Positions 1-64,000 of a DNA stretch of 64,000 nucleotides are shown here, piece by piece. Positions within the stretch are counted from its first letter, which is position 1. Every line of letters begins with the position of its first letter. The stretch is from Frankiales bacterium (GTDB taxonomy: Bacteria > Actinomycetota > Actinomycetes > Mycobacteriales > Jatrophihabitantaceae): the NCBI GenBank assembly GCA_025966315.1, contig JAOPUZ010000044.1, positions 62,001 to 126,000 on the forward strand, given 5' to 3'. A model generated the notes under the pieces. It was not told where the DNA came from, searched no databases, and worked only from the letters and a program-made list of their open reading frames with translations. A program made the position numbers and the translations under genes.

Positions 1-1020
1 ACGGAGCCGGTCGGCGCCGAGTCGCAACGGCTCGACCACGCGACCGCTGTGAGCAGCGTGAGCATCCGGGCCGACGGGTGGATAGCGGTGGCCGAATACA
101 GCGGCCGGGCGGCGCTGTTCAATCCGGTCGACCAGGTGTGGTCGCCGCCGCTCACTCACGACGCGCCGGTCACCGGTCTCTCGATGTCCTGTGATGGATT
201 GCTGCTGGCGACGGCGTGCGAGGACGGGCTGGTACGGCTGTGGCGTACCGCCGAGCCGCTGGAGAATCCGCGGTTGATCAGCTCGCATCACGGGCCGGTG
301 CTGGCGGTGAGCCTGAGCGCCGACGGCTCGCTCGTCGCCACCGGCGGTCTGGACTGTCGGGTGAAGGTGGTTAGTACCGACGATCACCGAACGGTGTTGC
401 AGTACGCCCACCGCGGCGCGGTCCGGGCGGTGGCGATGCACGGCGGATCCGGCCTGGTGGTCAGCGGCGGGGCGGATCAGCAGCTGATCTGCTCCGATCT
501 GCAGACGCAACGGCCGGTCCGGGTGTTCAGCTGTCCGGCCGCGATCACGTCCGTCCACATTTCGGCAGACGCTCGCTTGGTCGCCTGCGGAGCCGAGGAC
601 AGCGCGGCCCGGATCTTCGACGTCGGGACGGGTCGGCTGGTGGCGCGGCTGGAGCACGACGCCCGGGTGAGCTGTGTTTCCTTTGCCCCGGACGGGATGC
701 GGGTGGCCAGCGGCAGCGACGATCACACCGCCTGCCTGTTCGAGACGGCGACCGGTGAGCTGTTGTCTCAGTTCGAATTCGACGGCCCGGTGACCGGGGT
801 CAGTTTCAGTGCCGACGGGGCGACGCTGGCGGTCAGCAGCGTCGATGGCTCCGTCCGACTGTTTGAGACGGGGTGCGCGCCGTTGGTCGAACGGGCCATT
901 GCCGCCCTGCCCCGGCCGCTCACCCGCGACGAGCTGCGCCGCTTCGGCGCGCAGGACGACATTCGCCACGTCAGCAAGTGGAACGACCGAACCCTGCGTG
1001 AGAGTAGGACGACACCGTGA
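1..1020 (+). CDS. WD40 repeat protein, 5' end outside window
   Basis: The reading frame is open from base 1 with no stop, and the codons before the first GTG (49) already read like a WD40 blade, so the gene begins upstream of the window. About 339 codons are visible. They form repeated beta-propeller units with the pattern V-x-x-V-S-x-S-x-D-G followed by G-x-x-D-x-x-x-x-L (for example around residues 90-130 and 220-290), ending in a short non-repeat tail rich in Asp and Arg. WD40 propellers are protein-interaction platforms; no catalytic domain is visible. The stop codon overlaps the GTG of the following subtilase gene, so the two are translationally coupled and probably act together, with the propeller as a sensor or substrate scaffold for the protease (inference). 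Confidence 0.85.
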   Translation, partial: TEPVGAESQRLDHATAVSSVSIRADGWIAVAEYSGRAALFNPVDQVWSPPLTHDAPVTGLSMSCDGLLLATACEDGLVRLWRTAEPLENPRLISSHHGPVLAVSLSADGSLVATGGLDCRVKVVSTDDHRTVLQYAHRGAVRAVAMHGGSGLVVSGGADQQLICSDLQTQRPVRVFSCPAAITSVHISADARLVACGAEDSAARIFDVGTGRLVARLEHDARVSCVSFAPDGMRVASGSDDHTACLFETATGELLSQFEFDGPVTGVSFSADGATLAVSSVDGSVRLFETGCAPLVERAIAALPRPLTRDELRRFGAQDDIRHVSKWNDRTLRESRTTP

Positions 1021-2696
1021 CCTATCAGTACTCAGACGACGGCCGGGACAGCCGACGCGACGACGTGATCCTGGACCCGCCGCCCTATGTCTTGACCCGG
1101 CACGGTGCGGCCGTGCTCGACCCCGCGGTGGCGTTGCGACTGCCCGGTCAGGACAACGTCCGCGCGACGGTCTACGCCCGATCCAGACTGCTCATCCGGG
1201 CCGAGCTGTGCACGGAGGAGACCCTGGCGGCGGTATCCGAGGCCGCCGAACGAATCGGTACGACGGCACGGGTCGACCTCGATCACCGCGCCGAGATGCA
1301 TGATGCGGCCGGCCGGGCCGGCGTCGACGACGTCGCGGAGCGAGTGCTGGCGCTGCGGATCCTGCTCGAACCGCCGGCTGATCGTTCTTACGTACCGGCG
1401 GACGCGTGGAGTGTGTTGCAGACCTTTCGCGAGCTGCTCGGTCCTGGGCATCCGGCGGCGACCGCGCTGACCTTGGATCACCTGCTGACCGCGAGCGCGC
1501 TGAGCAGCCGGCCACCGTGGGGAGACCCTTCGCTGACGACGGGATATCCGCCACCACCCGGTCCGAGTTACCCCACGAGCGCCGGCTCTGGTTTCGCGGG
1601 CTCTGGTTTCGCGGGCTCTGGTTTCGCGGGCGCTGGTTTTGCGGGCGCTGGTTTCGCGGGCGCGTCGGAATACGGTTCGCCGGGCGTCGGCCCGCGGATG
1701 CCGGTGAACTGGTTCGGACGTCCCCCGGTCCGCGCACTCGATTACGAGCTATCGTCGCGGCGGCCGGTGGTCGTGTTGCTGGACAGCGGCGTCGGAGTGC
1801 ATCCGTGGCTGCCCGCCGACGTCGTTCAGCGCTATTCGGCGTTGGGTCAGCTGTCGGCCAGCATGGACGAGGACGACCGCAACGCCGCCGAACTCATCGA
1901 TCCGCTCGAGGGTTCTGGCAGCTCCGACGCGGGGCACGGCACTTTCATTGCGGGGTTGATCCGGCAAACGTGCCCGGACGCGAACCTGCTGTCGGTGCGG
2001 GTCATGCACGGCGACGGAGCGGTGTCCGAGAGCGACCTCACCGATGCACTCACCCTGCTGTTGTTCCGCCAGCACGAGGCGATTCGGCAGGGACGCCCGG
2101 ATCGACTGGTCGACGTGATCACCCTGGCCTGCGGCTACTACCCCGAGCTGCCCGATGATCCACAGTGGGACTCCGCGCTCACGACGACGTTGCGTGAGTT
2201 GGGCTCGCTGGGCGTCACCGTGGTGACTTCGGCCGGCAACGATGCCAGCAACCGGCCGCTGTACCCCGCGATGCTCGCCCCGGGTGGTGCGTCGAGGACC
2301 GAGCCGGATGCGGTGCCGCTGGTCTGTGTCGGTGCGCTGAATCCGGACGGGAACACGGTGGCGCTGTTCAGCAACACCGGATCCTGGGTGAGCGCGCATC
2401 GACCTGGTGCGGCCTGTGTAAGCACCATGCCGGTGACCTTCGATGCGTCGTTGCTGCCGATGGCCACGGTGCTGGAATCAAGCGAGGCGATCAGGGCGAC
2501 CATCGACCCGGACAATTTTGCCGGGGGCTTTGCCACCTGGAGCGGAACCTCGTTCGCCGCCGCGGTGCTTGCCGGTGAGGTAGCTCAGTCCTTGCTCGAG
2601 ACGGGTGGTCTGGACGCCACCGTAGACCCGGCGGCCGCGGTAGCCATCGCGTGGCGCGCGGTCGAAGACCAGACCGGGCTGGCGCGCCCTTATTGA
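1017..2696 (+). CDS. Subtilisin-like (S8 family) serine protease, cytoplasmic
   Basis: A 559-residue protein with a complete subtilase triad: Asp256 in LLDSGVG, His307 in GHGTF, Ser512 in SGTSFAA, plus oxyanion Asn408 in SAGND. There is no N-terminal signal peptide, so the enzyme probably acts inside the cell, unlike secreted mycosins. Residues 1-180 are an unrecognised N-terminal region, followed by a five-copy GSGFA/GAGFA pentapeptide linker (residues 190-214) leading into the catalytic domain. The GTG start overlaps the stop of the WD40 gene (GTGA), indicating coupled expression. The stop codon lies within the first unit of the 16-bp repeat array that follows. Family assignment is firm; substrate and trigger are unknown. 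Confidence 0.9.
   Translation: MTYQYSDDGRDSRRDDVILDPPPYVLTRHGAAVLDPAVALRLPGQDNVRATVYARSRLLIRAELCTEETLAAVSEAAERIGTTARVDLDHRAEMHDAAGRAGVDDVAERVLALRILLEPPADRSYVPADAWSVLQTFRELLGPGHPAATALTLDHLLTASALSSRPPWGDPSLTTGYPPPPGPSYPTSAGSGFAGSGFAGSGFAGAGFAGAGFAGASEYGSPGVGPRMPVNWFGRPPVRALDYELSSRRPVVVLLDSGVGVHPWLPADVVQRYSALGQLSASMDEDDRNAAELIDPLEGSGSSDAGHGTFIAGLIRQTCPDANLLSVRVMHGDGAVSESDLTDALTLLLFRQHEAIRQGRPDRLVDVITLACGYYPELPDDPQWDSALTTTLRELGSLGVTVVTSAGNDASNRPLYPAMLAPGGASRTEPDAVPLVCVGALNPDGNTVALFSNTGSWVSAHRPGAACVSTMPVTFDASLLPMATVLESSEAIRATIDPDNFAGGFATWSGTSFAAAVLAGEVAQSLLETGGLDATVDPAAAVAIAWRAVEDQTGLARPY
1584..1658 (+). repeat. In-frame 15-bp tandem repeat (5 copies)
   Basis: Five copies of a 15-base unit (ggctctggtttcgcg and a variant) encode the GSGFA/GAGFA linker of the subtilase. 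The unit is a multiple of three, so copy number can vary without a frameshift. Confidence 0.9.
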
Positions 2697-2902
2697 TCCA
2701 CGGCGCTATTGATCCATACCGTTGCTGATCCACGGCGTTGCTGATCCATACCGTTGCTGATCCACGGCGTTGCTGATCCATACCGTTGCTGATCCACGGC
2801 GTTGGTGATCCACGGCGTTGGTGAGGCCCGGCGTTGCTGATCCGCGGCGCTATTGATCCATACCGTTGCTGATCCACGGCGTTGGTGAGGCCCAGTCTCG
2901 GT
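2695..2902. repeat. Intergenic 16-bp tandem array (13 units)
   Basis: Thirteen consecutive 16-base units alternate mainly between gatccacggcgttgct and gatccataccgttgct, so much of the array is a 32-base higher-order repeat. Units 9 and 13 begin gaggccc instead of gatcca. A looser run of gagccgcc/gagccgac pieces continues to about 2960. Sixteen is not a multiple of three, so the array is unlikely to be coding. It holds the stop codon of the subtilase in its first unit and ends about 100 bases before the next gene. Units are contiguous with no spacers, so it is not a CRISPR. With its tail it accounts for nearly all of the 311-base gap. Confidence 0.93.
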
Positions 2903-2995
2903 GAGCCGCCTTGTTCACACGCGGCCTTGGTGAGCCGACTTGGTGAGCCGCCTTGTTCAGGCGCCGGCCTCTGGGGCCACTTGGCGAGCGCCGCC

Positions 2996-3001
2996 TACGA
3001 T
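2996..3001 (+). promoter_or_regulatory. -10 box (TACGAT) of a leaderless start
   Basis: TACGAT fits the TANNNT -10 pattern and ends six bases before the ATG at 3008, placing the likely transcription start on the A of the start codon. No Shine-Dalgarno sequence precedes that ATG and no clear -35 is seen. This supports 3008, not the upstream start at 2882, as the real start. Confidence 0.55.
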
Positions 3002-3007
3002 GGCTGG

Positions 3008-3739
3008 ATGTCGCCGGTCGTCCCGCTGTCCCCAGCACCCCGGATCGGGGTGACGGCGTACCGCGAAACGGCTCGATGGGGCGTGTGGGACGACTTCGCC
3101 GATTTGTTGCCGTCCAGTTACGCGAGGGCGATTTCCGCTGCCGGCGGCGCGGCGATGTTGTTGCCGCCGGGATCGGACGAACAGATCGCACCGGTTTTGG
3201 ACGGCATCCACGGCCTGATCCTCGCTGGCGGGCCGGACGTCGACCCCGCCCGATACGGCGCGGACCGTCAGTCCGAAACGGGCGAGCCCCGTACTGAGCG
3301 GGATTCGTGGGAGCTGGCGCTCGCCCTAGCGGCGCTCGATCGCGACCTTCCGTTGCTGGCCATCTGCCGGGGCATGCAAATTCTGAACGTGGCGCTCGGC
3401 GGAACATTGATCCAGCACCTGCCCGACGTGGTCGGACACGACGAGCACCGGGCCGAGATCGCCGTGCACGGTCATCACGAGGTCCGGCTGGAACCGGACG
3501 GGCGGCTCGGTGCGCTGCTGGGCTCGGAGCTTGAGGTGGCGACCTATCACCACCAGGCGCTCGATCGGCTTGGCGCGGGCTTGGTGGCTACCGGCTGGGC
3601 GCACGACAAGATCATCGAGGCGGTCGAACACCCCGCTTCGACCTGGGCTTTCGGCGTGCAATGGCACCCGGAAGTCTTCAACGGCGAGGCGTTGTTCGGT
3701 GCTTTCATCCATGCCGGCAAGGCTTATCGCGATCGCTGA
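3008..3739 (+). CDS. Gamma-glutamyl-gamma-aminobutyrate hydrolase family (peptidase C26)
   Basis: A 243-residue class-I glutamine amidotransferase-like hydrolase, as in PuuD-type enzymes that cleave gamma-glutamyl amides. The triad is visible: Cys120 in ICRGMQ, His220 and Glu222 in WHPEV. A GGPDVDP motif, typical of the family, lies near residues 75-81. I chose ATG 3008 because the open frame upstream to 2882 reads through the repeat array, while a TANNNT box sits six bases before 3008. It is convergent with dinB, 26 bases away. Nothing nearby points to putrescine breakdown, so the substrate is open. Confidence 0.88.
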   Translation: MSPVVPLSPAPRIGVTAYRETARWGVWDDFADLLPSSYARAISAAGGAAMLLPPGSDEQIAPVLDGIHGLILAGGPDVDPARYGADRQSETGEPRTERDSWELALALAALDRDLPLLAICRGMQILNVALGGTLIQHLPDVVGHDEHRAEIAVHGHHEVRLEPDGRLGALLGSELEVATYHHQALDRLGAGLVATGWAHDKIIEAVEHPASTWAFGVQWHPEVFNGEALFGAFIHAGKAYRDR

Positions 3740-3765
3740 GTCGGGCAGTAGTAGTCGCCGGACGG

Positions 3766-4956
3766 TCAGTCGGGTAGCAGTGGGACGGTCAGGCCGGGAT
3801 CGCGGTGCAGTAACACCGCGCGAGTAACGGCAGCGGAGTCGAACTTGTCCCGGATGCTGTCCATGGCCGTGTCCAATTCACTTGGGCCTGTAGTGGGAAA
3901 CGGCAGCTCGAGTTGGATGGCGTCGTCATTGTCGAGGTTGGTCAGTGATACCCCGATCAGGGTCAGGCCGGCCTGCGCGATCATCGGCTCGGCGGCGCCG
4001 AGCAGGATGCGTGCGGCCAGCAGGATGGTGGCGGTGTTGTCGGTCGGCGAGGACAGTGTGTGCGACCGGGTCGCGCGGCTGAAGTCGTCGAATCGGAATC
4101 GCAGTACCACCGTGCGGCACACTCGGTGAGCCGCACGCAGTCTTCGGGTGACACGATCCAGCAGGCCGACCAAGGTCGCGTCGATTTCGGCCCGCGGAAG
4201 CCGTCGGCTGCCCAGGGCGCGCTGCGCTCCCATCGAGTGACGCCGGCGTCCGACCTGGACCGGCCGCGGATCGTAGTTGTGGGACAACGCGTGCAGGTGT
4301 CGGCCAGAGGCCGGGCCGAGCATGGCGATGAGGGTCCTGGGTTCCAGGACGGCCACGTCACCGACCGTGAAGACACCGCGGTCGCGTAACTTCGCCGCGG
4401 TGATCCGTCCGACGCCCCATAGACGCTCGACCGGCAGCGGGTACAAGAAGTCGAGCTCGGCGTCCGGTGGCACCGAGAGCAGGCCGTCGGGCTTGGCTAC
4501 CCCGCTCGCCACTTTGGCTAGAAATTTCGTGCGCGCCACACCGACGGTGATCGCCAGGCCGACCTGCTCGCGGACGGCCCGGCGTAGCCGCTCGGCGATC
4601 TCGAGGGGCGTGCCCGAGATCTTGGCGAGGCCACCGACGTCGAGAAATGCCTCGTCGATCGAGATTCCTTCGACCAGCGGAGTCGTATCGGCGAACACGG
4701 CGAAAACCGCTTTGCTGGCGGCCGAATACGCGGACATCCGTGGCGGTACCACGATTGCCTGCGGGCAGAGCTGCCGCGCTTGCCGACCGCCCATCGCGGT
4801 CTTGACGCCGAAGGCCTTCGCCTCATAGCTGGCCGCGAGCACGACCCCGCCGCCGACGATGACCGGCCGGCCGCGGAGCGCAGGGTTGTCGCGCTGCTCG
4901 ACCGACGCGTAGAAAGCGTCCAGGTCGGCGTGCAGGATGTGGCCAGTACCCGACAT
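3766..4956 (-). CDS. dinB: DNA polymerase IV (Y-family translesion polymerase)
   Basis: A 396-residue Y-family polymerase. It begins with the HADLDAFYASVE palm motif carrying a catalytic Asp, has YEAKAFGV (fingers), SIDEAFLDV (second catalytic acidic pair), a helix-hairpin-helix thumb near LWGVG, and a little-finger domain to the C-terminus. It copies damaged DNA at the cost of fidelity. The frame stays open upstream to 5157, which would add 67 residues built on five 15-bp repeats; I prefer ATG 4956 because conserved sequence begins there. The HNH gene ends just upstream at 5160 on the same strand, so both probably share the SOS-box promoter at 7393-7408. No beta-clamp motif was confirmed at the C-terminus. 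Confidence 0.93.
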   Translation of the reverse strand: MSGTGHILHADLDAFYASVEQRDNPALRGRPVIVGGGVVLAASYEAKAFGVKTAMGGRQARQLCPQAIVVPPRMSAYSAASKAVFAVFADTTPLVEGISIDEAFLDVGGLAKISGTPLEIAERLRRAVREQVGLAITVGVARTKFLAKVASGVAKPDGLLSVPPDAELDFLYPLPVERLWGVGRITAAKLRDRGVFTVGDVAVLEPRTLIAMLGPASGRHLHALSHNYDPRPVQVGRRRHSMGAQRALGSRRLPRAEIDATLVGLLDRVTRRLRAAHRVCRTVVLRFRFDDFSRATRSHTLSSPTDNTATILLAARILLGAAEPMIAQAGLTLIGVSLTNLDNDDAIQLELPFPTTGPSELDTAMDSIRDKFDSAAVTRAVLLHRDPGLTVPLLPD

Positions 4957-4970
4957 GACCGAATGCTCTG

Positions 4971-5045
4971 AACCATCGTGTGTTGAACCATCGTGTGTTG
5001 AACCAGCGTGTGTTGAACCAGCGTGTTTTGAACCAGCGTGCGTTG
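4971..5045 (-). repeat. 15-bp tandem repeat (5 copies) before dinB
   Basis: Five copies of aaccatcgtgtgttg or close variants. On the minus strand they are in frame with dinB and read as (T/K/E)H(A/D)GS pentapeptides. They are either a 5' leader or a disordered N-terminal extension of DinB, depending on which start is used. Confidence 0.85.
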
Positions 5046-5159
5046 CTCCGGCGTCCGACAGGTCGCTGGTCACTGGTTGTGGGTCGCTAACGGTGACTGT
5101 TCGTCGTTGCGGCCGTGGCTTTCGTGTGCGTGATTCGCTGTCCCCATCCGTTCGCATCC

Positions 5160-7400
5160 CTAGAACGGTGGGTAGCTGGGGTCGCGACGGTTTCTCAATA
5201 TCCGCTGGCGTTCGGTGTGTTCGGCGTGCAGCTCGCGGTTGGCTTGGTGCACCGGGGCACGGTCGCCGGTGCGTCGGGCGGTGGAGCGCGCGAGTCGTTT
5301 TCCGAGGCGGAGTTCGGTGATCCGCTTGATGTACTGGGCGTCTTGCATTTGGCGTAGCTGCTCATCGCTCAGGGTTGGGCGCACCGTGAAACGAGACGAG
5401 GCAGTCGGCGATGGGAGCTGGAGCTGATGGATGGCGTGCGCCCGGTCTTGGTGATCATGGGACTCGGTCGGGCCGTTCACAACGACGCTTTCCTGAGTCC
5501 CGGTCTCCACAACGCGACTATCCGCAGTAGCGATGGCCTGAATCGCGCTGTCAGCGATTCCGGTGTCGTGAGTCTCCGTGCCAGCCGCACCCGCGTCGTG
5601 AGTGCCCGTGTCAGCCGCACCCGCGTCGTGAGTGCCCGTGTCAGCCGCGCCCGCGTCGTGAGTGGCCGTGTCAGCCACACCCGCGTCGTGAGTGCCCGTG
5701 TCAGCCACACCCGCGTCGTGAGTGGCCGTATCGGTGTCGTCAAGTGAGCGGTTGGGGAGGCCGTCGCTTGGGTTACCTCGATTGTGTCGGTCGGCCGGTG
5801 GCGTGGTGGCTGTGGCTTCGCTATTGCTGCGTGGTCGAACGGTTCGGTGGGGTGGATAACTTGTGTACTCGCGACCACCAGGCAAGGTCCAAGTGTGCGA
5901 GTCATCGGGGTTGATGCGGTAATCCCAGATCTTTTTCGTTTTGCCTTGGTGGTGCCGCTTGCAGCCCAGTGCCGTGTTCGTGCGACACGTGTGCCCGCCG
6001 TTGTCGAAAGGCTTCTGGTGGTCGACTTCGCAGCGGTATCCGGGCTGTTGGCAGCTGGGGTAGATGCAGACCTGGTCGCGCGCCTGGATGAAGTCGGTGA
6101 GCGCGCGCGGCGGCCGATACGTGGTACGGCCGTAGTCCAGCAAGGCCCCGGTGTCGGCATCGGTGAGTAGCCGCCGCCAGGTGCCGGTCGGATCGTGGGC
6201 GATGACCCGCGCGGTCTCCGCGGTGATCGGGCCATAACCGGCCAGGTGGGCGGCCTGCTCATCAAGACCGAGCAAGGTGCCGGCGGCAACAGTGACCTGG
6301 ATGGTGGGCGTTCGCCCGTGGTGAGTCGGCAGCGCGTCCGATGGCAAACCGTTCAGGACGGCATCGACCAGGAGGTCAGCGCGTTGCTGGTCTCGCGTGC
6401 GTAGATCCTGGCGAGGCAGGAGCCGGGTCGCGGCATCGAGTCGGGTGAACAGGGCGACCGCGTCTGGGGCAGGCAGGTAAGCGCGTAGCTCGCTCATGCC
6501 GTCCTCGGCCGGGAAATGCTTGACCTGTCGCGTCGCCTTGGCTTGCGCATGTCGTCGTTGAGCGATCGCTGGGTCGGTGTCGATTGCTGCTCGGCGGAGG
6601 GCGCGCCGCAGCTGGGCCACGCTCTGCTCACCGGCCCGCGCGAGCACCGCAGCTTCGAGGCTCTGCGCATGCTGATCGCTGGGCAGGGTCCACGCGACCT
6701 CACCGATCGCCTCCGCGTGCTGCGGACTGATCACACCTTCGGCCAGCGCGCTCAGCGTGTCAGGCAGGTCGCGGGTCAGGGTGGAAGCCATCGCGAGGCG
6801 ATGCTGGGCGGTGCGGGAGGGGATGTGCAGCGCGCAGGCAACGACGTCCTGGTACCAGCGTTCAGCCGATCGGTCTTGCGCGCCGACTTGAGCCAACGCC
6901 CGATGCTGCACAGCGGTGGCCCAGCCGATCACGCGTTGCGCCAGCACCGCCAACTCGACCGCAGCGTCGACTTCGAGCGCATCCGGCGATATCGCCCGCA
7001 TTGTGGCGGCTGCGTCTCGCGCCGGTAGGGCAGCCCACCGCGACCAATCCTCATCGGCAAACGAAGCGACCGGTGACAAAGACTCGACACCATCGACGTC
7101 CGACGCGTCGTCGATGTCGCGCGGGAGCCAGCGATCTAGCTCGTCGGGCTCAGGCACCATCGCGTCAGGAACGTCTAGGTCAGATATGTCTAGGTCGGGT
7201 AGGTCCGGGCCGGGTAGGTCCGGGCCGGGTAGGTCCGGGCCGAGTTGGTCCGGGTCGAGTTGGTCCGGGCCGGGCAGGTCTAGATCGGATATGTCTAGGT
7301 CGGGCACGTACGCGTCGGGCGCGTGCATTTGAGGCCTGTCACCGTCGTGCCGGTTGAGACCTGCCACCGGGTAGCTCCGTCTTTCGTTCGAATCGAACAT
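5160..7400 (-). CDS. DUF222/13E12-type HNH endonuclease with repeat tails
   Basis: A 746-residue protein. Residues about 120-400 resemble the DUF222 (13E12 repeat) domain. An HNH nuclease module follows, with CIYPSCQQ, CEVDHQKPFDNGGHT and LGCKRHHQ giving the zinc-binding Cys residues and catalytic His residues. Both ends carry low-complexity repeats: PGPDL pentapeptides near residues 42-66 and THDAGAADTG decapeptides near 557-613. Such genes are multicopy in many actinobacteria, and several M. tuberculosis 13E12 genes are known LexA targets. Here the ATG lies inside a near-consensus SOS box with a TATATT -10 seven bases upstream, suggesting a leaderless damage-induced transcript. dinB follows on the same strand. 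Length is greater than usual because of the repeats. Confidence 0.88.
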   Translation of the reverse strand: MFDSNERRSYPVAGLNRHDGDRPQMHAPDAYVPDLDISDLDLPGPDQLDPDQLGPDLPGPDLPGPDLPDLDISDLDVPDAMVPEPDELDRWLPRDIDDASDVDGVESLSPVASFADEDWSRWAALPARDAAATMRAISPDALEVDAAVELAVLAQRVIGWATAVQHRALAQVGAQDRSAERWYQDVVACALHIPSRTAQHRLAMASTLTRDLPDTLSALAEGVISPQHAEAIGEVAWTLPSDQHAQSLEAAVLARAGEQSVAQLRRALRRAAIDTDPAIAQRRHAQAKATRQVKHFPAEDGMSELRAYLPAPDAVALFTRLDAATRLLPRQDLRTRDQQRADLLVDAVLNGLPSDALPTHHGRTPTIQVTVAAGTLLGLDEQAAHLAGYGPITAETARVIAHDPTGTWRRLLTDADTGALLDYGRTTYRPPRALTDFIQARDQVCIYPSCQQPGYRCEVDHQKPFDNGGHTCRTNTALGCKRHHQGKTKKIWDYRINPDDSHTWTLPGGREYTSYPPHRTVRPRSNSEATATTPPADRHNRGNPSDGLPNRSLDDTDTATHDAGVADTGTHDAGVADTATHDAGAADTGTHDAGAADTGTHDAGAAGTETHDTGIADSAIQAIATADSRVVETGTQESVVVNGPTESHDHQDRAHAIHQLQLPSPTASSRFTVRPTLSDEQLRQMQDAQYIKRITELRLGKRLARSTARRTGDRAPVHQANRELHAEHTERQRILRNRRDPSYPPF
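5561..5730 (-). repeat. In-frame 30-bp tandem repeat (5.7 copies)
   Basis: Thirty-base units built on gtcgtgagtgcccgtgtcag encode the THDAG(A/V)ADT decapeptides in the C-terminal half of the HNH endonuclease. Substitutions between units are few, which suggests recent expansion. Confidence 0.9.
7201..7275 (-). repeat. In-frame 15-bp tandem repeat (5 copies)
   Basis: Five units of aggtccgggccgggt or variants encode P-x-P-D-(Q/L) pentapeptides near the N-terminus of the HNH endonuclease. Single related units flank them on both sides. Confidence 0.88.
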
Positions 7401-7408
7401 GTGTTCTA
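7393..7408. promoter_or_regulatory. SOS box (LexA operator) over the HNH start codon
   Basis: The sequence TCGAAC-ATGT-GTTCTA matches the actinobacterial/Gram-positive LexA consensus TCGAAC-N4-GTTCGA at 11 of 12 defined positions. It covers the minus-strand ATG of the HNH gene (7400-7398) and abuts its -10. LexA bound here would block initiation directly. Because the site is palindromic and the A+T-rich block beside it reads TAATAT on the plus strand, a divergent plus-strand transcript could also be affected. Confidence 0.82.
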
Positions 7409-7413
7409 ATATA
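7408..7413 (-). promoter_or_regulatory. -10 box (TATATT) for the HNH-dinB operon
   Basis: On the minus strand TATATT ends seven bases before the HNH ATG, compatible with leaderless initiation at the start codon. No clear -35 was found. Confidence 0.6.
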
Positions 7414-7649
7414 ACTCATGCGAACCGATCCTTCCACCCCACCGGGCAAAACCCGCGCCAGGCCAAACCATGCGGTGTTCAGCCAGTCGACCCGTGCCTA
7501 CCCACGCCGCTCGCACACGGCTGCCGCGTGGATGGGACTCACTGAGCACCTCGGATCTTGCGCCAATCCAAGAGGGGGATTCCAAAGGTTTGTCCTTGAG
7601 CAGCCGATGAGGCAATCAATAGGATTGTTCGCAGAAACAGGAGCGTCTA

Positions 7650-8261
7650 GTGACCCAAGCAGCACCGGGTTGGTATTCCGACCCAGCCGGCAGTTCTGCA
7701 TTGCGTTGGTGGAACGGCGTCCAGTGGACGGCCGATCTCAGGCATGTCGAACGAACCGATCTCGAAGCGAGCATGGCGGCGAGACCGGCGGCTGTCGGCA
7801 CGCTGCCCGTTTCTGGCCGCGAGAGCGGGTACCAGGAAAACGCCCGCCAGCCGAACCACTACGAGCCGCACGAATACCAGCCGAACGGCGCCTGGGAAAA
7901 CGGATACCAGCCGAACGGCGACCAGCCGAGCGGCGACCAGCCGAACGGATACCAGCCGAACGGATACCAGCCAGCCCCGTATGCGCCGAGCCCGAGCGCA
8001 TTTTCCACCCAATATCCGACGCACGCGGCCGGTCAAGCAATGCAGGTTGGGTTCGGCAAGCGAAACAAATATGCGCTGTTCACGCTGGCCGCCCTGATCG
8101 TCTACCTTGCCATCGGGATCGTCGGTCACCTGGTATTCATCGGCCTGCTGCCGTTGTTGCTGGCCAGCAGATCGTTCCGAGCGAAGGAAAAGCTCGCGCC
8201 ACTGGCCGCTGGCGCGGCAGCCATCGCCGTGCTGTTCTCGCTCTTGGTGCTGTTCGGCTGA
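7650..8261 (+). CDS. DUF2510 membrane protein with YQPNG repeats
   Basis: A 203-residue protein whose N-terminus (PGWYSDPAG...LRWWNGVQWT) is a DUF2510 domain, a short actinobacterial module of unknown role found at the ends of membrane proteins. It is followed by a Pro/Asn/Gln-rich linker of YQPNG pentapeptides (residues about 72-110) and two hydrophobic segments near residues 143-171 and 184-202 that should anchor it in the membrane. The GTG at 7650 is preceded by an AGGAG ribosome-binding site about eight bases away. It stands alone, convergent with the next gene. The overlapping long frame from 7418 is a shadow. Confidence 0.8.
   Translation: MTQAAPGWYSDPAGSSALRWWNGVQWTADLRHVERTDLEASMAARPAAVGTLPVSGRESGYQENARQPNHYEPHEYQPNGAWENGYQPNGDQPSGDQPNGYQPNGYQPAPYAPSPSAFSTQYPTHAAGQAMQVGFGKRNKYALFTLAALIVYLAIGIVGHLVFIGLLPLLLASRSFRAKEKLAPLAAGAAAIAVLFSLLVLFG
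7904..7972 (+). repeat. In-frame 15-bp tandem repeat (4.6 copies)
   Basis: Units of ataccagccgaacgg or cgaccagccgaacgg encode the YQPNG/DQPNG linker of the DUF2510 protein. A further isolated unit lies at 7874-7888. Confidence 0.88.
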
Positions 8262-8313
8262 GCAGCTATCGGCACCGTGACACCCGGCCGCGGGCCCCGG
8301 CCCTTAACCGGTC

Positions 8314-8353
8314 GCCCTCGTCAGGCTGCTCGTGCCCTCGTCAGGCCGCTCGA
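8314..8353. repeat. 20-bp direct duplication between convergent genes
   Basis: Two adjacent copies of gccctcgtcaggctgctcgt with three changes. The second copy contains the stop codon of the minus-strand gene ending at 8341. Confidence 0.75.
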
Positions 8354-8946
8354 GGCAGGAAGGCAAGCTGGATCATTTCGTCCCGCATAAGTTCAGCCGA
8401 CTGTGCGGGATCGCCGAAAGACTCCCGGTCGGTTTGGAGCAGCGCGCTGACCGCGGTATCGGCGAAGCGCGCTGTCAGCCGATCGATCTCGCCGACTCCG
8501 GAAACGAGCCGGCCGAGATCGAGTTCCAGCGCGTGCAGTTTCGGAGCCAAGGCGACGTCGGTGAGTTGGCTGGCATAGATCCGATAACCCGCCTCGAATG
8601 GACGCTCGCTCGCCGTGTCGGTGACTTGCTGCAGCATCAGTTCGGTGGCGTCGTGCAGCAGATCGCGTCGGGATCCAACGTCACGGTGCGCCCACCAAAC
8701 CAGGCTTATCGCGTACACGGTGGCGGATTCAGCCAGCTCATCCGGCCGCGCGATCTGGCGTGCAAACTCCAGATCGGTCTCGTCCGCGCGGGTGCGACGG
8801 GCTTGGGCGCGCACCGCAAAGGCGTGGACGGCAGCACCAATCAGTGCACGTTCAGCCAACTCTGGCGTAACTACGGGAGCAATCACTCCGCACCTCGCAC
8901 GGTTAGGTAATCCGATTAGGGCCTGATCGGATGTTAGGACCTTCAT
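8341..8946 (-). CDS. Hypothetical protein, mostly helical
   Basis: A 201-residue protein I do not recognise. It is rich in Ala, Leu, Arg and acidic residues with the periodicity of soluble alpha-helices, and has no signal peptide, membrane segment or metal motif. The ATG at 8946 has only a weak AGGT upstream. A GTG at 8886 (giving 181 residues) is preceded by GAGG about ten bases away and may be the true start, since the first 20 residues look unlike the rest. It is not in an operon: the response regulator ends just upstream at 8981 on the same strand, 34 bases away, so weak read-through from that operon is possible. Confidence 0.6.
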   Translation of the reverse strand: MKVLTSDQALIGLPNRARCGVIAPVVTPELAERALIGAAVHAFAVRAQARRTRADETDLEFARQIARPDELAESATVYAISLVWWAHRDVGSRRDLLHDATELMLQQVTDTASERPFEAGYRIYASQLTDVALAPKLHALELDLGRLVSGVGEIDRLTARFADTAVSALLQTDRESFGDPAQSAELMRDEMIQLAFLPRAA

Positions 8947-8980
8947 CGACCTGGTCGCTGCATTCCTAAGACCTGTTGTG

Positions 8981-9637
8981 TTAAATCCTCGGCTGATCGT
9001 CCGGCGGCACCGGAGCCAGATTGTCGCGAGCCCACATCGCGGCCGAGGTTCGGTCCGTGACGCCGATCCGCCGGAAGACGTTGCCCAGATGTACCTTCAC
9101 CGTCCGTTCGGTGATGCCGAGCGAGCGCGCGATTTGCTTGTTGGCCAGGCCCTGACTGGTAAGGCGTAGCACCTCCACCTCGCGCTGGCTGAGTTGGGCG
9201 TTGGGCACCGTGCCCGCGGGGCCTTCGGCGCCCGGAAGCAGCGCGCCGGCCACGCGCGGGTCGAGCGGCGCATGACCGGCCGCGGCCGACCGAATAGCGG
9301 CCAGCAACTCCTCCGGTGTGCAGTCCTTGAGCACGTACCCGGTTGCGCCCGCGGCGATGGCCTCACGCACCCGAGCCTGATCGGAGAAGGACGACAGCAC
9401 GACCACTCGCGTGCCCGGTCGGTCGACCAGGATCGCCCTGGTCGCTCCGACGCCGTCCAACACCGGCATCGACAGATCCATCAACACGACGTCGGGTTCG
9501 AGCTGAGCGACCACTGTCACCGCCTCAGCGCCGTCAGCCGCCTCGCCCACCACATCGATGTCGTCGGCGTTGGCCAGTACCGAAACCAGTCCCGCCCGGA
9601 CCAGCCGGTGATCGTCGACCAGCACGACGCGGATCAT
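8981..9637 (-). CDS. NarL/LuxR-type response regulator
   Basis: A 218-residue two-component regulator. The receiver domain has the acidic pair in LVDDH, phospho-acceptor Asp54 in VLMDLSMP and Lys in GYVLKD. The C-terminal LuxR-type HTH (LSQREVEVLRL...GITERTVKVHL) binds DNA. I chose ATG 9637 because it overlaps the histidine kinase stop as ATGA; an upstream in-frame start at 9658 would add seven residues inside the kinase. It is the last gene of an operon with its kinase and a small secreted repeat protein. The signal is unknown. Confidence 0.93.
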   Translation of the reverse strand: MIRVVLVDDHRLVRAGLVSVLANADDIDVVGEAADGAEAVTVVAQLEPDVVLMDLSMPVLDGVGATRAILVDRPGTRVVVLSSFSDQARVREAIAAGATGYVLKDCTPEELLAAIRSAAAGHAPLDPRVAGALLPGAEGPAGTVPNAQLSQREVEVLRLTSQGLANKQIARSLGITERTVKVHLGNVFRRIGVTDRTSAAMWARDNLAPVPPDDQPRI

Positions 9638-11022
9638 GCCGGCATCCGCAGTCGCCAACTCGTGCCCTGGCCAGGCGCAGTACGCAGATCCAGCTGCGCC
9701 CGGATGCCCGACGCCACTTCGCTCATCAGCGATAGGCCCAGATTTTCCGGACGGGCGCTGCCGGCCTCGAAGCCGCTGCCGTCATCGCTGACAATCAACG
9801 TGACGACACCGGCCTGGTCGTTGAGGGCAATCAGCACCTGGCCGGCATGAGCATGTTTTACCGTATTGCGTAAGCACTCCTGAGCGATCCGCAGTACAGC
9901 CTGCTGCTGGTCGAGCGACAGCCGGGCAACCGCGGCCTCGTCCACGTCGAATCGCACCTCGGGTCCACGCCCGGCCAGCGTTGCCGCCATGTCGCGCAAC
10001 GTGGCGGGCAGACCCGCTGACCGCAACGTCGGCGGGTAGATGTCGACGACCAGCGACCGCAGCCCACCCAGGCTGGTGCGGACGGTGGCCGCGGCGGCAC
10101 GCAGATGCTCGGCGAGTTCGGCCTCACCGCGGCCCGCAGCCGCCTCGGCGCCACCGGCCACCGCGAACGAGGCCGCAGCCAACTCCTGCACAATCCCGTC
10201 GTGCAACGCAGCCGCGATCCGCTGTCGTTCGTCGCCAGAGGCATCCAGCGCGCGCTGCATCAGGGCCTCCCGTTGCAACTGTGCCCGGCGGGCGCGCCGT
10301 AGCAACGTCCACATGATCGGCACGAGCAGGACGAAGATCAGGGCCACGCTGCTCACCGTGATTCCCACGAACCCGCGCCACAATTGCGAACTTCGCTGGC
10401 TGACCACGTCGTAGCGGAAGTACGTCTCGAAGAGCAGCTCGTGGCCGGCCGGCGTCCACACCGGCCGGTACACCTCAAGCAGCTTGCCCTGGCTGCGTTC
10501 AAAGGCGTTCTCCGGCCGGGACAGGTCGGTGACCTCGGCCTGGGTCTGCGGCGTGCTGAACGCGGTCTGGCCTTCCTCGTCGAGGCTGAACGTCTGCCCG
10601 ACAAGGCGCGCTTCGTCGGAATACAGGACGAGGCCCTGCGCGGTCCAGAGCTTGACCCGTACCAGCGAACTGGACAGCACCCGAGTTCGGATCAGGTCGT
10701 TCAGGGCCGCAGCCGCGGTGGGGTCGGTGGCCATTTCGTCGGTGAGAGACGGCTGAACCACGCTGTCGGCCAGCACATCGGTGGTTTCGGCGACGTCGTG
10801 GACGGCCTGATTCTCGGCGATACGCCGGCTGAGGGCAGAACCGGCGAGGCCCACCACGATGGCGAGCACGGCGGCGGCGATGCTCAGTTGCAGGACGAGG
10901 CGCCGCAGGCTGAGCGGGCGTTCATCGGTGGCCGCTGGGCGATCGGCCGCCGACACGACCGTGACCCAGCCATCGGTATCCGAGGCCGGGTCGCGGGTGC
11001 CGAGATCGGCGTCCGAGGTCAT
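9634..11022 (-). CDS. Membrane sensor histidine kinase (HisKA_3 type)
   Basis: A 462-residue NarX/DegS-like kinase. A cytoplasmic N-terminal tail leads to TM1 (residues 41-63), an extracytoplasmic sensor of about 150 residues, TM2 (about 218-241), then a HisKA_3 dimerisation helix with phospho-accepting His274 in AAALHDGIVQE and an HATPase domain with N-box (QECLRNTVKHAHA) and G-box (SDDGSGF). The ATGA overlap with the downstream regulator gene and the five-base gap from the upstream secreted protein gene mark a tight operon. The extracytoplasmic part resembles a PAS/CACHE-like sensor, but I cannot assign a ligand. Confidence 0.93.
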   Translation of the reverse strand: MTSDADLGTRDPASDTDGWVTVVSAADRPAATDERPLSLRRLVLQLSIAAAVLAIVVGLAGSALSRRIAENQAVHDVAETTDVLADSVVQPSLTDEMATDPTAAAALNDLIRTRVLSSSLVRVKLWTAQGLVLYSDEARLVGQTFSLDEEGQTAFSTPQTQAEVTDLSRPENAFERSQGKLLEVYRPVWTPAGHELLFETYFRYDVVSQRSSQLWRGFVGITVSSVALIFVLLVPIMWTLLRRARRAQLQREALMQRALDASGDERQRIAAALHDGIVQELAAASFAVAGGAEAAAGRGEAELAEHLRAAAATVRTSLGGLRSLVVDIYPPTLRSAGLPATLRDMAATLAGRGPEVRFDVDEAAVARLSLDQQQAVLRIAQECLRNTVKHAHAGQVLIALNDQAGVVTLIVSDDGSGFEAGSARPENLGLSLMSEVASGIRAQLDLRTAPGQGTSWRLRMPA

Positions 11023-11027
11023 GAGGT

Positions 11028-11453
11028 TCAGTGTCCGCTACCGTGCAGCTCGCTGCCGTGTCCGCTGTCATCCGAACCGCTGTTACTCGAGCCGCTGTTA
11101 CCCGAGTTGTCGTCGCCCGGTTCGGCGGTCTTGGTGGTGCGCAGGCCGCCGTTGTCGTCGCCTGGTTCGGCGGTCTTGGTGGTCCGCAGGCCGCCGTTGT
11201 CGTCGCCCGGTTCGGCGGTTCTGGTCGCTCGCGGCGTGGCGGTAGCGGTAGCGCTGGCCTGCGGCGAACGTGCCGCGCTCGAGTCGTCGGTAGCGTGTCC
11301 ATGATCATCGAACTTGACCACCTGCGCCTGGGACGGCACCCGGACCGGCAGCTTGTGGCTGAACGATGCGTTGCCCGAAAGGCCCGCGGCGGCCGGGATA
11401 CCCGCGGCAATAACGCCGGCGACGACGGCCGATCCGATGAGTAGACGCTTCAT
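11028..11453 (-). CDS. Small secreted acidic repeat protein
   Basis: A 141-residue exported protein. The ATG at 11453 is preceded by AAAGGAGCAGCC, a good ribosome-binding site, and starts a signal peptide (MKRLLIGSAVVAGV...) with probable cleavage after AAAGLS or nearby. The mature part is disordered, with three copies of TAEPGDDNGG(L) and a Gly/Ser/Asp/His tail ending in ELHGSGH that might bind metal (speculative). It is the first gene of the operon with the sensor kinase and regulator and could be the ligand-sensing accessory or the output of that system. The longer frame to 11522 lacks a ribosome-binding site. Confidence 0.75.
   Translation of the reverse strand: MKRLLIGSAVVAGVIAAGIPAAAGLSGNASFSHKLPVRVPSQAQVVKFDDHGHATDDSSAARSPQASATATATPRATRTAEPGDDNGGLRTTKTAEPGDDNGGLRTTKTAEPGDDNSGNSGSSNSGSDDSGHGSELHGSGH
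11106..11220 (-). repeat. In-frame 45-bp tandem repeat (2.6 copies)
   Basis: Nearly identical 45-base units encode the 15-residue TAEPGDDNGGLRTTK repeats of the secreted protein. Confidence 0.88.
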
Positions 11454-11466
11454 GGCTGCTCCTTTG

Positions 11467-11490
11467 AGAGGTGTTCGTGCTGACACCTCT
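11467..11490 (-). promoter_or_regulatory. 5' leader hairpin before the kinase operon
   Basis: An 8-bp inverted repeat (agaggtgt / acacctct) with an 8-base loop lies immediately before the ribosome-binding site of the gene starting at 11453. It may mask or space the site, or be an operator; function not shown. Confidence 0.4.
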
Positions 11491-11739
11491 ATTTCTGCCG
11501 TACTGGCGGTACTGGTCGCCATCAGACGATGGTCCTAGTACCACCGGAATTCCGGGGAGTTCGCCCGTCAATCATCGGTCGCCGGCGACGCTGCCTCGGT
11601 GCAACAAGCCCGCCCGGTAGCGCACCCCAAGATGAAACGACCCGTTCGCAGCGGCCGCGGCGAGGGCTGGTCCGGCCCGGTTCGAACTGTAACGGAGAGC
11701 TGTGCGGGTAATGCCGCATCGCGGGGGCCATGTTTACTC

Positions 11740-11811
11740 GGCGCGGATCGCGCAGCCGGTCAGCCGGTCAGCCGGTCGGCCGGTCAGCCGCGCAGCTAGC
11801 GGCGCGGATCG
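11740..11811. repeat. 8-bp tandem repeats flanked by an 11-bp direct repeat
   Basis: Four units of cagccggt (11753-11784) lie between direct copies of ggcgcggatcg at 11740-11750 and 11801-11811. The rest of the gap from 11454 to 11795 shows no convincing gene; only short shadow frames occur. The arrangement marks the left edge of a rearranged stretch. Confidence 0.6.
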
Positions 11812-11968
11812 GGCAACCGCCTACTGCCCACCGCGACGTAGACGGCCACCAGCGCCTGGATGGCCAGCACCACGGCGAAGGCCTCCCGCATGCTGGTCTC
11901 CGACATGCTGATGAACAGCGATCCCAGCGCCGCAGCGCCCAGCGCCAGGGCGACTGCCCGGTCGCCAC
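11796..11968 (-). pseudogene. C-terminal fragment of a membrane protein
   Basis: On the minus strand the last ~57 codons before the stop at 11796 encode two hydrophobic helices (VALALGAAALGSLF; AFAVVLAIQALVAVYVAVG) ending in a basic tail, as at the end of a small permease or MFS-like protein. Upstream of about 11968 the frame continues only as the antisense of the MmyB remnant, so the N-terminal part is missing. I read it as a truncated remnant. The parent gene is not identifiable. Confidence 0.45.
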
Positions 11969-12493
11969 TCCGCCGGTGCGCAGCATCGTCGACCAGCTCT
12001 CGCCATTCCCGGCGGCGGTGCAGAACGGCAAGTACGACTTGCTGGCCTTCAACCGGGTCTACTCCCGGCTGATCGTCAACATGGATCTCGTCGATCCGGC
12101 CGAGCACAATTGCATGTGGCAGGCATTCACCAAGCGCACTGGCACAAGAACATTCTTGATTGGGACGAAGGCGCAGCCCGGATGGTGGCGCAGTTCCGTG
12201 GTCAAATGGCCGAGCACGTCGCCGGACCGGCCTGGAAGAATCTCTTGCGCAGATTACGGCTGGCCTCGCCTGAATTCGCAGCCCTGTGGGATCAGCACGA
12301 GGTCACCGCCATTACGTCGCGGACCAAGCGAATTCGGAATCCATGGGTCGGCCTGCTGCGATTTGATACCGTCAGTACCTGGCTGAATCCAAGCCCGGGC
12401 TCCCGGTTGCTGGTGTACACGCCGGCCGATGCTGAAACTGGCCGACGACTTGCCACCCTCGAGCAAATGATCAACGACGGACAATGTGACTGA
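11960..12493 (+). pseudogene. MmyB-like transcription regulator remnant, frameshifted
   Basis: Two plus-strand frames together spell the ligand-binding (C-terminal) half of an MmyB-like XRE-family regulator. The first (about 11960-12140) reads VRSIVDQLSPFPAAVQNGKYDLLAFN. The second (about 12140-12493) has NILDWDEGAARMVAQFR, SPEFAALWDQHEV and a C-terminal L-x-V-Y-T-P-x-D segment. The join needs a one- or two-base shift between roughly 12130 and 12150. The N-terminal helix-turn-helix is absent; a membrane-protein fragment on the other strand abuts instead. The gene is therefore broken twice, by 5' deletion and by frameshift. No functional start is evident. Confidence 0.72.
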
Positions 12494-12498
12494 TTCGA

Positions 12499-12693
12499 TT
12501 GCGTGATTTCTACTGTCCCGAATGTGGGCATCGCGGCTTCCAACTGGCTTTTGAACCGGTGACCACCGGGCATCACACCGGCGTCATCACCCTTGATCTC
12601 GCCGAAAGCGACGACGTCCATCGCGAACGTTTGTGCATTTCGATGGACGAGCCTTATCGCACTCTGCTGGGCAATTTGGAGGTGTTGCGCTAG
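12499..12693 (+). CDS. Small zinc-ribbon-like protein (putative)
   Basis: A 64-codon frame beginning at TTG, six bases after the MmyB remnant stop. It starts MRDFYCPECGHRGF, a CxxC knuckle like half a zinc ribbon; a second CxxC is missing. It ends three bases before the ATG of the hydrolase and codon use looks coding. It may be a real small gene or a further remnant. No function can be assigned. Confidence 0.4.
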   Translation: MRDFYCPECGHRGFQLAFEPVTTGHHTGVITLDLAESDDVHRERLCISMDEPYRTLLGNLEVLR

Positions 12694-12695
12694 TC

Positions 12696-13583
12696 ATGGA
12701 CGCATTGATCCGAGCCGGCGTGCTCGAGGTTGCCATCCGTCGCAGCGGCCCGGCGGACGGCTGGCCGGTGGTCCTGCTCCACGGGTTCCCCTACGACGGG
12801 CACGCCTACGACGAAGTGGCGCCGCTGTTGGTCGCGGCCGGTGCGTACGTGATCGTCCCGACCCTGCGCGGATACGGGCAAACGAGATTCCTCGAAGCAT
12901 CGACGCTTCGTTCCGGCCAGCAAGCGGCAATGGGTCGTGATCTGCTGGCGTTGTTGGACGCGCTCGAACTACCCTCGGCGATCCTGGCCGGCTATGACTG
13001 GGGTGCCCGCGCGGCCTGCATCGTTGCCGCCCTATGGCCGGCGCGAGCGGCTGGCCTGGTCTCGGTGAACGGCTACTGCATCCAGAACATTGCCCGGTCG
13101 AGTCAGCCGGCCGCGCCGGACATCGAGCGTCGGCAGTGGTACCAGTACTACCTGCACTCCGAACGGGGCCGGGCCGGGTTGGCGGCCAATCGGCGGGCGT
13201 TCGCCGAGCTGTTGTGGCGAGGATGGTCGCCGACCTGGGCCGGCGTCGACACCCGGTTCGAGCACACGGCGCCCTCTTTCGACAACCCGGATTTCGTCGA
13301 CGTCGTGGTGCATTCCTACCGACACCGCTACGGCCTGGTTGCCGGGGATCCGGCTTATCAGCAGGACGAGGAACAACTGGCCGGCCAACCCCGGATCACC
13401 GTTGACACCATCACGCTGGACGGTGCGGACGACGGGGTGAACCCGGCCAAGGACCGCGGCCATCACGAGCCGCACTTCGAACGGTTACTCGATCACCGGG
13501 TCCTACCCGGCGTGGGTCATAACCTGCCGCAGGAGGCACCCGCCGCGTTCGCTGCGGCCGTCCTCGACCTGCACGGGCAGTGA
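12696..13583 (+). CDS. Alpha/beta hydrolase, epoxide hydrolase/dehalogenase-like
   Basis: A 295-residue alpha/beta hydrolase. HGFPYDG supplies the oxyanion loop, and the nucleophile elbow reads GYDWGARA, with Asp101 in place of the usual Ser. Asp nucleophiles with D-W-G are typical of epoxide hydrolases and haloalkane dehalogenases. The acid is probably the Asp in GADDGV, and the catalytic His is His275 in GVGHNLP. The ATG at 12696 has a GGAGG-like site (ttggaggtg) in front. It may be co-transcribed with the small zinc-ribbon frame. Substrate unknown. Confidence 0.85.
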   Translation: MDALIRAGVLEVAIRRSGPADGWPVVLLHGFPYDGHAYDEVAPLLVAAGAYVIVPTLRGYGQTRFLEASTLRSGQQAAMGRDLLALLDALELPSAILAGYDWGARAACIVAALWPARAAGLVSVNGYCIQNIARSSQPAAPDIERRQWYQYYLHSERGRAGLAANRRAFAELLWRGWSPTWAGVDTRFEHTAPSFDNPDFVDVVVHSYRHRYGLVAGDPAYQQDEEQLAGQPRITVDTITLDGADDGVNPAKDRGHHEPHFERLLDHRVLPGVGHNLPQEAPAAFAAAVLDLHGQ

Positions 13584-13595
13584 CGGTCGCTCGAT

Positions 13596-13982
13596 TCAGT
13601 GGGTCGCCAGCTCCTGCGCGCGGGTCGTCACGCGGACCATCAATTCGGCTGACCAGCCGTCGACCGGAGTTTCGCGCGGCAAGATCTCGTGCATCGCGGT
13701 GTTGACGCTCTCGAACGCGTGCTGCAGGGTGATCTGGCCGTGGGCGAGGCTCGACACGGTCGCGGCCATCGAATAGATGATCTGCTCATTGTCGGCGTCC
13801 CGGATGACGGGCTGTCCACTCAGCAGCAGCATGTCGGTCGTACTGAGTCGACCGCAGGTGACTTGCTGCGGATCGAGGGTTATCCGGTCGTACCGCGGCA
13901 GCTCACCCAGGCTGCGTCCGCAGCACGGCGACACCTTCTCGGCTGTCTCCGGCGGAGCGTGTAGTTCTTCCTTGGCGAGCAT
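13596..13982 (-). CDS. Hypothetical protein with CCGR motif
   Basis: A 128-residue protein I cannot assign. It contains CCGRSLGELPRYDRITLDPQ, a pattern I associate with small actinobacterial conserved hypotheticals, then a mixed alpha/beta remainder without membrane segments. I chose ATG 13982 (GAAGGG upstream); the frame is open to 14072 but its first 30 residues look unrelated. It is convergent with the hydrolase, 12 bases apart. Confidence 0.6.
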   Translation of the reverse strand: MLAKEELHAPPETAEKVSPCCGRSLGELPRYDRITLDPQQVTCGRLSTTDMLLLSGQPVIRDADNEQIIYSMAATVSSLAHGQITLQHAFESVNTAMHEILPRETPVDGWSAELMVRVTTRAQELATH

Positions 13983-14142
13983 GCGGCGCCCTTCATTGAT
14001 CCGGTAAGACGCAGCGACGATAACCCGGCCGGGCGTATTTATCCGGAAATTGAACACAATCGTCGTGCACATCTCGATGATCGAGCGTACTTGCGACAGG
14101 CCGTGTTCGGGCCGCTACCAGCGGTTCAATTCGGAGCCGGAC

Positions 14143-14811
14143 TCAGCCGCCGAGGCCGGCGACCAGGTTGATCGTGGTGGCCAGGATGACCGAGCCGAAT
14201 ATGAAGGACAGCAAGCCTTGCCGCAGCGCGGTCGCGCGGATCACCGAATTCTGCAGATTGGTATCCGACACCTGGAAGGTCATGCCGAGGCTGAAGGCCA
14301 GATAAGCGAAATCGCTGTACCTGGGCGGCGGCTGCTGATTGAAGTCGACGCCGCCGATCGGTGGCCGGTAATACAGCTTGGCGTAGCGCAGCGTGTAAAC
14401 GGTATGCACGAGCAGCCAGGACAGCCCGACGGTGGCTACCCCGATGCCGGCCAGCAGATCCTGTCGTAAACCGTGGGCCGAGTGCGCCTGTAGCAAGAAG
14501 AATCCGACGGCGGCCAGGCTCGCCACCGCCGCACCGAGCAGGATGATGTCGCTGACGCGGTCGGTCGGGTCCTCCCGCGTCGCGTGTGATGCGGTGCGGT
14601 CGGCGTTCATCGGCCAGATCACCCACCAGGTCCACGTGACCAGCGTCGCGGCCGCGACGTCCCACGCCAGCGCCGGGGCATAGTCGGGCGAGCCGATTAC
14701 CACGGTGAGCACGCCCGCGACGACGCCGAAGGCAACGGCGATCCAGAGGCGGGTGCTCGTACCCAGCCCGAGGTTGGTCATAGCCGAGGGCACCCGCTTG
14801 TCGTCCGGCAT
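14143..14811 (-). CDS. DUF1345 family integral membrane protein
   Basis: A 222-residue membrane protein with about five hydrophobic helices: two in the first 75 residues, two around 90-140 and one at the C-terminus. The signature YSDFAYLAFSLGMTFQVSDT is characteristic of DUF1345, a family of unknown function. ATG 14811 gives an N-terminus just before the first helix; the open frame beyond it overlaps the divergent promoter region. It is divergent from the quinone reductase, with 84 bases between starts. Confidence 0.85.
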   Translation of the reverse strand: MPDDKRVPSAMTNLGLGTSTRLWIAVAFGVVAGVLTVVIGSPDYAPALAWDVAAATLVTWTWWVIWPMNADRTASHATREDPTDRVSDIILLGAAVASLAAVGFFLLQAHSAHGLRQDLLAGIGVATVGLSWLLVHTVYTLRYAKLYYRPPIGGVDFNQQPPPRYSDFAYLAFSLGMTFQVSDTNLQNSVIRATALRQGLLSFIFGSVILATTINLVAGLGG

Positions 14812-14868
14812 GACGTCTACTGTGGCAAAGCGTGACGTCGGCGCGGCGCGACGCGCCGGTGCGCCGGC

Positions 14869-14883
14869 AGTGCACTGTGCACT
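14869..14883. promoter_or_regulatory. Perfect palindrome (candidate operator)
   Basis: AGTGCAC-T-GTGCACT is a perfect 7-1-7 inverted repeat in the divergent region between the DUF1345 gene and the quinone reductase. Its last base is the first base of a TACCGT -10 box, so a bound repressor would block the reductase promoter. No regulator gene is adjacent. Confidence 0.55.
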
Positions 14884-14888
14884 ACCGT
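14883..14888 (+). promoter_or_regulatory. -10 box (TACCGT), leaderless quinone reductase
   Basis: TACCGT fits TANNNT and ends seven bases before the ATG at 14896, consistent with leaderless transcription. A GAGG lies only two bases from the ATG, too close for a normal ribosome-binding site. Confidence 0.5.
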
Positions 14889-14895
14889 CGAGGTC

Positions 14896-15927
14896 ATGCG
14901 AGCAATCGTCTACACCCGAACCGGTGACCCCGCTGTCCTGACGCTGGTCGACAAGGCTGAGCGCAGTCCCGGCGAAGGCGAAGTGGCGGTGCGCATTCAT
15001 CGTTCCGGCATCAACCCGACGGACGTCAAGTCGCGCGCGGGCAGTTCCGCCGCCAGTTCCGGCGCCGAGCTCGCAGAACCACAGGTCCCCGGGCAGGACG
15101 GTTCCGGCGTGGTCGAATCAGTCGGTTCCGGCGTCGACCCGGCGTTGGCCGGTAAGCGGGTGTGGATCTGGGAAGCGGCGTACCAGCGGCCCGAAGGCAC
15201 CACCCAGGAACTCGCGATTGTCCCGGCCCGGCAGGTCGTGGTGTTGCCGGATACGGTCTCCTTCGACCTGGCCGCCAGCCTGCCGATCCCGTTCATGACC
15301 GCCCATCGTTGCCTGACCGTCGCCGAGCACGGCCCGACCCGACTCGGGCCAGGCGCCCTGGCCGGGCGCACCGTGCTGGTCGCCGGTGGTGCCGGCGCGG
15401 TCGGCAATGCCGCAATCCAGCTCGCCCGGTGGGCCGACGCCACCGTCATCACCACCGTGAGCAGCCCGGCTAAGGCTCAGCTGGCCGCGGCCGCCGGTGC
15501 GGATCACATCATCGACTACAAACGGCAGGACGTCGCGGCCGAGGTCCGCAAGATCGCGGTGCACGGCGTGGACGCGATCGTTGAAGTGTCGCCGAGTGCC
15601 AACGCGGCCATCGACGCTGCGGTCATCGCGCCCGATGGTGCGATCGCGGTGTACGCCACCGACGGTGGCCCGAACGTGACGTTGCCGGTCATCACCCTGA
15701 TGATCCCCAACGCTCGCTGGCAGTTCGTGCTCGTCTACACCGAGCCCGAACAAGCCAAGCGGCATGCCATCGCCGACCTTCAAGAGGCTTTGGCTACCGG
15801 GGCAATCCGGGTCGGCGCCGAGGCTGGCTTGCCGTTGCATCACTTCTCGTTGGACCAGGCCGCCGCCGCGCATGCCGCGGTCGAGGGCGCCGCCGTGGGC
15901 AAGGTTCTGATCGACGTCACCGACTAA
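14896..15927 (+). CDS. NADPH:quinone reductase (zinc-free MDR family)
   Basis: A 343-residue medium-chain dehydrogenase/reductase of the quinone oxidoreductase type. Residues 35-50 (RSGINPTDVKSR) and the GQDGSGVVESVG segment form the GroES-like catalytic fold. VLVAGGAGAVGNAAIQLARW gives the Rossmann nucleotide-binding loop, and ADHIIDYKRQDV follows in the usual place. The structural-zinc cysteines of alcohol dehydrogenases are absent. It probably reduces quinones or enones with NADPH. A palindromic operator-like site overlaps its promoter. It lies 130 bases before the peptide gene, but nothing shows that it belongs to that locus. Confidence 0.9.
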   Translation: MRAIVYTRTGDPAVLTLVDKAERSPGEGEVAVRIHRSGINPTDVKSRAGSSAASSGAELAEPQVPGQDGSGVVESVGSGVDPALAGKRVWIWEAAYQRPEGTTQELAIVPARQVVVLPDTVSFDLAASLPIPFMTAHRCLTVAEHGPTRLGPGALAGRTVLVAGGAGAVGNAAIQLARWADATVITTVSSPAKAQLAAAAGADHIIDYKRQDVAAEVRKIAVHGVDAIVEVSPSANAAIDAAVIAPDGAIAVYATDGGPNVTLPVITLMIPNARWQFVLVYTEPEQAKRHAIADLQEALATGAIRVGAEAGLPLHHFSLDQAAAAHAAVEGAAVGKVLIDVTD

Positions 15928-16040
15928 CCGGCACCCCTCGCGATAGCGCGCGCGTCCCACCGGAGCCGAGCGCGAGCAGGTATCAGCCCGAAGGTCACAC
16001 ACTCCTGATTTGCGACATCAGCATGCCCGTCCCCAGCATC

Positions 16041-16050
16041 AGGAGGGGGT
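16041..16050 (+). promoter_or_regulatory. Very strong ribosome-binding site of the peptide gene
   Basis: AGGAGGGGGT ends seven bases before the ATG at 16058 and is almost fully complementary to the 16S 3' end. It is the strongest such site in the window, as expected for a highly made precursor peptide. No convincing -35/-10 pair was found in 15928-16040. Confidence 0.75.
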
Positions 16051-16057
16051 GACACTC

Positions 16058-16147
16058 ATGAAGAAGATCATCGTTCGCAAGGCCGGCACGGTACGACTGA
16101 CCGCGCGCTGCAGCAACTACTGCTACGGAAACTGTTGTTGCCTCTGA
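16058..16147 (+). CDS. Cys-rich 29-residue candidate RiPP precursor peptide
   Basis: A 29-codon gene: a basic leader-like half (MKKIIVRKAGTVRLTAR) and a C-terminal half with Cys18, Cys22, Cys26, Cys27 and Cys28, two Tyr, two Asn, one Gly and final Leu29. It has no hydrophobic signal peptide, so it would need dedicated processing and export. Evidence that it is real: an excellent ribosome-binding site, a start codon free of competing frames, a following perfect hairpin, and a downstream pair of genes with the look of RiPP machinery (an RRE-like domain fused to a membrane metalloprotease, then a TPR protein). I infer a modified peptide with a core of about 12 residues from Cys18. I cannot assign it to a named RiPP class; the modification is unknown. 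Confidence 0.7.
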   Translation: MKKIIVRKAGTVRLTARCSNYCYGNCCCL

Positions 16148-16171
16148 GCATCGCAGTGGTCGACGGAGCAG

Positions 16172-16201
16172 AGCCCGCACGCGGGCGTCCGCGTGCGGGC
16201 T
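16172..16201 (+). terminator. Perfect 13-bp hairpin after the peptide gene
   Basis: agcccgcacgcgg and its exact complement flank a 4-base loop (gcgt), 24 bases after the peptide stop and 39 bases before the next ATG. There is no U-run, so it would act as an attenuator or mRNA stabiliser, giving more peptide than enzyme message. This layout is common after RiPP precursor genes. Confidence 0.75.
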
Positions 16202-16240
16202 GGTAGCCGGCAAGCCGGCAGATCGATGGGTTGAAGCGCT

Positions 16241-17533
16241 ATGCCGAACGAACCTGCCCGCCCGCCCCAATCGTCGATGCTGTCGGTGCGCTTGCACACG
16301 TTGACATTCCTGCCCGAGGACGAGGGTGTCATGGTCGGATGTACCGACACCAACAGCTACGCGCTTTTCCCACCCGATGGCGTTGCTCTGATCCAGCAGC
16401 TCGCGAACGGCGTAAGCCCCGGGGCGGCGAGTGACTGGTACCAGCGCACGTACGGCGAACCGGTCGACATCGACGACTTCGTGCAGACGCTGGCCGAGCT
16501 GGACTTTATCGACGATGGCGACGCCGACGCTGATCCGCCGCCCGTCCGCTGGCAAGGCCTCGGCCGAGCCGTGTTCTCGCCGGTGGCGTGGGTCGGCTAC
16601 GCCCTGCTGATCGGTGCGGCGATCCTGGTCTGCACCGCTCAGCCAGCTCTGCTCCCGCATCAAGACCATGCGTTCTTTTCTCGCTACCTGTTGGTGATCG
16701 AACTTACCGTTGCGTTCGGGCAACTGCCGTTGATCCTTATCCACGAATGCTTCCACGTGCTGGCCGCCCGCCGGCTCGGACTGCGGGCCCGGATACGTAT
16801 CGGTTATCGGTTGTACTTCGTCGTCTTCGAAACGGTCATGGACGGCCTCGTGATCGTGCCGCGGCGGCGTCGCTATCTGCCGATGCTGGCCGGGATGCTG
16901 GCCGATCTACTGCTGGCGTGTCTGCTCACGATCGTCGCTTGGGCTACCCGCGACGGCGGCCGGACCACCCTGACCTCAGGGGTCTGCCTCGCGCTGGCCC
17001 TGACCACTTTGATCCGACTGGCTATGGAGTTCTTCCTCTTCCTGCGTACCGACGTCTATTACCTGGCCGCCACGCTGAGCGGTTGCGTGGACCTGCACAC
17101 CACCACCCGGGAGATCGTCCACAACTGGCTGTGGCGCCAGCTCGGTCGTCCTGATCGAATGACCGACCCGGCGCGTTGGCATCCCAACGACGTACGAGCG
17201 GCCCGGTGGTACGCACCGCTCTACCTGCTCGGTTACGCGGTCGCAATCACCTTGCTGGCCACGGTGTTGCTACCGATCAGTTGGCGTTTTCTGCACACCT
17301 CAGTCAGTGCGGCGTTGGGCCACAACCTGTCCTCGGCGCGCTTCTGGGACGCGGCCGGACTGCTGGCGCTGAACACCGCTCAGCCTGCCTTCGCCGGCCT
17401 GCTCAAGGTGCGCGACCTGGTCGGCGGGCGTCGAGCTGACCGAGCCGCCGCCGTTCGTCGTGAACAGGCCCGTCGGAATCACGTCCGTAGTGAGCACGCC
17501 CATCCGCCGTTGTTACCGACCGAGGTGAAATGA
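16241..17533 (+). CDS. Membrane M50-like zinc protease with RRE-like N-terminus
   Basis: A 430-residue protein. Residues about 15-95 look like a PqqD-like RiPP recognition element: a short beta-hairpin region, then Y-A-L-F-P-P-D-G, a helix, and VDIDDFVQTLAELDFI. Residues 110-260 and 320-400 hold about six to eight membrane helices. The first pair carries the metalloprotease motif His168-Glu169-Cys-Phe-His172, and VMDGLVIVPRRRR supplies Asp201 as a plausible third zinc ligand before the AGMLADLLLA helix, as in the family annotated as putative peptide zinc metalloproteases. I infer that it binds the leader of the 29-residue peptide and cuts and/or exports it at the membrane. Its stop overlaps the next gene (ATGA). 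Confidence 0.82.
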   Translation: MPNEPARPPQSSMLSVRLHTLTFLPEDEGVMVGCTDTNSYALFPPDGVALIQQLANGVSPGAASDWYQRTYGEPVDIDDFVQTLAELDFIDDGDADADPPPVRWQGLGRAVFSPVAWVGYALLIGAAILVCTAQPALLPHQDHAFFSRYLLVIELTVAFGQLPLILIHECFHVLAARRLGLRARIRIGYRLYFVVFETVMDGLVIVPRRRRYLPMLAGMLADLLLACLLTIVAWATRDGGRTTLTSGVCLALALTTLIRLAMEFFLFLRTDVYYLAATLSGCVDLHTTTREIVHNWLWRQLGRPDRMTDPARWHPNDVRAARWYAPLYLLGYAVAITLLATVLLPISWRFLHTSVSAALGHNLSSARFWDAAGLLALNTAQPAFAGLLKVRDLVGGRRADRAAAVRREQARRNHVRSEHAHPPLLPTEVK

Positions 17534-19482
17534 TGATCGAGAAAGAGGTTATCTGGCAAGGGCGACATGTGTCGCTCGTCGATGAGTCCGAGCTTCGGGG
17601 TTGGGTCGGCCTGCACGGCGCGCCCACCCTTGGACGTCACGACGGTCATGCCCGACTGCGTGGTCCGTTCTCGGCGGCGGGTTCGCTGCTGCGGAAACTG
17701 GCCCCGGCAATCATCGCGGCCCGGCCGGACCTGGCCCGTCGCTACGACATCGAGATACTGGCCGCCGCGCCGGAAATCGGCACGCTGCTGAGCAATTCCC
17801 GTCCCACGCTGACGTCCCAAGCCGACCCCGCGACCCGCACCCGCTATTACCCGCACAACCGAGCCAACTGGATCGGTAACGGACTGACCGATCTCGTGCT
17901 GGAGTGGGTCGAGGTGCTGGGCGGCAACCAGTCGGTGGTGATCGAACACGTCGACGACCTCGACGCCACCGATGAGAACTGGCTGTCCAGCCTGGTGCGC
18001 CGGGCCGATCCGGCGCGGCTCCGGCTGATCCTGGTCGGGTCTACATCCGTGGTGCGGGCCGGGCAAGCGGCCTCGCCCTCCTCAGGCGGATCGCCCGTTC
18101 CGGACGATGTCGAGCTGGCGCGACGGTTCGTAGCCGGGCACTGTCTGTCCACTGAGCCGGCTGAACGGAGCGCTTACGCGGCGATCGAGGAGAAGTTGCG
18201 TGCGATGCTGCACGACGCCCAGGCGTCGCTGCTGACCCGGGCCAACGAGCAATCCTGGCGACGGGGCGCGCTCGCCTTTCATTGCGAGCATGGCAGCGAT
18301 CCCACCGGGGTCGGCGTCGATGCCCTGTCACAAGCGCAGCAAACCTGTTTGATGGAAGGCTTCTACGACGCGGTCCTGAACCTCGGGGAGCGCATCCGGC
18401 ACCTGCTCAGCTGGTCGGCCGACCCGGAACGCAGCTGGCTGGCCACAGTCAAGATGACCATTGCGCTACAGGCGATGGGACGACCGGACGAGGCGATGGA
18501 ACTGTTCGACGATGCCTGCGCGAACAGCACTATGCCGAGCGTGCACATGCAATCGGCCTACGGGCGCGCCATGATCTACACCCGCTACTACGACGAGCCG
18601 CGCCGGGATCTACGCAAGGCCAAAGGCTTGATCAACACCGCCGTCGCGCTGGCCGGTCTCAGCACGGACGACCAGCGGCGGGCCTACAACCGGACGTTCA
18701 ACGAGAACGGCCTCGCGCTGGTGGACATGCATCTGGGCGAACTCGATGCCGCGGTCGGGCTGATCGAAGCCGGCATCGAGCGGCTGGACCAGGAAGTCGA
18801 GGACGGCCGCTTCCTGTTGCATCGCTCGGTTCTGCGTTACAACCACGCGCAACTGATGAGCAAGCATGCCTCGCTGGAGCAGGCGCTGGCCGAATACAGC
18901 CAGCTGGTGATCGAGGATCCGCATCATCCCGACTACTGGTTCGATCGCGCGGGCCTGTACGAGAAGGCCGGTCGGATACCGGAAGCAATCGCCGACTACA
19001 CCCAGGCCATCCTGGCCGGGCCGCCTTACCCGGAGCCGTATTACAACCGGGCCGAATTGCGGTTGCGTCTCGGCGACGCCGACGGTGCGCTGGCCGATTT
19101 CAGCCGCGTGCTTGACCTCGATCCCGCCTTCGTCGACGCCTGGGTGAACCGGGCCTCGCTGCAGCTGGACGCCGGCAACATCGAAGCAGCGGAGGCGGAC
19201 ATCGCCGCCGGGCTGAGTGAGTCGCCGGACCAGCCCCACCTGCTCTGCCTGCGCGGACTCATCCAGCACGAGCACGGTCGGCTCGGGGCAGCTCAGGAAT
19301 GTTTCGAGGCCGCGCTCGCAGCCGACCCGGAACTGGCCGGTGCGTGGGCCAATCTCGGCGCGGTGCTGTACGAGCAGGGTGATGTCGTCGCCGCGCGGGA
19401 CTGTCTGCAGAGATCGCTGGCCCTGGATGAGAATCCGGACGTCCGGGAGAATCTGGAGTTGACCCTTGCTGCCGCGAGCTGA
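17530..19482 (+). CDS. Degenerate STAND-like/TPR protein of the peptide locus
   Basis: A 650-residue soluble protein. The first ~250 residues are not a standard domain but include SVVIEHVDDLDATDENWL (residues 135-152) followed by LRLILVG, closely resembling the Walker B and sensor strand of STAND/LuxR-type ATPases. I find no Walker A (GxxxxGKT/S), so ATP hydrolysis is doubtful. From about residue 300 to the end there are roughly nine TPR units, clearest in 450-640 (for example PDYWFDRAGLYEKAGRIPEAIADYTQAI). It is coupled by ATGA to the protease gene. TPRs bind peptides or proteins, so it may present the precursor, scaffold a complex, or act as a peptide receptor. The next gene is convergent, six bases away, which closes the locus. 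Confidence 0.8.
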   Translation: MMIEKEVIWQGRHVSLVDESELRGWVGLHGAPTLGRHDGHARLRGPFSAAGSLLRKLAPAIIAARPDLARRYDIEILAAAPEIGTLLSNSRPTLTSQADPATRTRYYPHNRANWIGNGLTDLVLEWVEVLGGNQSVVIEHVDDLDATDENWLSSLVRRADPARLRLILVGSTSVVRAGQAASPSSGGSPVPDDVELARRFVAGHCLSTEPAERSAYAAIEEKLRAMLHDAQASLLTRANEQSWRRGALAFHCEHGSDPTGVGVDALSQAQQTCLMEGFYDAVLNLGERIRHLLSWSADPERSWLATVKMTIALQAMGRPDEAMELFDDACANSTMPSVHMQSAYGRAMIYTRYYDEPRRDLRKAKGLINTAVALAGLSTDDQRRAYNRTFNENGLALVDMHLGELDAAVGLIEAGIERLDQEVEDGRFLLHRSVLRYNHAQLMSKHASLEQALAEYSQLVIEDPHHPDYWFDRAGLYEKAGRIPEAIADYTQAILAGPPYPEPYYNRAELRLRLGDADGALADFSRVLDLDPAFVDAWVNRASLQLDAGNIEAAEADIAAGLSESPDQPHLLCLRGLIQHEHGRLGAAQECFEAALAADPELAGAWANLGAVLYEQGDVVAARDCLQRSLALDENPDVRENLELTLAAAS

Positions 19483-19488
19483 CCCGGG

Positions 19489-20349
19489 TCAGGTGCTCGG
19501 GTCGTCGCGCCAGCTGTGCTCGGGTTCGAAGCCGAGCAGGCGCCGTGCCTTGTCGATGGACAGCAGGGTTTCGTTCGGCCCGAACGGGCGTTTCACGGCT
19601 ACCCCGGGGAACACCTCGGCGAGCAGGTCGGCGTTCGGGCGTGACATCACGGTGTCGGCATTGGCGATGATGAAGACATCCGTTCCGACAAAGTCGTATT
19701 CCAGTGATTTGCGGACGGCCTGGCCGCCGTCGCGGGCGTCGATGTACCCCCACAGGTTCCATTTGCGCAGTCGGGCGTCGGCGTCGAAGGACGGGAATCG
19801 CGCGTACTCGTGCTGCTCCATGACGTTGGAGAATCGCAGCCCGATCAGTTTCAGGTCGGGATACCAGCGACAGAGTTGTCGAGCGAGTTCTTCTTCCAAT
19901 GTTTTTACCAGCGAATACGTGGAATTCGGCCGTGGCGGGTAATCCTCGTCCACCGGCACGTAAGGCGGCGGCTCGTCGAACGGCAAGCCCAGCACGGTTT
20001 CGCTGGACGCCCAGACGATATTGCGGATACCGGCGCGGACGGCCGCGGTCATGACGTTGTAGGTGCTGACCATGTTGTTGGCGAAGGTCGCCGCGTTGGT
20101 CGCTAGGCCCGGCGCCGGAATGGCCGCCAGGTGAACAAGGGCGTCGGCCCCATCGTGCCGCCCGTCGATGCCGCCGAAGGCATCCAGCGTTTGCCCGAAG
20201 TCGGTGAAATCGGCTCGGGTGAAAGACGAATCTTCGCGGCCGGCCGGTACTCGATCCAGTCCCGTAACCTGCCAGTCGTGCGCAGCCAGGTCGGCCGTCA
20301 CCGCGCGACCGAGCTTTCCGCTGCTACCGGTTACCACTACCCGAGCCAT
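19489..20349 (-). CDS. NAD-dependent epimerase/dehydratase (extended SDR)
   Basis: A 286-residue extended short-chain dehydrogenase. The nucleotide loop is VTGSSGKLG (residues 6-14). LVHLAAIP follows, and the active site combines the Ser in WASSETV with Tyr-x-x-x-Lys in YSLVK. Family members epimerise, dehydrate or oxidise sugar nucleotides or related compounds; the substrate cannot be read here. It stands alone, convergent with the TPR gene. The metallophosphatase gene lies 57 bases upstream of its start on the same strand, so co-transcription is possible. Confidence 0.88.
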   Translation of the reverse strand: MARVVVTGSSGKLGRAVTADLAAHDWQVTGLDRVPAGREDSSFTRADFTDFGQTLDAFGGIDGRHDGADALVHLAAIPAPGLATNAATFANNMVSTYNVMTAAVRAGIRNIVWASSETVLGLPFDEPPPYVPVDEDYPPRPNSTYSLVKTLEEELARQLCRWYPDLKLIGLRFSNVMEQHEYARFPSFDADARLRKWNLWGYIDARDGGQAVRKSLEYDFVGTDVFIIANADTVMSRPNADLLAEVFPGVAVKRPFGPNETLLSIDKARRLLGFEPEHSWRDDPST

Positions 20350-20406
20350 GAGTCCGTCCTCACTGTTGCCAAGCTGCTGTGTGAATCCTGCTGTGTGAAT
20401 CGCCCG

Positions 20407-22278
20407 CTATTTGAATCGCGCCAACTGCTCAGGAGTCAACGAGGCCAAGGCGTTCGACGCCACGGTAACGCTGCCGCTGGGGGACACCGTGGTGGTGTCC
20501 ACGGTCACCGCCCCGGTTTTCTTGTCGATACGCAGCAGCTTGAACGTGGCATTGTTGCGCGGCGTCGACAGCCCGCCGATGCCGTCGCCGGAGCCGTGAC
20601 CGCCGGTGCTGCCCAGCGTGATCTCGCGTGTGATCTCGCCGCTGTCGGCGACCACGTTCTGGCTGGGCTGGTCGGTGAAGGAGTGCCCGCCGATGACGAT
20701 GGGAACGCAGCCGCTTTGGGTCACGTCGCCCAGCAGCTCCTTGTCGTGACCGAACACCATCGCGGGCGATTGCGAACAGGCCGACGTAGTGGTGGCCGCC
20801 GAGACGGTGTCATCGGTGATCTCGGGGTTGATCAGCCGCGCTGCGTCGCCGAAGTTGACGATGTAGGCGCTGTTGACGCCGATGTAGGGGACGGTGTCCA
20901 GTTTCTGCAGGGTGCCGTCCGCGACCGTGATCTTGGCTTTCTTGGCCAGCGTTGCGACGGTCGGCGTGTCGTGCCGGCCGAGGCTCGAATAGACGGGCAC
21001 CTTGCCGGCGTAACGAGCGAGCACATCGACGGTGTAGCTCTTCAGATACGAAGCGTAGGACTCTTCCTTGGTGCCGGTCGCGGTGAGATCGCCGAGGTTG
21101 ATGATGGCGTTTGCGTGATAGAGATTGGCGGCCTCTCCGACGATGCGGGCCATGCCCGAGGTGCCTTGCAGGTCGTCCAGAATCACGTATCGCAATTCCT
21201 GGTTGTTCTTGGCCAGCAGGTTCGAGCCGTCGGCACCGTCGGCACCGGCGCCCCCGCTGAGGCTGCCGCTGCCGTCCGGTGCGGCCGGGGTTGTCGCCGG
21301 GATGCCCGGACCGGTGGCGCCGTTAGCCAGGGTGCTGTTGTAGAAGGCGCCGTACTGATCGGACAAGTTCGTGGCGACCTGGTCGTAGAAGTCCTTCTCC
21401 TGTTTGCTGAGTGCGTCGATGCTGCTGATCACGGTCATGATCGGGAGTTTGAGCGGGCCTGTGATCTGCCAGCCGTCCAGGAACGTGTCACGCAGTTCGG
21501 CCTGCGGCTGGATGTCACGGCTCCGGTCGGACAACGGGGTGAGGATGTAGATGCTCGGCACCAACAGCCCCAGCACGCCGATCAGCGCTGCGGTCCCCAG
21601 GATGTGCCGTTCGAGACGATGCGCTCCTAAGTCCAGGACGCGCTGGCGCCGGCTGAAACTGGCCCGCACGTTGCGGCGGTGCTTGACGTAGGCGTAGCCG
21701 AGAATTTCGGCCGACGCGGTCAAGTAGGCGGCCAGGCAGAAGACGAACAGGTAGTAGCGGACGACATGCGCGAAGACCTTGTCCAGGATCGCGTCGCGAT
21801 CGGCGAAGAAGTGCGCCGCGACCGTGATCTTTTCCTGGTCCAGGATTCCCTGCGAGGTGAAGATGGACAGGTCAGTGGCGTCCGGCCGAATTTCGACGCC
21901 CACGTGCCGCCCCAGGACCGTCGGGCTCTCGCGCCGCAATCCGATGAGCGAGAAGTTGACGTCGGTGGCGTTTTGCCCGATGTGCACGCCGACCGTGGCG
22001 CTCAAGCCGTCCACGCCGACGTCGTGCACCCGGGCCGGGGGCGCGAATTCGAACGCGACAAGGCCGGCGGCCAACGGCGTAAGCACCAGGATGAAGATCA
22101 GGCAGAAACGGGACAGCCAGTCGCGCGGGGAGCGCGGGTGGACGGGACCGCCGCGGCGCTTTCCGGAACCGCCGTGCCCGCTGTCGCCGCCGGTCACCGA
22201 GTTGTCGTCCCCGGGCCCGTTCGGCGAGGTGGAACCGCCGTGCGGCGCCTGCGATGACAGCACCTCGGTCGAGGACAT
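20407..22278 (-). CDS. Membrane-anchored metallophosphatase-like protein
   Basis: A 623-residue protein. After a Gly/Ser/Asp-rich cytoplasmic tail come a membrane helix (FCLIFILVLTPLAAGLVAF), an extracytoplasmic domain of about 100 residues, and two further helices (YYLFVFCLAAYLTASAEI; GTAALIGVLGLLVPSIYIL). The C-terminal half resembles a calcineurin-type phosphoesterase in order of motifs: ILDDLQG, INLGDLT, SLGRHD, FGHDKE and GGHSF. The usual His of the first motif and Asn of GNHD are replaced (Gln and Arg), so metal binding and activity may be altered or lost. A long plus-strand frame over it (20131-21630) is a shadow. Substrate unknown. Confidence 0.78.
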   Translation of the reverse strand: MSSTEVLSSQAPHGGSTSPNGPGDDNSVTGGDSGHGGSGKRRGGPVHPRSPRDWLSRFCLIFILVLTPLAAGLVAFEFAPPARVHDVGVDGLSATVGVHIGQNATDVNFSLIGLRRESPTVLGRHVGVEIRPDATDLSIFTSQGILDQEKITVAAHFFADRDAILDKVFAHVVRYYLFVFCLAAYLTASAEILGYAYVKHRRNVRASFSRRQRVLDLGAHRLERHILGTAALIGVLGLLVPSIYILTPLSDRSRDIQPQAELRDTFLDGWQITGPLKLPIMTVISSIDALSKQEKDFYDQVATNLSDQYGAFYNSTLANGATGPGIPATTPAAPDGSGSLSGGAGADGADGSNLLAKNNQELRYVILDDLQGTSGMARIVGEAANLYHANAIINLGDLTATGTKEESYASYLKSYTVDVLARYAGKVPVYSSLGRHDTPTVATLAKKAKITVADGTLQKLDTVPYIGVNSAYIVNFGDAARLINPEITDDTVSAATTTSACSQSPAMVFGHDKELLGDVTQSGCVPIVIGGHSFTDQPSQNVVADSGEITREITLGSTGGHGSGDGIGGLSTPRNNATFKLLRIDKKTGAVTVDTTTVSPSGSVTVASNALASLTPEQLARFK

Positions 22279-22511
22279 CGCACCTCCTAGATCGGCGATC
22301 TTGGGCAGAAAACCAGCCTACGACGACTGGCCCACCATTGGTCGCCGCGTCGCAGGCCGACCCGTCACCGCCATCGGTGCACGAATGGGCAGAGATCGGC
22401 TACTCAGCGGGCAGCTTCTCGCGGAATCCTTCAGTCGGGTGGGCTGCTGATCGCACACTGATCACCTTCACGTCATGCACACACGTTTCGTCCCAAGGAG
22501 ACCTAAAACCG

Positions 22512-23669
22512 GTGGCTACTGATCTCGACTCGCTCACCCCACGGCCGCGTTCGCGGCGACTGAGAAACGCGATGGCAGGCGTATCCGTACTGCTGCTGGC
22601 CGCGACCGGCGGCATGTTTCTCGATACCGCTGTGGCCGGTGCACACACCACGGACCTCAGCGGCGTCGCCAGCTGTGAGCTAACCACCGGAACCTTCACC
22701 ATCGAGTGGAGCGGTCGCACCCTCAATGACAATGACGGCGACGTCGCCAGCGTTGAAGTCATCGATCACGATCCGGCCAGCAGTTCAGTGCCAGACACCG
22801 TGGCCGAGGATCTCGACCCCAATGCCGACTACCACTTCCAGCAGACGGGGGTGCCTGGCAATGCGCAGACGGCGTCCGTGACCGTTCGCGCCGACTGGAC
22901 GGGGGCTTCGACGATCTCCGACGAGGCCACCGGCACGGTCACGTTCGCCGAACCCTGCTTGCCCGAGGTGGCGGCGGCGCAGCCGACGGCCAGCACGCCT
23001 ACCTGCGCGAACCCGAACATCCTGGTTACGGTGCCCACGACCGAACACGTGACCTATCAAGTGAGCGGCGATCTGACCGTGCTGCCCGGTCACTCCGTGA
23101 CCATCACACCAACCGCCGAGGCAGGCTGGCAGCTGACGGCCGCAACTGATCATCCGATCGTGATCGCCAACACCTTCGAGGTGCCCTCATGCGCTCCGCC
23201 GGTCGTGACGCCGGTTGCGCCGGCGACGAGTACGCCGAGTTGCGCTCAACCGAACCTGACCGTGACATTGCCGTCCACGCCCAATGTCTCTTATCAAGCT
23301 TCCGGTCCGCTGACTCTCGAGCCGGGCCAATCGGTCACCATTACCGCCGTGGCCGCCAATGGATTCCAGTTACCCTCTGATTACAAAGCAATTACTGTCC
23401 GCAACAATTTCTCTTTAACAAGCTGCGAGATTGCCAACCCGCCGTCCCCGACTCCGACGCCGACGCCGACCCCGACCCCGACCCCGACTCCGACCCCGAC
23501 TCCTTCCCTGTCGATTAGTCACGGGGCTATCGCGGTGGCCGTGGACGCGCCGCTTCCGCCGACTCCGGCGCTGGCCCTGGCCAGCACCGGAACCTCGCCC
23601 GCATGGCCGATCGGCCTGGCTACGCTGGCGATCGTGCGCGGTACGGGTCTGCTATCGCGTGTCCGCTGA
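22512..23669 (+). CDS. LAxTG-anchored surface protein A
   Basis: A 385-residue cell-wall protein. GTG 22512 with AGGAGA 11 bases upstream gives an N-terminus with a long signal sequence (AMAGVSVLLLAATGGMFL) cleaved near AGA. The mature part starts with a ~110-residue domain (DLSGVASCELTTGTFTIEWSGRT), then two ~80-residue repeats each with a CA(N/Q)PN start and a PGHSVTIT/PGQSVTIT motif, a Pro-Thr linker, and a sorting signal: LASTG, hydrophobic stretch, Arg-rich end. LAxTG is the motif of class E sortases in actinobacteria. The downstream gene is a paralogue. No sortase gene is in the window. Confidence 0.82.
   Translation: MATDLDSLTPRPRSRRLRNAMAGVSVLLLAATGGMFLDTAVAGAHTTDLSGVASCELTTGTFTIEWSGRTLNDNDGDVASVEVIDHDPASSSVPDTVAEDLDPNADYHFQQTGVPGNAQTASVTVRADWTGASTISDEATGTVTFAEPCLPEVAAAQPTASTPTCANPNILVTVPTTEHVTYQVSGDLTVLPGHSVTITPTAEAGWQLTAATDHPIVIANTFEVPSCAPPVVTPVAPATSTPSCAQPNLTVTLPSTPNVSYQASGPLTLEPGQSVTITAVAANGFQLPSDYKAITVRNNFSLTSCEIANPPSPTPTPTPTPTPTPTPTPTPSLSISHGAIAVAVDAPLPPTPALALASTGTSPAWPIGLATLAIVRGTGLLSRVR
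23446..23505 (+). repeat. Pro-Thr coding microsatellite
   Basis: A run of about nine 6-base units ccgac(g/c/t) encodes the (Pro-Thr)n wall-spanning linker of surface protein A. A shorter copy lies at 24345-24376 in the paralogue. Confidence 0.8.
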
Positions 23670-23928
23670 CGGCGCGGGTCATATCCTGTCGCCGGCCCGT
23701 TGGGCCAATGGCGCTAGGGGCCGCAGAATTCGGGTGGTCGACTTCACAGGGTGATCAACGGTCCGGTTTCGGGACGATGATCACGATTGTCTGGGCCGAT
23801 TGTCTGTTGTTATGTCGCGGTCTTGCGTTTCTTACATCTATTTGTTCGTACTTCAATTACTCTTCACAATCGCAACGCACGGGGGCGCTGTTGAAGGGGT
23901 CATCCACTAAATAGGGGGCGCAGGTCCG

Positions 23929-24702
23929 ATGCGTAAACGAAATATCCTGATTGGTTCCACCGCGTTTCTGTTCGCCGCGGCCAGCGCCGTTTTCCTGGGG
24001 GTTGGTTCGGCTTCCGCGCACAACGCCGACATCAACGGCGTAGCGAGCTGCGCACCGAGCACCGGGCTGTACACGATTTCCTGGACGGGACAGCTGACCA
24101 GTGTCCCGGCCGGCGATGTCGCGGCCATCACCGTGCTTGCCTATGGACCGGCCGGTAGCACTGGCCCGAGCGCCGTGGCCAACGGACTCGTGGGCAACGT
24201 CGGCTACACGTTCACCCAGACCGGCGTTTCGGCCGCGGCCAGTGCCGCGACCGTGCAGGTGCAGGTTGTCTGGACCGGGCCCAGTCCGCTAACCCGGACC
24301 ATCAACGGATCGGTCGCCCTCAGCGGGCCCTGCCTAACCTCGACGAGCCCGACTCCGACTCCGACGCCGACGACCACGGCGCCGACGACACCGCCACCGG
24401 CAACCAGCACGGCCGTCAACCCGCCGCCGCCGCCGAGTACGTCCACCTCGGCCAGCCCGAGCGCCTCGATCAGTTCGAGCACGGCGATCAACCCGCCGCC
24501 GCTCCCGAGCGCCTCGGTATCGGCAAGTGCGTCGACATCGGTCGCGGTGGATGCCACCATCCAGAGCACGCCAACCCAGACCGTCGCCGCATTGGCCTCG
24601 ACCGGTAGCTCGATGGGACTCCCGCTTGTCATCGTTGCGTTCTTGCTCGGCATCGGTGCCTTGCTGGTCATCGCTGGTCGCGGCTCCGCCCGCGCTCACT
24701 GA
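23929..24702 (+). CDS. LAxTG-anchored surface protein B (paralogue of A)
   Basis: A 257-residue protein with a signal peptide ending SASA-HN, a ~110-residue domain (DINGVASCAPSTGLYTISWTGQL) clearly related to the first domain of surface protein A, a long Pro/Ser/Thr/Ala-rich wall-spanning stretch, and the sorting signal LASTG, a hydrophobic helix and GRGSARAH. It lacks the two middle repeats of protein A. The A+T-richer 259-base gap before it (23670-23928) probably holds its promoter, but I could not identify one with confidence. A strong terminator follows. Confidence 0.85.
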   Translation: MRKRNILIGSTAFLFAAASAVFLGVGSASAHNADINGVASCAPSTGLYTISWTGQLTSVPAGDVAAITVLAYGPAGSTGPSAVANGLVGNVGYTFTQTGVSAAASAATVQVQVVWTGPSPLTRTINGSVALSGPCLTSTSPTPTPTPTTTAPTTPPPATSTAVNPPPPPSTSTSASPSASISSSTAINPPPLPSASVSASASTSVAVDATIQSTPTQTVAALASTGSSMGLPLVIVAFLLGIGALLVIAGRGSARAH

Positions 24703-24719
24703 TCGGGCCGCCTAACTTC

Positions 24720-24767
24720 GAAAGTCCTACGCCAGCGGTGTCATGACACCGCTGGCGTAGGACTTTC
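24720..24767. terminator. Bidirectional terminator, 22-bp perfect hairpin
   Basis: Perfect 22-base arms beginning gaaagtcctacgccagcggt flank the tetraloop catg, between convergent genes. The outer part, GTCCTACGC...GCGTAGGAC, recurs twice near 56.7 kb, so it is one member of a repeated terminator family. Confidence 0.88.
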
Positions 24768-24788
24768 TGGGTGTTACCGGTGGTGGGG

Positions 24789-25979
24789 TCAGGCCGACTC
24801 GCGCTCAAAGATCGCAGCGATGCCCTGACCGCCGCCGATGCACATGGTGGTGAGTGCGTAGCGACCGCCGGTGCGAGCGAGCTCGTGCAGCGCCTTGACG
24901 GCGAGGATGGCCCCGGAGGCACCAATCGGGTGGCCGAGCGAGATGCCGCTGCCGTTCGGGTTGACCTTGGCCGGGTCCAGTCCCAGCTCGCGCTGTACGG
25001 CCAGCGCCTGGGCCGCGAAGGCCTCGTTGACCTCGAAGATGTCGATGTCGTCCAGCTTGAGGTCGGCACGTTCCAGTACCTCGTGCACGGCGGGCACCGG
25101 ACCGATTCCCATCAGGCTGGGCTCGACGCCGACATTGGCGTAGGCCACCAGCCGGCCGAGCGGCTGTACGCCGACCCGGTCGGCGTACTCACGGGAGGAC
25201 AGCACCAGCGCAGCGGCCGCGTCATTGATGCCGGAGGCGTTACCGGCCGTGACCGTGCCGTCCTTCTTGAACGCCGGCTTCAGCTTGGCCATGTCGGCCA
25301 GCGTGGCATCGGGGCGGATCTGCTCGTCGGTGTTGAACGGGGTACTGCTGCCACCTCGGCCGGGCACGGCCACGTCGACGATCTGGCCGTTGAAGCGGCC
25401 CTCGGCGACCGCAGCGGCCGCCTTCTGGTGGCTGTCCACCGCCGCCTGGTCCTGGTCCTCGCGCGAGACGACGTACTTCTCGGCAACGTTCTCGGCCGTG
25501 ATGCCCATATGGCAGGTGTCGAACGGGTCGGTCAGCGCGCCGACCATCACGTCCAGCACCTTGCCGTCGCCGAGTCGCTGCCCGAAGCGCTGGGTGGGTA
25601 GCCAGTAGGGCGCCCGGCTCATGTTCTCCGCGCCGCCGGAGACAACGACGTCGGCGTGATCGAGATAGATGGACTGGGCCCCGGTGATGATGGCCTGCAG
25701 GCCCGAGCCGCACAGCCGGTTGAGCGTCAACGCGGGCACGCTGACCGGCAGGCCACCGTTGATCGCCGCCACCCGTGAGAGGTACATGTCGCGCGCCTCG
25801 GTGTGGATGACGTTGCCGAACACGACGTGGCCGACGTCGCCCGCTTCGACGGGCGTGCGGGCCAGGGCCTCGCGGACCACCGTGGCGGCGAGATCGACGG
25901 TGGGAACGTCCTTGAGACCGCCGCCGAAGCGGCCGATCGCGGTGCGAACCGCAGAGAGTACGACTACGTCAGTGGACAC
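24789..25979 (-). CDS. Acetyl-CoA C-acyltransferase (thiolase)
   Basis: A 396-residue thiolase with acyl-accepting Cys90 in LNRLCGSGLQ, His350 in GHPIGASG and the general base Cys380 in MCIGGGQG. Length and motifs match degradative or acetoacetyl-CoA thiolases (FadA/AtoB). It carries out the last beta-oxidation step, releasing acetyl-CoA. It lies at the left edge of the acyl-CoA island, divergent from the ACAD10/11-like gene, and the 367-base gap between them holds a TetR-type operator that could control both. An AGGAGGAA-type ribosome-binding site precedes the ATG. Confidence 0.93.
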   Translation of the reverse strand: MSTDVVVLSAVRTAIGRFGGGLKDVPTVDLAATVVREALARTPVEAGDVGHVVFGNVIHTEARDMYLSRVAAINGGLPVSVPALTLNRLCGSGLQAIITGAQSIYLDHADVVVSGGAENMSRAPYWLPTQRFGQRLGDGKVLDVMVGALTDPFDTCHMGITAENVAEKYVVSREDQDQAAVDSHQKAAAAVAEGRFNGQIVDVAVPGRGGSSTPFNTDEQIRPDATLADMAKLKPAFKKDGTVTAGNASGINDAAAALVLSSREYADRVGVQPLGRLVAYANVGVEPSLMGIGPVPAVHEVLERADLKLDDIDIFEVNEAFAAQALAVQRELGLDPAKVNPNGSGISLGHPIGASGAILAVKALHELARTGGRYALTTMCIGGGQGIAAIFERESA

Positions 25980-26161
25980 GATTTCCTCCTGATGGACAAA
26001 CGTAAGGCGGTGTAACGGCCGGAAAGGATGGCCGAGCGCGGCCGGCAGAACGCAACCCGATAAACCAACACATAAACAGTAGGTCAGCTCGGTAACGCGG
26101 CCAGCGGGATGTGGCGAACTCGATGGCCCGCTTGGACGGCAGGAACGACCGATTCAGTTAT

Positions 26162-26179
26162 CGACCGCACGGTCGGTCG
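26162..26179 (+). promoter_or_regulatory. TetR-type operator, copy 1
   Basis: CGACCG-CACG-GTCGGTCG matches the 18-base motif shared by eight intergenic sites in the acyl-CoA island. A TATGCT -10 candidate follows four bases later (26184-26189), so binding would block RNA polymerase. It lies between thiolase and the ACAD10/11-like gene. The rest of the 25980-26346 gap shows no gene. Confidence 0.72.
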
Positions 26180-26346
26180 GGACTATGCTAGCGTGCTCCG
26201 AAGGCTTTGTGACGGTCACGTTTCGCATGGTTTCATCCCGGCTTACCGCAGCACCACCCCCAAGCTGATTCCATCTGAAGCCACCCAGCCCGAGCCGCGG
26301 CCCGAAAGGTTCCCCGCGAGCGCGGTTCGAGAGGAGACTCCCGCCC

Positions 26347-27531
26347 ATGACGATAGATTTCTCTCTCGACGACGAGATCGTGCAGCTGGCCGACAAGGTG
26401 CGGACCTTCATGTCCGAGGTGGTCATCCCAGCTGAGGCCGAGTTGGTGCACGGCGCGCACGGCTACCCCGACGAACTGCGCAAGCGGCTGCAGTCGGCGG
26501 CGCGCGACGCCGGCATTTTCGCTCCGCACGTGCCCACGGAGTACGGCGGTCTGGGTTTGGACACCCGTGGCCAGGCCGTCGTCTTCGAGATCGCCGGTCG
26601 GAGCCTGCTCGGCCCACCGGCCCTGAACTGCGCCGCCCCCGACGAGGGCAACATGTTGCTGCTGGAGAAGGTCGCGAGCGACGCTCAGAAGATCAAGTAT
26701 CTGGCGCCATTGGCCGCGGGGGACGTCCGCTCCAGCTTTGCGATGACCGAACCCGCGCCGGGCGCCGGGTCGGACCCCAACCGACTGGCAACCCGCGCGG
26801 AACTGACCGATGACGGCTGGGTCATCAACGGCACGAAGTGGTTCATCACCGGCGCCGACGGCGCCGCCTTCTTCATCGTGATGACCCGGACCGGCACCGA
26901 CAAGTCCACCATGCTGCTGGTCGATGCTGATAACCCCGGCGTCGAGGTCACCCGCCGGATCGACAGCCTGGACTCGATCACCATCGGTGGCCACTGCGAG
27001 GTTGTCTTCACCGACTGCCGGGTGCCCGAGGACGCGGTGCTGGGCGCGGCCGACCGCGGCTTCGAATACGCCCAGGTGCGGCTGGCCCCCGCGCGGCTGA
27101 CGCACTGCATGCGCTGGCTCGGCATCGCCCAGCGAGCGCATGAGTTCGCCGTGCACTACGCCTCCCAGCGCGAGATGTTCGGTTCGACCGAGGCCGCGCT
27201 AGGCATGGCGCAACTGCAGTTCGCCGACAACGAGATCGATCTGGCCGCTAGCCGCGCGCTGATCTGGCAGGCCGCCTACGCGCTGGACCAGGGCCAGCGG
27301 GCCGCCCAGGAGACCTCGGTGGCCAAGACGTTCGTCGCCGAGGCCACCAACCGCGTCGTCGACCGGGCCCTGCAGTTGTGCGGCGCCCTCGGTGTGTCCC
27401 ACGATGCACCGCTGGCCTCTTTCCTTGCCGAAATAAGGCCTTTCCGGATCTACGACGGTCCGTCGGAAGCACATCGCTGGGCGTTGGCGCGGCGCGCGGT
27501 CCGTCGCTACGGGGTCGAGGCGCCGCGATGA
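26347..27531 (+). CDS. ACAD10/11-like acyl-CoA dehydrogenase
   Basis: A 394-residue acyl-CoA dehydrogenase fold with FAD/substrate motifs SFAMTEPAPGAGSD and INGTKWFITGA. The segment NCAAPDEGNM and the C-terminal IYDGPSEAH are hallmarks of the ACAD10/11-type branch, in which the usual catalytic Glu of YEGT is replaced (Asp370 here). In that branch, and in LvaC of bacterial levulinate catabolism, the protein works with an APH-type kinase to convert 4-hydroxyacyl-CoA through a phosphorylated intermediate. An APH-type kinase gene follows with ATGA overlap, and a reductase gene comes after it, which supports this reading. RBS: GAGAGGAG. Confidence 0.87.
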   Translation: MTIDFSLDDEIVQLADKVRTFMSEVVIPAEAELVHGAHGYPDELRKRLQSAARDAGIFAPHVPTEYGGLGLDTRGQAVVFEIAGRSLLGPPALNCAAPDEGNMLLLEKVASDAQKIKYLAPLAAGDVRSSFAMTEPAPGAGSDPNRLATRAELTDDGWVINGTKWFITGADGAAFFIVMTRTGTDKSTMLLVDADNPGVEVTRRIDSLDSITIGGHCEVVFTDCRVPEDAVLGAADRGFEYAQVRLAPARLTHCMRWLGIAQRAHEFAVHYASQREMFGSTEAALGMAQLQFADNEIDLAASRALIWQAAYALDQGQRAAQETSVAKTFVAEATNRVVDRALQLCGALGVSHDAPLASFLAEIRPFRIYDGPSEAHRWALARRAVRRYGVEAPR

Positions 27532-28667
27532 GCGCGGACGACGTCGAGACCGGCGCGAGCACAGCCGTCGCGCCCACCACGGCTGCCGCTGGCTCGGCGA
27601 GCAGTCCGAGCGATCCACCCGGACTGCGCATGGCGGTATTGCGCCGTTATCTGGCCGAGCATCTCGACGGCTTCGATGGCCAGGCGCCGGTGGACGCAAC
27701 GCTGTTGGCCGGTGGCCGGAGCAACGTCACCTACCGGTTGACCCAGGGCTCGCGCCAATGGGTGCTGCGTCGGCCGCCGCTGGGTCACGTGATGCCGACC
27801 GCGCACGACATGGCCCGCGAATACCGGGTGTTGTCCGGCTTGGCTCGGACTGCGGTGCCGGTGCCGGCGACCCGCTTGTTGTGCGAGGACCACGACGTCC
27901 TCGGGGTGTCGTTCATGGTGATGGATTTTGTGTCGGGCCGGACCTTCGGTGACGCCGACGACGTGGCCGGCCTGCCGGCCGAGGAGGCCCGCCAGATCAG
28001 TGCCGCCGCGGTCGACGCGCTGATCAGCTTGCACGAGGCGGACATCGAGGTGGCCGGGCTGGGCGAGCTGGGGCGCCCGCAGGGTTACCTCACCCGTCAG
28101 GCGTCCCGCTGGCGTAAGCAATGGGAATTGACGCGCACCCGAGACATCGACGGTTTCGACGAGCTCGCGGACTGGGTCACGGCCGAGACGCCGGCCTTCA
28201 CCGATCGCCCGTTCTCGATCGTGCACGGCGACTACCGCCTGGACAATTTGATCGTGGGACGTGATCGGCCAACCGTCGAGGCAATCCTCGACTGGGAGAT
28301 GTCGACGTTGGGGGATCCGGTTTCGGACCTGGCGTTGTTGTTGGTCTACTGGACCTCGGCCCAGGACGGACTGCGAAAACAAGTACCGGTGGCGCTCGGG
28401 GTGACCGACGGCCCAGGTTTCTATTCGCGAGCCGATCTGATGCAGCGCTACGTGGCTCGCCATCCGGTCGAGGAGGCTCATCTCAACGTCTGTCTGGCCT
28501 TGTGTTGTCTCAAACTTGCGGTCGTCATGGAATCGATTCATTTCCGCGCGCTCGAGGGAACCCAGCTAGGTGCCGACGTTTCGAAGATGGGTGAAGCGAC
28601 GCCGGCGCTGGTGCAATTGGGTTTGAACGTCATTCACGGGGGCGGCGTTGCGGCACTTTCCGGCTGA
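27528..28667 (+). CDS. APH-family kinase, probable hydroxyacyl-CoA kinase
   Basis: A 379-residue aminoglycoside-phosphotransferase-fold kinase. GGRSNVTYRL is the nucleotide-binding loop, VHGDYRLDNLI the catalytic HGDxxxxN (general base Asp), and ILDWEMSTLGDPVSDL the metal-binding region. The Ser/Ala-rich first 30 residues are probably disordered. ATG 27528 overlaps the dehydrogenase stop (ATGA); the longer frame upstream is inside that gene. By analogy with LvaA and the kinase domain of ACAD10/11 it probably phosphorylates the 4-hydroxyl of an acyl-CoA rather than an antibiotic. No resistance context is present. Confidence 0.85.
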   Translation: MSADDVETGASTAVAPTTAAAGSASSPSDPPGLRMAVLRRYLAEHLDGFDGQAPVDATLLAGGRSNVTYRLTQGSRQWVLRRPPLGHVMPTAHDMAREYRVLSGLARTAVPVPATRLLCEDHDVLGVSFMVMDFVSGRTFGDADDVAGLPAEEARQISAAAVDALISLHEADIEVAGLGELGRPQGYLTRQASRWRKQWELTRTRDIDGFDELADWVTAETPAFTDRPFSIVHGDYRLDNLIVGRDRPTVEAILDWEMSTLGDPVSDLALLLVYWTSAQDGLRKQVPVALGVTDGPGFYSRADLMQRYVARHPVEEAHLNVCLALCCLKLAVVMESIHFRALEGTQLGADVSKMGEATPALVQLGLNVIHGGGVAALSG

Positions 28668-28720
28668 AAGCAATGGCATTCCAGCAATCAACCAATTACC
28701 AATCGTGAGCAAGCTATAGA

Positions 28721-28738
28721 CGACCGACCAGTCGGTCA
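28721..28738 (+). promoter_or_regulatory. TetR-type operator, copy 2
   Basis: CGACCG-ACCA-GTCGGTCA, 84 bases before the GTG of the SDR gene. It differs from the consensus only at the last base and sits just after a CTATAGA stretch that may be a -10. Confidence 0.68.
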
Positions 28739-28821
28739 GTACCTTTCGGCAGAGCAGGTTCGAGAACGTACCTCGGCCCCATGGCCTTTTGGGCCGACGG
28801 CAACGACGGCAGGAGAAAGTC

Positions 28822-29589
28822 GTGACTGACTTCGCACATTCGCTCGACGGCAAGGTGGCTTGGGTGACCGGCGCCGGCCGCGGAACCGGACGCGCGGTCT
28901 CAGAAGGATTGGCCGCCTGCGGCGCTCGGGTGATCCTGCATGCGCGCACGGCCGACGAGGTCAACGAGGTGGCCGCGAAGATCGTTTCCGAGGGCGGCGA
29001 AGCGATCGCGGTGGTCGGCAGCATCACCGACCCGGCTTCGATCGACGAGGTCGTCGCACTGGCCAACGATCGCTGGGGCCAGCTCGACATCCTGGTCAAC
29101 AACGCCGGTATCAGCCCGGTGCTGCGGCGTTCGGAGGACCTGACCAACGACGAGTGGTCGGCCGTCATCGAGACCAACCTGACCGGCGTCTTCTACTGCA
29201 CGCGGGCCGCGGTTAAGGGCATGCTGGCCCGGGGCAGCGGCAGCATCGTGAACATCTCCTCCGTGCACGGCACGGTGGGCTTCCCCCGGTTGGCCGCTTA
29301 CACCGCCAGCAAGGGCGGCGTGGAGCTACTGACCAAGACGCTGGCGCTTGAGTGGGCGCGCACCGGGGTCCGGGTGAACGCAGTCGCCCCGGGTTACCTC
29401 GAGACCGCCATGACCGCCGGCCTGCGCGCCAGTGACCGGCACGCCGACGCGATCGAAGCCAAGATCCCGATGGGACGATTCGGTTTGCCGGGCGAGGTTG
29501 TCGGTGCCGTGACGTTTCTCTGCACGGACGCGGCCAGTTACGTCACCGGCAGCATCCTGCGCGTCGACGGTGGGTGGACCGCCCAGTAG
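28822..29589 (+). CDS. Short-chain dehydrogenase/reductase (FabG-like)
   Basis: A 255-residue classical SDR: nucleotide motif TGAGRGTG, NNAGI, catalytic Ser in NISS and Tyr-x-x-x-Lys in YTASK, ending in a substrate loop and DGGW. GTG 28822 is preceded by AGGAGAAAG. It is close to the 3-oxoacyl reductase group, so a keto/hydroxy-acyl-CoA interconversion is likely. Beside the ACAD10/11-like and APH-type genes it could correspond to the step done by LvaD (4-keto to 4-hydroxy). The TetR gene follows 50 bases later. Confidence 0.88.
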   Translation: MTDFAHSLDGKVAWVTGAGRGTGRAVSEGLAACGARVILHARTADEVNEVAAKIVSEGGEAIAVVGSITDPASIDEVVALANDRWGQLDILVNNAGISPVLRRSEDLTNDEWSAVIETNLTGVFYCTRAAVKGMLARGSGSIVNISSVHGTVGFPRLAAYTASKGGVELLTKTLALEWARTGVRVNAVAPGYLETAMTAGLRASDRHADAIEAKIPMGRFGLPGEVVGAVTFLCTDAASYVTGSILRVDGGWTAQ

Positions 29590-29639
29590 CACGGTGTTAA
29601 CGTATGACGCCAGTTGGCGCGAGACCGTGGGAGAACTTA

Positions 29640-30329
29640 ATGGCGTCTAGCACTCACAGGTCCCGCCGCAAAGGCGAAGACGTCACCAAAGCTGCCGGGC
29701 CGATTCAACGGCGCGCCCAGATCGTCGAAAAGGCCTCAGAGCTTTTCGACGAGGTCGGCTATCACACGACCTCGATGGACGATATTGCCCGTGCCGTTGG
29801 GTTGGCCAAGCCCACGCTTTATCACTATTTCGACAGCAAAGACAGCATCCTGCTCGCGGTCCACGAGGAGTTCATCTCGCTGCTGTTGGGCCGCCAGCGC
29901 GCGCGGGCAGTCAACTCCGACCGCTCGGTTTCGGACCTGCTGTACGAGGTCATGGTCGACATCCTGGACTTGATGCGTACCCACCGCGGGCACGTCCGAG
30001 TGTTCTTCGAACACCACCGCGAGCTGCCCGAGGAGTCCCGCGCCGGAGCACTCGCCGCGCGCGACGCGTACTTCTCCTCGGTGCGAATGCTGTTCGAAAT
30101 GGGCCTGGAGCAAGGCGTGCTCGAGGGCGATCCGCAGCTGTCCGCGATGGCCTTGTTCGGCATGTGTAACTGGGCCTACCAGTGGTATGACCCGAAGGGC
30201 CGGCTGACCACCCAGGACGTGGCCCGTTACTTCCATGGGGTATTGCTGCACGGCGTGGAGGATCCGCTGATCCCCATCCCGATGCCGGCCGGCTCGGCGC
30301 CGGCCCGGCCGCGCGTCGTAAAGGCGTAG
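29640..30329 (+). CDS. TetR-family regulator of the acyl-CoA island
   Basis: A 229-residue TetR repressor. The HTH lies at residues about 44-63 (TTSMDDIARAVGLAKPTLYHYF), and the ligand domain ends with MALFGMCNWAYQWYDP, similar to KstR2/FadR-like regulators that respond to acyl-CoA. ATG 29640 has GGGAGA upstream; a start at 29604 would add 12 residues with a poorer site. It is the only TetR gene in the window and sits among eight copies of an 18-base palindromic motif, so I infer it binds them and is released by an acyl-CoA pathway intermediate. Confidence 0.88.
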   Translation: MASSTHRSRRKGEDVTKAAGPIQRRAQIVEKASELFDEVGYHTTSMDDIARAVGLAKPTLYHYFDSKDSILLAVHEEFISLLLGRQRARAVNSDRSVSDLLYEVMVDILDLMRTHRGHVRVFFEHHRELPEESRAGALAARDAYFSSVRMLFEMGLEQGVLEGDPQLSAMALFGMCNWAYQWYDPKGRLTTQDVARYFHGVLLHGVEDPLIPIPMPAGSAPARPRVVKA

Positions 30330-30392
30330 CTGCTCCGACGCAGCGGGCATATTTCCGTTGTCGGATCGGACGATTCGACGCGTGCCGCACGC

Positions 30393-30421
30393 TTGCGCTT
30401 GCTGTCGCGCGCCGACATAAT
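30393..30421 (+). promoter_or_regulatory. Promoter of the EthD gene
   Basis: TTGCGC (30393-30398), 17-base spacer, CATAAT (30416-30421). The TetR-type operator at 30431-30448 lies directly downstream, over the expected transcription start. Confidence 0.6.
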
Positions 30422-30430
30422 CGCGGTGGC

Positions 30431-30448
30431 CGACCGTCCGGTCGGTCG
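30431..30448 (+). promoter_or_regulatory. TetR-type operator, copy 3
   Basis: CGACCG-TCCG-GTCGGTCG, a full match to the consensus. It lies between the promoter at 30393-30421 and the EthD start at 30503. Confidence 0.75.
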
Positions 30449-30502
30449 GCTGGTCGGGTTCAGCCCGAACCGGTGCGAGTTCGAACCGATGTAAGGAAGC
30501 AC

Positions 30503-30823
30503 ATGATCAAGTACGTGGTCCTCTACCCGACTCCGGAGGACGCTTCGGCTTTCGACGATTGGTACTTTGCGACGCACGCGCCGCTCGTCGCGGCGTTGCC
30601 CGGACTTCGCCGGGCTGAGTACGCCAAGGCTCGGCGGACTGTCGCCGGACCCGCCCTTTACCTGTCCGCGGAGCTCTATTTCGATTCATATGATGCGCTC
30701 AAGAAAGCCTTCGCAACGCCGGAATGGTCAGCGCTCGGTGCTGATCTTGAACAAGCCGGCCAGGCTTCGCGAGTGCTGGTGCACATTGCCGACGTGCTGA
30801 GCGCGCCGGACCAGCCGGTCTGA
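30503..30823 (+). CDS. EthD-domain (ferredoxin-like dimeric) protein
   Basis: A 106-residue protein of the EthD/dimeric alpha-beta barrel type (MIKYVVLYP...FDDWYFATHAPLVAALPGLRRAEY, a typical EthD opening with His in THAPL). Members are small degradation-pathway enzymes or accessory proteins, including lactone- and ether-related ones; the reaction cannot be assigned. ATG 30503 has TAAGGAAG upstream. It is transcribed alone under operator copy 3. Confidence 0.8.
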   Translation: MIKYVVLYPTPEDASAFDDWYFATHAPLVAALPGLRRAEYAKARRTVAGPALYLSAELYFDSYDALKKAFATPEWSALGADLEQAGQASRVLVHIADVLSAPDQPV

Positions 30824-30853
30824 CGCCGGGCTCGCGACCACCGAATCCGCATT

Positions 30854-30871
30854 CGACCGTATGGTCGGTCG
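30854..30871 (+). promoter_or_regulatory. TetR-type operator, copy 4
   Basis: CGACCG-TATG-GTCGGTCG, a full match, 31 bases after the EthD stop. It is one of two operators in the 533-base gene-free gap before the ABC transporter; no other feature was recognised in that gap. Confidence 0.7.
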
Positions 30872-31089
30872 CTCAAGTCGGCTCGCGTGGTCGCTGGTCC
30901 GCCCATGATTTCGGGGCTGCGGCTGGCTCCGTGGAACCGCGGTTCGGCCGCGAACAGGATTTCTGTTTCCGGCACGAGCGAATCTCGATGGGCCCCGGCG
31001 CAGTCGGGGGTCAGCGACTGGCTCGGAAAATCGACTGACACATCTTTGTAACGGGTCGTTGACGTAGTGACGTGCGTCGCTGTAGGTTT

Positions 31090-31107
31090 CGACCGCACGG
31101 TCGGTCG
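31090..31107 (+). promoter_or_regulatory. TetR-type operator, copy 5
   Basis: CGACCG-CACG-GTCGGTCG, identical to copy 1, 250 bases before the solute-binding protein start. Together with copy 4 it probably controls the ABC transporter operon, perhaps by looping. Confidence 0.72.
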
Positions 31108-31356
31108 GGGTCCTTATCCGTTGGACGGGATTTCGACTGCACTGACGGCCCGGATCCTGGCGCACAGGCCATTCCCAGGCCATAACTGCACAGCGCCGCG
31201 ATTTCTGGCGGCAACGACACGGCGAGACGGGGCGTCTGGTCAGGTTCGGCCGGGCGCCGAAGCGACAGCTCCGCTCGAGGCAATTGAGCACTTCGGTTAC
31301 AACCACCCCGGCGCTTGCGGGCAAGCGCCACATTGAGGAAGAGGTATACGGAGCCT

Positions 31357-32727
31357 ATGAGCGACAACTCATCCACCTCGGGCAACTTCGGTCACCTGGG
31401 ACGGCGTGGATTCCTGCGCCTGGGTGGCGCAGGAGCCGCGGCGCTCGGTATTGCGCCCCTGCTGGCTGCTTGCGGAGGTTCCAGCGGCGGCGGCGGCGGA
31501 AGCACCAACGCCAAGACCGACGTCAAGACGCAGACCTTCGACAACGTCACGATCGATGATGTGAAGAAGGATCTTGGCTTGGATACAGCGCACCTGCTGG
31601 CCAGCAAGACCATCAACCTCGGCGCGATCCTGCCGCTGTCGGGCACCGGCACCTACTACGGTGACGTGCAGGGCAAGGGCATCAACCTGGCGGCGAAGCT
31701 GATCAAGGCCCTCGGTGGGCCGACCGTCAACGTCGTCGAGAAGGACCACAAGTCGGGTGACCCGCAGGCCGGTGTGACCGCCTTCCGTGAGTTGGCCGCG
31801 CAGAAGATCGAGTTCATCTACTCGACGTACATCGCCGACTTCTACGCACTGCTGCCGAGCTACCGCAACGGCAACGTGTTCGTCCTCGAGGGTGGCCAGG
31901 CCGGTGTGACCCCGCAGCTGTCGGGCGTGCCGCACTACTGGGCCGGTGACGTCGCGACCGACGGCTACTACCCGATGATGTTCGAATACATCAAGCAGAC
32001 CAAGCCGAACATCAAGAAGATCGCGGCCATCTCGGTCGACGTCGGTGCGGCCGTCCGGGCCGGAGCCAAGATCCCGTTGTCGAAGGCAGCCAGTGACGCC
32101 GGTTTCGACCTGGTGATGGAGGAATACGTTCCCTACGGCACGACCGAGTTCGCGTCGCTGCTGTCCAAGGCCCAGTCCAAGACCCCGGACGCATTGCTCA
32201 ATGGCATGACCCCGGGTGGTGGGTTGCTGGCCCGCCAGGCCAAGCAGGCCGGCCTGAACATCCCGCAGTACGGCAACAACCTGGTGACCGACGACGTCGC
32301 CGCCGGTGGAACCGCGTTCAACGGCTTCCAGTTCTCCTCGTACTGGCTCAACGTCAACGCGCCGGGCAGCCGTTACGCGCAGTGGATGGTCAACGAGTGG
32401 AACAAGGCCTACGGCAGCTCACCGCTGAAGCCGGATGCCTACGGCAGCATCGCCTTCGACATCGGCATGCAGATGTTCCAGTTGTGGATGGCGGCCGACA
32501 AGGCCGGCCTGCCGATCACCCAGGAGTCGCTGAACAAGATCGCCAGCACCACCACGGTGAAGAGCGTCTTCGGTGGCGACGGAACGGGTCCGGCCGGCAC
32601 GCTCACCTGGGATGCCACCACGCACTTCCCCAGCGGCCAGATCGGTATGTTCGAGCTCACCGGCGGCAAGCTGACCCAAAAGGCAGTCGCGAACGACGAC
32701 GGCGTGACCAACTTCAAACTGCTCTGA
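31357..32727 (+). CDS. Branched-chain-type ABC solute-binding lipoprotein (Tat)
   Basis: A 456-residue periplasmic-binding-fold protein of the LivK type. The N-terminus has a twin-arginine motif (GRRGFLRL, Arg16-Arg17) and lipobox LLAAC with Cys39, so it should be exported folded and lipid-anchored. IGxLPLSGTG-like and KDHKSGDPQAG segments are typical of the family, which in actinobacteria often binds aromatic or other carboxylates rather than amino acids. ATG 31357 has GGAG in front. The rest of the transporter follows; the 118-base gap contains a hairpin. Confidence 0.9.
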   Translation: MSDNSSTSGNFGHLGRRGFLRLGGAGAAALGIAPLLAACGGSSGGGGGSTNAKTDVKTQTFDNVTIDDVKKDLGLDTAHLLASKTINLGAILPLSGTGTYYGDVQGKGINLAAKLIKALGGPTVNVVEKDHKSGDPQAGVTAFRELAAQKIEFIYSTYIADFYALLPSYRNGNVFVLEGGQAGVTPQLSGVPHYWAGDVATDGYYPMMFEYIKQTKPNIKKIAAISVDVGAAVRAGAKIPLSKAASDAGFDLVMEEYVPYGTTEFASLLSKAQSKTPDALLNGMTPGGGLLARQAKQAGLNIPQYGNNLVTDDVAAGGTAFNGFQFSSYWLNVNAPGSRYAQWMVNEWNKAYGSSPLKPDAYGSIAFDIGMQMFQLWMAADKAGLPITQESLNKIASTTTVKSVFGGDGTGPAGTLTWDATTHFPSGQIGMFELTGGKLTQKAVANDDGVTNFKLL

Positions 32728-32742
32728 GCTGACGATGGTCAC

Positions 32743-32771
32743 GTGCTCGGCCGAGTGATCCGGCCGGGCAC
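32743..32771 (+). terminator. Attenuator hairpin after the solute-binding protein gene
   Basis: Arms gtgctcggccg and cggccgggcac (one mismatch) with a 7-base loop, no U-run. Likely partial termination, giving more binding protein than membrane components. Confidence 0.55.
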
Positions 32772-32845
32772 GGACCTCGTTGCAGGGCACAGCACGAACC
32801 GCACAGCTCGATCGGTAGCACGGCACACGGCAGGAGTGACACTGC

Positions 32846-34701
<1,856 letters not shown>

Positions 34702-34702
<1 letters not shown>

Positions 34703-35451
34703 TGACCGCGGCATCCACCGAACGTTCCTCCAGTGCACCCGGATCGCGGGGCGAGCTGGTCGAGGTGAAGGACCTGACCGCCGGTTACGGCAGTCTGACC
34801 GCCCTGCATGAGGCGAACCTGCACATCGCCGAGGGTGAAGCGGTCGGCGTCATCGGCCACAACGGAGCCGGCAAGACGACCCTGTTGAACTCGATCTTCG
34901 GCGTGCATCGCCCGACGTCGGGAACCGTGACTTATCAGGGCGTTACGACCGGCAAGCCGGACGCCAAGGACTCGATCAAACGGGGCATGGCGATGGTGCC
35001 CGCGGACCAGTTCGTGTTCGCGACGTTGACCGTCCGGGAAAACCTGCTCATCGCGCGCAGCAACACCGATGCCGCGACCGCGGAATGGGCGACCGAGCGC
35101 GGGCAGGAGCTGTTCCCGGTCGTCTGGGAGCGCCTGGACCAGTTCGCCGGCAGCCTGTCCGGTGGTGAGCGGCGGATGCTCAGCGTGGCGATGGCGTTGA
35201 TGTGGCGCCCGAAGCTGATGATTCTGGACGAGCCGTCCCTCGGTCTGGCCCCGGCTCTGGCCGAGCGGGTATTCGACGCGCTGAAGGAACTGAGCATCAG
35301 CGCCGGCCTCTCGGTGCTGTGCGTGGAACAGAGCGTCCCGCACCTGCTGCGGCTGGCCGATCGCGTTTACATCATGCGTAACGGGCGAATCGTGGACGAG
35401 CAGACCGCGGATCAGCTGCGCGCTCGCACCGAGTACTGGGACCTGTTCTGA
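34702..35451 (+). CDS. livF: LivF-type ABC ATPase
   Basis: A 249-residue ATPase with Walker A GHNGAGKTT, Q-loop region MVPADQFVF, signature LSGGERRMLSVA and Walker B LMILDEPSLGLAP. It forms the second nucleotide-binding subunit with the LivM-LivG fusion. The start overlaps the preceding stop by one base, so translation is coupled. Confidence 0.92.
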
Positions 35452-35500
35452 TGCGCCGGTCGGATTCAGTGGCAATGGCATTGTTCTTGGGAGGTTCACG

Positions 35501-36409
35501 ATGATCCAGTACGGCACCACGCTGGTCACCGGCATCACCAACGGTCTGGATTACGCCGTACTGGGCGTCACCTTCGGGCTCATCTTCTTCACCACCGGGC
35601 GTTTCCATTTCGCCTACGGGCTGTTCTACGGGCTGGCCGGGATGCTGTGCTCGTGGGGCAACAACGTGCACGGCTGGAGCCTGCCGTTCGCGATCATTAT
35701 CGGGATCCTGGCGGCCACCATCGGCGGGATGTTGACCGAGCTGATCGTCTACCGCGCCTTCGACCGGCGCGCGCCCGGGCTGAGCTTGCTGGGCATCTTC
35801 ATCGCCTCGCTGGGCCTGGTCGTGGCGGGTGAAGCGACCATGTATCTCTTCTTCGACGAGTCGCCGTCCTATTTCATCGACATCTTCAACAGCCGCACCT
35901 TCTCGATGGGCAAGGTGCCACTGCCCGAGGTGAAGTTGGCGACCGCGATCTTCTGCATCGTGGTACTCGGCGGGCTGGCCTTCATGCGCTCGCGCACCTC
36001 GGCCGGTCGCAAGATGCGCGCCGTCGAGGCCAACCCGGTGCTCGCGCAGACCTACGGAATCAAGGTCAAGCGCGTTTACCTGCTCGTTTTCGCGATCGGA
36101 TCCGCCGTGGCCGGTGTGCTCGGCGTACTTTATTCCTCCACTTACGCCGCGACGCCCACGATGGGTGACGCCACCATCATTTATGCCTTTGTTGTGGCCT
36201 TCCTCGGACGCGGTCGAGGGCCTATCTTTAACGGAATGATCGGTCTGGCCCTGGGGATCCTCGAGGCGTTGATCGGACAGTGGTTCGGCCTGGTGCTGCG
36301 TAACCTCGCAGTGTTCCTGGTGCTGTTCATCTTCATCGCTTTGCGGCCTTACCTCGGTGGATTCCGGTCGATGTTGCCCAGTCGTCGCCGGGAGCTGACC
36401 ACGGCCTGA
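35501..36409 (+). CDS. livH: LivH-type ABC permease
   Basis: A 302-residue membrane protein with about eight helices and the LivH-type cytoplasmic loop GRKMRAVEANPVLAQTYGIKV. It completes the transporter with the LivM-LivG fusion and LivF. It starts 49 bases after livF with GGGAGG upstream. The synthetase gene follows after 96 bases, so imported acid is probably activated directly. Confidence 0.92.
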   Translation: MIQYGTTLVTGITNGLDYAVLGVTFGLIFFTTGRFHFAYGLFYGLAGMLCSWGNNVHGWSLPFAIIIGILAATIGGMLTELIVYRAFDRRAPGLSLLGIFIASLGLVVAGEATMYLFFDESPSYFIDIFNSRTFSMGKVPLPEVKLATAIFCIVVLGGLAFMRSRTSAGRKMRAVEANPVLAQTYGIKVKRVYLLVFAIGSAVAGVLGVLYSSTYAATPTMGDATIIYAFVVAFLGRGRGPIFNGMIGLALGILEALIGQWFGLVLRNLAVFLVLFIFIALRPYLGGFRSMLPSRRRELTTA

Positions 36410-36505
36410 TCAGAGTTCGGCAACGCCCCGCAGCGTCACCTAGCACCCCATGATTGCCATCAATGCCACGCGCGAGAGACACCGCGCAGCAGAAGGAGCG
36501 ACAGT

Positions 36506-38221
36506 GTGAGCGACGTCCAAGCCCGCGAAGAAATCATTGCCAAGCTGACTGCGCCGGACGGAGCGTTCCCAGTTGGCAGCGCCGAGGTCCGCGGGGTGAA
36601 ATTACGGGTGTACGAGACTGCCCCCGACACCCTCCGCGATGTGTTTCTCAGCGGTGCCAAGTGGGGCAAGCGGCCGGCGATCACATACGAGGACGAGTCC
36701 TACACCTGGGATGAATACCTGCACGTGGTGAAGCGATTCGCCAAGATCCTCACCGATCGATACGGGGTCAAGAAGGGCGACCGGGTTGCGCTGGCTATGC
36801 GTAATTTCCCGGAATGGATCTTCACCTTCCAGGCCGCCGTCAGCATCGGCGCGGTGTGCGTGCCGCTCAACGCCTGGTGGTCGGCGACCGAACTGCAGTT
36901 CGCGCTGGCCGACTGTGAAGCCAAGATCTTCGTCGGTGACCGCGAGCGCGTCGAACGCGTGCAATCCAAGCGTTCGGAGCTGCCGTCCATCGAGAGCGTG
37001 ATCGAGGTCCGGCCGGGCGAGACGGTGCTGGGCGACAACGAATGGCAGCAACTGCTGGCCGGTGAGACCGAGGAGCTGGACCTGGCCTCGATTCCGATCG
37101 ACACCGACGACGACTGCACGATCATGTACACCTCGGGTACGACCGGCCAGCCCAAGGGTGCCGTGGCGACTCACCGCGCGCACACCTCGAACTTGTTCAA
37201 CATGCTGGCTCAGGGTGCGATCGAAGGCGAGATGGCCACCTGGCGCGGCGACCCGCCGCCGCCGCCCGCCCCCGAAGTGCCGGTGACGATGCTCCCCGGC
37301 CCGCTGTTCCACATTGCCGGGCTGCCCATGGTCTACCTGGCGCCGGTCGGCGGCCTACACATCGTGCTGATGTACAAGTGGGACGCCGACCGTGCCGTCG
37401 AACTGATCGAACGCGAGCAGGTCAACAGTTTCGGTGGCGTTCCCACCGTGGTGCGGCAGCTGATGGACGCCGCGGAAAAGGCCGGGACGACGCTGTCCTC
37501 GCTGCGTACCCTCGGCACTGGCGGGGCGCAGTCGTCCACCGCGTTGATCGGCCGGATCGACAGCCAGTTCGGCTCGCGGGTCGGCACCGGCACGGGTTAC
37601 GGCCTGACCGAGACCACTGGCCCGATGGTCGGCATCGGCTCGCATGACTACTTCGAACGGCCGCTGGCCGTCGGCCGCCCGTACCCGACGTCTGAGGTCC
37701 GGGTCGTGGACGAGAACGGCAACGACGTACCGCAGGGCGAGATGGGCGAGTCCTGGTTCAAGGGTCCCAACATCTCGCGCGGCTACTGGAACCGAGTCAG
37801 CGACGCGTTCATGGAGGACGGCTGGTTCCGCTCCGGTGACCTGGTGAAGCAGGACGAGGACGGGTTCGTGTACATCGTCGACCGGCTCAAGGACATCGTC
37901 ATCAAGGCCGGCGAGAACGTGTACTGCAGCGAGGTGGAGGACGTCCTGTTCAACCACCCGGCCGTGCAGGAGCTGTCGGTGTTCGGCGCACCGCACGAGC
38001 TGTGGGGCGAAGAGGTCGTCTCGGTCGTGCAGGTCAAGCCGGGTCAGTCGGTGACGGCCGAGGAACTGCGCGAGTACGCCAAGGACAAACTGGCCTCGTT
38101 CAAGATCCCCACGACGTTCCTGATCGGCGATGAGCCGCTGCCCCGCAACGCGGCCGGCAAGGTGCTCAAGCGCGAACTGCGCCAGACGCACATCGACAAC
38201 GCCAAAGCGGCGGCGCACTGA
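36506..38221 (+). CDS. Acyl-CoA synthetase (AMP-binding, class I) 1
   Basis: A 571-residue adenylate-forming ligase. P-loop MYTSGTTGQPKG, GYGLTETTG, the SGDLV hinge-region motif and the C-terminal lysine motif RNAAGKVLKREL are all intact. It activates a carboxylic acid to acyl-CoA via acyl-AMP. It is a paralogue of the synthetase at 60731, sharing the N-terminal pattern (LTAPG-F-x(3)-VRG-K) and the NAWW motif, so the pathway may have two acid intermediates. RBS GAAGGAG. It starts the run of enzyme genes after the transporter. Confidence 0.92.
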   Translation: MSDVQAREEIIAKLTAPDGAFPVGSAEVRGVKLRVYETAPDTLRDVFLSGAKWGKRPAITYEDESYTWDEYLHVVKRFAKILTDRYGVKKGDRVALAMRNFPEWIFTFQAAVSIGAVCVPLNAWWSATELQFALADCEAKIFVGDRERVERVQSKRSELPSIESVIEVRPGETVLGDNEWQQLLAGETEELDLASIPIDTDDDCTIMYTSGTTGQPKGAVATHRAHTSNLFNMLAQGAIEGEMATWRGDPPPPPAPEVPVTMLPGPLFHIAGLPMVYLAPVGGLHIVLMYKWDADRAVELIEREQVNSFGGVPTVVRQLMDAAEKAGTTLSSLRTLGTGGAQSSTALIGRIDSQFGSRVGTGTGYGLTETTGPMVGIGSHDYFERPLAVGRPYPTSEVRVVDENGNDVPQGEMGESWFKGPNISRGYWNRVSDAFMEDGWFRSGDLVKQDEDGFVYIVDRLKDIVIKAGENVYCSEVEDVLFNHPAVQELSVFGAPHELWGEEVVSVVQVKPGQSVTAEELREYAKDKLASFKIPTTFLIGDEPLPRNAAGKVLKRELRQTHIDNAKAAAH

Positions 38222-38226
38222 ATCGG

Positions 38227-39096
38227 ATGTCTGAAACCGCATCGCAGCCCGAGGTAGTCGATTCGGACCGGGTCGTCGACGCCGAGCTGATAGTCGACGG
38301 CGTGCCGATCCGCTATCAGCGATACGCCCCCGAGCGGGACGTCGATGTGGTGATGGTGCATGGCTTCAGCGGGCACGGTGGCTGGTGGCAGCCGACCGCG
38401 CAGTTGCTGGCCGACACCCGCGGCATCGTGTCCGTGGAATTGAGCGGGCACGGCGACAGCGGGCATCGTGCCGAGTATTCGATGGCGAGCTGGGCCGCCG
38501 AGCTGACCGCGGTCATCTCGGCGGTGTCCACGCCAGGCCGGCCACCAGCGGTCATCGGGCACAGCATGGGGGGCGTGGTCAGTGCGTTGGCCGTCAGCCA
38601 GCTCGGCGACCGGGTGACCCAACTCGTGATGGTGGATTCGATCCTCAAGGCGCCCCGCAAGGCTTTCGGTGGCCGCTGGACGCCGCCGAAGAGCCCGCGT
38701 CGCTACGACACGCTGGACGAGGCCGTCGCTCGGTTCAGGTTGATGCCGGAGGAGCCGGTGCACGATCGGGCCGGCCTGCAAGCTCTGGCGGTCCGGGCGG
38801 CGGTGCTGGTGGACGGCGCCTGGCAATGGAAGTTGGATCCACGGATTCACGGGACCATGGGTGCCCATACGCCGGATTCGTTCTTCGACCGCATCACGAT
38901 TCCGGTCACCATCGTGCGCGGTGAATTGTCGTCGCTGGTGGACCCGGACGTCGGCGAATACGCGGCCAGCTTGATCGGCCGCCCGGTCAAGCAACTCGAC
39001 CTGCCCGGTGCGTATCACCACATGATGATCGATCAGCTGCAGCCGTTGACCGCCGTGCTGCGGGGCATCCTCGACGAGGCGAGAACTCATGAGTGA
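38227..39096 (+). CDS. Alpha/beta hydrolase (Ser nucleophile)
   Basis: A 289-residue hydrolase with oxyanion loop MVHGFSGHGGWW, nucleophile Ser113 in IGHSMGG, and probable catalytic His in AYHHMM near residue 263. It starts five bases after the synthetase stop, so it is in the same operon. It may hydrolyse an ester, lactone, thioester or ring-diketone of the pathway; the sequence does not decide. Confidence 0.87.
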   Translation: MSETASQPEVVDSDRVVDAELIVDGVPIRYQRYAPERDVDVVMVHGFSGHGGWWQPTAQLLADTRGIVSVELSGHGDSGHRAEYSMASWAAELTAVISAVSTPGRPPAVIGHSMGGVVSALAVSQLGDRVTQLVMVDSILKAPRKAFGGRWTPPKSPRRYDTLDEAVARFRLMPEEPVHDRAGLQALAVRAAVLVDGAWQWKLDPRIHGTMGAHTPDSFFDRITIPVTIVRGELSSLVDPDVGEYAASLIGRPVKQLDLPGAYHHMMIDQLQPLTAVLRGILDEARTHE

Positions 39097-39211
39097 GCGC
39101 GCCGGGCCGCAGACGGCCCTGCCCCGCGAGCGCCAGCGAGCTGGCTTCGAACAGCGAGCGAGAGCGAATGCCAGCGATGAGCGCTTGCGCGAAGAGCCAG
39201 TGATTTCATGA
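39089..39211 (+). repeat. Repeated coupling cassette, copy A (40-codon ORF)
   Basis: Between the hydrolase and CaiB genes an open frame starts at ATG 39089 (overlapping the hydrolase stop) and ends at a TGA overlapping the CaiB ATG. It encodes MSERAG...ERQRA...RANASDERLREEPVIS. Its second half recurs in the same frame at 40329-40415. The base pattern (gagcgccagcgag, gagcgaatgccagcgatgagcgct) is a dispersed intergenic repeat. It may couple translation; a functional peptide is unlikely. Confidence 0.7.
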
Positions 39212-40332
39212 CGCCCGGGGACGGCCCGCTGGCCGGGGTCCGGGTGCTCGAACTGGGTTCGGTCGGGCCGGGGCCGTGGGCCTGCATGGTGCTGGCCGGC
39301 CTGGGCGCGAGCGTGCTGCGGGTCGATCGACCGGACGCCAAGCGCCATGCGTTTCCAGGGCAATCGGTGCTGGCCCGCGGCCGGACGCGGATCTCACTGG
39401 ATCTGAAGCTGGCCGCTGACCGGGAACGCGTGCTGGGCTTGGCCGGGCACGCGGACGTCCTGGTCGAGGGGTTTCGGGCCGGCGTAGCCGAACGGCTCGG
39501 TCTCGGGCCGCAAGCCTGCCAGGAGCGCAATCCCCGGCTGGTTTACGGGCGAATGAGCGGCTGGGGGCAGGACGGGCCGATGGCCGCGCTGGCCGGGCAC
39601 GACCTGAACTATCTCGCGGCCAGTGGTGCGTTGGCGGCCATGGTCGATCCCGATCACTCGCCGTCGTACCCGCTCAGCGCTGCTTTGACCTTCGGCGGCG
39701 GGTCGATGTTCCTGGTCAGCGGGATCATCGCCGCGCTGTACGAGCGGCAGGCGAGCGGGCAGGGCCAGGTGGTCGACGCCGCCATTGCCGACGGGATGTC
39801 GATGCTGCTGGCCTCCTCGTACGGGCTGCTCGGCAAGAACGGACCGCCGCTCGGGTCGACGCCGGCTGAGACCGCGGCGCCCTACTACGCGACCTATCTG
39901 TGCGCGGACGGCAAACGGGTGGCCGTGGCGGCCTACGAGACGCAACTGTGGCGGGCGCTGATTGCCGTGCTCGGGCTGGCCGACGACGAGGATCGCCACA
40001 ATCCGGAGCACTGGCCCGCTATGCGGGAGCAGTTCCGGACCGCGTTCGCGCAGCACAGCCGGGCTGAGTGGGTTAGCCGCTTCGCGGGCGTCGACGCCGC
40101 GTTCAGCCCGGTGCTGGAACTCGGCGAGGTTCCCGACTTTGCCCAGGCGCAGGCGCGGCAATCCTTCACGGTGCTCGACGGCCGGGTGCAGCCCACCATG
40201 TCGCCGAAGTTCTCCCGTACCCCGACCGCGCCGCCGGCGGTCACCGCGCCCGCGGACACCGCGTGGACGACGGAACTACTTGCCGAAATCGGCTTCGAGC
40301 CGGCCACCGCCAACGAGCAGGAGGCTTCATGA
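39208..40332 (+). CDS. CaiB/AMACR-like CoA transferase or racemase, Asp replaced
   Basis: A 374-residue class III CoA-transferase family protein closest by motif to alpha-methylacyl-CoA racemase: LGSVGPGPWACMVLAGLGA at the N-terminus and GHDLNYLAASG with the racemase His (His131). Thirty residues further, where racemases have the partner Asp (LADFAGG), this protein has Thr161 (ALTFGGG). The missing Asp suggests altered chemistry or CoA transfer by another route. Start ATGA-overlaps the repeat ORF, stop ATGA-overlaps the next CaiB gene. Confidence 0.87.
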   Translation: MTPGDGPLAGVRVLELGSVGPGPWACMVLAGLGASVLRVDRPDAKRHAFPGQSVLARGRTRISLDLKLAADRERVLGLAGHADVLVEGFRAGVAERLGLGPQACQERNPRLVYGRMSGWGQDGPMAALAGHDLNYLAASGALAAMVDPDHSPSYPLSAALTFGGGSMFLVSGIIAALYERQASGQGQVVDAAIADGMSMLLASSYGLLGKNGPPLGSTPAETAAPYYATYLCADGKRVAVAAYETQLWRALIAVLGLADDEDRHNPEHWPAMREQFRTAFAQHSRAEWVSRFAGVDAAFSPVLELGEVPDFAQAQARQSFTVLDGRVQPTMSPKFSRTPTAPPAVTAPADTAWTTELLAEIGFEPATANEQEAS

Positions 40333-40415
40333 GTGAGCATCCCCAGGAGCGCCAGCGAGTGCGGAGCGGAGCGAATGCCAGCGATGAGCGCTCGCGCGAA
40401 GAGCCAGCGACTCTA
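40329..40415 (+). repeat. Repeated coupling cassette, copy B
   Basis: Second copy of the cassette at 39089-39211. It starts ATGAGTGAGC over the preceding stop and reads ERQR...GANASDERSREEP in the same frame. Here the frame stays open into the double CaiB gene, so it could be an N-terminal extension, or translation may begin at GTG 40416. Confidence 0.7.
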
Positions 40416-42776
40416 GTGAATGAGCTTGACAATCGGCCGCTGCCGGTGCGGGTGCTGTCTTTGGCCCGCGGGGTTGGGGCGGCGTTCACGGCCCGGCAGT
40501 TGGCCGACCTGGGCGCCCCCACCAGCTGGTGGCGTTGGGCGGACGGGCGGCCCGGCGACTGGCCCCGCGACGACATCTTCCTGTCGTTCTTTACCGAGGG
40601 CATCGAGGTGGTGTCCGAACGCCGTGCGCGGCCGGACGTGCTGGCCACGCTGCCCGGCGTGATCGGTGAGTACGACCTGCTGATCACCGATTTCGATGCC
40701 AGCGAGCAGGTCGAGGGACAGCTCTACGAGTTGCTCGCGCCGTACAACCCCGCGCTGGTGGTGGCCAATCTCAGCCACTTCGGCCGCACCGGCCCGTACG
40801 CCGGTTGGGTGGGCGATGAGCTGACCGACTACGCGCTCGGTGGCTACTGGGGACTGGCCGGACATCCAGATCGCGAACCGCTACGGGTCCCGGGCCATCA
40901 GGCTCAGTTCCACGGCGGGCTGAACCTGTCCCTCGCCGCCGCGGCCGCCCTGCGGGAAGCGCGCCGCACCGGCCGCGGCCAGGAAGTGGACGCCGCCGCC
41001 TACGAGGCCATGCTCGGTTCGCACTGGGACGCCACGGTGACCTGGACGCATACCGGCGGCGTCATCAACCGGACCGGTCCCGATCTGTACAAGGTGACCG
41101 ACGGGTACGTGTTCTTCTACAAGATGGTGTTTTTCCCCAACCTGAGCGTGTTGATCGGTCAGCCCGAGCTCGCCAGCGACCCCCGCTGGGCGACGGTGCC
41201 GGAGTACGTGGCCAACGCTGCCCAGTTCTGGGATCTGGTCGAGGCCTGGTGCGCGGACAAGACGACCACCGAGATCACCGAGGCGGCGCAGGCGCTGCGG
41301 CTGCCGGTGGTGACGATGGCCAACGCCCAGACCCTGCTGGACGAACCCACACTGGCCCAGCGCGACTACTTCCGTGACATCAACGGCCTGCCCATGCCCG
41401 GCCGTCCCATTTTGTGGTCGGTGGACTGGCCGCAACCGGTGGCCGGTACCCGCTTGGCCGAGCAGTTGGCCGCGGACTCATCCCGGGCGCAGCCACCGGT
41501 CCGGCTCGGCACCTATCCGGTGACCAACCAGCCGGCTCGCCCGTCGGCCGGTCCACTGGCCGGCGTCCGGGTGCTGGAGCTGAGCAACAACTGGGCCGGC
41601 CCGCTGGCCGGCCGGCACCTCGGCGACCTCGGGGCCGAGGTGATCAAGATCGAGCAGACCGCGGTCCCGATGACCCGGGCCGGCGGCTTCTATCCGGGCA
41701 ACGTGCCGGGCCGGCGGTACTGGAACCGTTCCGGCTACTTCAACGAGATGAACCGCAACAAGCGCAGCATCGCGCTCAACCTGGCCAGTGAGCAGGGTCG
41801 GGAGATCTTCCTTGCCCTGGCCGCCGACGCCGACGTGGTGCTGGAGAACAACAGCTCGCGGGTGATGCCCAAGCTCGGCATCGGCTACGACACCTTGCGT
41901 GAGCTCAATCCGAAGATCGTGATGGGCTCCATCAGCGGCTTCGGCGCGACCGGCGACCGGCGGAACTGGGTGGCCTTCGGTTCGAACATCGAGGCGGCCA
42001 CCGGGCTGGCCGCGACCACCGGGTACGACCCGGAAACCCCTTATCGCACCGGTACTTTCGTGGCTGACCCGATTGCCGGCACGCAGGTCTCGCTGGCCAT
42101 CGTGGCCGCCCTGGAGAAGGCCGAGCGGGACGGTCACGGCGCGCACTTGGACCTGTCGCTGATCGAGGCCACCCTGCCGTTCATGACCTACAGCTTCGCG
42201 CGGCTGCACAGCACCGGCGAATTGCTGGCCCGGGCCGGCAACGCCGAGCCTTGGGATGCCCCGACCGGTGCGTACCCGACCGACGGCCCGGATGAGTGGA
42301 TCGCGATCGCGGTTCGGACGGACGAGCAGTGGGCGGCGCTGGCCACGCTGGCCGGCCTGAACGCCAGCCTCGGCCGGACGTCAGCGGACCGGCTGGCCAA
42401 CCGGGACGAGATCGACCGGCAACTGCGCGGCTGGACCAGTTCGGTGGCGCAATACGAAGCGGTACGGCTCCTGCAGGGCGTCCGGGTCGCGGCGGCGCCG
42501 ATCCTGAAGAATCCGCAGTTCCACACCGACCCGCACTTGTACGCCCGTCAGGCGTTCATCCCGATCGACCATCCGGACACCGGGGTGCTGCCTTATCCGG
42601 GCTTTCCCTGGCGGTTCACGGCAACGCCGCCCTCGGTTCGCAGCGCGGCGCCCCGCTTTGCCGAAGGAAACGATTACGTCTTTTCCCGGCTGGCCGGACT
42701 GGACGCCGACCAAATCGCGAAGCTTTACGCCGACGGTATTTCGACCGAAGAACCGACCGGATTGAACCCTATGTAA
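40329..42776 (+). CDS. Double-domain CaiB/BaiF CoA transferase
   Basis: An 815-residue protein (786 if GTG 40416 is the start) with two class III CoA-transferase domains, about residues 30-400 and 410-800. The second has the usual landmarks: LELSNNWAGPLAGRHLGDLGAEVIKIE, GFGATG, and an Asp in VADPIAG at the position of the acyl-carrying aspartate. The first half is diverged: the equivalent segment reads VPGHQAQFHGG, without an Asp. So the N-terminal half may be structural. It may transfer CoA between pathway acids. It lies in the operon from 36506 onward. Confidence 0.88.
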   Translation: MSEHPQERQRVRSGANASDERSREEPATLVNELDNRPLPVRVLSLARGVGAAFTARQLADLGAPTSWWRWADGRPGDWPRDDIFLSFFTEGIEVVSERRARPDVLATLPGVIGEYDLLITDFDASEQVEGQLYELLAPYNPALVVANLSHFGRTGPYAGWVGDELTDYALGGYWGLAGHPDREPLRVPGHQAQFHGGLNLSLAAAAALREARRTGRGQEVDAAAYEAMLGSHWDATVTWTHTGGVINRTGPDLYKVTDGYVFFYKMVFFPNLSVLIGQPELASDPRWATVPEYVANAAQFWDLVEAWCADKTTTEITEAAQALRLPVVTMANAQTLLDEPTLAQRDYFRDINGLPMPGRPILWSVDWPQPVAGTRLAEQLAADSSRAQPPVRLGTYPVTNQPARPSAGPLAGVRVLELSNNWAGPLAGRHLGDLGAEVIKIEQTAVPMTRAGGFYPGNVPGRRYWNRSGYFNEMNRNKRSIALNLASEQGREIFLALAADADVVLENNSSRVMPKLGIGYDTLRELNPKIVMGSISGFGATGDRRNWVAFGSNIEAATGLAATTGYDPETPYRTGTFVADPIAGTQVSLAIVAALEKAERDGHGAHLDLSLIEATLPFMTYSFARLHSTGELLARAGNAEPWDAPTGAYPTDGPDEWIAIAVRTDEQWAALATLAGLNASLGRTSADRLANRDEIDRQLRGWTSSVAQYEAVRLLQGVRVAAAPILKNPQFHTDPHLYARQAFIPIDHPDTGVLPYPGFPWRFTATPPSVRSAAPRFAEGNDYVFSRLAGLDADQIAKLYADGISTEEPTGLNPM

Positions 42777-42890
42777 AACGCCTAGTGGCATCAATTGTCG
42801 CCCCGGGTCACATGACGCCGGGACGGCAAGGTATCTGTTCACCATCAGGATTCATCGGGATCTACATCAGGGCAGGAGAGAGGATCTTCA

Positions 42891-43802
42891 ATGGAGAGCT
42901 TCCGCGAAATCGGCGCACGGAACAGCAACTGGGGGCGTTGGGGGGCCGACGACGAACGTGGCACGACGAACTTCATCACCGCTGACAAGCTGGTGGCGGC
43001 CGCGGCCCTGGTGAAGACGGGGAAGATCTTCGATCTGGGCATCCCGTTCGGGGACGGTGGCCCGCAGCCGGGTGGCGGCCGGATCAACCCGGTGCACCTG
43101 ATGAGCGTCACCGGTCAGGGCCAGAACTTCCCGGGCGGTTTTCACTTCGCCGACGATTACATCTTCATGCCGCTGCAGAGTGCCTCGCAGTGGGACGGGT
43201 TGTCGCACGTTTTCTACGACGACCAGCTGTACAACGGCTATCCGTCTTCCGAGGTCGGCCCGGGCGGCACCAACAAGCTGGCCATCGACAAGCAGGCCAA
43301 GGGCATCGCCGGGCGCGGTGTGCTGCTCGACATCGCCCGGCTCAAGGGAGTCGACTGGCTCGAGCTGAACTACGTGATCACGCCGGCCGACCTGGACGAG
43401 GCGGCCAGTAAGCAGGGCGTCACGGTCGGTTCCGGTGACATCCTGCTGGTCCGGACCGGTTGGCGGCAGGTCTTCACCACGACCGGCGACGCGAGTCAGT
43501 TCATGGCCGGCGAGCCGGGTATCGGGCTGGCCTGCGTCGATTGGCTGCACGACAAAGAGGTGGCCGCGATCTGCTCGGACAACTGGGCCATCGAGGCATT
43601 GCCGGGCGAAACCGACGACGCGCTGCCGGTGCACTGCGTGCTCATTCGTGATTTGGGCATGACGCTCGGCGAAATCCTGGACTTCGAGGAACTGGCCGAC
43701 GATTGCGCATCCGATGGTGTCTATGAGTTCTTCTTCAGCGCACCGGTCATCAAATTCACCAAGGCCGTAGGTTCGCCGATCAACCCGCTGGTGTTCAAGT
43801 AG
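42891..43802 (+). CDS. Cyclase-family (kynurenine formamidase-like) hydrolase
   Basis: A 303-residue member of the cyclase family (Pfam Cyclase), which includes metal-dependent amidases and lactone/ring hydrolases. NWGRWGADDERGTTNF at the N-terminus and QWDGLSHVFYD (corresponding to the metal-binding HxGTHxDxPxH region, here shortened) support this, as does the ILLVRTGW segment. Metal ligands look partly replaced, as in the branch found in actinobacterial degradation clusters. RBS GGAGAG. It is 114 bases after the CaiB gene. Confidence 0.82.
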   Translation: MESFREIGARNSNWGRWGADDERGTTNFITADKLVAAAALVKTGKIFDLGIPFGDGGPQPGGGRINPVHLMSVTGQGQNFPGGFHFADDYIFMPLQSASQWDGLSHVFYDDQLYNGYPSSEVGPGGTNKLAIDKQAKGIAGRGVLLDIARLKGVDWLELNYVITPADLDEAASKQGVTVGSGDILLVRTGWRQVFTTTGDASQFMAGEPGIGLACVDWLHDKEVAAICSDNWAIEALPGETDDALPVHCVLIRDLGMTLGEILDFEELADDCASDGVYEFFFSAPVIKFTKAVGSPINPLVFK

Positions 43803-43873
43803 CCGAGGCTTTCGACCGGCCCGCAAGTGTAGGAATTGTTCGAGGTTCAACAGGATCTAGAGGGGAAACACGC

Positions 43874-44794
43874 ATGACCGAGACAGTTGCCCAGTCCACG
43901 GACGAGGGTTACCAAGAAATTCTCTATTCGGTTGCCGACCGAATAGCGACCATTACGTTGAACGTGCCCGAGAAGCGCAACCGGTTGAGTTACCGGCTTC
44001 GTCGCGAGGTCATCAACGCGCTGCGTACCGCCGAGCGCGACGACGACGTCACGGTGATCCTCATCCGTGCGAACGGGCCGTCGTTCTGCGCCGGCTATGA
44101 CCTGTCCCCCTCGGCTCCAGAGCAGCCGGTCGATCCCAGCGTCGAGGCCAAGTACTACCGCGACGACGACACCCGGCCCGAACAGTGGGTGGATGCGGCC
44201 GAGTTCAACAACTGGACTGACCAGTGGGCCCGTAGTTGTGTCCGTGACTGGCTGAACATCTGGAACCTGCTCAAGCCCGTCGTGGCTATGGTGCATGGCC
44301 ACTGCGTCGCCGGCGGCACTGAGCTGATGTCGATGTGCGACATCGTGTTCGTGGCCGAGGACGCCCGCATCGGCTACCCGCCCATGCGTGGCATGACGAC
44401 GCCGGACGTGCCGTACTTCCCGTGGAAGATGAGCATGGCCAACGCGAAGTACCTGCAGCTGACCGGCAACTCGGTCACCGGCGAGGAGGCTGTCCGCATC
44501 GGTTGGGTGGCCAAGGCCTTCCCGGCGGACAAGCTCGAGGAAGAAACCATGCGCGAGCTGCGGGCGATATCCGCCATTGCTCCGGCCCTGCTGGCGGCCA
44601 ACAAGCACTCGGTCAACCAGGCCTACGAGATCCAGGGCATCAAGACCCACTTCGATCAGTCCTGGTCATGGCACGCCTTCAGTGGCACGTTCCGCCCGGG
44701 CGCCCACACGTTCGGCGAAAAGCTCCGGGACGGTGGCCTGAAGGCGGCCCTGGAATGGCGTGACGGCCCGTTCCAAGCCGAAGGCTTCATCTAA
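43874..44794 (+). CDS. Enoyl-CoA hydratase/isomerase (crotonase) 1
   Basis: A 306-residue crotonase. FCAGYDLSP and GHCVAGGTELMSMCDIV are the two oxyanion-hole segments. The region of the two catalytic Glu residues is not standard (ARIGYPPMRGMTTPD), so hydratase versus hydrolase activity cannot be settled. An insertion of ~45 residues after FCAGYDLSP and a longer C-terminus are typical of crotonases in steroid and terpenoid clusters. RBS AGAGGGG. Last gene of this operon; a terminator follows. Confidence 0.88.
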   Translation: MTETVAQSTDEGYQEILYSVADRIATITLNVPEKRNRLSYRLRREVINALRTAERDDDVTVILIRANGPSFCAGYDLSPSAPEQPVDPSVEAKYYRDDDTRPEQWVDAAEFNNWTDQWARSCVRDWLNIWNLLKPVVAMVHGHCVAGGTELMSMCDIVFVAEDARIGYPPMRGMTTPDVPYFPWKMSMANAKYLQLTGNSVTGEEAVRIGWVAKAFPADKLEEETMRELRAISAIAPALLAANKHSVNQAYEIQGIKTHFDQSWSWHAFSGTFRPGAHTFGEKLRDGGLKAALEWRDGPFQAEGFI

Positions 44795-44807
44795 AAACAG
44801 CGATAGG

Positions 44808-44854
44808 GCGGCCCGACTTCCCGGTTCGAACGCGAAACCGGGAACTCGGGCCGC
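44808..44854. terminator. Bidirectional terminator (19-bp arms, one mismatch)
   Basis: Arms gcggcccgacttcccggtt and aaccgggaactcgggccgc around a 9-base loop, between the convergent crotonase and PH-domain genes. Confidence 0.8.
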
Positions 44855-44869
44855 ACTGCGTGTCAGGTC

Positions 44870-45475
44870 TTAGGCTGGGCGGCCGAAGTGGCGGCGGCCG
44901 GCGCTGGCGGAGATCCGGGACGGTTTGGGTGTCTCCGGGGTGTCGTGCGCCTCGGTAATGCTGGGCGCCGGCGGGGTGGCCGCCGGTTGCTGGTCGGTCG
45001 CGGTCGCGGGGTCGGTTGCTGGCGCGGTAACGCCGATTCTGGGCGCCGACAATTTTCCGGGGGCGAGCTGGGCCGCGGCAGCCAGCTGCCCGATCGCGGC
45101 GACCCGGCCTGACTCGGACGCGTCGATGCCCAGCAGGGGCAGGCTGGTGCCATCCTTCAAGAGCAGGACGGCCACCGTGTCGTAGCGATTCGGACGCTGC
45201 ACCGCCGCGATCTCTGACCAGGGCAGGAGCCGGCGCGGGCGTCCGTACACCGGGCGCCACACGCCAGCTCCATCCACCCGGAAGGCGTGCCGGGACATTG
45301 TCGTCACGTTCACGGCAAAGGCGACCAGCCATACAATAAGGATCAACAGGAACACCAGGCGCTGAGTGGCGATAAGTGCACCTATCATTGCCAGCGCGAC
45401 AACAATGTAAAAAAGTTGCGTTGGCCGCGGTATCGGGCGCCGTCCATCGAGAACATCGCGCCCTGCGTTCGTCAC
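44870..45475 (-). CDS. PH-like domain membrane protein
   Basis: A 201-residue protein: two hydrophobic helices (FYIVVALAMIGALIA; VFLLILIVWLVAFAVNV), then a bacterial PH-like domain (HAFRVDGAGVWRPVYGRPRRLLPWSEIAAVQ) and a Pro/Ala/Thr-rich cytoplasmic tail. I chose GTG 45475 because a TATAAA -10 lies six bases upstream and no ribosome-binding site is present; the track start at 45553 would be a TTG. It interrupts the catabolic island and carries no operator, so it is probably unrelated to it. Confidence 0.7.
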   Translation of the reverse strand: MTNAGRDVLDGRRPIPRPTQLFYIVVALAMIGALIATQRLVFLLILIVWLVAFAVNVTTMSRHAFRVDGAGVWRPVYGRPRRLLPWSEIAAVQRPNRYDTVAVLLLKDGTSLPLLGIDASESGRVAAIGQLAAAAQLAPGKLSAPRIGVTAPATDPATATDQQPAATPPAPSITEAHDTPETPKPSRISASAGRRHFGRPA

Positions 45476-45481
45476 GTTCTG

Positions 45482-45487
45482 TTTATA
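45482..45487 (-). promoter_or_regulatory. -10 box (TATAAA) of a leaderless start
   Basis: On the minus strand TATAAA ends six bases before the GTG at 45475, fitting leaderless transcription of the PH-domain gene. Confidence 0.55.
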
Positions 45488-45570
45488 CCCCGCGACTACG
45501 CCCTTATACCGGAGCCGGCGCGAATTGAATAGTAAGTTTGCCCTTTTGTACAATGAGCGAGATGGCGACG

Positions 45571-46350
45571 TTAAAAAATTGTGTACCCGCCGTCGATCAC
45601 AAATGAGTCGCCCGAGTGATATGCCGACGCATCAGAGGCAAGATAGACGGCAATTCCGCCGAAATCCGACGGCAGGCCCCAGCGGCGAGCCGGCACCCGC
45701 TTGAGCACCTTCTCGGCGAACTTCGGGTTGGCTTGGCTCGCCTCTGACATCCCGGTCGTGATCCAGCCGGGCAGGATGGCGTTGGCCCGGACCCCGTAGC
45801 GGGCGAACTCCACCGCGATTGCCTTGGTTGCCGAGATGACCGCGCCCTTGGTGGCGGCATAGGCCTCGCTCCGGGCCGCACCTTCGATGGCGGACAGGCT
45901 TGAGATCGCAACCAGGGAGCCGCCGGCGTCGCCGTGTTCGGCCCGCGCGACCATGTGCCGAGCCGTCTCCTGCAGCGTCCAGAAAACGCCGTCCAGGTTC
46001 GTGGCCAGCACGGCGCGGTAGTCCTCGACCTTCATGTCCAAGAACGGGCCGCCCCGGCCGATACCCGCATTGGCGTAGACGGCGTCGATGCGTCCGAGAT
46101 CGCTGACCACGTCTGCGACGGCAGCGGCGACGGCCGCCGAGCTCGACACGTCCACGGTGGCCGCATGCACTCGGACGCCGGTGTCGGCCAGTGTCATGGC
46201 CGCGGTGTCCAGCTTCGCCTTGTCCCGACCCCAGATCGCTACGTCGGCGCCGGCTTGAGCCAGCGCTTCGGCCATCCCCAGGCCGATGCCGCCGTTGCCA
46301 CCGGTGACCAGTGCGACCTTGCCGTGCAGGTCGAATGCTCCGTACGCCAT
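45571..46350 (-). CDS. Short-chain dehydrogenase/reductase
   Basis: A 259-residue classical SDR with TGGNGGIG, ANAGI, catalytic Ser in ISSLS and YAATK, ending IDGGYTIF. The usual NNAG is YANAG. It probably oxidises a hydroxyacyl-CoA or alcohol of the pathway. RBS GGAGGAAATGC directly before the ATG. It is divergent from the acyl-CoA dehydrogenase pair, and operator copy 6 lies 24 bases from its start, so one repressor could control both sides. Confidence 0.88.
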   Translation of the reverse strand: MAYGAFDLHGKVALVTGGNGGIGLGMAEALAQAGADVAIWGRDKAKLDTAAMTLADTGVRVHAATVDVSSSAAVAAAVADVVSDLGRIDAVYANAGIGRGGPFLDMKVEDYRAVLATNLDGVFWTLQETARHMVARAEHGDAGGSLVAISSLSAIEGAARSEAYAATKGAVISATKAIAVEFARYGVRANAILPGWITTGMSEASQANPKFAEKVLKRVPARRWGLPSDFGGIAVYLASDASAYHSGDSFVIDGGYTIF

Positions 46351-46373
46351 GCATTTCCTCCATAGTGTTTTCC

Positions 46374-46391
46374 CGACCGTCCGGTCGGTTG
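46374..46391 (+). promoter_or_regulatory. TetR-type operator, copy 6
   Basis: CGACCG-TCCG-GTCGGTTG, one base off the consensus. Its last three bases overlap the -35 box of the promoter at 46389-46417. It sits between divergent SDR and dehydrogenase genes; the rest of the gap (46351-46635) has no gene. Confidence 0.75.
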
Positions 46392-46417
46392 ACCTTTGTC
46401 GGCATCATTGTTACGTT
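46389..46417 (+). promoter_or_regulatory. Promoter of the alpha/beta dehydrogenase operon
   Basis: TTGACC (46389-46394), 17-base spacer, TACGTT (46412-46417). The -35 overlaps operator copy 6. It leaves a leader of about 210 bases before the ATG at 46636. Confidence 0.65.
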
Positions 46418-46635
46418 GCGATTGCAGGGGCGTCGGAACATCCATGTCTTACCGGTGACACCGCGCCTGCGACGTCCAACCTGTGTTATCCAACGCCATT
46501 CCGGGCGGTTTGCCTACTCCCACCGCATCCACCCGATCCAAGCACAGCCAACGGCCCTGTTTCGGTGGCACTATCGGTACACCGGAATCGAACACCGCAG
46601 CAGAACAGCTCACAGCGCACTTAACAGGAGGAGCG

Positions 46636-47844
46636 ATGACCGCCACCGCGACAAACCAGGACGCGGACACCGAGCTCGTAATCGCCAAGACCGAGCAGTT
46701 GCTTCGCGATTACCCGCCGGCCACCACCGATCGGCGCGAGTTCCTGAGCGCGCAGTTCGACGCCGGGCTGGCCTGGGTCCATTTCCCCAAGGGCAAGGGC
46801 GGTCTCGAACTGCCCCGCAGCCTGCAGCACGAGGTATACGTCCGGCTCGAAGAGGCCGGCGCCCCGAATGGTCAGATGGGCAACCAACTCGGCTACTCGA
46901 TGGGTGCACCGACCGTGCTGGCCTGGGGTGACGAGCAACAGCACGAGCGCTACCTGCGTCCGATCTTCCTAGGCGACGAGCGGTGGTGCCAGCTGTTCTC
47001 CGAGCCCGGCGCCGGATCCGACCTGGCCGCGGTGGCGACTCGCGCGGTCAAGGACGGCGACGACTGGATCATGAACGGCCAGAAGGTCTGGAACTCGATG
47101 GCCAGCATCTCCGACATCGGAATGCTGATCGCCCGTACCGATCCCGAAGTGCCTAAGCATCAGGGCCTGACTTATTTCGTCATCGACATGCACGCCCCTG
47201 GCGTCGAGGTCCGGCCGCTGCGCCAGATGACCGGCGAGGCCGAATTCAACGAGGTCTATCTGACCGACGTGCGGGTGCCCGATGCGGCCCGGCTCGGCGC
47301 CATCTCGGCCGGCTGGAAGGTCAGCATGGCCACGCTCATGAACGAGCGCGTGATGTTTGCCAGCGAAGGCATGGACAAGGGCCCGGTCGAAACGGCGCTA
47401 GACCTGTACCGCGAGCGCGATCACCACGAGCCCGAACTGCGGACCCGGATGATCGACATGTGGATCAAGGGCCGGGTGCTGACGCTCAGCAACCAGCGCG
47501 CCGCCGCCAACCGCGCGGCCGGCACCCCCGGACCGGAAGGCTCGACCGGCAAGATCGGCTACGCCGAACTGCAGCAGAAGGGCTACGAGCTCTGCCTGGA
47601 TCTGCTCGGCGACGAGAGCCTGCTGTACGACTCGTACGAGATGCACGAGTTCACGCTGGAGTCGCTGAAGGAGCGGCCGACGAAGATCGACCCCCGCCGC
47701 CGGTTCCTGCGATCACGGGCCAACTCCATTGAGGGCGGCTCGTCCGAGATCATGCACAACATCCTGGCCGAGCGCGTCCTCGGCCTGCCCCCGGAGCACC
47801 GGGTGGACAAAGACGTTCCGTTCTCGCAGGTCCCGCGCGGCTAG
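46636..47844 (+). CDS. Acyl-CoA dehydrogenase, alpha-type subunit 1
   Basis: A 402-residue acyl-CoA dehydrogenase. QLFSEPGAGSDLA and NGQKVWNS bind FAD and substrate, and the C-terminal IEGGSSEIMHNILAERVLGLP keeps the Glu at the catalytic position. ATG 46636 has AGGAGG. The next gene encodes a shorter partner lacking that Glu. Adjacent pairs like this form alpha2-beta2 heterotetramers in actinobacterial steroid catabolism (FadE26-27, FadE28-29 types), acting on bulky ring-linked or short side chains. It is a close paralogue of the protein at 62437. Confidence 0.9.
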   Translation: MTATATNQDADTELVIAKTEQLLRDYPPATTDRREFLSAQFDAGLAWVHFPKGKGGLELPRSLQHEVYVRLEEAGAPNGQMGNQLGYSMGAPTVLAWGDEQQHERYLRPIFLGDERWCQLFSEPGAGSDLAAVATRAVKDGDDWIMNGQKVWNSMASISDIGMLIARTDPEVPKHQGLTYFVIDMHAPGVEVRPLRQMTGEAEFNEVYLTDVRVPDAARLGAISAGWKVSMATLMNERVMFASEGMDKGPVETALDLYRERDHHEPELRTRMIDMWIKGRVLTLSNQRAAANRAAGTPGPEGSTGKIGYAELQQKGYELCLDLLGDESLLYDSYEMHEFTLESLKERPTKIDPRRRFLRSRANSIEGGSSEIMHNILAERVLGLPPEHRVDKDVPFSQVPRG

Positions 47845-47871
47845 CACTGCTGGTTATTGGAGAAGATCGAG

Positions 47872-48981
47872 ATGACGACGACTGAAGAAACCGAAGAGCT
47901 GCGCCGTACCGTCCGACGTTTCCTGGATCAGCGATCCACCGAAGCCGAGGTACGTCGCCTGATGGAGGACGAGACCGGCTACGACCCGGCCGTCTGGAAA
48001 CAGATGGCGGAGCAGATCGGCCTGCAGGGCTTGGCGATCCCGGAGGAGTTCGGCGGTAGCGGGTTCAGCTACAACGAGCTGCGCGTGGTGTTCGAAGAGA
48101 TGGGCCGCGCGCTGCTGACGGCACCGTTCTTCGCCACGGTGGCGCTGGCTGCCAACGCGCTGATCGAGTGCGGCGATGACGACGCGAAGAAGGCGTACCT
48201 GCCGGGCATCGCCAGCGGTGAGACCATCGCGACGCTCGCGCTGAGCGAAGAACGTGGCGGCTGGGACGACAAGGCGGTCACCCTGCAGGCCAGCGGCAGC
48301 GGTTCGGACTGGACCCTCACCGGCGGAAAGCGTTTCGTACCGGACGCACACGTGGCCGACCTGATCCTGGTCGCGGCGCGGACGGCCGACGGCATCTCGC
48401 TGTTCGCGGTCGAGAAGGGCGCGGCGGGACTGTCGACCGAGGTCGAATTGACCATGGACCTCACCCGCAAGCTGGCCCGGGTCACGTTGGACTCGACCCC
48501 GGCCCAGTTGATCGGCACCCAGGGCCAGGCCTGGAACGGGCTGCGGCGAGCACTGCGGTTCGCTGCGGTCGCGCTGGCGGCCGAGCAGGTCGGCGGCGCC
48601 CAGAAGGTGCTGGACATGACCGTGCAGTACTCCAAGGAGCGTTTCCAGTTCGGACGTCCGCTCGGCTCCTTCCAGGCGCTGAAGCACAAGATGGCCGACA
48701 TGCTCGTCGATATCGAGTCGGCCAAGTCCGCGGCCTACGACGCGGCCCGCGCGGTGGCCGACGGCGATGCCGACGTGGAGCTCTCGGCCAGCGTGGCCAA
48801 GGCATTCTGCTCCGAGACGTACTTCCGCACCGCGGCGCAGGGCCTGCAACTGCACGGCGGTATCGGATTCACCTGGGAGCACCCGATCCACTTGTACTTC
48901 AAGCGGGCCAAGAGCAGCGAGTTCCTGCTCGGCAGTCCGGTTTACCACCGCGACCTCGTGGGGCAGGCGCTCGGTATCTAG
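47872..48981 (+). CDS. Acyl-CoA dehydrogenase, beta-type subunit 1
   Basis: A 369-residue acyl-CoA dehydrogenase homologue with LHGGIGFTWEHPIHLYFKRAKSS near the end. In place of the usual YEGT segment it has LLGSP, so the standard catalytic Glu is missing, as in beta subunits of heteromeric dehydrogenases. ATG 47872 has GGAGAAGATCGAG upstream; a TTG at 47857 is less likely. It starts 27 bases after the alpha-type gene and is a paralogue of the protein at 59545. Confidence 0.9.
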   Translation: MTTTEETEELRRTVRRFLDQRSTEAEVRRLMEDETGYDPAVWKQMAEQIGLQGLAIPEEFGGSGFSYNELRVVFEEMGRALLTAPFFATVALAANALIECGDDDAKKAYLPGIASGETIATLALSEERGGWDDKAVTLQASGSGSDWTLTGGKRFVPDAHVADLILVAARTADGISLFAVEKGAAGLSTEVELTMDLTRKLARVTLDSTPAQLIGTQGQAWNGLRRALRFAAVALAAEQVGGAQKVLDMTVQYSKERFQFGRPLGSFQALKHKMADMLVDIESAKSAAYDAARAVADGDADVELSASVAKAFCSETYFRTAAQGLQLHGGIGFTWEHPIHLYFKRAKSSEFLLGSPVYHRDLVGQALGI

Positions 48982-49136
48982 CATTCGCTATTACCCGCTG
49001 GGCGCCGCATATTCACTTCACCGGCAATTAATTCACATTGTGACTAGCGGATGTTATTCACGGATATGTCGACCGCGGTAGGAGAGTTCTTGATCGCATG
49101 ACACTATGCGTGTGTAGCCACGAATTGGAGTAGTGA

Positions 49137-49991
49137 ATGGATCGGATCGCTGTAATCGGTGGCGGGCTGATGGGCTCTGGCATCGCGGAGGTCTGCGCTC
49201 GCTCCGGCTGCGATGTGCGCATTCTCGAGATCAACGATTCGGCGGCCGCGGCGGCGCTGGAACGGGTATCGAAATCGCTGGGCCGCGCCGTCAAGTCCGA
49301 GCGACTCACCGAGGCTGATTCGCTCGCCGCGTTCGGCCGGATCACTACTACCACCGACATCGCAGCCTTGGCCGATGCCGAGCTGATCATCGAGGCCGCG
49401 CCCGAGATCGAATCGCTCAAGCAGGACCTCTTCGCCCGGCTGGACAAAGTTATCGGCGCGGAAACGATCCTGGCCTCGAACACCTCGTCGATCCCGCTGG
49501 CCAAGCTGGCCGGCGCCACGACCTTCCGCGATCGTTTCGTCGGCATCCACTTCTTCAATCCGGCCCCGGTGATGCCGCTGGTCGAAATAATCCCGACGTT
49601 GTTGAGCACTCCCGACGCGGTCAAGCAGGTCACCACTTTCGTCGAGGACCGGCTGGGCAAGCACACGATCACCTCGCCCGACCGCGCGGGCTTCGTGGTT
49701 AACGCGCTGCTGGTGCCGTACCTGCTGTCGGCGGTGCGGATGTTCGAGTCCGGATTGGCAACCGCCGAAGACATCGATGCCGGGATGGTCAAAGGGTGCG
49801 CGCACCCGATGGGGCCACTCACCTTGATGGACCTCATTGGGCTCGACACAATTGTCGGGGTAGCCGATTCGATGTTCAACGAATATAAAGAACCTCTGTA
49901 CGCGCCGCCGCCACTGCTGCAGCGCATGGTTCAATCCGGTTTACTCGGCCGTAAAAGTGGACGTGGATTCTATGACTACAGCAAAAAGTAA
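49137..49991 (+). CDS. 3-Hydroxyacyl-CoA dehydrogenase
   Basis: A 284-residue enzyme of the 3-hydroxybutyryl-CoA dehydrogenase type. GGGLMGSGIA is the NAD-binding loop, and HFFNPAPVMPLVE contains the catalytic His, with Asn in the C-terminal helical domain (FVVNALLVPYL). It oxidises 3-hydroxyacyl-CoA to 3-ketoacyl-CoA for the thiolase. It follows the dehydrogenase pair after 155 bases. That gap contains a TCGACCGCGGTAGG half-site but not the full operator. Confidence 0.92.
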   Translation: MDRIAVIGGGLMGSGIAEVCARSGCDVRILEINDSAAAAALERVSKSLGRAVKSERLTEADSLAAFGRITTTTDIAALADAELIIEAAPEIESLKQDLFARLDKVIGAETILASNTSSIPLAKLAGATTFRDRFVGIHFFNPAPVMPLVEIIPTLLSTPDAVKQVTTFVEDRLGKHTITSPDRAGFVVNALLVPYLLSAVRMFESGLATAEDIDAGMVKGCAHPMGPLTLMDLIGLDTIVGVADSMFNEYKEPLYAPPPLLQRMVQSGLLGRKSGRGFYDYSKK

Positions 49992-50051
49992 GCCAGAAAG
50001 TACGCCCAGCGCGACAAAACAGCACACCGACCGTTCGGAAAGGACCGCCGC

Positions 50052-52355
50052 ATGAGCATCCTCGGCACCCGCGTCGTACGCAATGAAGACCCCGAGCTGC
50101 TGACGAAGGGTGGCACCTACACCGACGACTTGATCGATGAACGGCTGGATGGCGCGGCCCACTTGATCTTCGTTCGGTCACCCGTTGCGCACGCCCGGAT
50201 CCTTTCTATCGACACCTCGGAGGCGCTCAAGCTGCCCGGCGTCGTTGCGGTCTACACCGCGGCCGACGTCGACCTGCCGATCATCAATCCGCCGATGCCG
50301 ATGTTCAACCAGGACATGACGCAGACTCCGCTGGCCAGCGACAAGGTGCGCTACGTCGGCGAGCCGGTCGCGATCGTGGTCTGCGACGACCCGTACATCC
50401 GTGAAGATGCCGCCGAGCTGGTCGAGGTCGAGTACGACATCCTGCCGGCTGTCATCGGTATGCCGAACGCCGCGAAGGACGAAGTACTGCTGTGGGAATC
50501 GGTCGGCACCAACACGGTCGTCGACTTCGGCACCCCCGATGATCTCGACCCGAACCTGTTCGATGACTGCGAGGTCGTCGTCAGCCACTTGATCCAGAAC
50601 CAGCGCATCCACCCGGCGCCGATGGAATCCCGCTCCGGTGCCGCGTCCTGGCCTGAAGGGGAGCGGCTCACGGCCTGGATCCCCAGCCAGGGTGCGCAGG
50701 GTGCCAAGGCCGCCCTCGCGGCTCAGCTCGGCATCGATGCCGCCGAGGTGCACGTCCTCACCCCTGACGTCGGCGGTGCCTTCGGCGCTCGCTTCGGCGC
50801 CGACGTCGAGATGGTGCTGACGGCGTGGGTGGCCGGCAAGCTGCACCGCCCGATGCGGTGGTCGGAGACCCGTTACGAGAACCTGCTGGCGATGACCCAT
50901 GGCCGGGCGCAGGAGCAGCGCGTCACCATCGGCGGCAGCCGGGACGGCAACATGAAGAAGTACCGCCTCGAGGTGCTGGCCGACTGCGGGGCGTACCCGA
51001 AGATCGGCGGCATCCTGCCGTCGCTGACCCGGCTGATGACGCCCGGCACCTACGTATTCGACAAGGCGGAATCCATCGCCAAGGCCGTCGTGACCAACAC
51101 GACGCCGATCGGCGCCTACCGCGGTGCCGGCCGTCCCGAGGCCACCGCGGCGATCGAGCGCGCGGTGGACATCTTCGCCGCCGAGATCGGCATGGACCCG
51201 GCCGACGTCCGCCGTAAGAACCTGGTGCCCAAGTTCACCGAGCCGCACCTGACCGCCTTCGGTGCGCTGTATGACAGTGGTGACTACGAGACGGCCCTGA
51301 ACAAGGCGCTGGAAGCGGCCAACTACGAGGACCTGCGCAAGGAGCAGCAGTTGCGTCGCGAGCGTGGCGACGCCAAGCAGCTCGGGATCGGCATGTCCAG
51401 TTACGTCGAGATCACCGGCGCCGGCTCGGAGTCGGGCGATCCGAACGAGAACGCCACCGTCGAGGTGCACCCGGACGGCACGGTCACCATCCTGACCGGT
51501 ACGTCGCCGCACGGGCAGGGCCACGCCACGGCATGGGCCATGATGGCGAGCGACACGCTGGGCATCGGGATCGACAAGATCACCGTCATTCACGGCGACA
51601 CCGACCTGATCCCCAAGGGTGGTGGCACCGGCGGCTCACGAAGCCTGCAGCAGGGTGGCATGGCGGTCCAGAAGGCATCGATCGAGCTGGTCGACATCGC
51701 CCGGACCCGCGCGGCCGAACTGCTCGAAGCCAACGAGGCCGACCTGCAGTTCAACATTGACGACAGCGGCTTCTCGGTTGCCGGTGTGCCGTCCTCGACG
51801 GTGACGCTGGCCAAGCTGGCCGAGAAGGAACGGCTCTTCATCAACGCGGTGTTCGCCGCCCCGGGCGCGACCTTCCCCTTCGGCGCCCACCTGGCCGTCG
51901 TCGAGGTCGACGTAGAAACCGGCAAGGCCACGCTGGAGCGGATCTTCTGCGTCGACGATGCCGGTGTCGTCATGAACCCGTTGCTGTTCGACGGGCAACG
52001 CCACGGCGGCATCGCACAAGGCGCAGCCCAGGCCTTCCTTGAGGAGTTCATCTACGACGAGGACGGCAACCCGCTGACCGCCAGCTTCGCCGACTACCCG
52101 TTCCTGTCGGCCACCGAGGTGCCCAGTTTCGATCTGGTCTCCATGGTCACGCCGACCACGTATAACCCCATGGGCGTCAAGGGTGTCGGCGAGGCCGGCA
52201 CGATCGGTGCCACGCCGGCCGTGCAAAATGCCGTCGTCGACGCGGTGTCGCACCTCGGGGTCCGGCACATCGATATGCCCACCTCGCCGCGCGTGGTGTG
52301 GGAAGCGATAGAAGCAGCACGCTCGAATTCGAACTCGAACGGGAAGGTCGCCTGA
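50052..52355 (+). CDS. Molybdenum hydroxylase large subunit (CoxL form II-like)
   Basis: A 767-residue xanthine dehydrogenase-family molybdopterin-binding subunit: an a/b-hammerhead N-terminus, DVGGAFGARFG, and the active-site loop AYRGAGRPE, then GQGHATAW and the C-terminal GVGEAGTIG with a Glu as catalytic base. The loop AYRGAGR is that of form II CoxL-type proteins; true CO dehydrogenase has AYRCSFR. So hydroxylation of an aromatic, N-heterocyclic or CoA-linked substrate with water is more likely than CO oxidation. It is the first gene of an L-S-M operon; the next gene overlaps by one base. Confidence 0.9.
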   Translation: MSILGTRVVRNEDPELLTKGGTYTDDLIDERLDGAAHLIFVRSPVAHARILSIDTSEALKLPGVVAVYTAADVDLPIINPPMPMFNQDMTQTPLASDKVRYVGEPVAIVVCDDPYIREDAAELVEVEYDILPAVIGMPNAAKDEVLLWESVGTNTVVDFGTPDDLDPNLFDDCEVVVSHLIQNQRIHPAPMESRSGAASWPEGERLTAWIPSQGAQGAKAALAAQLGIDAAEVHVLTPDVGGAFGARFGADVEMVLTAWVAGKLHRPMRWSETRYENLLAMTHGRAQEQRVTIGGSRDGNMKKYRLEVLADCGAYPKIGGILPSLTRLMTPGTYVFDKAESIAKAVVTNTTPIGAYRGAGRPEATAAIERAVDIFAAEIGMDPADVRRKNLVPKFTEPHLTAFGALYDSGDYETALNKALEAANYEDLRKEQQLRRERGDAKQLGIGMSSYVEITGAGSESGDPNENATVEVHPDGTVTILTGTSPHGQGHATAWAMMASDTLGIGIDKITVIHGDTDLIPKGGGTGGSRSLQQGGMAVQKASIELVDIARTRAAELLEANEADLQFNIDDSGFSVAGVPSSTVTLAKLAEKERLFINAVFAAPGATFPFGAHLAVVEVDVETGKATLERIFCVDDAGVVMNPLLFDGQRHGGIAQGAAQAFLEEFIYDEDGNPLTASFADYPFLSATEVPSFDLVSMVTPTTYNPMGVKGVGEAGTIGATPAVQNAVVDAVSHLGVRHIDMPTSPRVVWEAIEAARSNSNSNGKVA

Positions 52356-52855
52356 TGCAGGTCCAGATCACGGTCAACAAGAAGCCCCGGACCGACGAGG
52401 TGGAGCCTCGGCAACTGCTGGTGCACTACTTGCGGGACACCGCAGGCCTCAAGGCTACGAACGTCGGCTGCGATACGACCTCCTGCGGCGCATGCACGGT
52501 GTTGCTGGACGGCGTCTCGGTGAAGTCCTGCACCGTGCTCACCGCACAGGCTGACGGTGGCACGGTCGTGACCGTGGAAGGACTCGGCGGCACGGCCGAC
52601 GGCGGCCAGATGCACCCTGTGCAGTCGGCGTTCCGCGAGGAGCACGGCCTGCAGTGCGGCTTCTGCACACCGGGCATGGTGATGGCCAGCGTAGGTCTGC
52701 TGAGCGAGAACCCGAACCCGACCGAGCACGAGGTTCGTGAGGGCCTGGAAGGCAATTACTGCCGCTGTACCGGCTACCACAACATCCTCCGCGCCGTGCT
52801 GTTGGCGGCGCAGTCGCCCGATGCCGGCAAGCCCGAAGCGCAGGTGTCGGCATGA
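52355..52855 (+). CDS. Molybdenum hydroxylase [2Fe-2S] subunit (CoxS-like)
   Basis: A 166-residue iron-sulfur subunit with both clusters: the plant-ferredoxin-type CDTTSCGACTVLLDG with its partner Cys in KSCTV, and the C-terminal QCGFCTPGM...NYCRCTGY. It passes electrons from molybdenum to the FAD subunit. ATG 52355 overlaps the large-subunit stop (TGATG). The following FAD gene overlaps its stop as ATGA. Confidence 0.93.
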   Translation: MQVQITVNKKPRTDEVEPRQLLVHYLRDTAGLKATNVGCDTTSCGACTVLLDGVSVKSCTVLTAQADGGTVVTVEGLGGTADGGQMHPVQSAFREEHGLQCGFCTPGMVMASVGLLSENPNPTEHEVREGLEGNYCRCTGYHNILRAVLLAAQSPDAGKPEAQVSA

Positions 52856-53676
52856 TTCCCGCACCTTTCGACTACGTGCGCGCGACGTCGGCGGAGCACA
52901 TTCTGGAGTTGATGGCCCAGCACGGCGACGAGGCCAAACTGCTCGCCGGCGGCCATTCGTTGCTACCGATGATGAAAGTGCGGCTGGCCTCGCCGACCGT
53001 CCTCATCGACATCGCCTCCGTTCCGGAGCTCAGCTACGTCAAGGTCGACGGCGACGACCTGGTCATCGGGGCCACCACGTCGCACGCCACCGTGGCCAAC
53101 TCCGATCTCATCCAGGCCGATGCACCGTTGCTGTCCTATGCCGCGGCCCAGATCGGTGACCCGCAGATCCGGCACCGGGGCACGATCGGCGGGTCGCTGG
53201 CACACTCCGACCCGGCCGCCGATCTGCCGATGACGCTGGTCGCACTGGACGGTACCTTCGAACTGCTGGGCCCGTCCGGCACTCGCTCGGTCAAGGCCGA
53301 AGACTTCTTCATCGGCTACTTCGAGACCGCGCTGGAGCACGACGAGATCATCTCCGCAGTCCGGGTGCCGCGCCGTCCGGGCGTGGGCTGGGGCTATGAG
53401 AAGTTCACTCGCCGCGCCAACGACTGGGCAATCGTCGGTATCGCCACCGTCGCCGGCCGGGTCGCGATGGCCAACATGGGTTCGATCCCGGCCCGTCCCG
53501 TCGCGACCGAGCAAGCGCTGGCCGGGGGGCAGGGCATCGCCGAAGCAGCCGCGCTGGCTGCGGACGGGATCGAGCCAGCGGGGGACATGCACGCCACGAC
53601 GGCCTACCGCCAGCACCTGGCCCGCGTGCTGACCCGGCGCGCGCTGGAAACGGCCGCGTCGCGAAACCAGGCTTGA
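52852..53676 (+). CDS. Molybdenum hydroxylase FAD subunit (CoxM-like)
   Basis: A 274-residue FAD-binding subunit with the two FAD motifs (LLAGGHSLLPMMK near residues 30-42 and TIGGSLAHSDPAAD near 110-123). It takes electrons from the [2Fe-2S] subunit to an acceptor. The ATGA overlap ties it to the operon. The gap after it (53677-53985, 309 bases) holds a weak hairpin and no recognisable gene. Confidence 0.92.
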   Translation: MIPAPFDYVRATSAEHILELMAQHGDEAKLLAGGHSLLPMMKVRLASPTVLIDIASVPELSYVKVDGDDLVIGATTSHATVANSDLIQADAPLLSYAAAQIGDPQIRHRGTIGGSLAHSDPAADLPMTLVALDGTFELLGPSGTRSVKAEDFFIGYFETALEHDEIISAVRVPRRPGVGWGYEKFTRRANDWAIVGIATVAGRVAMANMGSIPARPVATEQALAGGQGIAEAAALAADGIEPAGDMHATTAYRQHLARVLTRRALETAASRNQA

Positions 53677-53691
53677 TCGGAACTTCCGAAG

Positions 53692-53722
53692 CGCCGCCGG
53701 TCCGCAGTGCCGGCCGGCGGCG
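53692..53722 (+). terminator. Possible terminator after the molybdenum hydroxylase operon
   Basis: Arms cgccgccgg and ccggcggcg with a 13-base loop, 15 bases after the stop; no U-run. Confidence 0.45.
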
Positions 53723-53985
53723 TCGATTCGGCCGGTTTCAGCCTTAATTTCTCGACCGTGCCTCGGGTGTGACGTGCTCGTCGAGCGATGTAGCCAACAT
53801 CCACGCGCAATCGTCAGTGTGAAATGGTAAAAAAACTGATACCGCGTGGTAACAAAGCCAGCTGCCCGCGCACAATACCCACCAGTGACCATCAGTGGCC
53901 GCTGGCGGCATAGTGGACGCAGTGCTGATTGGCTTGGCTGCAGTGCCCGACGAGTACAGAATTCGATCCACCTGAGGAGTTTTCG

Positions 53986-54768
53986 ATGCGTGTCCTGGTT
54001 CTAGTCAAGTACACCCCCGACCTGGTGTCCGACCGCGCCTTCGCCGCGGACGGCACGGTGGATCGAGCGGCGGTTGACGGCAACCTGTCCGAGCTCGACG
54101 AGTACGCGGTCGAGCAGGCGCTGCAGATTGCCGAGAAGGGCAGCGACGTCGAGGTCACCTACCTGACGATGGGCCCGGCTGAGGCCACCGGCGCGCTGCG
54201 CAAGGCGCTGTCGATGGGTGGCGACAAGGGCATTCACGTGCTCGACGACTCGCTGCACGGCTCGGACTACCTCTCGACGTCGCTGGTGCTGGCCGAGGCC
54301 ATCAAGAAGGCCGGTTTCGACCTGGTCATCACCGGTATGGCGTCCACAGACGGCAACGGCGGTGTCATTTCGGCCATGCTGGCCGAGCGACTTGGCGTCT
54401 CGCAGGTGACGCTCGCGGGCGAGATCCTGTCAGTCGACGATTCCTCGGTGACCATCCGCCGCGACGGTGACCTTGCCTCGATGACGATCACCGGCGCGCT
54501 GCCGGCCGTGGTCAGCGTTACCGACCAGACCGGCGAGGCGCGCTACCCGTCGTTCCGCGGGATCATGGCCGCGAAGAACAAGCCGGTCGAGACCTGGTCA
54601 CTGGCCGACCTCGGGGTGGACGCGGAACTGGTGGGGCTCGCCGGTGCCGGCACCTCGGTGGAATCAGCCGATCGCCGTCCGCCCCGCACAGCCGGTGAGA
54701 TCGTCACCGACGACGGGGATGGCGGCATCAAGGCGGCCGACTTCCTGGTCAGCAACAAACTCGTCTGA
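53986..54768 (+). CDS. etfB: Electron transfer flavoprotein beta subunit
   Basis: A 260-residue EtfB/FixA protein (MRVLVLVKYTPD...; SMGGDKGIHVLDD; ADxNGGVIS-type AMP-binding segment ASTDGNGGV). With EtfA it takes electrons from acyl-CoA dehydrogenases. ATG 53986 with TGAGGAG upstream. Its place inside the island suggests an Etf dedicated to the five dehydrogenases here. Confidence 0.94.
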   Translation: MRVLVLVKYTPDLVSDRAFAADGTVDRAAVDGNLSELDEYAVEQALQIAEKGSDVEVTYLTMGPAEATGALRKALSMGGDKGIHVLDDSLHGSDYLSTSLVLAEAIKKAGFDLVITGMASTDGNGGVISAMLAERLGVSQVTLAGEILSVDDSSVTIRRDGDLASMTITGALPAVVSVTDQTGEARYPSFRGIMAAKNKPVETWSLADLGVDAELVGLAGAGTSVESADRRPPRTAGEIVTDDGDGGIKAADFLVSNKLV

Positions 54769-54877
54769 CGCTGGCGGTCGACGTCGCGGGCGCTCATCCC
54801 GACGCCGGCGATCGTCGTCCACTCGCTCGTTCTCGCTGTCGGTTCTCGGCACGTCCTTTCAGGAGATAGTGATTCGT

Positions 54878-55843
54878 ATGGCTGAAGTACTGGTTCTGGT
54901 TGACCACATTGACGGTTCGGTGCGTAAGCCGACCTTCGAACTGCTGACGTTGGCCAATCGCATCGGCGAGCCGTCGGCCGTGTTTCTCGGTGCCGGTTAC
55001 TCCGAGGACGCCCGCAAGACGCTGGCCGACCACGGCGCCGAGAAGGTGTACGTGGTGGATTCCGCCGACGTAACCGACTACCTGGTGGCGCCTTCGGCTG
55101 AGGCGCTCGCTGCCGTTGTCGCGCAGTCCTCGCCGGCCGCGGTGCTGCTGGTCTCCTCCCAGGACGGCAAGGAGATTGCCGCCCGCCTCGCGGTGAAGAC
55201 GAATTCCGGGCTGATCACCGACGCCACCGACGTAGAAGCGTCGGACAAGGGCCCGGTCGCTACTGCGTCGGCGTTCGCGGCATCGTGGAAGGTCAGCAGC
55301 GTGGCCACCAGCGGTACCCCGATCATCACGGTGAAGCCGAACTCGGCCGACGTCACCGAGGTGGCCGGTGCCGGCACCGAGGTCCGGGTCGACGTGTCGT
55401 TCTCCGACCTGGCCAAGTCCGCCAAGGTGAGCGATGTCCGTCCGCGTGCGGCCTCTGGCCGTCCGGATCTTGGTGAAGCCAGCATTGTCGTCTCTGGTGG
55501 CCGTGGCCTCGGTGGCGCCGAGAACTTCGCCGTGGTCGAGGCTCTGGCCGACGCGCTCGGCGGGGCCGTCGGTGCATCGCGTGCGGCGGTCGACGCAGGC
55601 TGGTACCCCCACCCGTTCCAGGTCGGTCAGACCGGCAAGACGGTATCGCCGCAGGTCTACATCGCGGTGGGCATCTCCGGAGCCATCCAGCACCGGGCCG
55701 GTATGCAGACCTCGAAGAACATCATCGCGATCAACAAGGACAACGAGGCACCGATCTTCGAGCTCGCGGATCTGGGCATCGTCGGCGACCTGTTCAAGGT
55801 TGTCCCGCAACTGACCGAAGAAATCATCAAGCGTAAGTCCTAA
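54878..55843 (+). CDS. etfA: Electron transfer flavoprotein alpha subunit
   Basis: A 321-residue EtfA/FixB protein. The C-terminal FAD domain is clear: [45 protein letters not shown] and GAIQH. ATG 54878 has AGGAGA ten bases upstream. The 109-base gap after etfB has no full operator and shares some bases with the dispersed cassette on the minus strand. Confidence 0.94.
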
Positions 55844-55877
55844 GCGCGGTTCTCTCCGCGCAGGTGGGGAGTCGACA

Positions 55878-56657
55878 GTGACAGCAGCGACGGCGGATCC
55901 GGCCGTGTTGACCGAATCCCAGAGCGGGATCCTGGTCATCACGATCAACCGGCCCGCGGTGCGCAATGCGGTGGACGGCCCGACCGCACTGCTGCTGGCC
56001 GCGGCGTTCGATCAGCTCGATGCCGATCCCGAACTGCGTATCGGCATCCTCACGGGATCGCACCGGAACTTCTCCGCCGGCATGGATCTCAAGGCCTACG
56101 TCGGCGGTGGCTCGCCGGTGCTGCCCGGACGGGGATTCGGCGGCCTTACCGAAACGCCGCCGGACAAACCACTGATCGCCGCGGTCGAGGGTTACGCGCT
56201 GGCCGGCGGCTTCGAGATGGTGCTGGCCTGCGACCTCATCGTTGCCTCGTCCGAGGCGCAATTCGGTATCCCAGAGGCCAAGCGAGGCTTGACGGCCGCG
56301 GCGGGCGGAATGCTTCGGCTGCCGAACCGCATTCCTTACTACGCGGCGATGAAGCTGGCGTTGACTGGCGACCGGATGTCCGCCCAGGAGGCCGATCGCT
56401 ACGGCATGCTCGCGGACCTGGTCGAGCCGGGTCAGGCCTTACCGGCTGCGTTGGAACTGGCGGCCAGGATCGTGGCCAACGCGCCGTTGTCGGTGCTGTA
56501 CAGCAAGCGGATCATCAGTCAGATCGCCCGCCCGACCGACGCCGCCCAGTACGAGCAGCAGGCAGAGATGGTCGCTCACATCGGACGGTCGGCCGACTCG
56601 CACGAGGGTGCCCTGGCTTTCGCCGAGAAGCGCGCCCCGATCTGGACAGGCAAGTAA
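55878..56657 (+). CDS. Enoyl-CoA hydratase/isomerase (crotonase) 2
   Basis: A 259-residue crotonase with FSAGMDLKAY and EGYALAGGFEMVLACDL oxyanion-hole segments, and Glu in GIPEAKRGL at the position of the second catalytic Glu; the first is less clear. It starts 34 bases after etfA. It ends the operon before two repeat hairpins. Confidence 0.9.
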   Translation: MTAATADPAVLTESQSGILVITINRPAVRNAVDGPTALLLAAAFDQLDADPELRIGILTGSHRNFSAGMDLKAYVGGGSPVLPGRGFGGLTETPPDKPLIAAVEGYALAGGFEMVLACDLIVASSEAQFGIPEAKRGLTAAAGGMLRLPNRIPYYAAMKLALTGDRMSAQEADRYGMLADLVEPGQALPAALELAARIVANAPLSVLYSKRIISQIARPTDAAQYEQQAEMVAHIGRSADSHEGALAFAEKRAPIWTGK

Positions 56658-56704
56658 CGGCGCCCCATCCCGCCGCACCCATCCCGCCCCACCCATCCCG
56701 GACA

Positions 56705-56744
56705 GTCCTACGCTCAGGTCGCTATAACCTTGCCTGCGTAGGAC
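56705..56744. terminator. Repeated hairpin GTCCTACGC/GCGTAGGAC, copy 2
   Basis: gtcctacgc (56705-56713) and gcgtaggac (56736-56744) form the stem ends, with a variable interior. Same ends as the terminator at 24720-24767. Confidence 0.7.
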
Positions 56745-56777
56745 GTTCAACGCGAGGCGCCGGCCCCGCCCCGGACA

Positions 56778-56817
56778 GTCCTACGCTCACGTCGCTGTGA
56801 CCTCGCCTGCGTAGGAC
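56778..56817. terminator. Repeated hairpin GTCCTACGC/GCGTAGGAC, copy 3
   Basis: Second adjacent copy, with the same 22-base interior length as copy 2 and few differences, followed by cttt. The pair looks like a tandem duplication of about 73 bases. Confidence 0.7.
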
Positions 56818-56854
56818 TTTCCAGGGTGGGCCGGGGGTGGGACGGGGTAACGAG

Positions 56855-56891
56855 AGAACGCCCCGGTCAGCAGTGCTGACCGGGGCGTTCT
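56855..56891. terminator. Terminator of the second solute-binding protein gene
   Basis: Perfect 18-base arms (agaacgccccggtcagca and complement) around one base, 21 bases after the stop of the minus-strand gene. Confidence 0.85.
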
Positions 56892-56912
56892 GTATTGCTG
56901 GTGCTAGTTGGA

Positions 56913-58175
56913 TCAGCCGTTCGGGTCGTAGTCGGCCAGGGCCGGACCTACGTCCACCAGACCGTCGGCCGGGCCGGTGCCCTGCGGCACGTACTCGCCG
57001 TTCTTGATCGTCATGAATGCGTTGGACGTCTCGCTCACGCGCGGGATCTTCTTGATCTGACCCGGCTTGCAGTAGTTCGCCGGGGGTGCGATGTCGTTGT
57101 CGGTCTCGCAGATGGTGTCCAGAGCCGACTTGATGTTCGCGGCGGTGATTTCCTTGTTGGCGGCCACGACCTTCTTGGCTGCCTGCTCGAAGATCTTGCC
57201 GTAGCCCCAGAGCAGCTGGGTGTAGTCCACCCGAACCGCGTTGGGCTTGTAGGTCTTCATGTCGGACAGGTACTGCTTGATACCGGCGGTCTGCCAGGCT
57301 TCCGGGTAGTTCAGCGTCTCGACCAGCAGCTGGGCCTGGTCCTTCGCGCTAAGCGCAGCCATGACTTCCTTCGGCACGCTGATGTCGTTGACGCCGACCT
57401 TCATCGGGCCACCGGACTCGTCGATCGCCTTCATGATCGGCGCGGTGTTGGCCGCCGTTCCTTCGAAGGCCAGGCAGTCAGCGCCACCCGCGCGGACGAC
57501 GGCCATGGCGGGCGCGTAGTCGGTTGCGGTGGGGTCGATGTACTGCGGCTTCAGTGCTTCGATGCCGGCCTGCTTGGCGCCGAGCTGGAAGGGCGTGACC
57601 ACCAGGGCCCCGACCGTTGCTTCGGTACCAACCGCCAGGATGCCGATCTTCTTGCAGCCGTTCTTCGCGAGCATCGCGCTCACGCCCGCGTAGGCGACCG
57701 GTGCGTTACCGGCCTGGGTGTAAGACAGCGCGTTCGTCTGATCCGCGGCACTGAACTGCTGGTTGATGTTCGGAATGCCAGCCTTCTGGATGTACGGGTA
57801 GAGGTTCTGGCTGAAGGACGTGAAGGTGCCGACCAGGGCGACAACCTTGGCTTTGACTGCCTTCTGAGCGCACTGTGCGGTCGTGTTCGGGTCACCGTTG
57901 GTGGCCGCCGCACCTGCATTGCAGTATTGGTAGTCGATCTTGTGGCCGCCGATGCCGCCCTTGGCGTTGACGGATGCGACCCAGGCCTCGATCGGTTCCT
58001 GGTTGTTGCCCGAACCAACGACGGCGTCGGCGGCGATCTGCATGATCTTGATGTCGCCGCCTCCACTCCCGCCGCTACTGCCGCTGTCTTTGGAGCCGCT
58101 TGAACTGCACGCGCTCAACGTGAGCGCGGCTACCGCGGCCACCGAGACCGCGATTACGGTGCGTCTCATCCTCAA
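56913..58175 (-). CDS. Second branched-chain-type ABC solute-binding lipoprotein
   Basis: A 420-residue LivK-type protein with a Sec lipoprotein signal (lipobox LSAC, Cys23), a Gly/Ser-rich linker and the binding fold (IMQIAADAVVGSG...). It is only distantly like the protein at 31357, which uses a Tat signal. No permease or ATPase genes adjoin, so it may feed the LivM-LivG/LivF/LivH system. Its promoter region shares operators 7 and 8 with the divergent SMP-30 gene; copy 7 is followed on the minus strand by a TATGGT -10 candidate. Confidence 0.9.
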   Translation of the reverse strand: MRMRRTVIAVSVAAVAALTLSACSSSGSKDSGSSGGSGGGDIKIMQIAADAVVGSGNNQEPIEAWVASVNAKGGIGGHKIDYQYCNAGAAATNGDPNTTAQCAQKAVKAKVVALVGTFTSFSQNLYPYIQKAGIPNINQQFSAADQTNALSYTQAGNAPVAYAGVSAMLAKNGCKKIGILAVGTEATVGALVVTPFQLGAKQAGIEALKPQYIDPTATDYAPAMAVVRAGGADCLAFEGTAANTAPIMKAIDESGGPMKVGVNDISVPKEVMAALSAKDQAQLLVETLNYPEAWQTAGIKQYLSDMKTYKPNAVRVDYTQLLWGYGKIFEQAAKKVVAANKEITAANIKSALDTICETDNDIAPPANYCKPGQIKKIPRVSETSNAFMTIKNGEYVPQGTGPADGLVDVGPALADYDPNG

Positions 58176-58262
58176 CCCTTCTGCTGAAATCGGCTTGCTG
58201 GGATCTGTGGGCTAACTGGTGAACGCCGCGTCAACCACGCCACAGTGCGACCGAACCATAGC

Positions 58263-58280
58263 CGACCGACTGGACGGTCG
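58263..58280 (-). promoter_or_regulatory. TetR-type operator, copy 7
   Basis: On the minus strand CGACCG-TCCA-GTCGGTCG, a full match, 88 bases before the solute-binding protein ATG and followed by TATGGT (58254-58259 complement). Same operator/-10 geometry as copy 1. Confidence 0.73.
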
Positions 58281-58410
58281 CTAGGGGTTTCGCTTTGTTG
58301 ACTGGCTGATCTTGATCGAACTCGCCATTAGATGCAGAAATGTTGTCTTAACGCGATAGAAAACAACTATTGACGCCTACTCCCGAGTGGGGATACGTTC
58401 GGGGCGCATG

Positions 58411-58428
58411 CGACCGACTAGACGGTCG
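58411..58428 (-). promoter_or_regulatory. TetR-type operator, copy 8
   Basis: On the minus strand CGACCG-TCTA-GTCGGTCG, a full match, about 105 bases before the SMP-30 start. Copies 7 and 8 are 148 bases apart (14 helical turns). The gap 58176-58533 has no other feature. Confidence 0.72.
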
Positions 58429-58533
58429 ACAACTGAAATCGTGCAGCATCCCGGCATCGCGCAAACCCCGGCGGAGGAAATCTGTCGAGTACGAACGGTG
58501 GCCGGCCATCGGCCGTTTACGGAGGGCGCAACA

Positions 58534-59478
58534 ATGGCAGAGCTCGAGCTTGTCGCTGAAGGACTGGCCTTTCCGGAAGGGCCAATCGCGCTGGCGGACG
58601 GCAGTGTTCTGGTCGTCGAAATCCAGGCCCAGACAATCAGCCGGGTCTACCCGAACGGCAAGATCGACAAGCTGATCCAGACCGGCGGGGGCCCCAACGG
58701 CATCGCGGTCGGTCCAGACGGTCGGATCTATGTGTGCAACAACGGTGGATTCAAATGGGTCGAGCTGCCAGAATTGCTCATCCCGCACGGCCGGTCCGAG
58801 GATTACGTAGGCGGCCACATCCAAGCCGTCGACCTGGCCACCGGCGAGATCGAGGTGCTCTACACCGAATGCAACGGCAACGCCCTTAAAGCACCGAATG
58901 ATCTGGTCTTCGACTCCGCGGGTGGTTTCTACTTCACTGATCACGCCAGCAGCTTCGAGCGTTATCGCGAACACGGCGGCCTGTATTACGCCAAGATCGA
59001 CGGCTCGCACATCGCCGAGATCGCCTACCCGCTGGGCCATCCCAATGGCGTCGGCCTTTCGCCGGGCGGTGGCCGGGTGTACATCGGTGAGACGCTGACC
59101 GGCATCGTCTGGGGCTGGGACATCGAATCGCCCGGCGTGCTCGCACCGCCGAAGCAGCAAGGTCCGCTTTCCTCGGCGGCACAGATGATCGTGGGCCTAC
59201 CTGGGCATCAGCTGTTCGACTCGCTCGCGGTCGACTCCGAAGGCAATATCTGCGCGGCCACGCTCATCACCGGTGCGATCACTGTGATCAGCCCGAGTGG
59301 CGAAATCCTCGACGTCATCAAAATGCCGGATCCCGATCCGCTGGTGACCAACATCTGCTTCGGTGGCGATGATCTTCGCACCGCCTACATCACTTCCGGC
59401 GGCAAGGGAAAGTTGTACAAGATGCAGTGGCACTGCCCCGGCTTGAAACTGGAATTCAATGATGTTCGCGGAATCTGA
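58534..59478 (+). CDS. SMP-30/gluconolactonase-like lactonase
   Basis: A 314-residue six-bladed propeller of the SMP-30/gluconolactonase family. Metal ligands are in place by pattern: Glu in AFPEGP, Asn in GGPNGIA and APNDLVFD, Asp in FDSLAVDSEGN. Members hydrolyse lactones with Ca2+ or Zn2+. ATG 58534 has GGAGGGCG. As first gene after operators 7/8, it supports a lactone in the pathway. The next gene is 66 bases downstream. Confidence 0.87.
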   Translation: MAELELVAEGLAFPEGPIALADGSVLVVEIQAQTISRVYPNGKIDKLIQTGGGPNGIAVGPDGRIYVCNNGGFKWVELPELLIPHGRSEDYVGGHIQAVDLATGEIEVLYTECNGNALKAPNDLVFDSAGGFYFTDHASSFERYREHGGLYYAKIDGSHIAEIAYPLGHPNGVGLSPGGGRVYIGETLTGIVWGWDIESPGVLAPPKQQGPLSSAAQMIVGLPGHQLFDSLAVDSEGNICAATLITGAITVISPSGEILDVIKMPDPDPLVTNICFGGDDLRTAYITSGGKGKLYKMQWHCPGLKLEFNDVRGI

Positions 59479-59544
59479 TCGCGAGTCGACGTCGAATCAA
59501 ATCCGTTTTGACGTCGAACTTTTCGGCTTGAACAGAGGAATGTG

Positions 59545-60672
59545 ATGACGAACTTCGTGGCCACCCCGGAGCAGCGCGAGCTTCGCGACTCGGTCCGCCG
59601 CTTCCTGGCCAACAAGTCCGATTCGGCCGCGGTGCGGGCTCGGATGGACACCGCCGAAGGCAGCGATCCCGCGGTCTGGGCGCAGCTGGCCGGTCAGCTC
59701 GGCGTCCATGCCCTCGCCATCGACGAGGAGTACGGCGGCCTGGGCTTCGGATTCGCCGAGCTGTGCGTCGTGCTGGGCGAGCTCGGGCGCGCGGTCACGG
59801 TTACGCCGTTCCTGGCCTCGGTCGCGGTTGCCGCCAGTGCCTTGGCGAATTCGGGCGACACCGAGGCCATGAAGACCTACCTTCCCGGCATCGCGGCTGG
59901 CGAAACCGTGGCCACCCTCGCGTTGAGTGACACCGGTGCCGACCCGGACCTGGCCCACGTTGCGCTCGCGGCGAGCCAGACCGATTCTGGCTGGCAGCTC
60001 ACCGGCGTCAAGGCGATCGTGCTGGACGGGGCAGCTGCCGATCTGATTCTGGTCGCGGCCCGGACCCCGGCCGGCCTGTCCCTGTTTGCCGTCGATGGCA
60101 ACGCCCGGGGCCTGACCCGGACCCAGCTGTCCGTCCTCGACCTCACCCGCAAGCAGGCCCGCCTCGACTTCGTGGGCACGCCGGCCCGGCTGGTGGGCAC
60201 CGACGGAGGCGCGGCCGACGGGCTTTCCCGGACGCTGGATCTGGCCGCCGTCGCGTTGGCGGCCGAGCAGACCGGTGGCGCTGAGAAGTGCCTGGAGATG
60301 GCGGTGGATTACGCCAAGACCCGCTACCAGTTCGGTCGTCCGATCGGCTCGTACCAGGCGATCACGCACAAGTGCGCGGACATGCTGGCCCAGGTCGAGA
60401 TGGCCAAGTCGGCTTACATGTACGCCGCTTCGGTGGCCGACCAGGGTGTCATTGCCGCGGACGAACTGAAGATCGCGGCCAGCGTGGCCAAGGCCTTCTG
60501 CTCCGACGCGTACCTGTTCTGCGCCGGCGAGAACATCCAGATCCACGGCGGCATCGGCTTCACCTGGGAGCACGACGCGCACCTGTACTTCAAGCGCGCG
60601 AAGTCGTCCGAGCTGATGTTCGGCGACCCGCAGTACCACCGCAACCGGCTGGCCGGGCTGCTCGCACTCTGA
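59545..60672 (+). CDS. Acyl-CoA dehydrogenase, beta-type subunit 2
   Basis: A 375-residue paralogue of the protein at 47872: same GGIGFTWEHDAHLYFKRAKSSE end, with MFGDP where catalytic enzymes have YEGT, so the usual Glu is missing. ATG 59545 is preceded by AGAGGAA; a GTG three bases earlier is also possible. Its probable partner is the alpha-type gene at 62437, separated by a synthetase gene. Confidence 0.9.
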   Translation: MTNFVATPEQRELRDSVRRFLANKSDSAAVRARMDTAEGSDPAVWAQLAGQLGVHALAIDEEYGGLGFGFAELCVVLGELGRAVTVTPFLASVAVAASALANSGDTEAMKTYLPGIAAGETVATLALSDTGADPDLAHVALAASQTDSGWQLTGVKAIVLDGAAADLILVAARTPAGLSLFAVDGNARGLTRTQLSVLDLTRKQARLDFVGTPARLVGTDGGAADGLSRTLDLAAVALAAEQTGGAEKCLEMAVDYAKTRYQFGRPIGSYQAITHKCADMLAQVEMAKSAYMYAASVADQGVIAADELKIAASVAKAFCSDAYLFCAGENIQIHGGIGFTWEHDAHLYFKRAKSSELMFGDPQYHRNRLAGLLAL

Positions 60673-60730
60673 CCGGCGTCACCGAACGAACCGATTTCAT
60701 CTTCAACCGCAACAGGAAAGGCCATCGCTC

Positions 60731-62440
60731 ATGACCACTCGTGACGAGGCGATTGCCCAGCTCACGGCGCCCGGGGCACCGTTCGAGCTGAGCGTCCAGG
60801 ACATCCGCGGCGCCAAGATGAAGGCCTACGCGGTGGCGCCCTTCACCTTTGCCGACATGCTGCGGGCCAGCCGGCAGTACGGCGACAAGGACTGGTTCAT
60901 CTATCAGGACGAGCGGTACAGCTTCGAACAGAACTACCGGATCGCGTCGGGACTCGCGCACGAGCTGATCAACACCTACGGCATCAAAAAGGGCGACCGG
61001 GTGGCGATCGCGCTGCGCAACTACCCCGAGTTCGTCTTCCTGTTCTGGGCCGTGACCAGCATCGGCGCCGTGCTGGTGCCGCTGAACGCCTGGTGGACCG
61101 CCGACGAACTCGCCTACGGCATCCAGGACAGCGGCGCGGTCTTCCTGGCCGCCGACCGCGAGCGGATCACCTCGCTCAAGGATCGGCTGCCCGGCCTGGG
61201 CCTGCGCGGCGTGATCTCGATCCGTACGGATGAGGTCATCGACGGCGTCGACAAGTGGGACGACGTCAAGGCGCGCTTCGACCCGAACGCCGAACTGCCG
61301 GACGTCGACCTCGACACCGACGACATGGCCACCATCCTGTACACCTCCGGCACGACCGGGCAGTCCCGCGGCGCCATCCACACCCACCGCAATCACGCGA
61401 CGAATCTGCTCAACATGCGTCTGAACGGAGCGGCGGCGGTGTTGGTGGCCGGCGGCGATCCGTTCGCGGCCCCGAACCCGGATGCGGTGCAGGGTGCGGC
61501 GCTGGCCAACATGCCGTTCTTCCACATCAGCCAGATGTCCTCGATTTACCTGACCAACGCCACCGGCAGCAAGCTCGTCTCGATGTACAAGTGGGATCCC
61601 GAAGTCGGACTGGACCTCATCGAGCAGGAGCGGATCAGCTCCTTCGGGGGTGTGCCCATGCAAATCAACGGTGTGTTCAACTCGCCCACCTTGGAAAAGC
61701 GCGACCTGTCCAGCCTGGTGTCCTTCGGCTTCGCCGCGACGACCGCGCCGCCGGAACGGGTCAAGCGGGTCGAGACGCTGTTCGGCGGCCGGGTCACCGC
61801 GGGCACTGGCTACGGAATGACCGAGGCGACGTCGGCGGTCACCTTGATCGGCGGCCAGGAGTACTGGGATCACCCCGACAGCGTGGGCCGGGCCACCCCG
61901 GTGAACGAGATCAAGATCGTCGACGACGACGGCAACGAGGTACCCACCGGTCAGACCGGCGAGCTGTGGGTCCGCGGGCCGAACATCGTCCAGGGCTACT
62001 GGAACAAGCCGGAAGCCGACGCCCGCTCGTTCATCGACGGCTGGCACCGCAGCGGCGACGTCGCGCGGCTGGACGAGGAAGGCCGGGTCTACCTGGTCGA
62101 CCGGATCAAGGACATCGTGATCCGCGCCGGGGAGAACGTGTTCTGCGGCGAGGTCGAGGCGGCGCTGTATGACCACCCGTCGGTGCACACCACCGCAGTG
62201 ATCGGACTGCCGCACGAGGTGCTCGGCGAAGAGGTCGTCGCGGTAGTTCGCCTGCAGGACGGCGCGAGCACCACGGCCGCGGAACTGCAGGAGCACGTCG
62301 GCAAGAAACTGGCGTCGTTCAAGGTGCCCAGCACGATCATCTTCATCGACGAGGACGTGCCCCGTACCGCCACCGGCAAGGTGCTCAAGCGCGATCTGCG
62401 CGACCAGATGGCTAAATTGGAAGGCCGGTCAGCGAAATGA
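60731..62440 (+). CDS. Acyl-CoA synthetase (AMP-binding, class I) 2
   Basis: A 569-residue adenylate-forming ligase: P-loop LYTSGTTGQSRG, GYGMTEATS, SGDVARLD and lysine motif TATGKVLKRDLR. It shares N-terminal pattern and NAWW with the synthetase at 36506. The stop overlaps the next gene (ATGA). It lies between beta- and alpha-type dehydrogenase genes, so its product is probably oxidised by that pair. Confidence 0.92.
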   Translation: MTTRDEAIAQLTAPGAPFELSVQDIRGAKMKAYAVAPFTFADMLRASRQYGDKDWFIYQDERYSFEQNYRIASGLAHELINTYGIKKGDRVAIALRNYPEFVFLFWAVTSIGAVLVPLNAWWTADELAYGIQDSGAVFLAADRERITSLKDRLPGLGLRGVISIRTDEVIDGVDKWDDVKARFDPNAELPDVDLDTDDMATILYTSGTTGQSRGAIHTHRNHATNLLNMRLNGAAAVLVAGGDPFAAPNPDAVQGAALANMPFFHISQMSSIYLTNATGSKLVSMYKWDPEVGLDLIEQERISSFGGVPMQINGVFNSPTLEKRDLSSLVSFGFAATTAPPERVKRVETLFGGRVTAGTGYGMTEATSAVTLIGGQEYWDHPDSVGRATPVNEIKIVDDDGNEVPTGQTGELWVRGPNIVQGYWNKPEADARSFIDGWHRSGDVARLDEEGRVYLVDRIKDIVIRAGENVFCGEVEAALYDHPSVHTTAVIGLPHEVLGEEVVAVVRLQDGASTTAAELQEHVGKKLASFKVPSTIIFIDEDVPRTATGKVLKRDLRDQMAKLEGRSAK

Positions 62441-63651
62441 CGAACCCCGCCAGCTTGGACGATGCGGCCATCGAGGCCCTGCTCAAGGGCAAGCTCGATG
62501 AATTGCTGGACGGCGAGGACTTCGCCGACCCGAAGGCGTTCTGGGGCAAGCAGTTCGACCTCGGGCTGTCCCGGGTGTACTTCGCCTCAGGCCACGGTGG
62601 ACTGAAGCTCGATCCGTCCTGGCAGCAGTTGGTCGACGACCGGCTCAAGGCGGCCGGCGCACCCAGCAATCGCGTGATCAACGGCATCGGCCTGGGCTTC
62701 GCGGCCCCGACGATCGAGGCGTGGGGGACCGAGGAGCAGAAGCGGCGGTACCTGCGTCCGATGTTCACCACCGACGAGATCTGGTGCCAGCTGTTCAGCG
62801 AGCCGGGCGCCGGATCGGACCTGGCCGGTCTGGCCACCCGCGCGGTGAAGGACGGCGACGAGTGGGTCGTGAACGGCCAGAAGGTGTGGACGTCGCTGGC
62901 TCACCAGTCCGACCAGGCCATGCTGGTGGCCAGAACTGATCCGAACGCGCCTAAACACAAGGGTCTTTCCTACTTTGTGGTCGACATCCATGCGCCCGGG
63001 GTGGACGTCCGGCCGCTGCGCCAGATGACCGGCGAGGCCGAGTTCAACGAGGTGTACCTGACCGACGTGCGGTTGCCCGACAGCTCCCGGATCGGCGAGC
63101 TGGGCACCGGTTGGAAGGTGTCCATGACGACGCTGGCCAACGAGCGCCAGACCTGGGTCAACCCTGACATCCCGCGTGGCGCCGGCTTCATCGGCGCGGC
63201 CGTGCAGACCTGGCGCGATCAGGGCCACACCGACCCGGCCCGTCGCAACGACCTGGTGAAGCTGTGGATCAAGGCCGAGGTGTACCGGCTCAACAGCATG
63301 CGGGCCGCGCAGGCGATCACCGCCGACGGCCCGGGTCCGGAAGGCTCGATCGGCAAGGTTGTGTCGGCCGAGCTGAACAAGGAGATCTCGTCCTTCGCGA
63401 TGAACTTGCTGGGCGGGGAAGGCCTTACATACTCGGGCTACGACGTCGGAGGCGTGAAGGCGTCCCGGCACTCGGACGGGCCGTTCTCGCTGGTGGACGT
63501 GCAGCGGTCATTCCTGCGGGCGCGGGCCAACTCGATCGAGGCCGGCTCCACCGAGATCAACAAGAACATCCTGGCCGAGCGGATTCTCGGGCTGCCCGGC
63601 GACGTCAAGATCGACCGCAACACGCCCTGGAACGAACTCAAACGCAACTGA
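62437..63651 (+). CDS. Acyl-CoA dehydrogenase, alpha-type subunit 2
   Basis: A 404-residue acyl-CoA dehydrogenase with QLFSEPGAGSDLAG, NGQKVWTS, MTGEAEFNEVYLTDVR and C-terminal IEAGSTEINKNILAERILGLP keeping the catalytic Glu. Close paralogue of the protein at 46636 (shared RPLRQMTGEAEFNEVYLTDVR). ATGA overlap with the synthetase gene. Confidence 0.91.
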   Translation: MTNPASLDDAAIEALLKGKLDELLDGEDFADPKAFWGKQFDLGLSRVYFASGHGGLKLDPSWQQLVDDRLKAAGAPSNRVINGIGLGFAAPTIEAWGTEEQKRRYLRPMFTTDEIWCQLFSEPGAGSDLAGLATRAVKDGDEWVVNGQKVWTSLAHQSDQAMLVARTDPNAPKHKGLSYFVVDIHAPGVDVRPLRQMTGEAEFNEVYLTDVRLPDSSRIGELGTGWKVSMTTLANERQTWVNPDIPRGAGFIGAAVQTWRDQGHTDPARRNDLVKLWIKAEVYRLNSMRAAQAITADGPGPEGSIGKVVSAELNKEISSFAMNLLGGEGLTYSGYDVGGVKASRHSDGPFSLVDVQRSFLRARANSIEAGSTEINKNILAERILGLPGDVKIDRNTPWNELKRN

Positions 63652-63702
63652 GCCACGGTCCGGCAACGCACCGCACCGAAATCGCCTAACAGAGAGCAGC
63701 GC

Positions 63703-64000
63703 ATGTCGAACAGCGTGTACGACAAGGAATACGAGTTCCTGCTCGTAGACAAGGTGGGCACCGACGGCCGCGTCGGCCGCCTCACCCTGAACCGTCCGGA
63801 CAAGATGAATGCGCTGAGCCAGGGTCTGTTGTTCGAGCTGAACGACGCGCTGCACCGCCTCGAGGCCGATTACGAGACTCGCGTGATCATTCTTCGAGGC
63901 GCGGGACGGACTTTCAGCGCCGGCTACGACCTGACGCCGGCTCGTGGCGAGGGCGCGGACGCGGTCATCGCCGACCACAAGATGGTCGACGATCAGGGTC
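63703..64000 (+). CDS. Enoyl-CoA hydratase/isomerase 3, 3' end outside window
   Basis: ATG 63703 with AGAGAG upstream opens a frame that runs off the window. The 99 visible codons read as a crotonase N-terminus: LTLNRPDKMNALS and FSAGYDLTPARG. It follows the dehydrogenase gene by 51 bases and continues the operon. Confidence 0.88.
   Translation, partial: MSNSVYDKEYEFLLVDKVGTDGRVGRLTLNRPDKMNALSQGLLFELNDALHRLEADYETRVIILRGAGRTFSAGYDLTPARGEGADAVIADHKMVDDQG

Follow-up and report, generated by a model that had tools for sequence, protein, structure and literature searches.

Upstream of two large genes in a Frankiales bacterium lies an open reading frame of only 29 codons, within the 64,000-nucleotide stretch of DNA analysed here (the window), raising the question of whether so short a frame is a gene at all and, if so, what it does together with its neighbours. 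The reading that we consider likely, and develop below, is that the three genes form a minimal RiPP-type peptide-processing cassette. All coordinates refer to the forward (+) strand of the window unless the minus strand is named.

A short peptide gene precedes an overlapping protease-TPR gene pair

The peptide gene (16058..16147, with its ATG at 16058 and its stop codon ending at 16147) follows a Shine-Dalgarno sequence, AGGAGG (16041..16046), and encodes the 29-residue peptide MKKIIVRKAGTVRLTARCSNYCYGNCCCL, with cysteines at positions 18, 22, 26, 27 and 28. The peptide divides into a leader-like part, MKKIIVRKAGTVRLT (16058..16102), and a core-like part, ARCSNYCYGNCCCL (16103..16144), the exact cleavage site not being fixed. 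A gap of 93 nt containing a perfect 13-bp hairpin (stem at 16172..16201), probably a processing or attenuation element, separates it from the gene for a 430-residue M50 (site-2 protease-like) membrane metalloprotease (16241..17533), which overlaps through ATGA with the gene for a 650-residue TPR protein (17530..19482). The cassette is followed by a convergent SDR/epimerase gene on the minus strand (19489-20349). An earlier, sequence-only reading of this DNA had placed the three genes at these positions, which we confirm along with the AGGAGG; its ranking of this ribosome-binding site as the best in the window was not covered by our analysis, and the ATGA coupling that it described held in part, for the M50-TPR pair only, the peptide gene being uncoupled.

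The leader is conserved across homologous loci

A survey of 399 genomes of the same order identified 52 with an M50 homologue, among which a close M50 group comprises 26 loci including the window (39-51% identity over the alignment). Together with 80 named loci from a scan of GTDB genome contigs, this gave 106 loci, 105 of them with upstream sequence and 101 distinct after four duplicates were dropped; all were chosen by M50 similarity and are phylogenetically related to one another. At every distinct locus (101/101), the M50-TPR pair is closely preceded by a short peptide gene whose 15 leader codons follow the shared consensus MKKIxVRKxGxVRLT and whose stop codon typically lies 20-200 nt ahead of the M50 gene. 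Fifteen loci escaped our first regular expression, and their precursors, which have N-terminal extensions, GTG starts or deviating leader residues, were read by eye. As a control, the leader expression was run on 21,158 other short-ORF starts of this DNA and gave no match; set against 101/101 loci, this is more than chance, and the 29-residue frame is a real gene. Comparison of 94 unique leaders revealed three invariant residues, R7, L14 and T15, which are encoded by several synonymous codons, indicating that selection acts on the peptide.

A degenerate leader pattern has exactly two matches in the host genome, both at M50-TPR cassettes, and its reversed control has none; the second cassette (locus L059) encodes the precursor MKTAKQAKKISIRRTGDVRLTSAACACPYHVSA. 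A class-wide search with a DNA leader pattern was rejected, because the reversed control pattern also matched and the hits of so degenerate a pattern were mostly chance. Several loci carry 2-7 tandem precursors ahead of a single M50 gene. A short precursor gene with a conserved leader and a variable core, as expected of RiPP systems in general, is present at 101/101 loci. The sequence-only reading had guessed at such a leader/core precursor, and would have been refuted had no short ORF been conserved upstream of homologous protease/TPR pairs; the guess held.

Core peptides combine cysteine with a positioned tyrosine

The 93 unique cores are mostly 10-25 residues long, and 92 of them contain Cys and Tyr together. 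Tyr occupies core position 7 in 62 cores and positions 6-8 in 85/93, with Cys placed before or after it. The core of the window falls in a clade of Cys-rich cores with strong support (0.995), including ARCSNYCYGNYCC (Lapillicoccus), ARGCYCYCCCCCGAVAMQ (Blastococcus), APPYCYCNCCCAADEAQ (Nocardia) and APAVYCYCSCCCTVQPN (Lentzea), and it is nearly identical to that of the Lapillicoccus locus L085. Outside this clade, cores have as few as one Cys, for example SSACSVYTNPN or TSAAIYATPLCWPV, and most cores of the family have one or two scattered Cys. An exception is a plasmid locus (L163), which has a related leader, a TPR protein and a core without Cys or Tyr. The cysteine-richness stressed by the sequence-only reading is thus limited to the subclade of the window, and what the cores share across the family is a Tyr spaced constantly from the leader, together with one Cys or more.

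These cores bear on two alternative explanations of the short gene. The first, a Cys-rich, metallothionein-like metal-binding peptide, could be supported by the five Cys of the window peptide and by related cores such as CYCYCCCCC in Blastococcus. It was already disfavoured, and we regard it as very unlikely, since Cys-rich cores are confined to one supported clade, and elsewhere in the family the same leader and partners go with cores that may have only a single Cys.

The second holds that the frame is a poly-Cys regulatory uORF, controlling the M50 and TPR genes in response to cysteine through the downstream hairpin. Poly-Cys attenuator ORFs have been described in mycobacteria (Canestrari et al. 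2020, cited in PMC9031893), and in the window the ORF ends in a Cys run, directly followed by the strong 13-bp hairpin. However, attenuation does not need a leader whose amino acids are conserved while its codons vary, most cores have one or two scattered Cys, the downstream protein contains an RRE (see below), and tandem precursors can precede one M50 gene. An attenuator should conserve the poly-Cys run, whereas here it is the leader that is conserved, which leaves this explanation with very little support.

Returning to the cassette reading, a hairpin of 9 bp or longer lies between precursor and M50 gene at 61/103 loci, and could, we infer, set the expression of precursor and protease apart, although this is no more than a possibility.

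The membrane protease carries an N-terminal RRE domain

The M50 protein matches Pfam PF02163 (E=9.6e-5) with a score below the gathering cut-off, and RseP matches the M50 family profile weakly, at the catalytic motif. Its hydrophobic segments are consistent with a membrane protease. In the HECFH zinc motif (residues 168-172, 16742..16756), H168, E169 and H172 are invariant in 30 sequences drawn from the close and a more distant M50 group, and Asp271 of an RTDxYY motif (17051..17053), the likely third zinc ligand, is likewise invariant across both groups. The invariant HExxH and Asp establish the protease motif and satisfy the expectation of a co-encoded leader protease, with the activity itself being inferred.

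Ahead of the protease part, residues 16-90 (16286..16510) make up a separate domain. Against the PDB, the best matches of the family profile were the lasso peptide RRE proteins TbiB1 (E=7e-4) and TfuB1 (0.02). An AF2 model of residues 15-112 (pLDDT 83) shows three strands followed by three helices, and Foldseek placed RRE-containing entries from many RiPP classes at the top of its ranking (TfuB1, TbiB1, McbB, ThcOx, CteB, SkfB, PbtF, TigE, MccB and PqqD), with probabilities up to 1.0, yet E-values of 6e-3 or weaker. By profile, predicted strand-helix order and fold search, the N-terminus of the M50 protein is an RRE, which upholds the sequence-only reading, where it was called RRE-like; the RRE expected of a co-encoded RiPP protein is therefore present by fold and profile, while leader binding remains inferred in the absence of binding data.

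Relation to known peptide systems and proposed mechanism

RRE-M50 fusions are already known from RiPP clusters, a point on which the sequence-only reading needed correction: the closest known design to the window cassette is that of the daptides, whose MpaP/DapP protease (PMC10036551) likewise has an RRE at the N-terminus of an M50 membrane protease. Daptides also resemble our family in their short precursors with a conserved leader motif and in their mainly actinomycetotal distribution. The RRE-S2P fusion protease expected of a daptide system is thus present, but the other daptide features are not. Daptide precursors have an ELExMEAP leader and a C-terminal Thr, whereas those described here have MKKIxVRKxGxVRLT, Cys/Tyr cores and variable ends; the daptide aminotransferase, Fe-ADH, DUF-RRE, methyltransferase and ABC transporter are not conserved in the family, and none of the first four was found among the window neighbours scanned. 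The obligate TPR protein, in turn, distinguishes our family from daptides.

Other systems share single features. Lasso B1 proteins provide the best profile and fold matches of the RRE, but in the present family this domain forms part of an M50 protease, and the B2 transglutaminase-like protease and asparagine-synthetase-like C cyclase required of a lasso system are absent from the window neighbours scanned and from the genes conserved across the loci. EpeP, TglG and TmoG of epipeptides and pearlins (PMC10885120) are membrane M50 proteases that mature a small ribosomal peptide, as is proposed here, but neither the radical SAM epimerase nor the PEARL ligase that these classes would require is present among the window neighbours scanned or conserved across the loci. 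FxSxx-type systems with AP-ATPase-TPR effectors (PMC7159879), also actinobacterial, combine a small peptide with a metallopeptidase and an NTPase-TPR protein, and a role as signal or toxin has been proposed for them. The systems of that study have a zincin-like metallopeptidase, with a radical SAM/SPASM protein in the FxSxx type and vWA/ternary systems or an active AP-ATPase, whereas in our family the protease is of the RRE-M50 kind and its only companion is a TPR protein lacking a P-loop.

In the mechanism that we propose, the 29-mer would be the precursor, the N-terminal RRE of the M50 protein, on the cytosolic side, would capture its 15-residue leader, and the membrane protease would cut at or near the leader/core junction. 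The product, ~12-14 residues long and containing both Cys and Tyr, would probably leave across the membrane. As a co-translated and obligate partner, the TPR protein would present the substrate, regulate the protease or receive the released peptide. Cleavage by the RRE-M50 protein is supported by analogy: daptide MpaP has been described as an intramembrane peptidase that depends on its RRE to take off the leader (PMC10036551), and maturation by M50 proteases is known for pearlins and epipeptides (PMC10885120). The binding and cleavage of the leader, the export of the product and the function of the TPR protein are thus inferred, and sequence alone does not tell whether the product serves as an antibiotic, as a signal or in another way.

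A pseudo-STAND TPR protein is the obligate partner

The TPR gene lies immediately downstream of the M50 gene at 80/80 named and 26/26 order-level loci, establishing it as a partner at every close M50 locus, and M50 and TPR sequences co-diverge (r=0.91). The repeats span residues 437-634 (18838..19431; Pfam TPR_2, E=2.6e-27). The front of the protein (17530..18429) is a degenerate STAND/AAA+-like region that models well with AF2 (pLDDT 88) and gives weak Foldseek matches to the PDB, MalT first and AAA+ proteins next. A P-loop is absent from all 26 aligned members, and no recognisable enzyme motif was found in the front, which does contain the invariant polar residues T104, R105, R157, R158, H228 and H251. 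Because the front models well, matches the PDB only weakly and lacks a P-loop, we use the name pseudo-STAND TPR protein, its role being inferred; the degenerate ATPase-like front proposed by the sequence-only reading is upheld by alignment, AF2 and Foldseek.

MalT/AfsR-type STAND-TPR proteins also have an NTPase-like domain followed by TPR repeats, but unlike them the present family lacks both a P-loop and a DNA-binding domain, Pfam assigning TPR families only. Homology of the front to AfsR was not shown, as hhalign with neighbouring AfsR-like SARPs aligned the TPR repeats only.

A functional version of the cassette reading is peptide signalling, in which the released peptide would be a pheromone sensed inside the cell by the pseudo-STAND TPR protein; this receptor would in turn act on regulators encoded nearby, for instance SARPs. 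TPR/STAND proteins are typical sensors of small ligands and peptides, with MalT as the weak top fold match here; a SARP gene lies near the cassette at 35/101 loci; and the co-divergence of the M50 and TPR proteins would fit. Against this, the TPR protein has no DNA-binding domain and so does not meet the definition of an RRNPP-like receptor, which carries an HTH DNA-binding domain; no SARP adjoins the cassette at two thirds of the loci, the window included; no importer is known; and plain co-inheritance would produce the co-divergence equally well. On balance, signalling is possible but less likely than not.

Neighbouring genes and sister systems

Only the three cassette genes are conserved throughout the loci. 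The neighbours in the window encode a dehydrogenase, an SDR, a hydrolase, a DinB-type polymerase, a thiolase and an acyl-CoA dehydrogenase, and neither a flavin reductase nor a SARP is present at the window cassette. In agreement with the sequence-only reading, no known RiPP enzyme was found among the window neighbours scanned; none is conserved across the loci, and neither is an exporter. A flavin reductase-like gene (PF01613) directly follows the TPR gene at 28/101 loci; with this limited occurrence and no conserved modification enzyme, post-translational modification of the core is unproven.

More distant M50 proteins (~30% identity) lack a TPR partner. At eight of their loci the precursors are of the MKKLxVRKLExVKxSA type and contain a single Cys but no Tyr; in seven of these eight an E1/ThiF-like protein takes the place of the TPR protein. 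An RRE-M50 protease with a VRK-type leader is thus common to both groups, and Tyr and the TPR protein co-occur, a hint but no proof that the Tyr part is a target or a recognition site of the TPR protein.

A further possibility, which we consider rather unlikely, is new chemistry, with the TPR protein, or enzymes encoded elsewhere in the genome, modifying the positioned Tyr, the Cys or both ahead of leader removal by the M50 protein. The positioned Tyr and its pairing with Cys, the absence of Tyr from the eight sister loci without a TPR protein, the flavin reductase-like gene and the invariant polar residues of the TPR front would all favour it. On the other hand, that front has no recognisable enzyme motif or P-loop, the flavin reductase is missing from most loci and from the window, few independent clades stand behind the Tyr/TPR link, and L163 retains the TPR protein without a Tyr. 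A bolder form would make the pseudo-STAND TPR protein the maturase of a RiPP class, or its essential cofactor, with Tyr and/or Cys modified before release by the RRE-M50 protein. This appears unlikely; the fold is not known to perform chemistry on RiPPs.

Novelty and distribution

No Pfam or NCBIfam model matched the precursor, no NCBIfam model matched the M50 protein, and a search of IMG/VR with the latter returned no match. Neither the leader strings nor the gene set was found in the literature searched, which left subscription papers largely uncovered; since the daptide authors surveyed all RRE families, a prior description elsewhere remains possible. The cassettes appear to represent a previously undescribed family of ribosomal peptide products or signals, one that mining based on marker genes would probably miss, as it has three genes only and none of the usual RiPP enzymes. 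It yields ~90 different core peptides by prediction, and its small size makes it a convenient system in which to probe how an RRE guides an intramembrane protease. The three-gene set occurs in ~100 other genomes, mostly actinobacterial, from Streptomyces, Kitasatospora, Nocardia, Lentzea, Micromonospora, Streptosporangium, Nonomuraea, Amycolatopsis, Blastococcus and other genera, and one Chloroflexota genome also carries the cassette.

Precursor variation and neighbouring genes

The genome that contains the window holds another complete cassette, homologous locus L059 (G000:C38:24000-40000), whose precursor, MKTAKQAKKISIRRTGDVRLTSAACACPYHVSA, belongs to the CxCPY core clade. Precursor genes can occur in tandem, with four at locus L088 and seven at L060, the latter encoding SAAQPLYxG.C cores and all lying 5' of a single M50 gene. 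A flavin reductase-like gene (PF01613) is a frequent fourth gene, placed directly 3' of the TPR gene in 28 of the 101 distinct M50-TPR loci with upstream sequence (for example L060, L057, L106 and L116). Near the cassettes of L106, L108, L119, L121, L122, L094, L124 and L132, an XRE-type regulator-like protein adjoins an HExxH protein, the latter ImmA/IrrE-like as judged by eye.

Sister loci and phylogenetic range

The TPR gene is missing at RRE-M50 loci L068, L069, L072, L073, L074, L076, L077 and L080, where precursors take the form MKKLxVRKLExVKxSA..C, with a single Cys and no Tyr. At L066, L067, L070, L071, L075, L078 and L079, the distant RRE-M50 protein has as its neighbour an E1/ThiF-like protein whose front is RRE-like, L075 having two precursors (beginning MKLQVRKVEQTRLT and MKIQVRKVEQTRLT); loci with this pairing could represent a separate, undescribed RiPP type.

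The very close M50-TPR pair of L081 (57% identity) comes from a MAG labelled Deltaproteobacteria, where it lies on a short contig that is probably actinobacterial and mis-binned. Ktedonobacter racemifer (Chloroflexota) carries cassette L098, suggesting that the cassette has moved between phyla.
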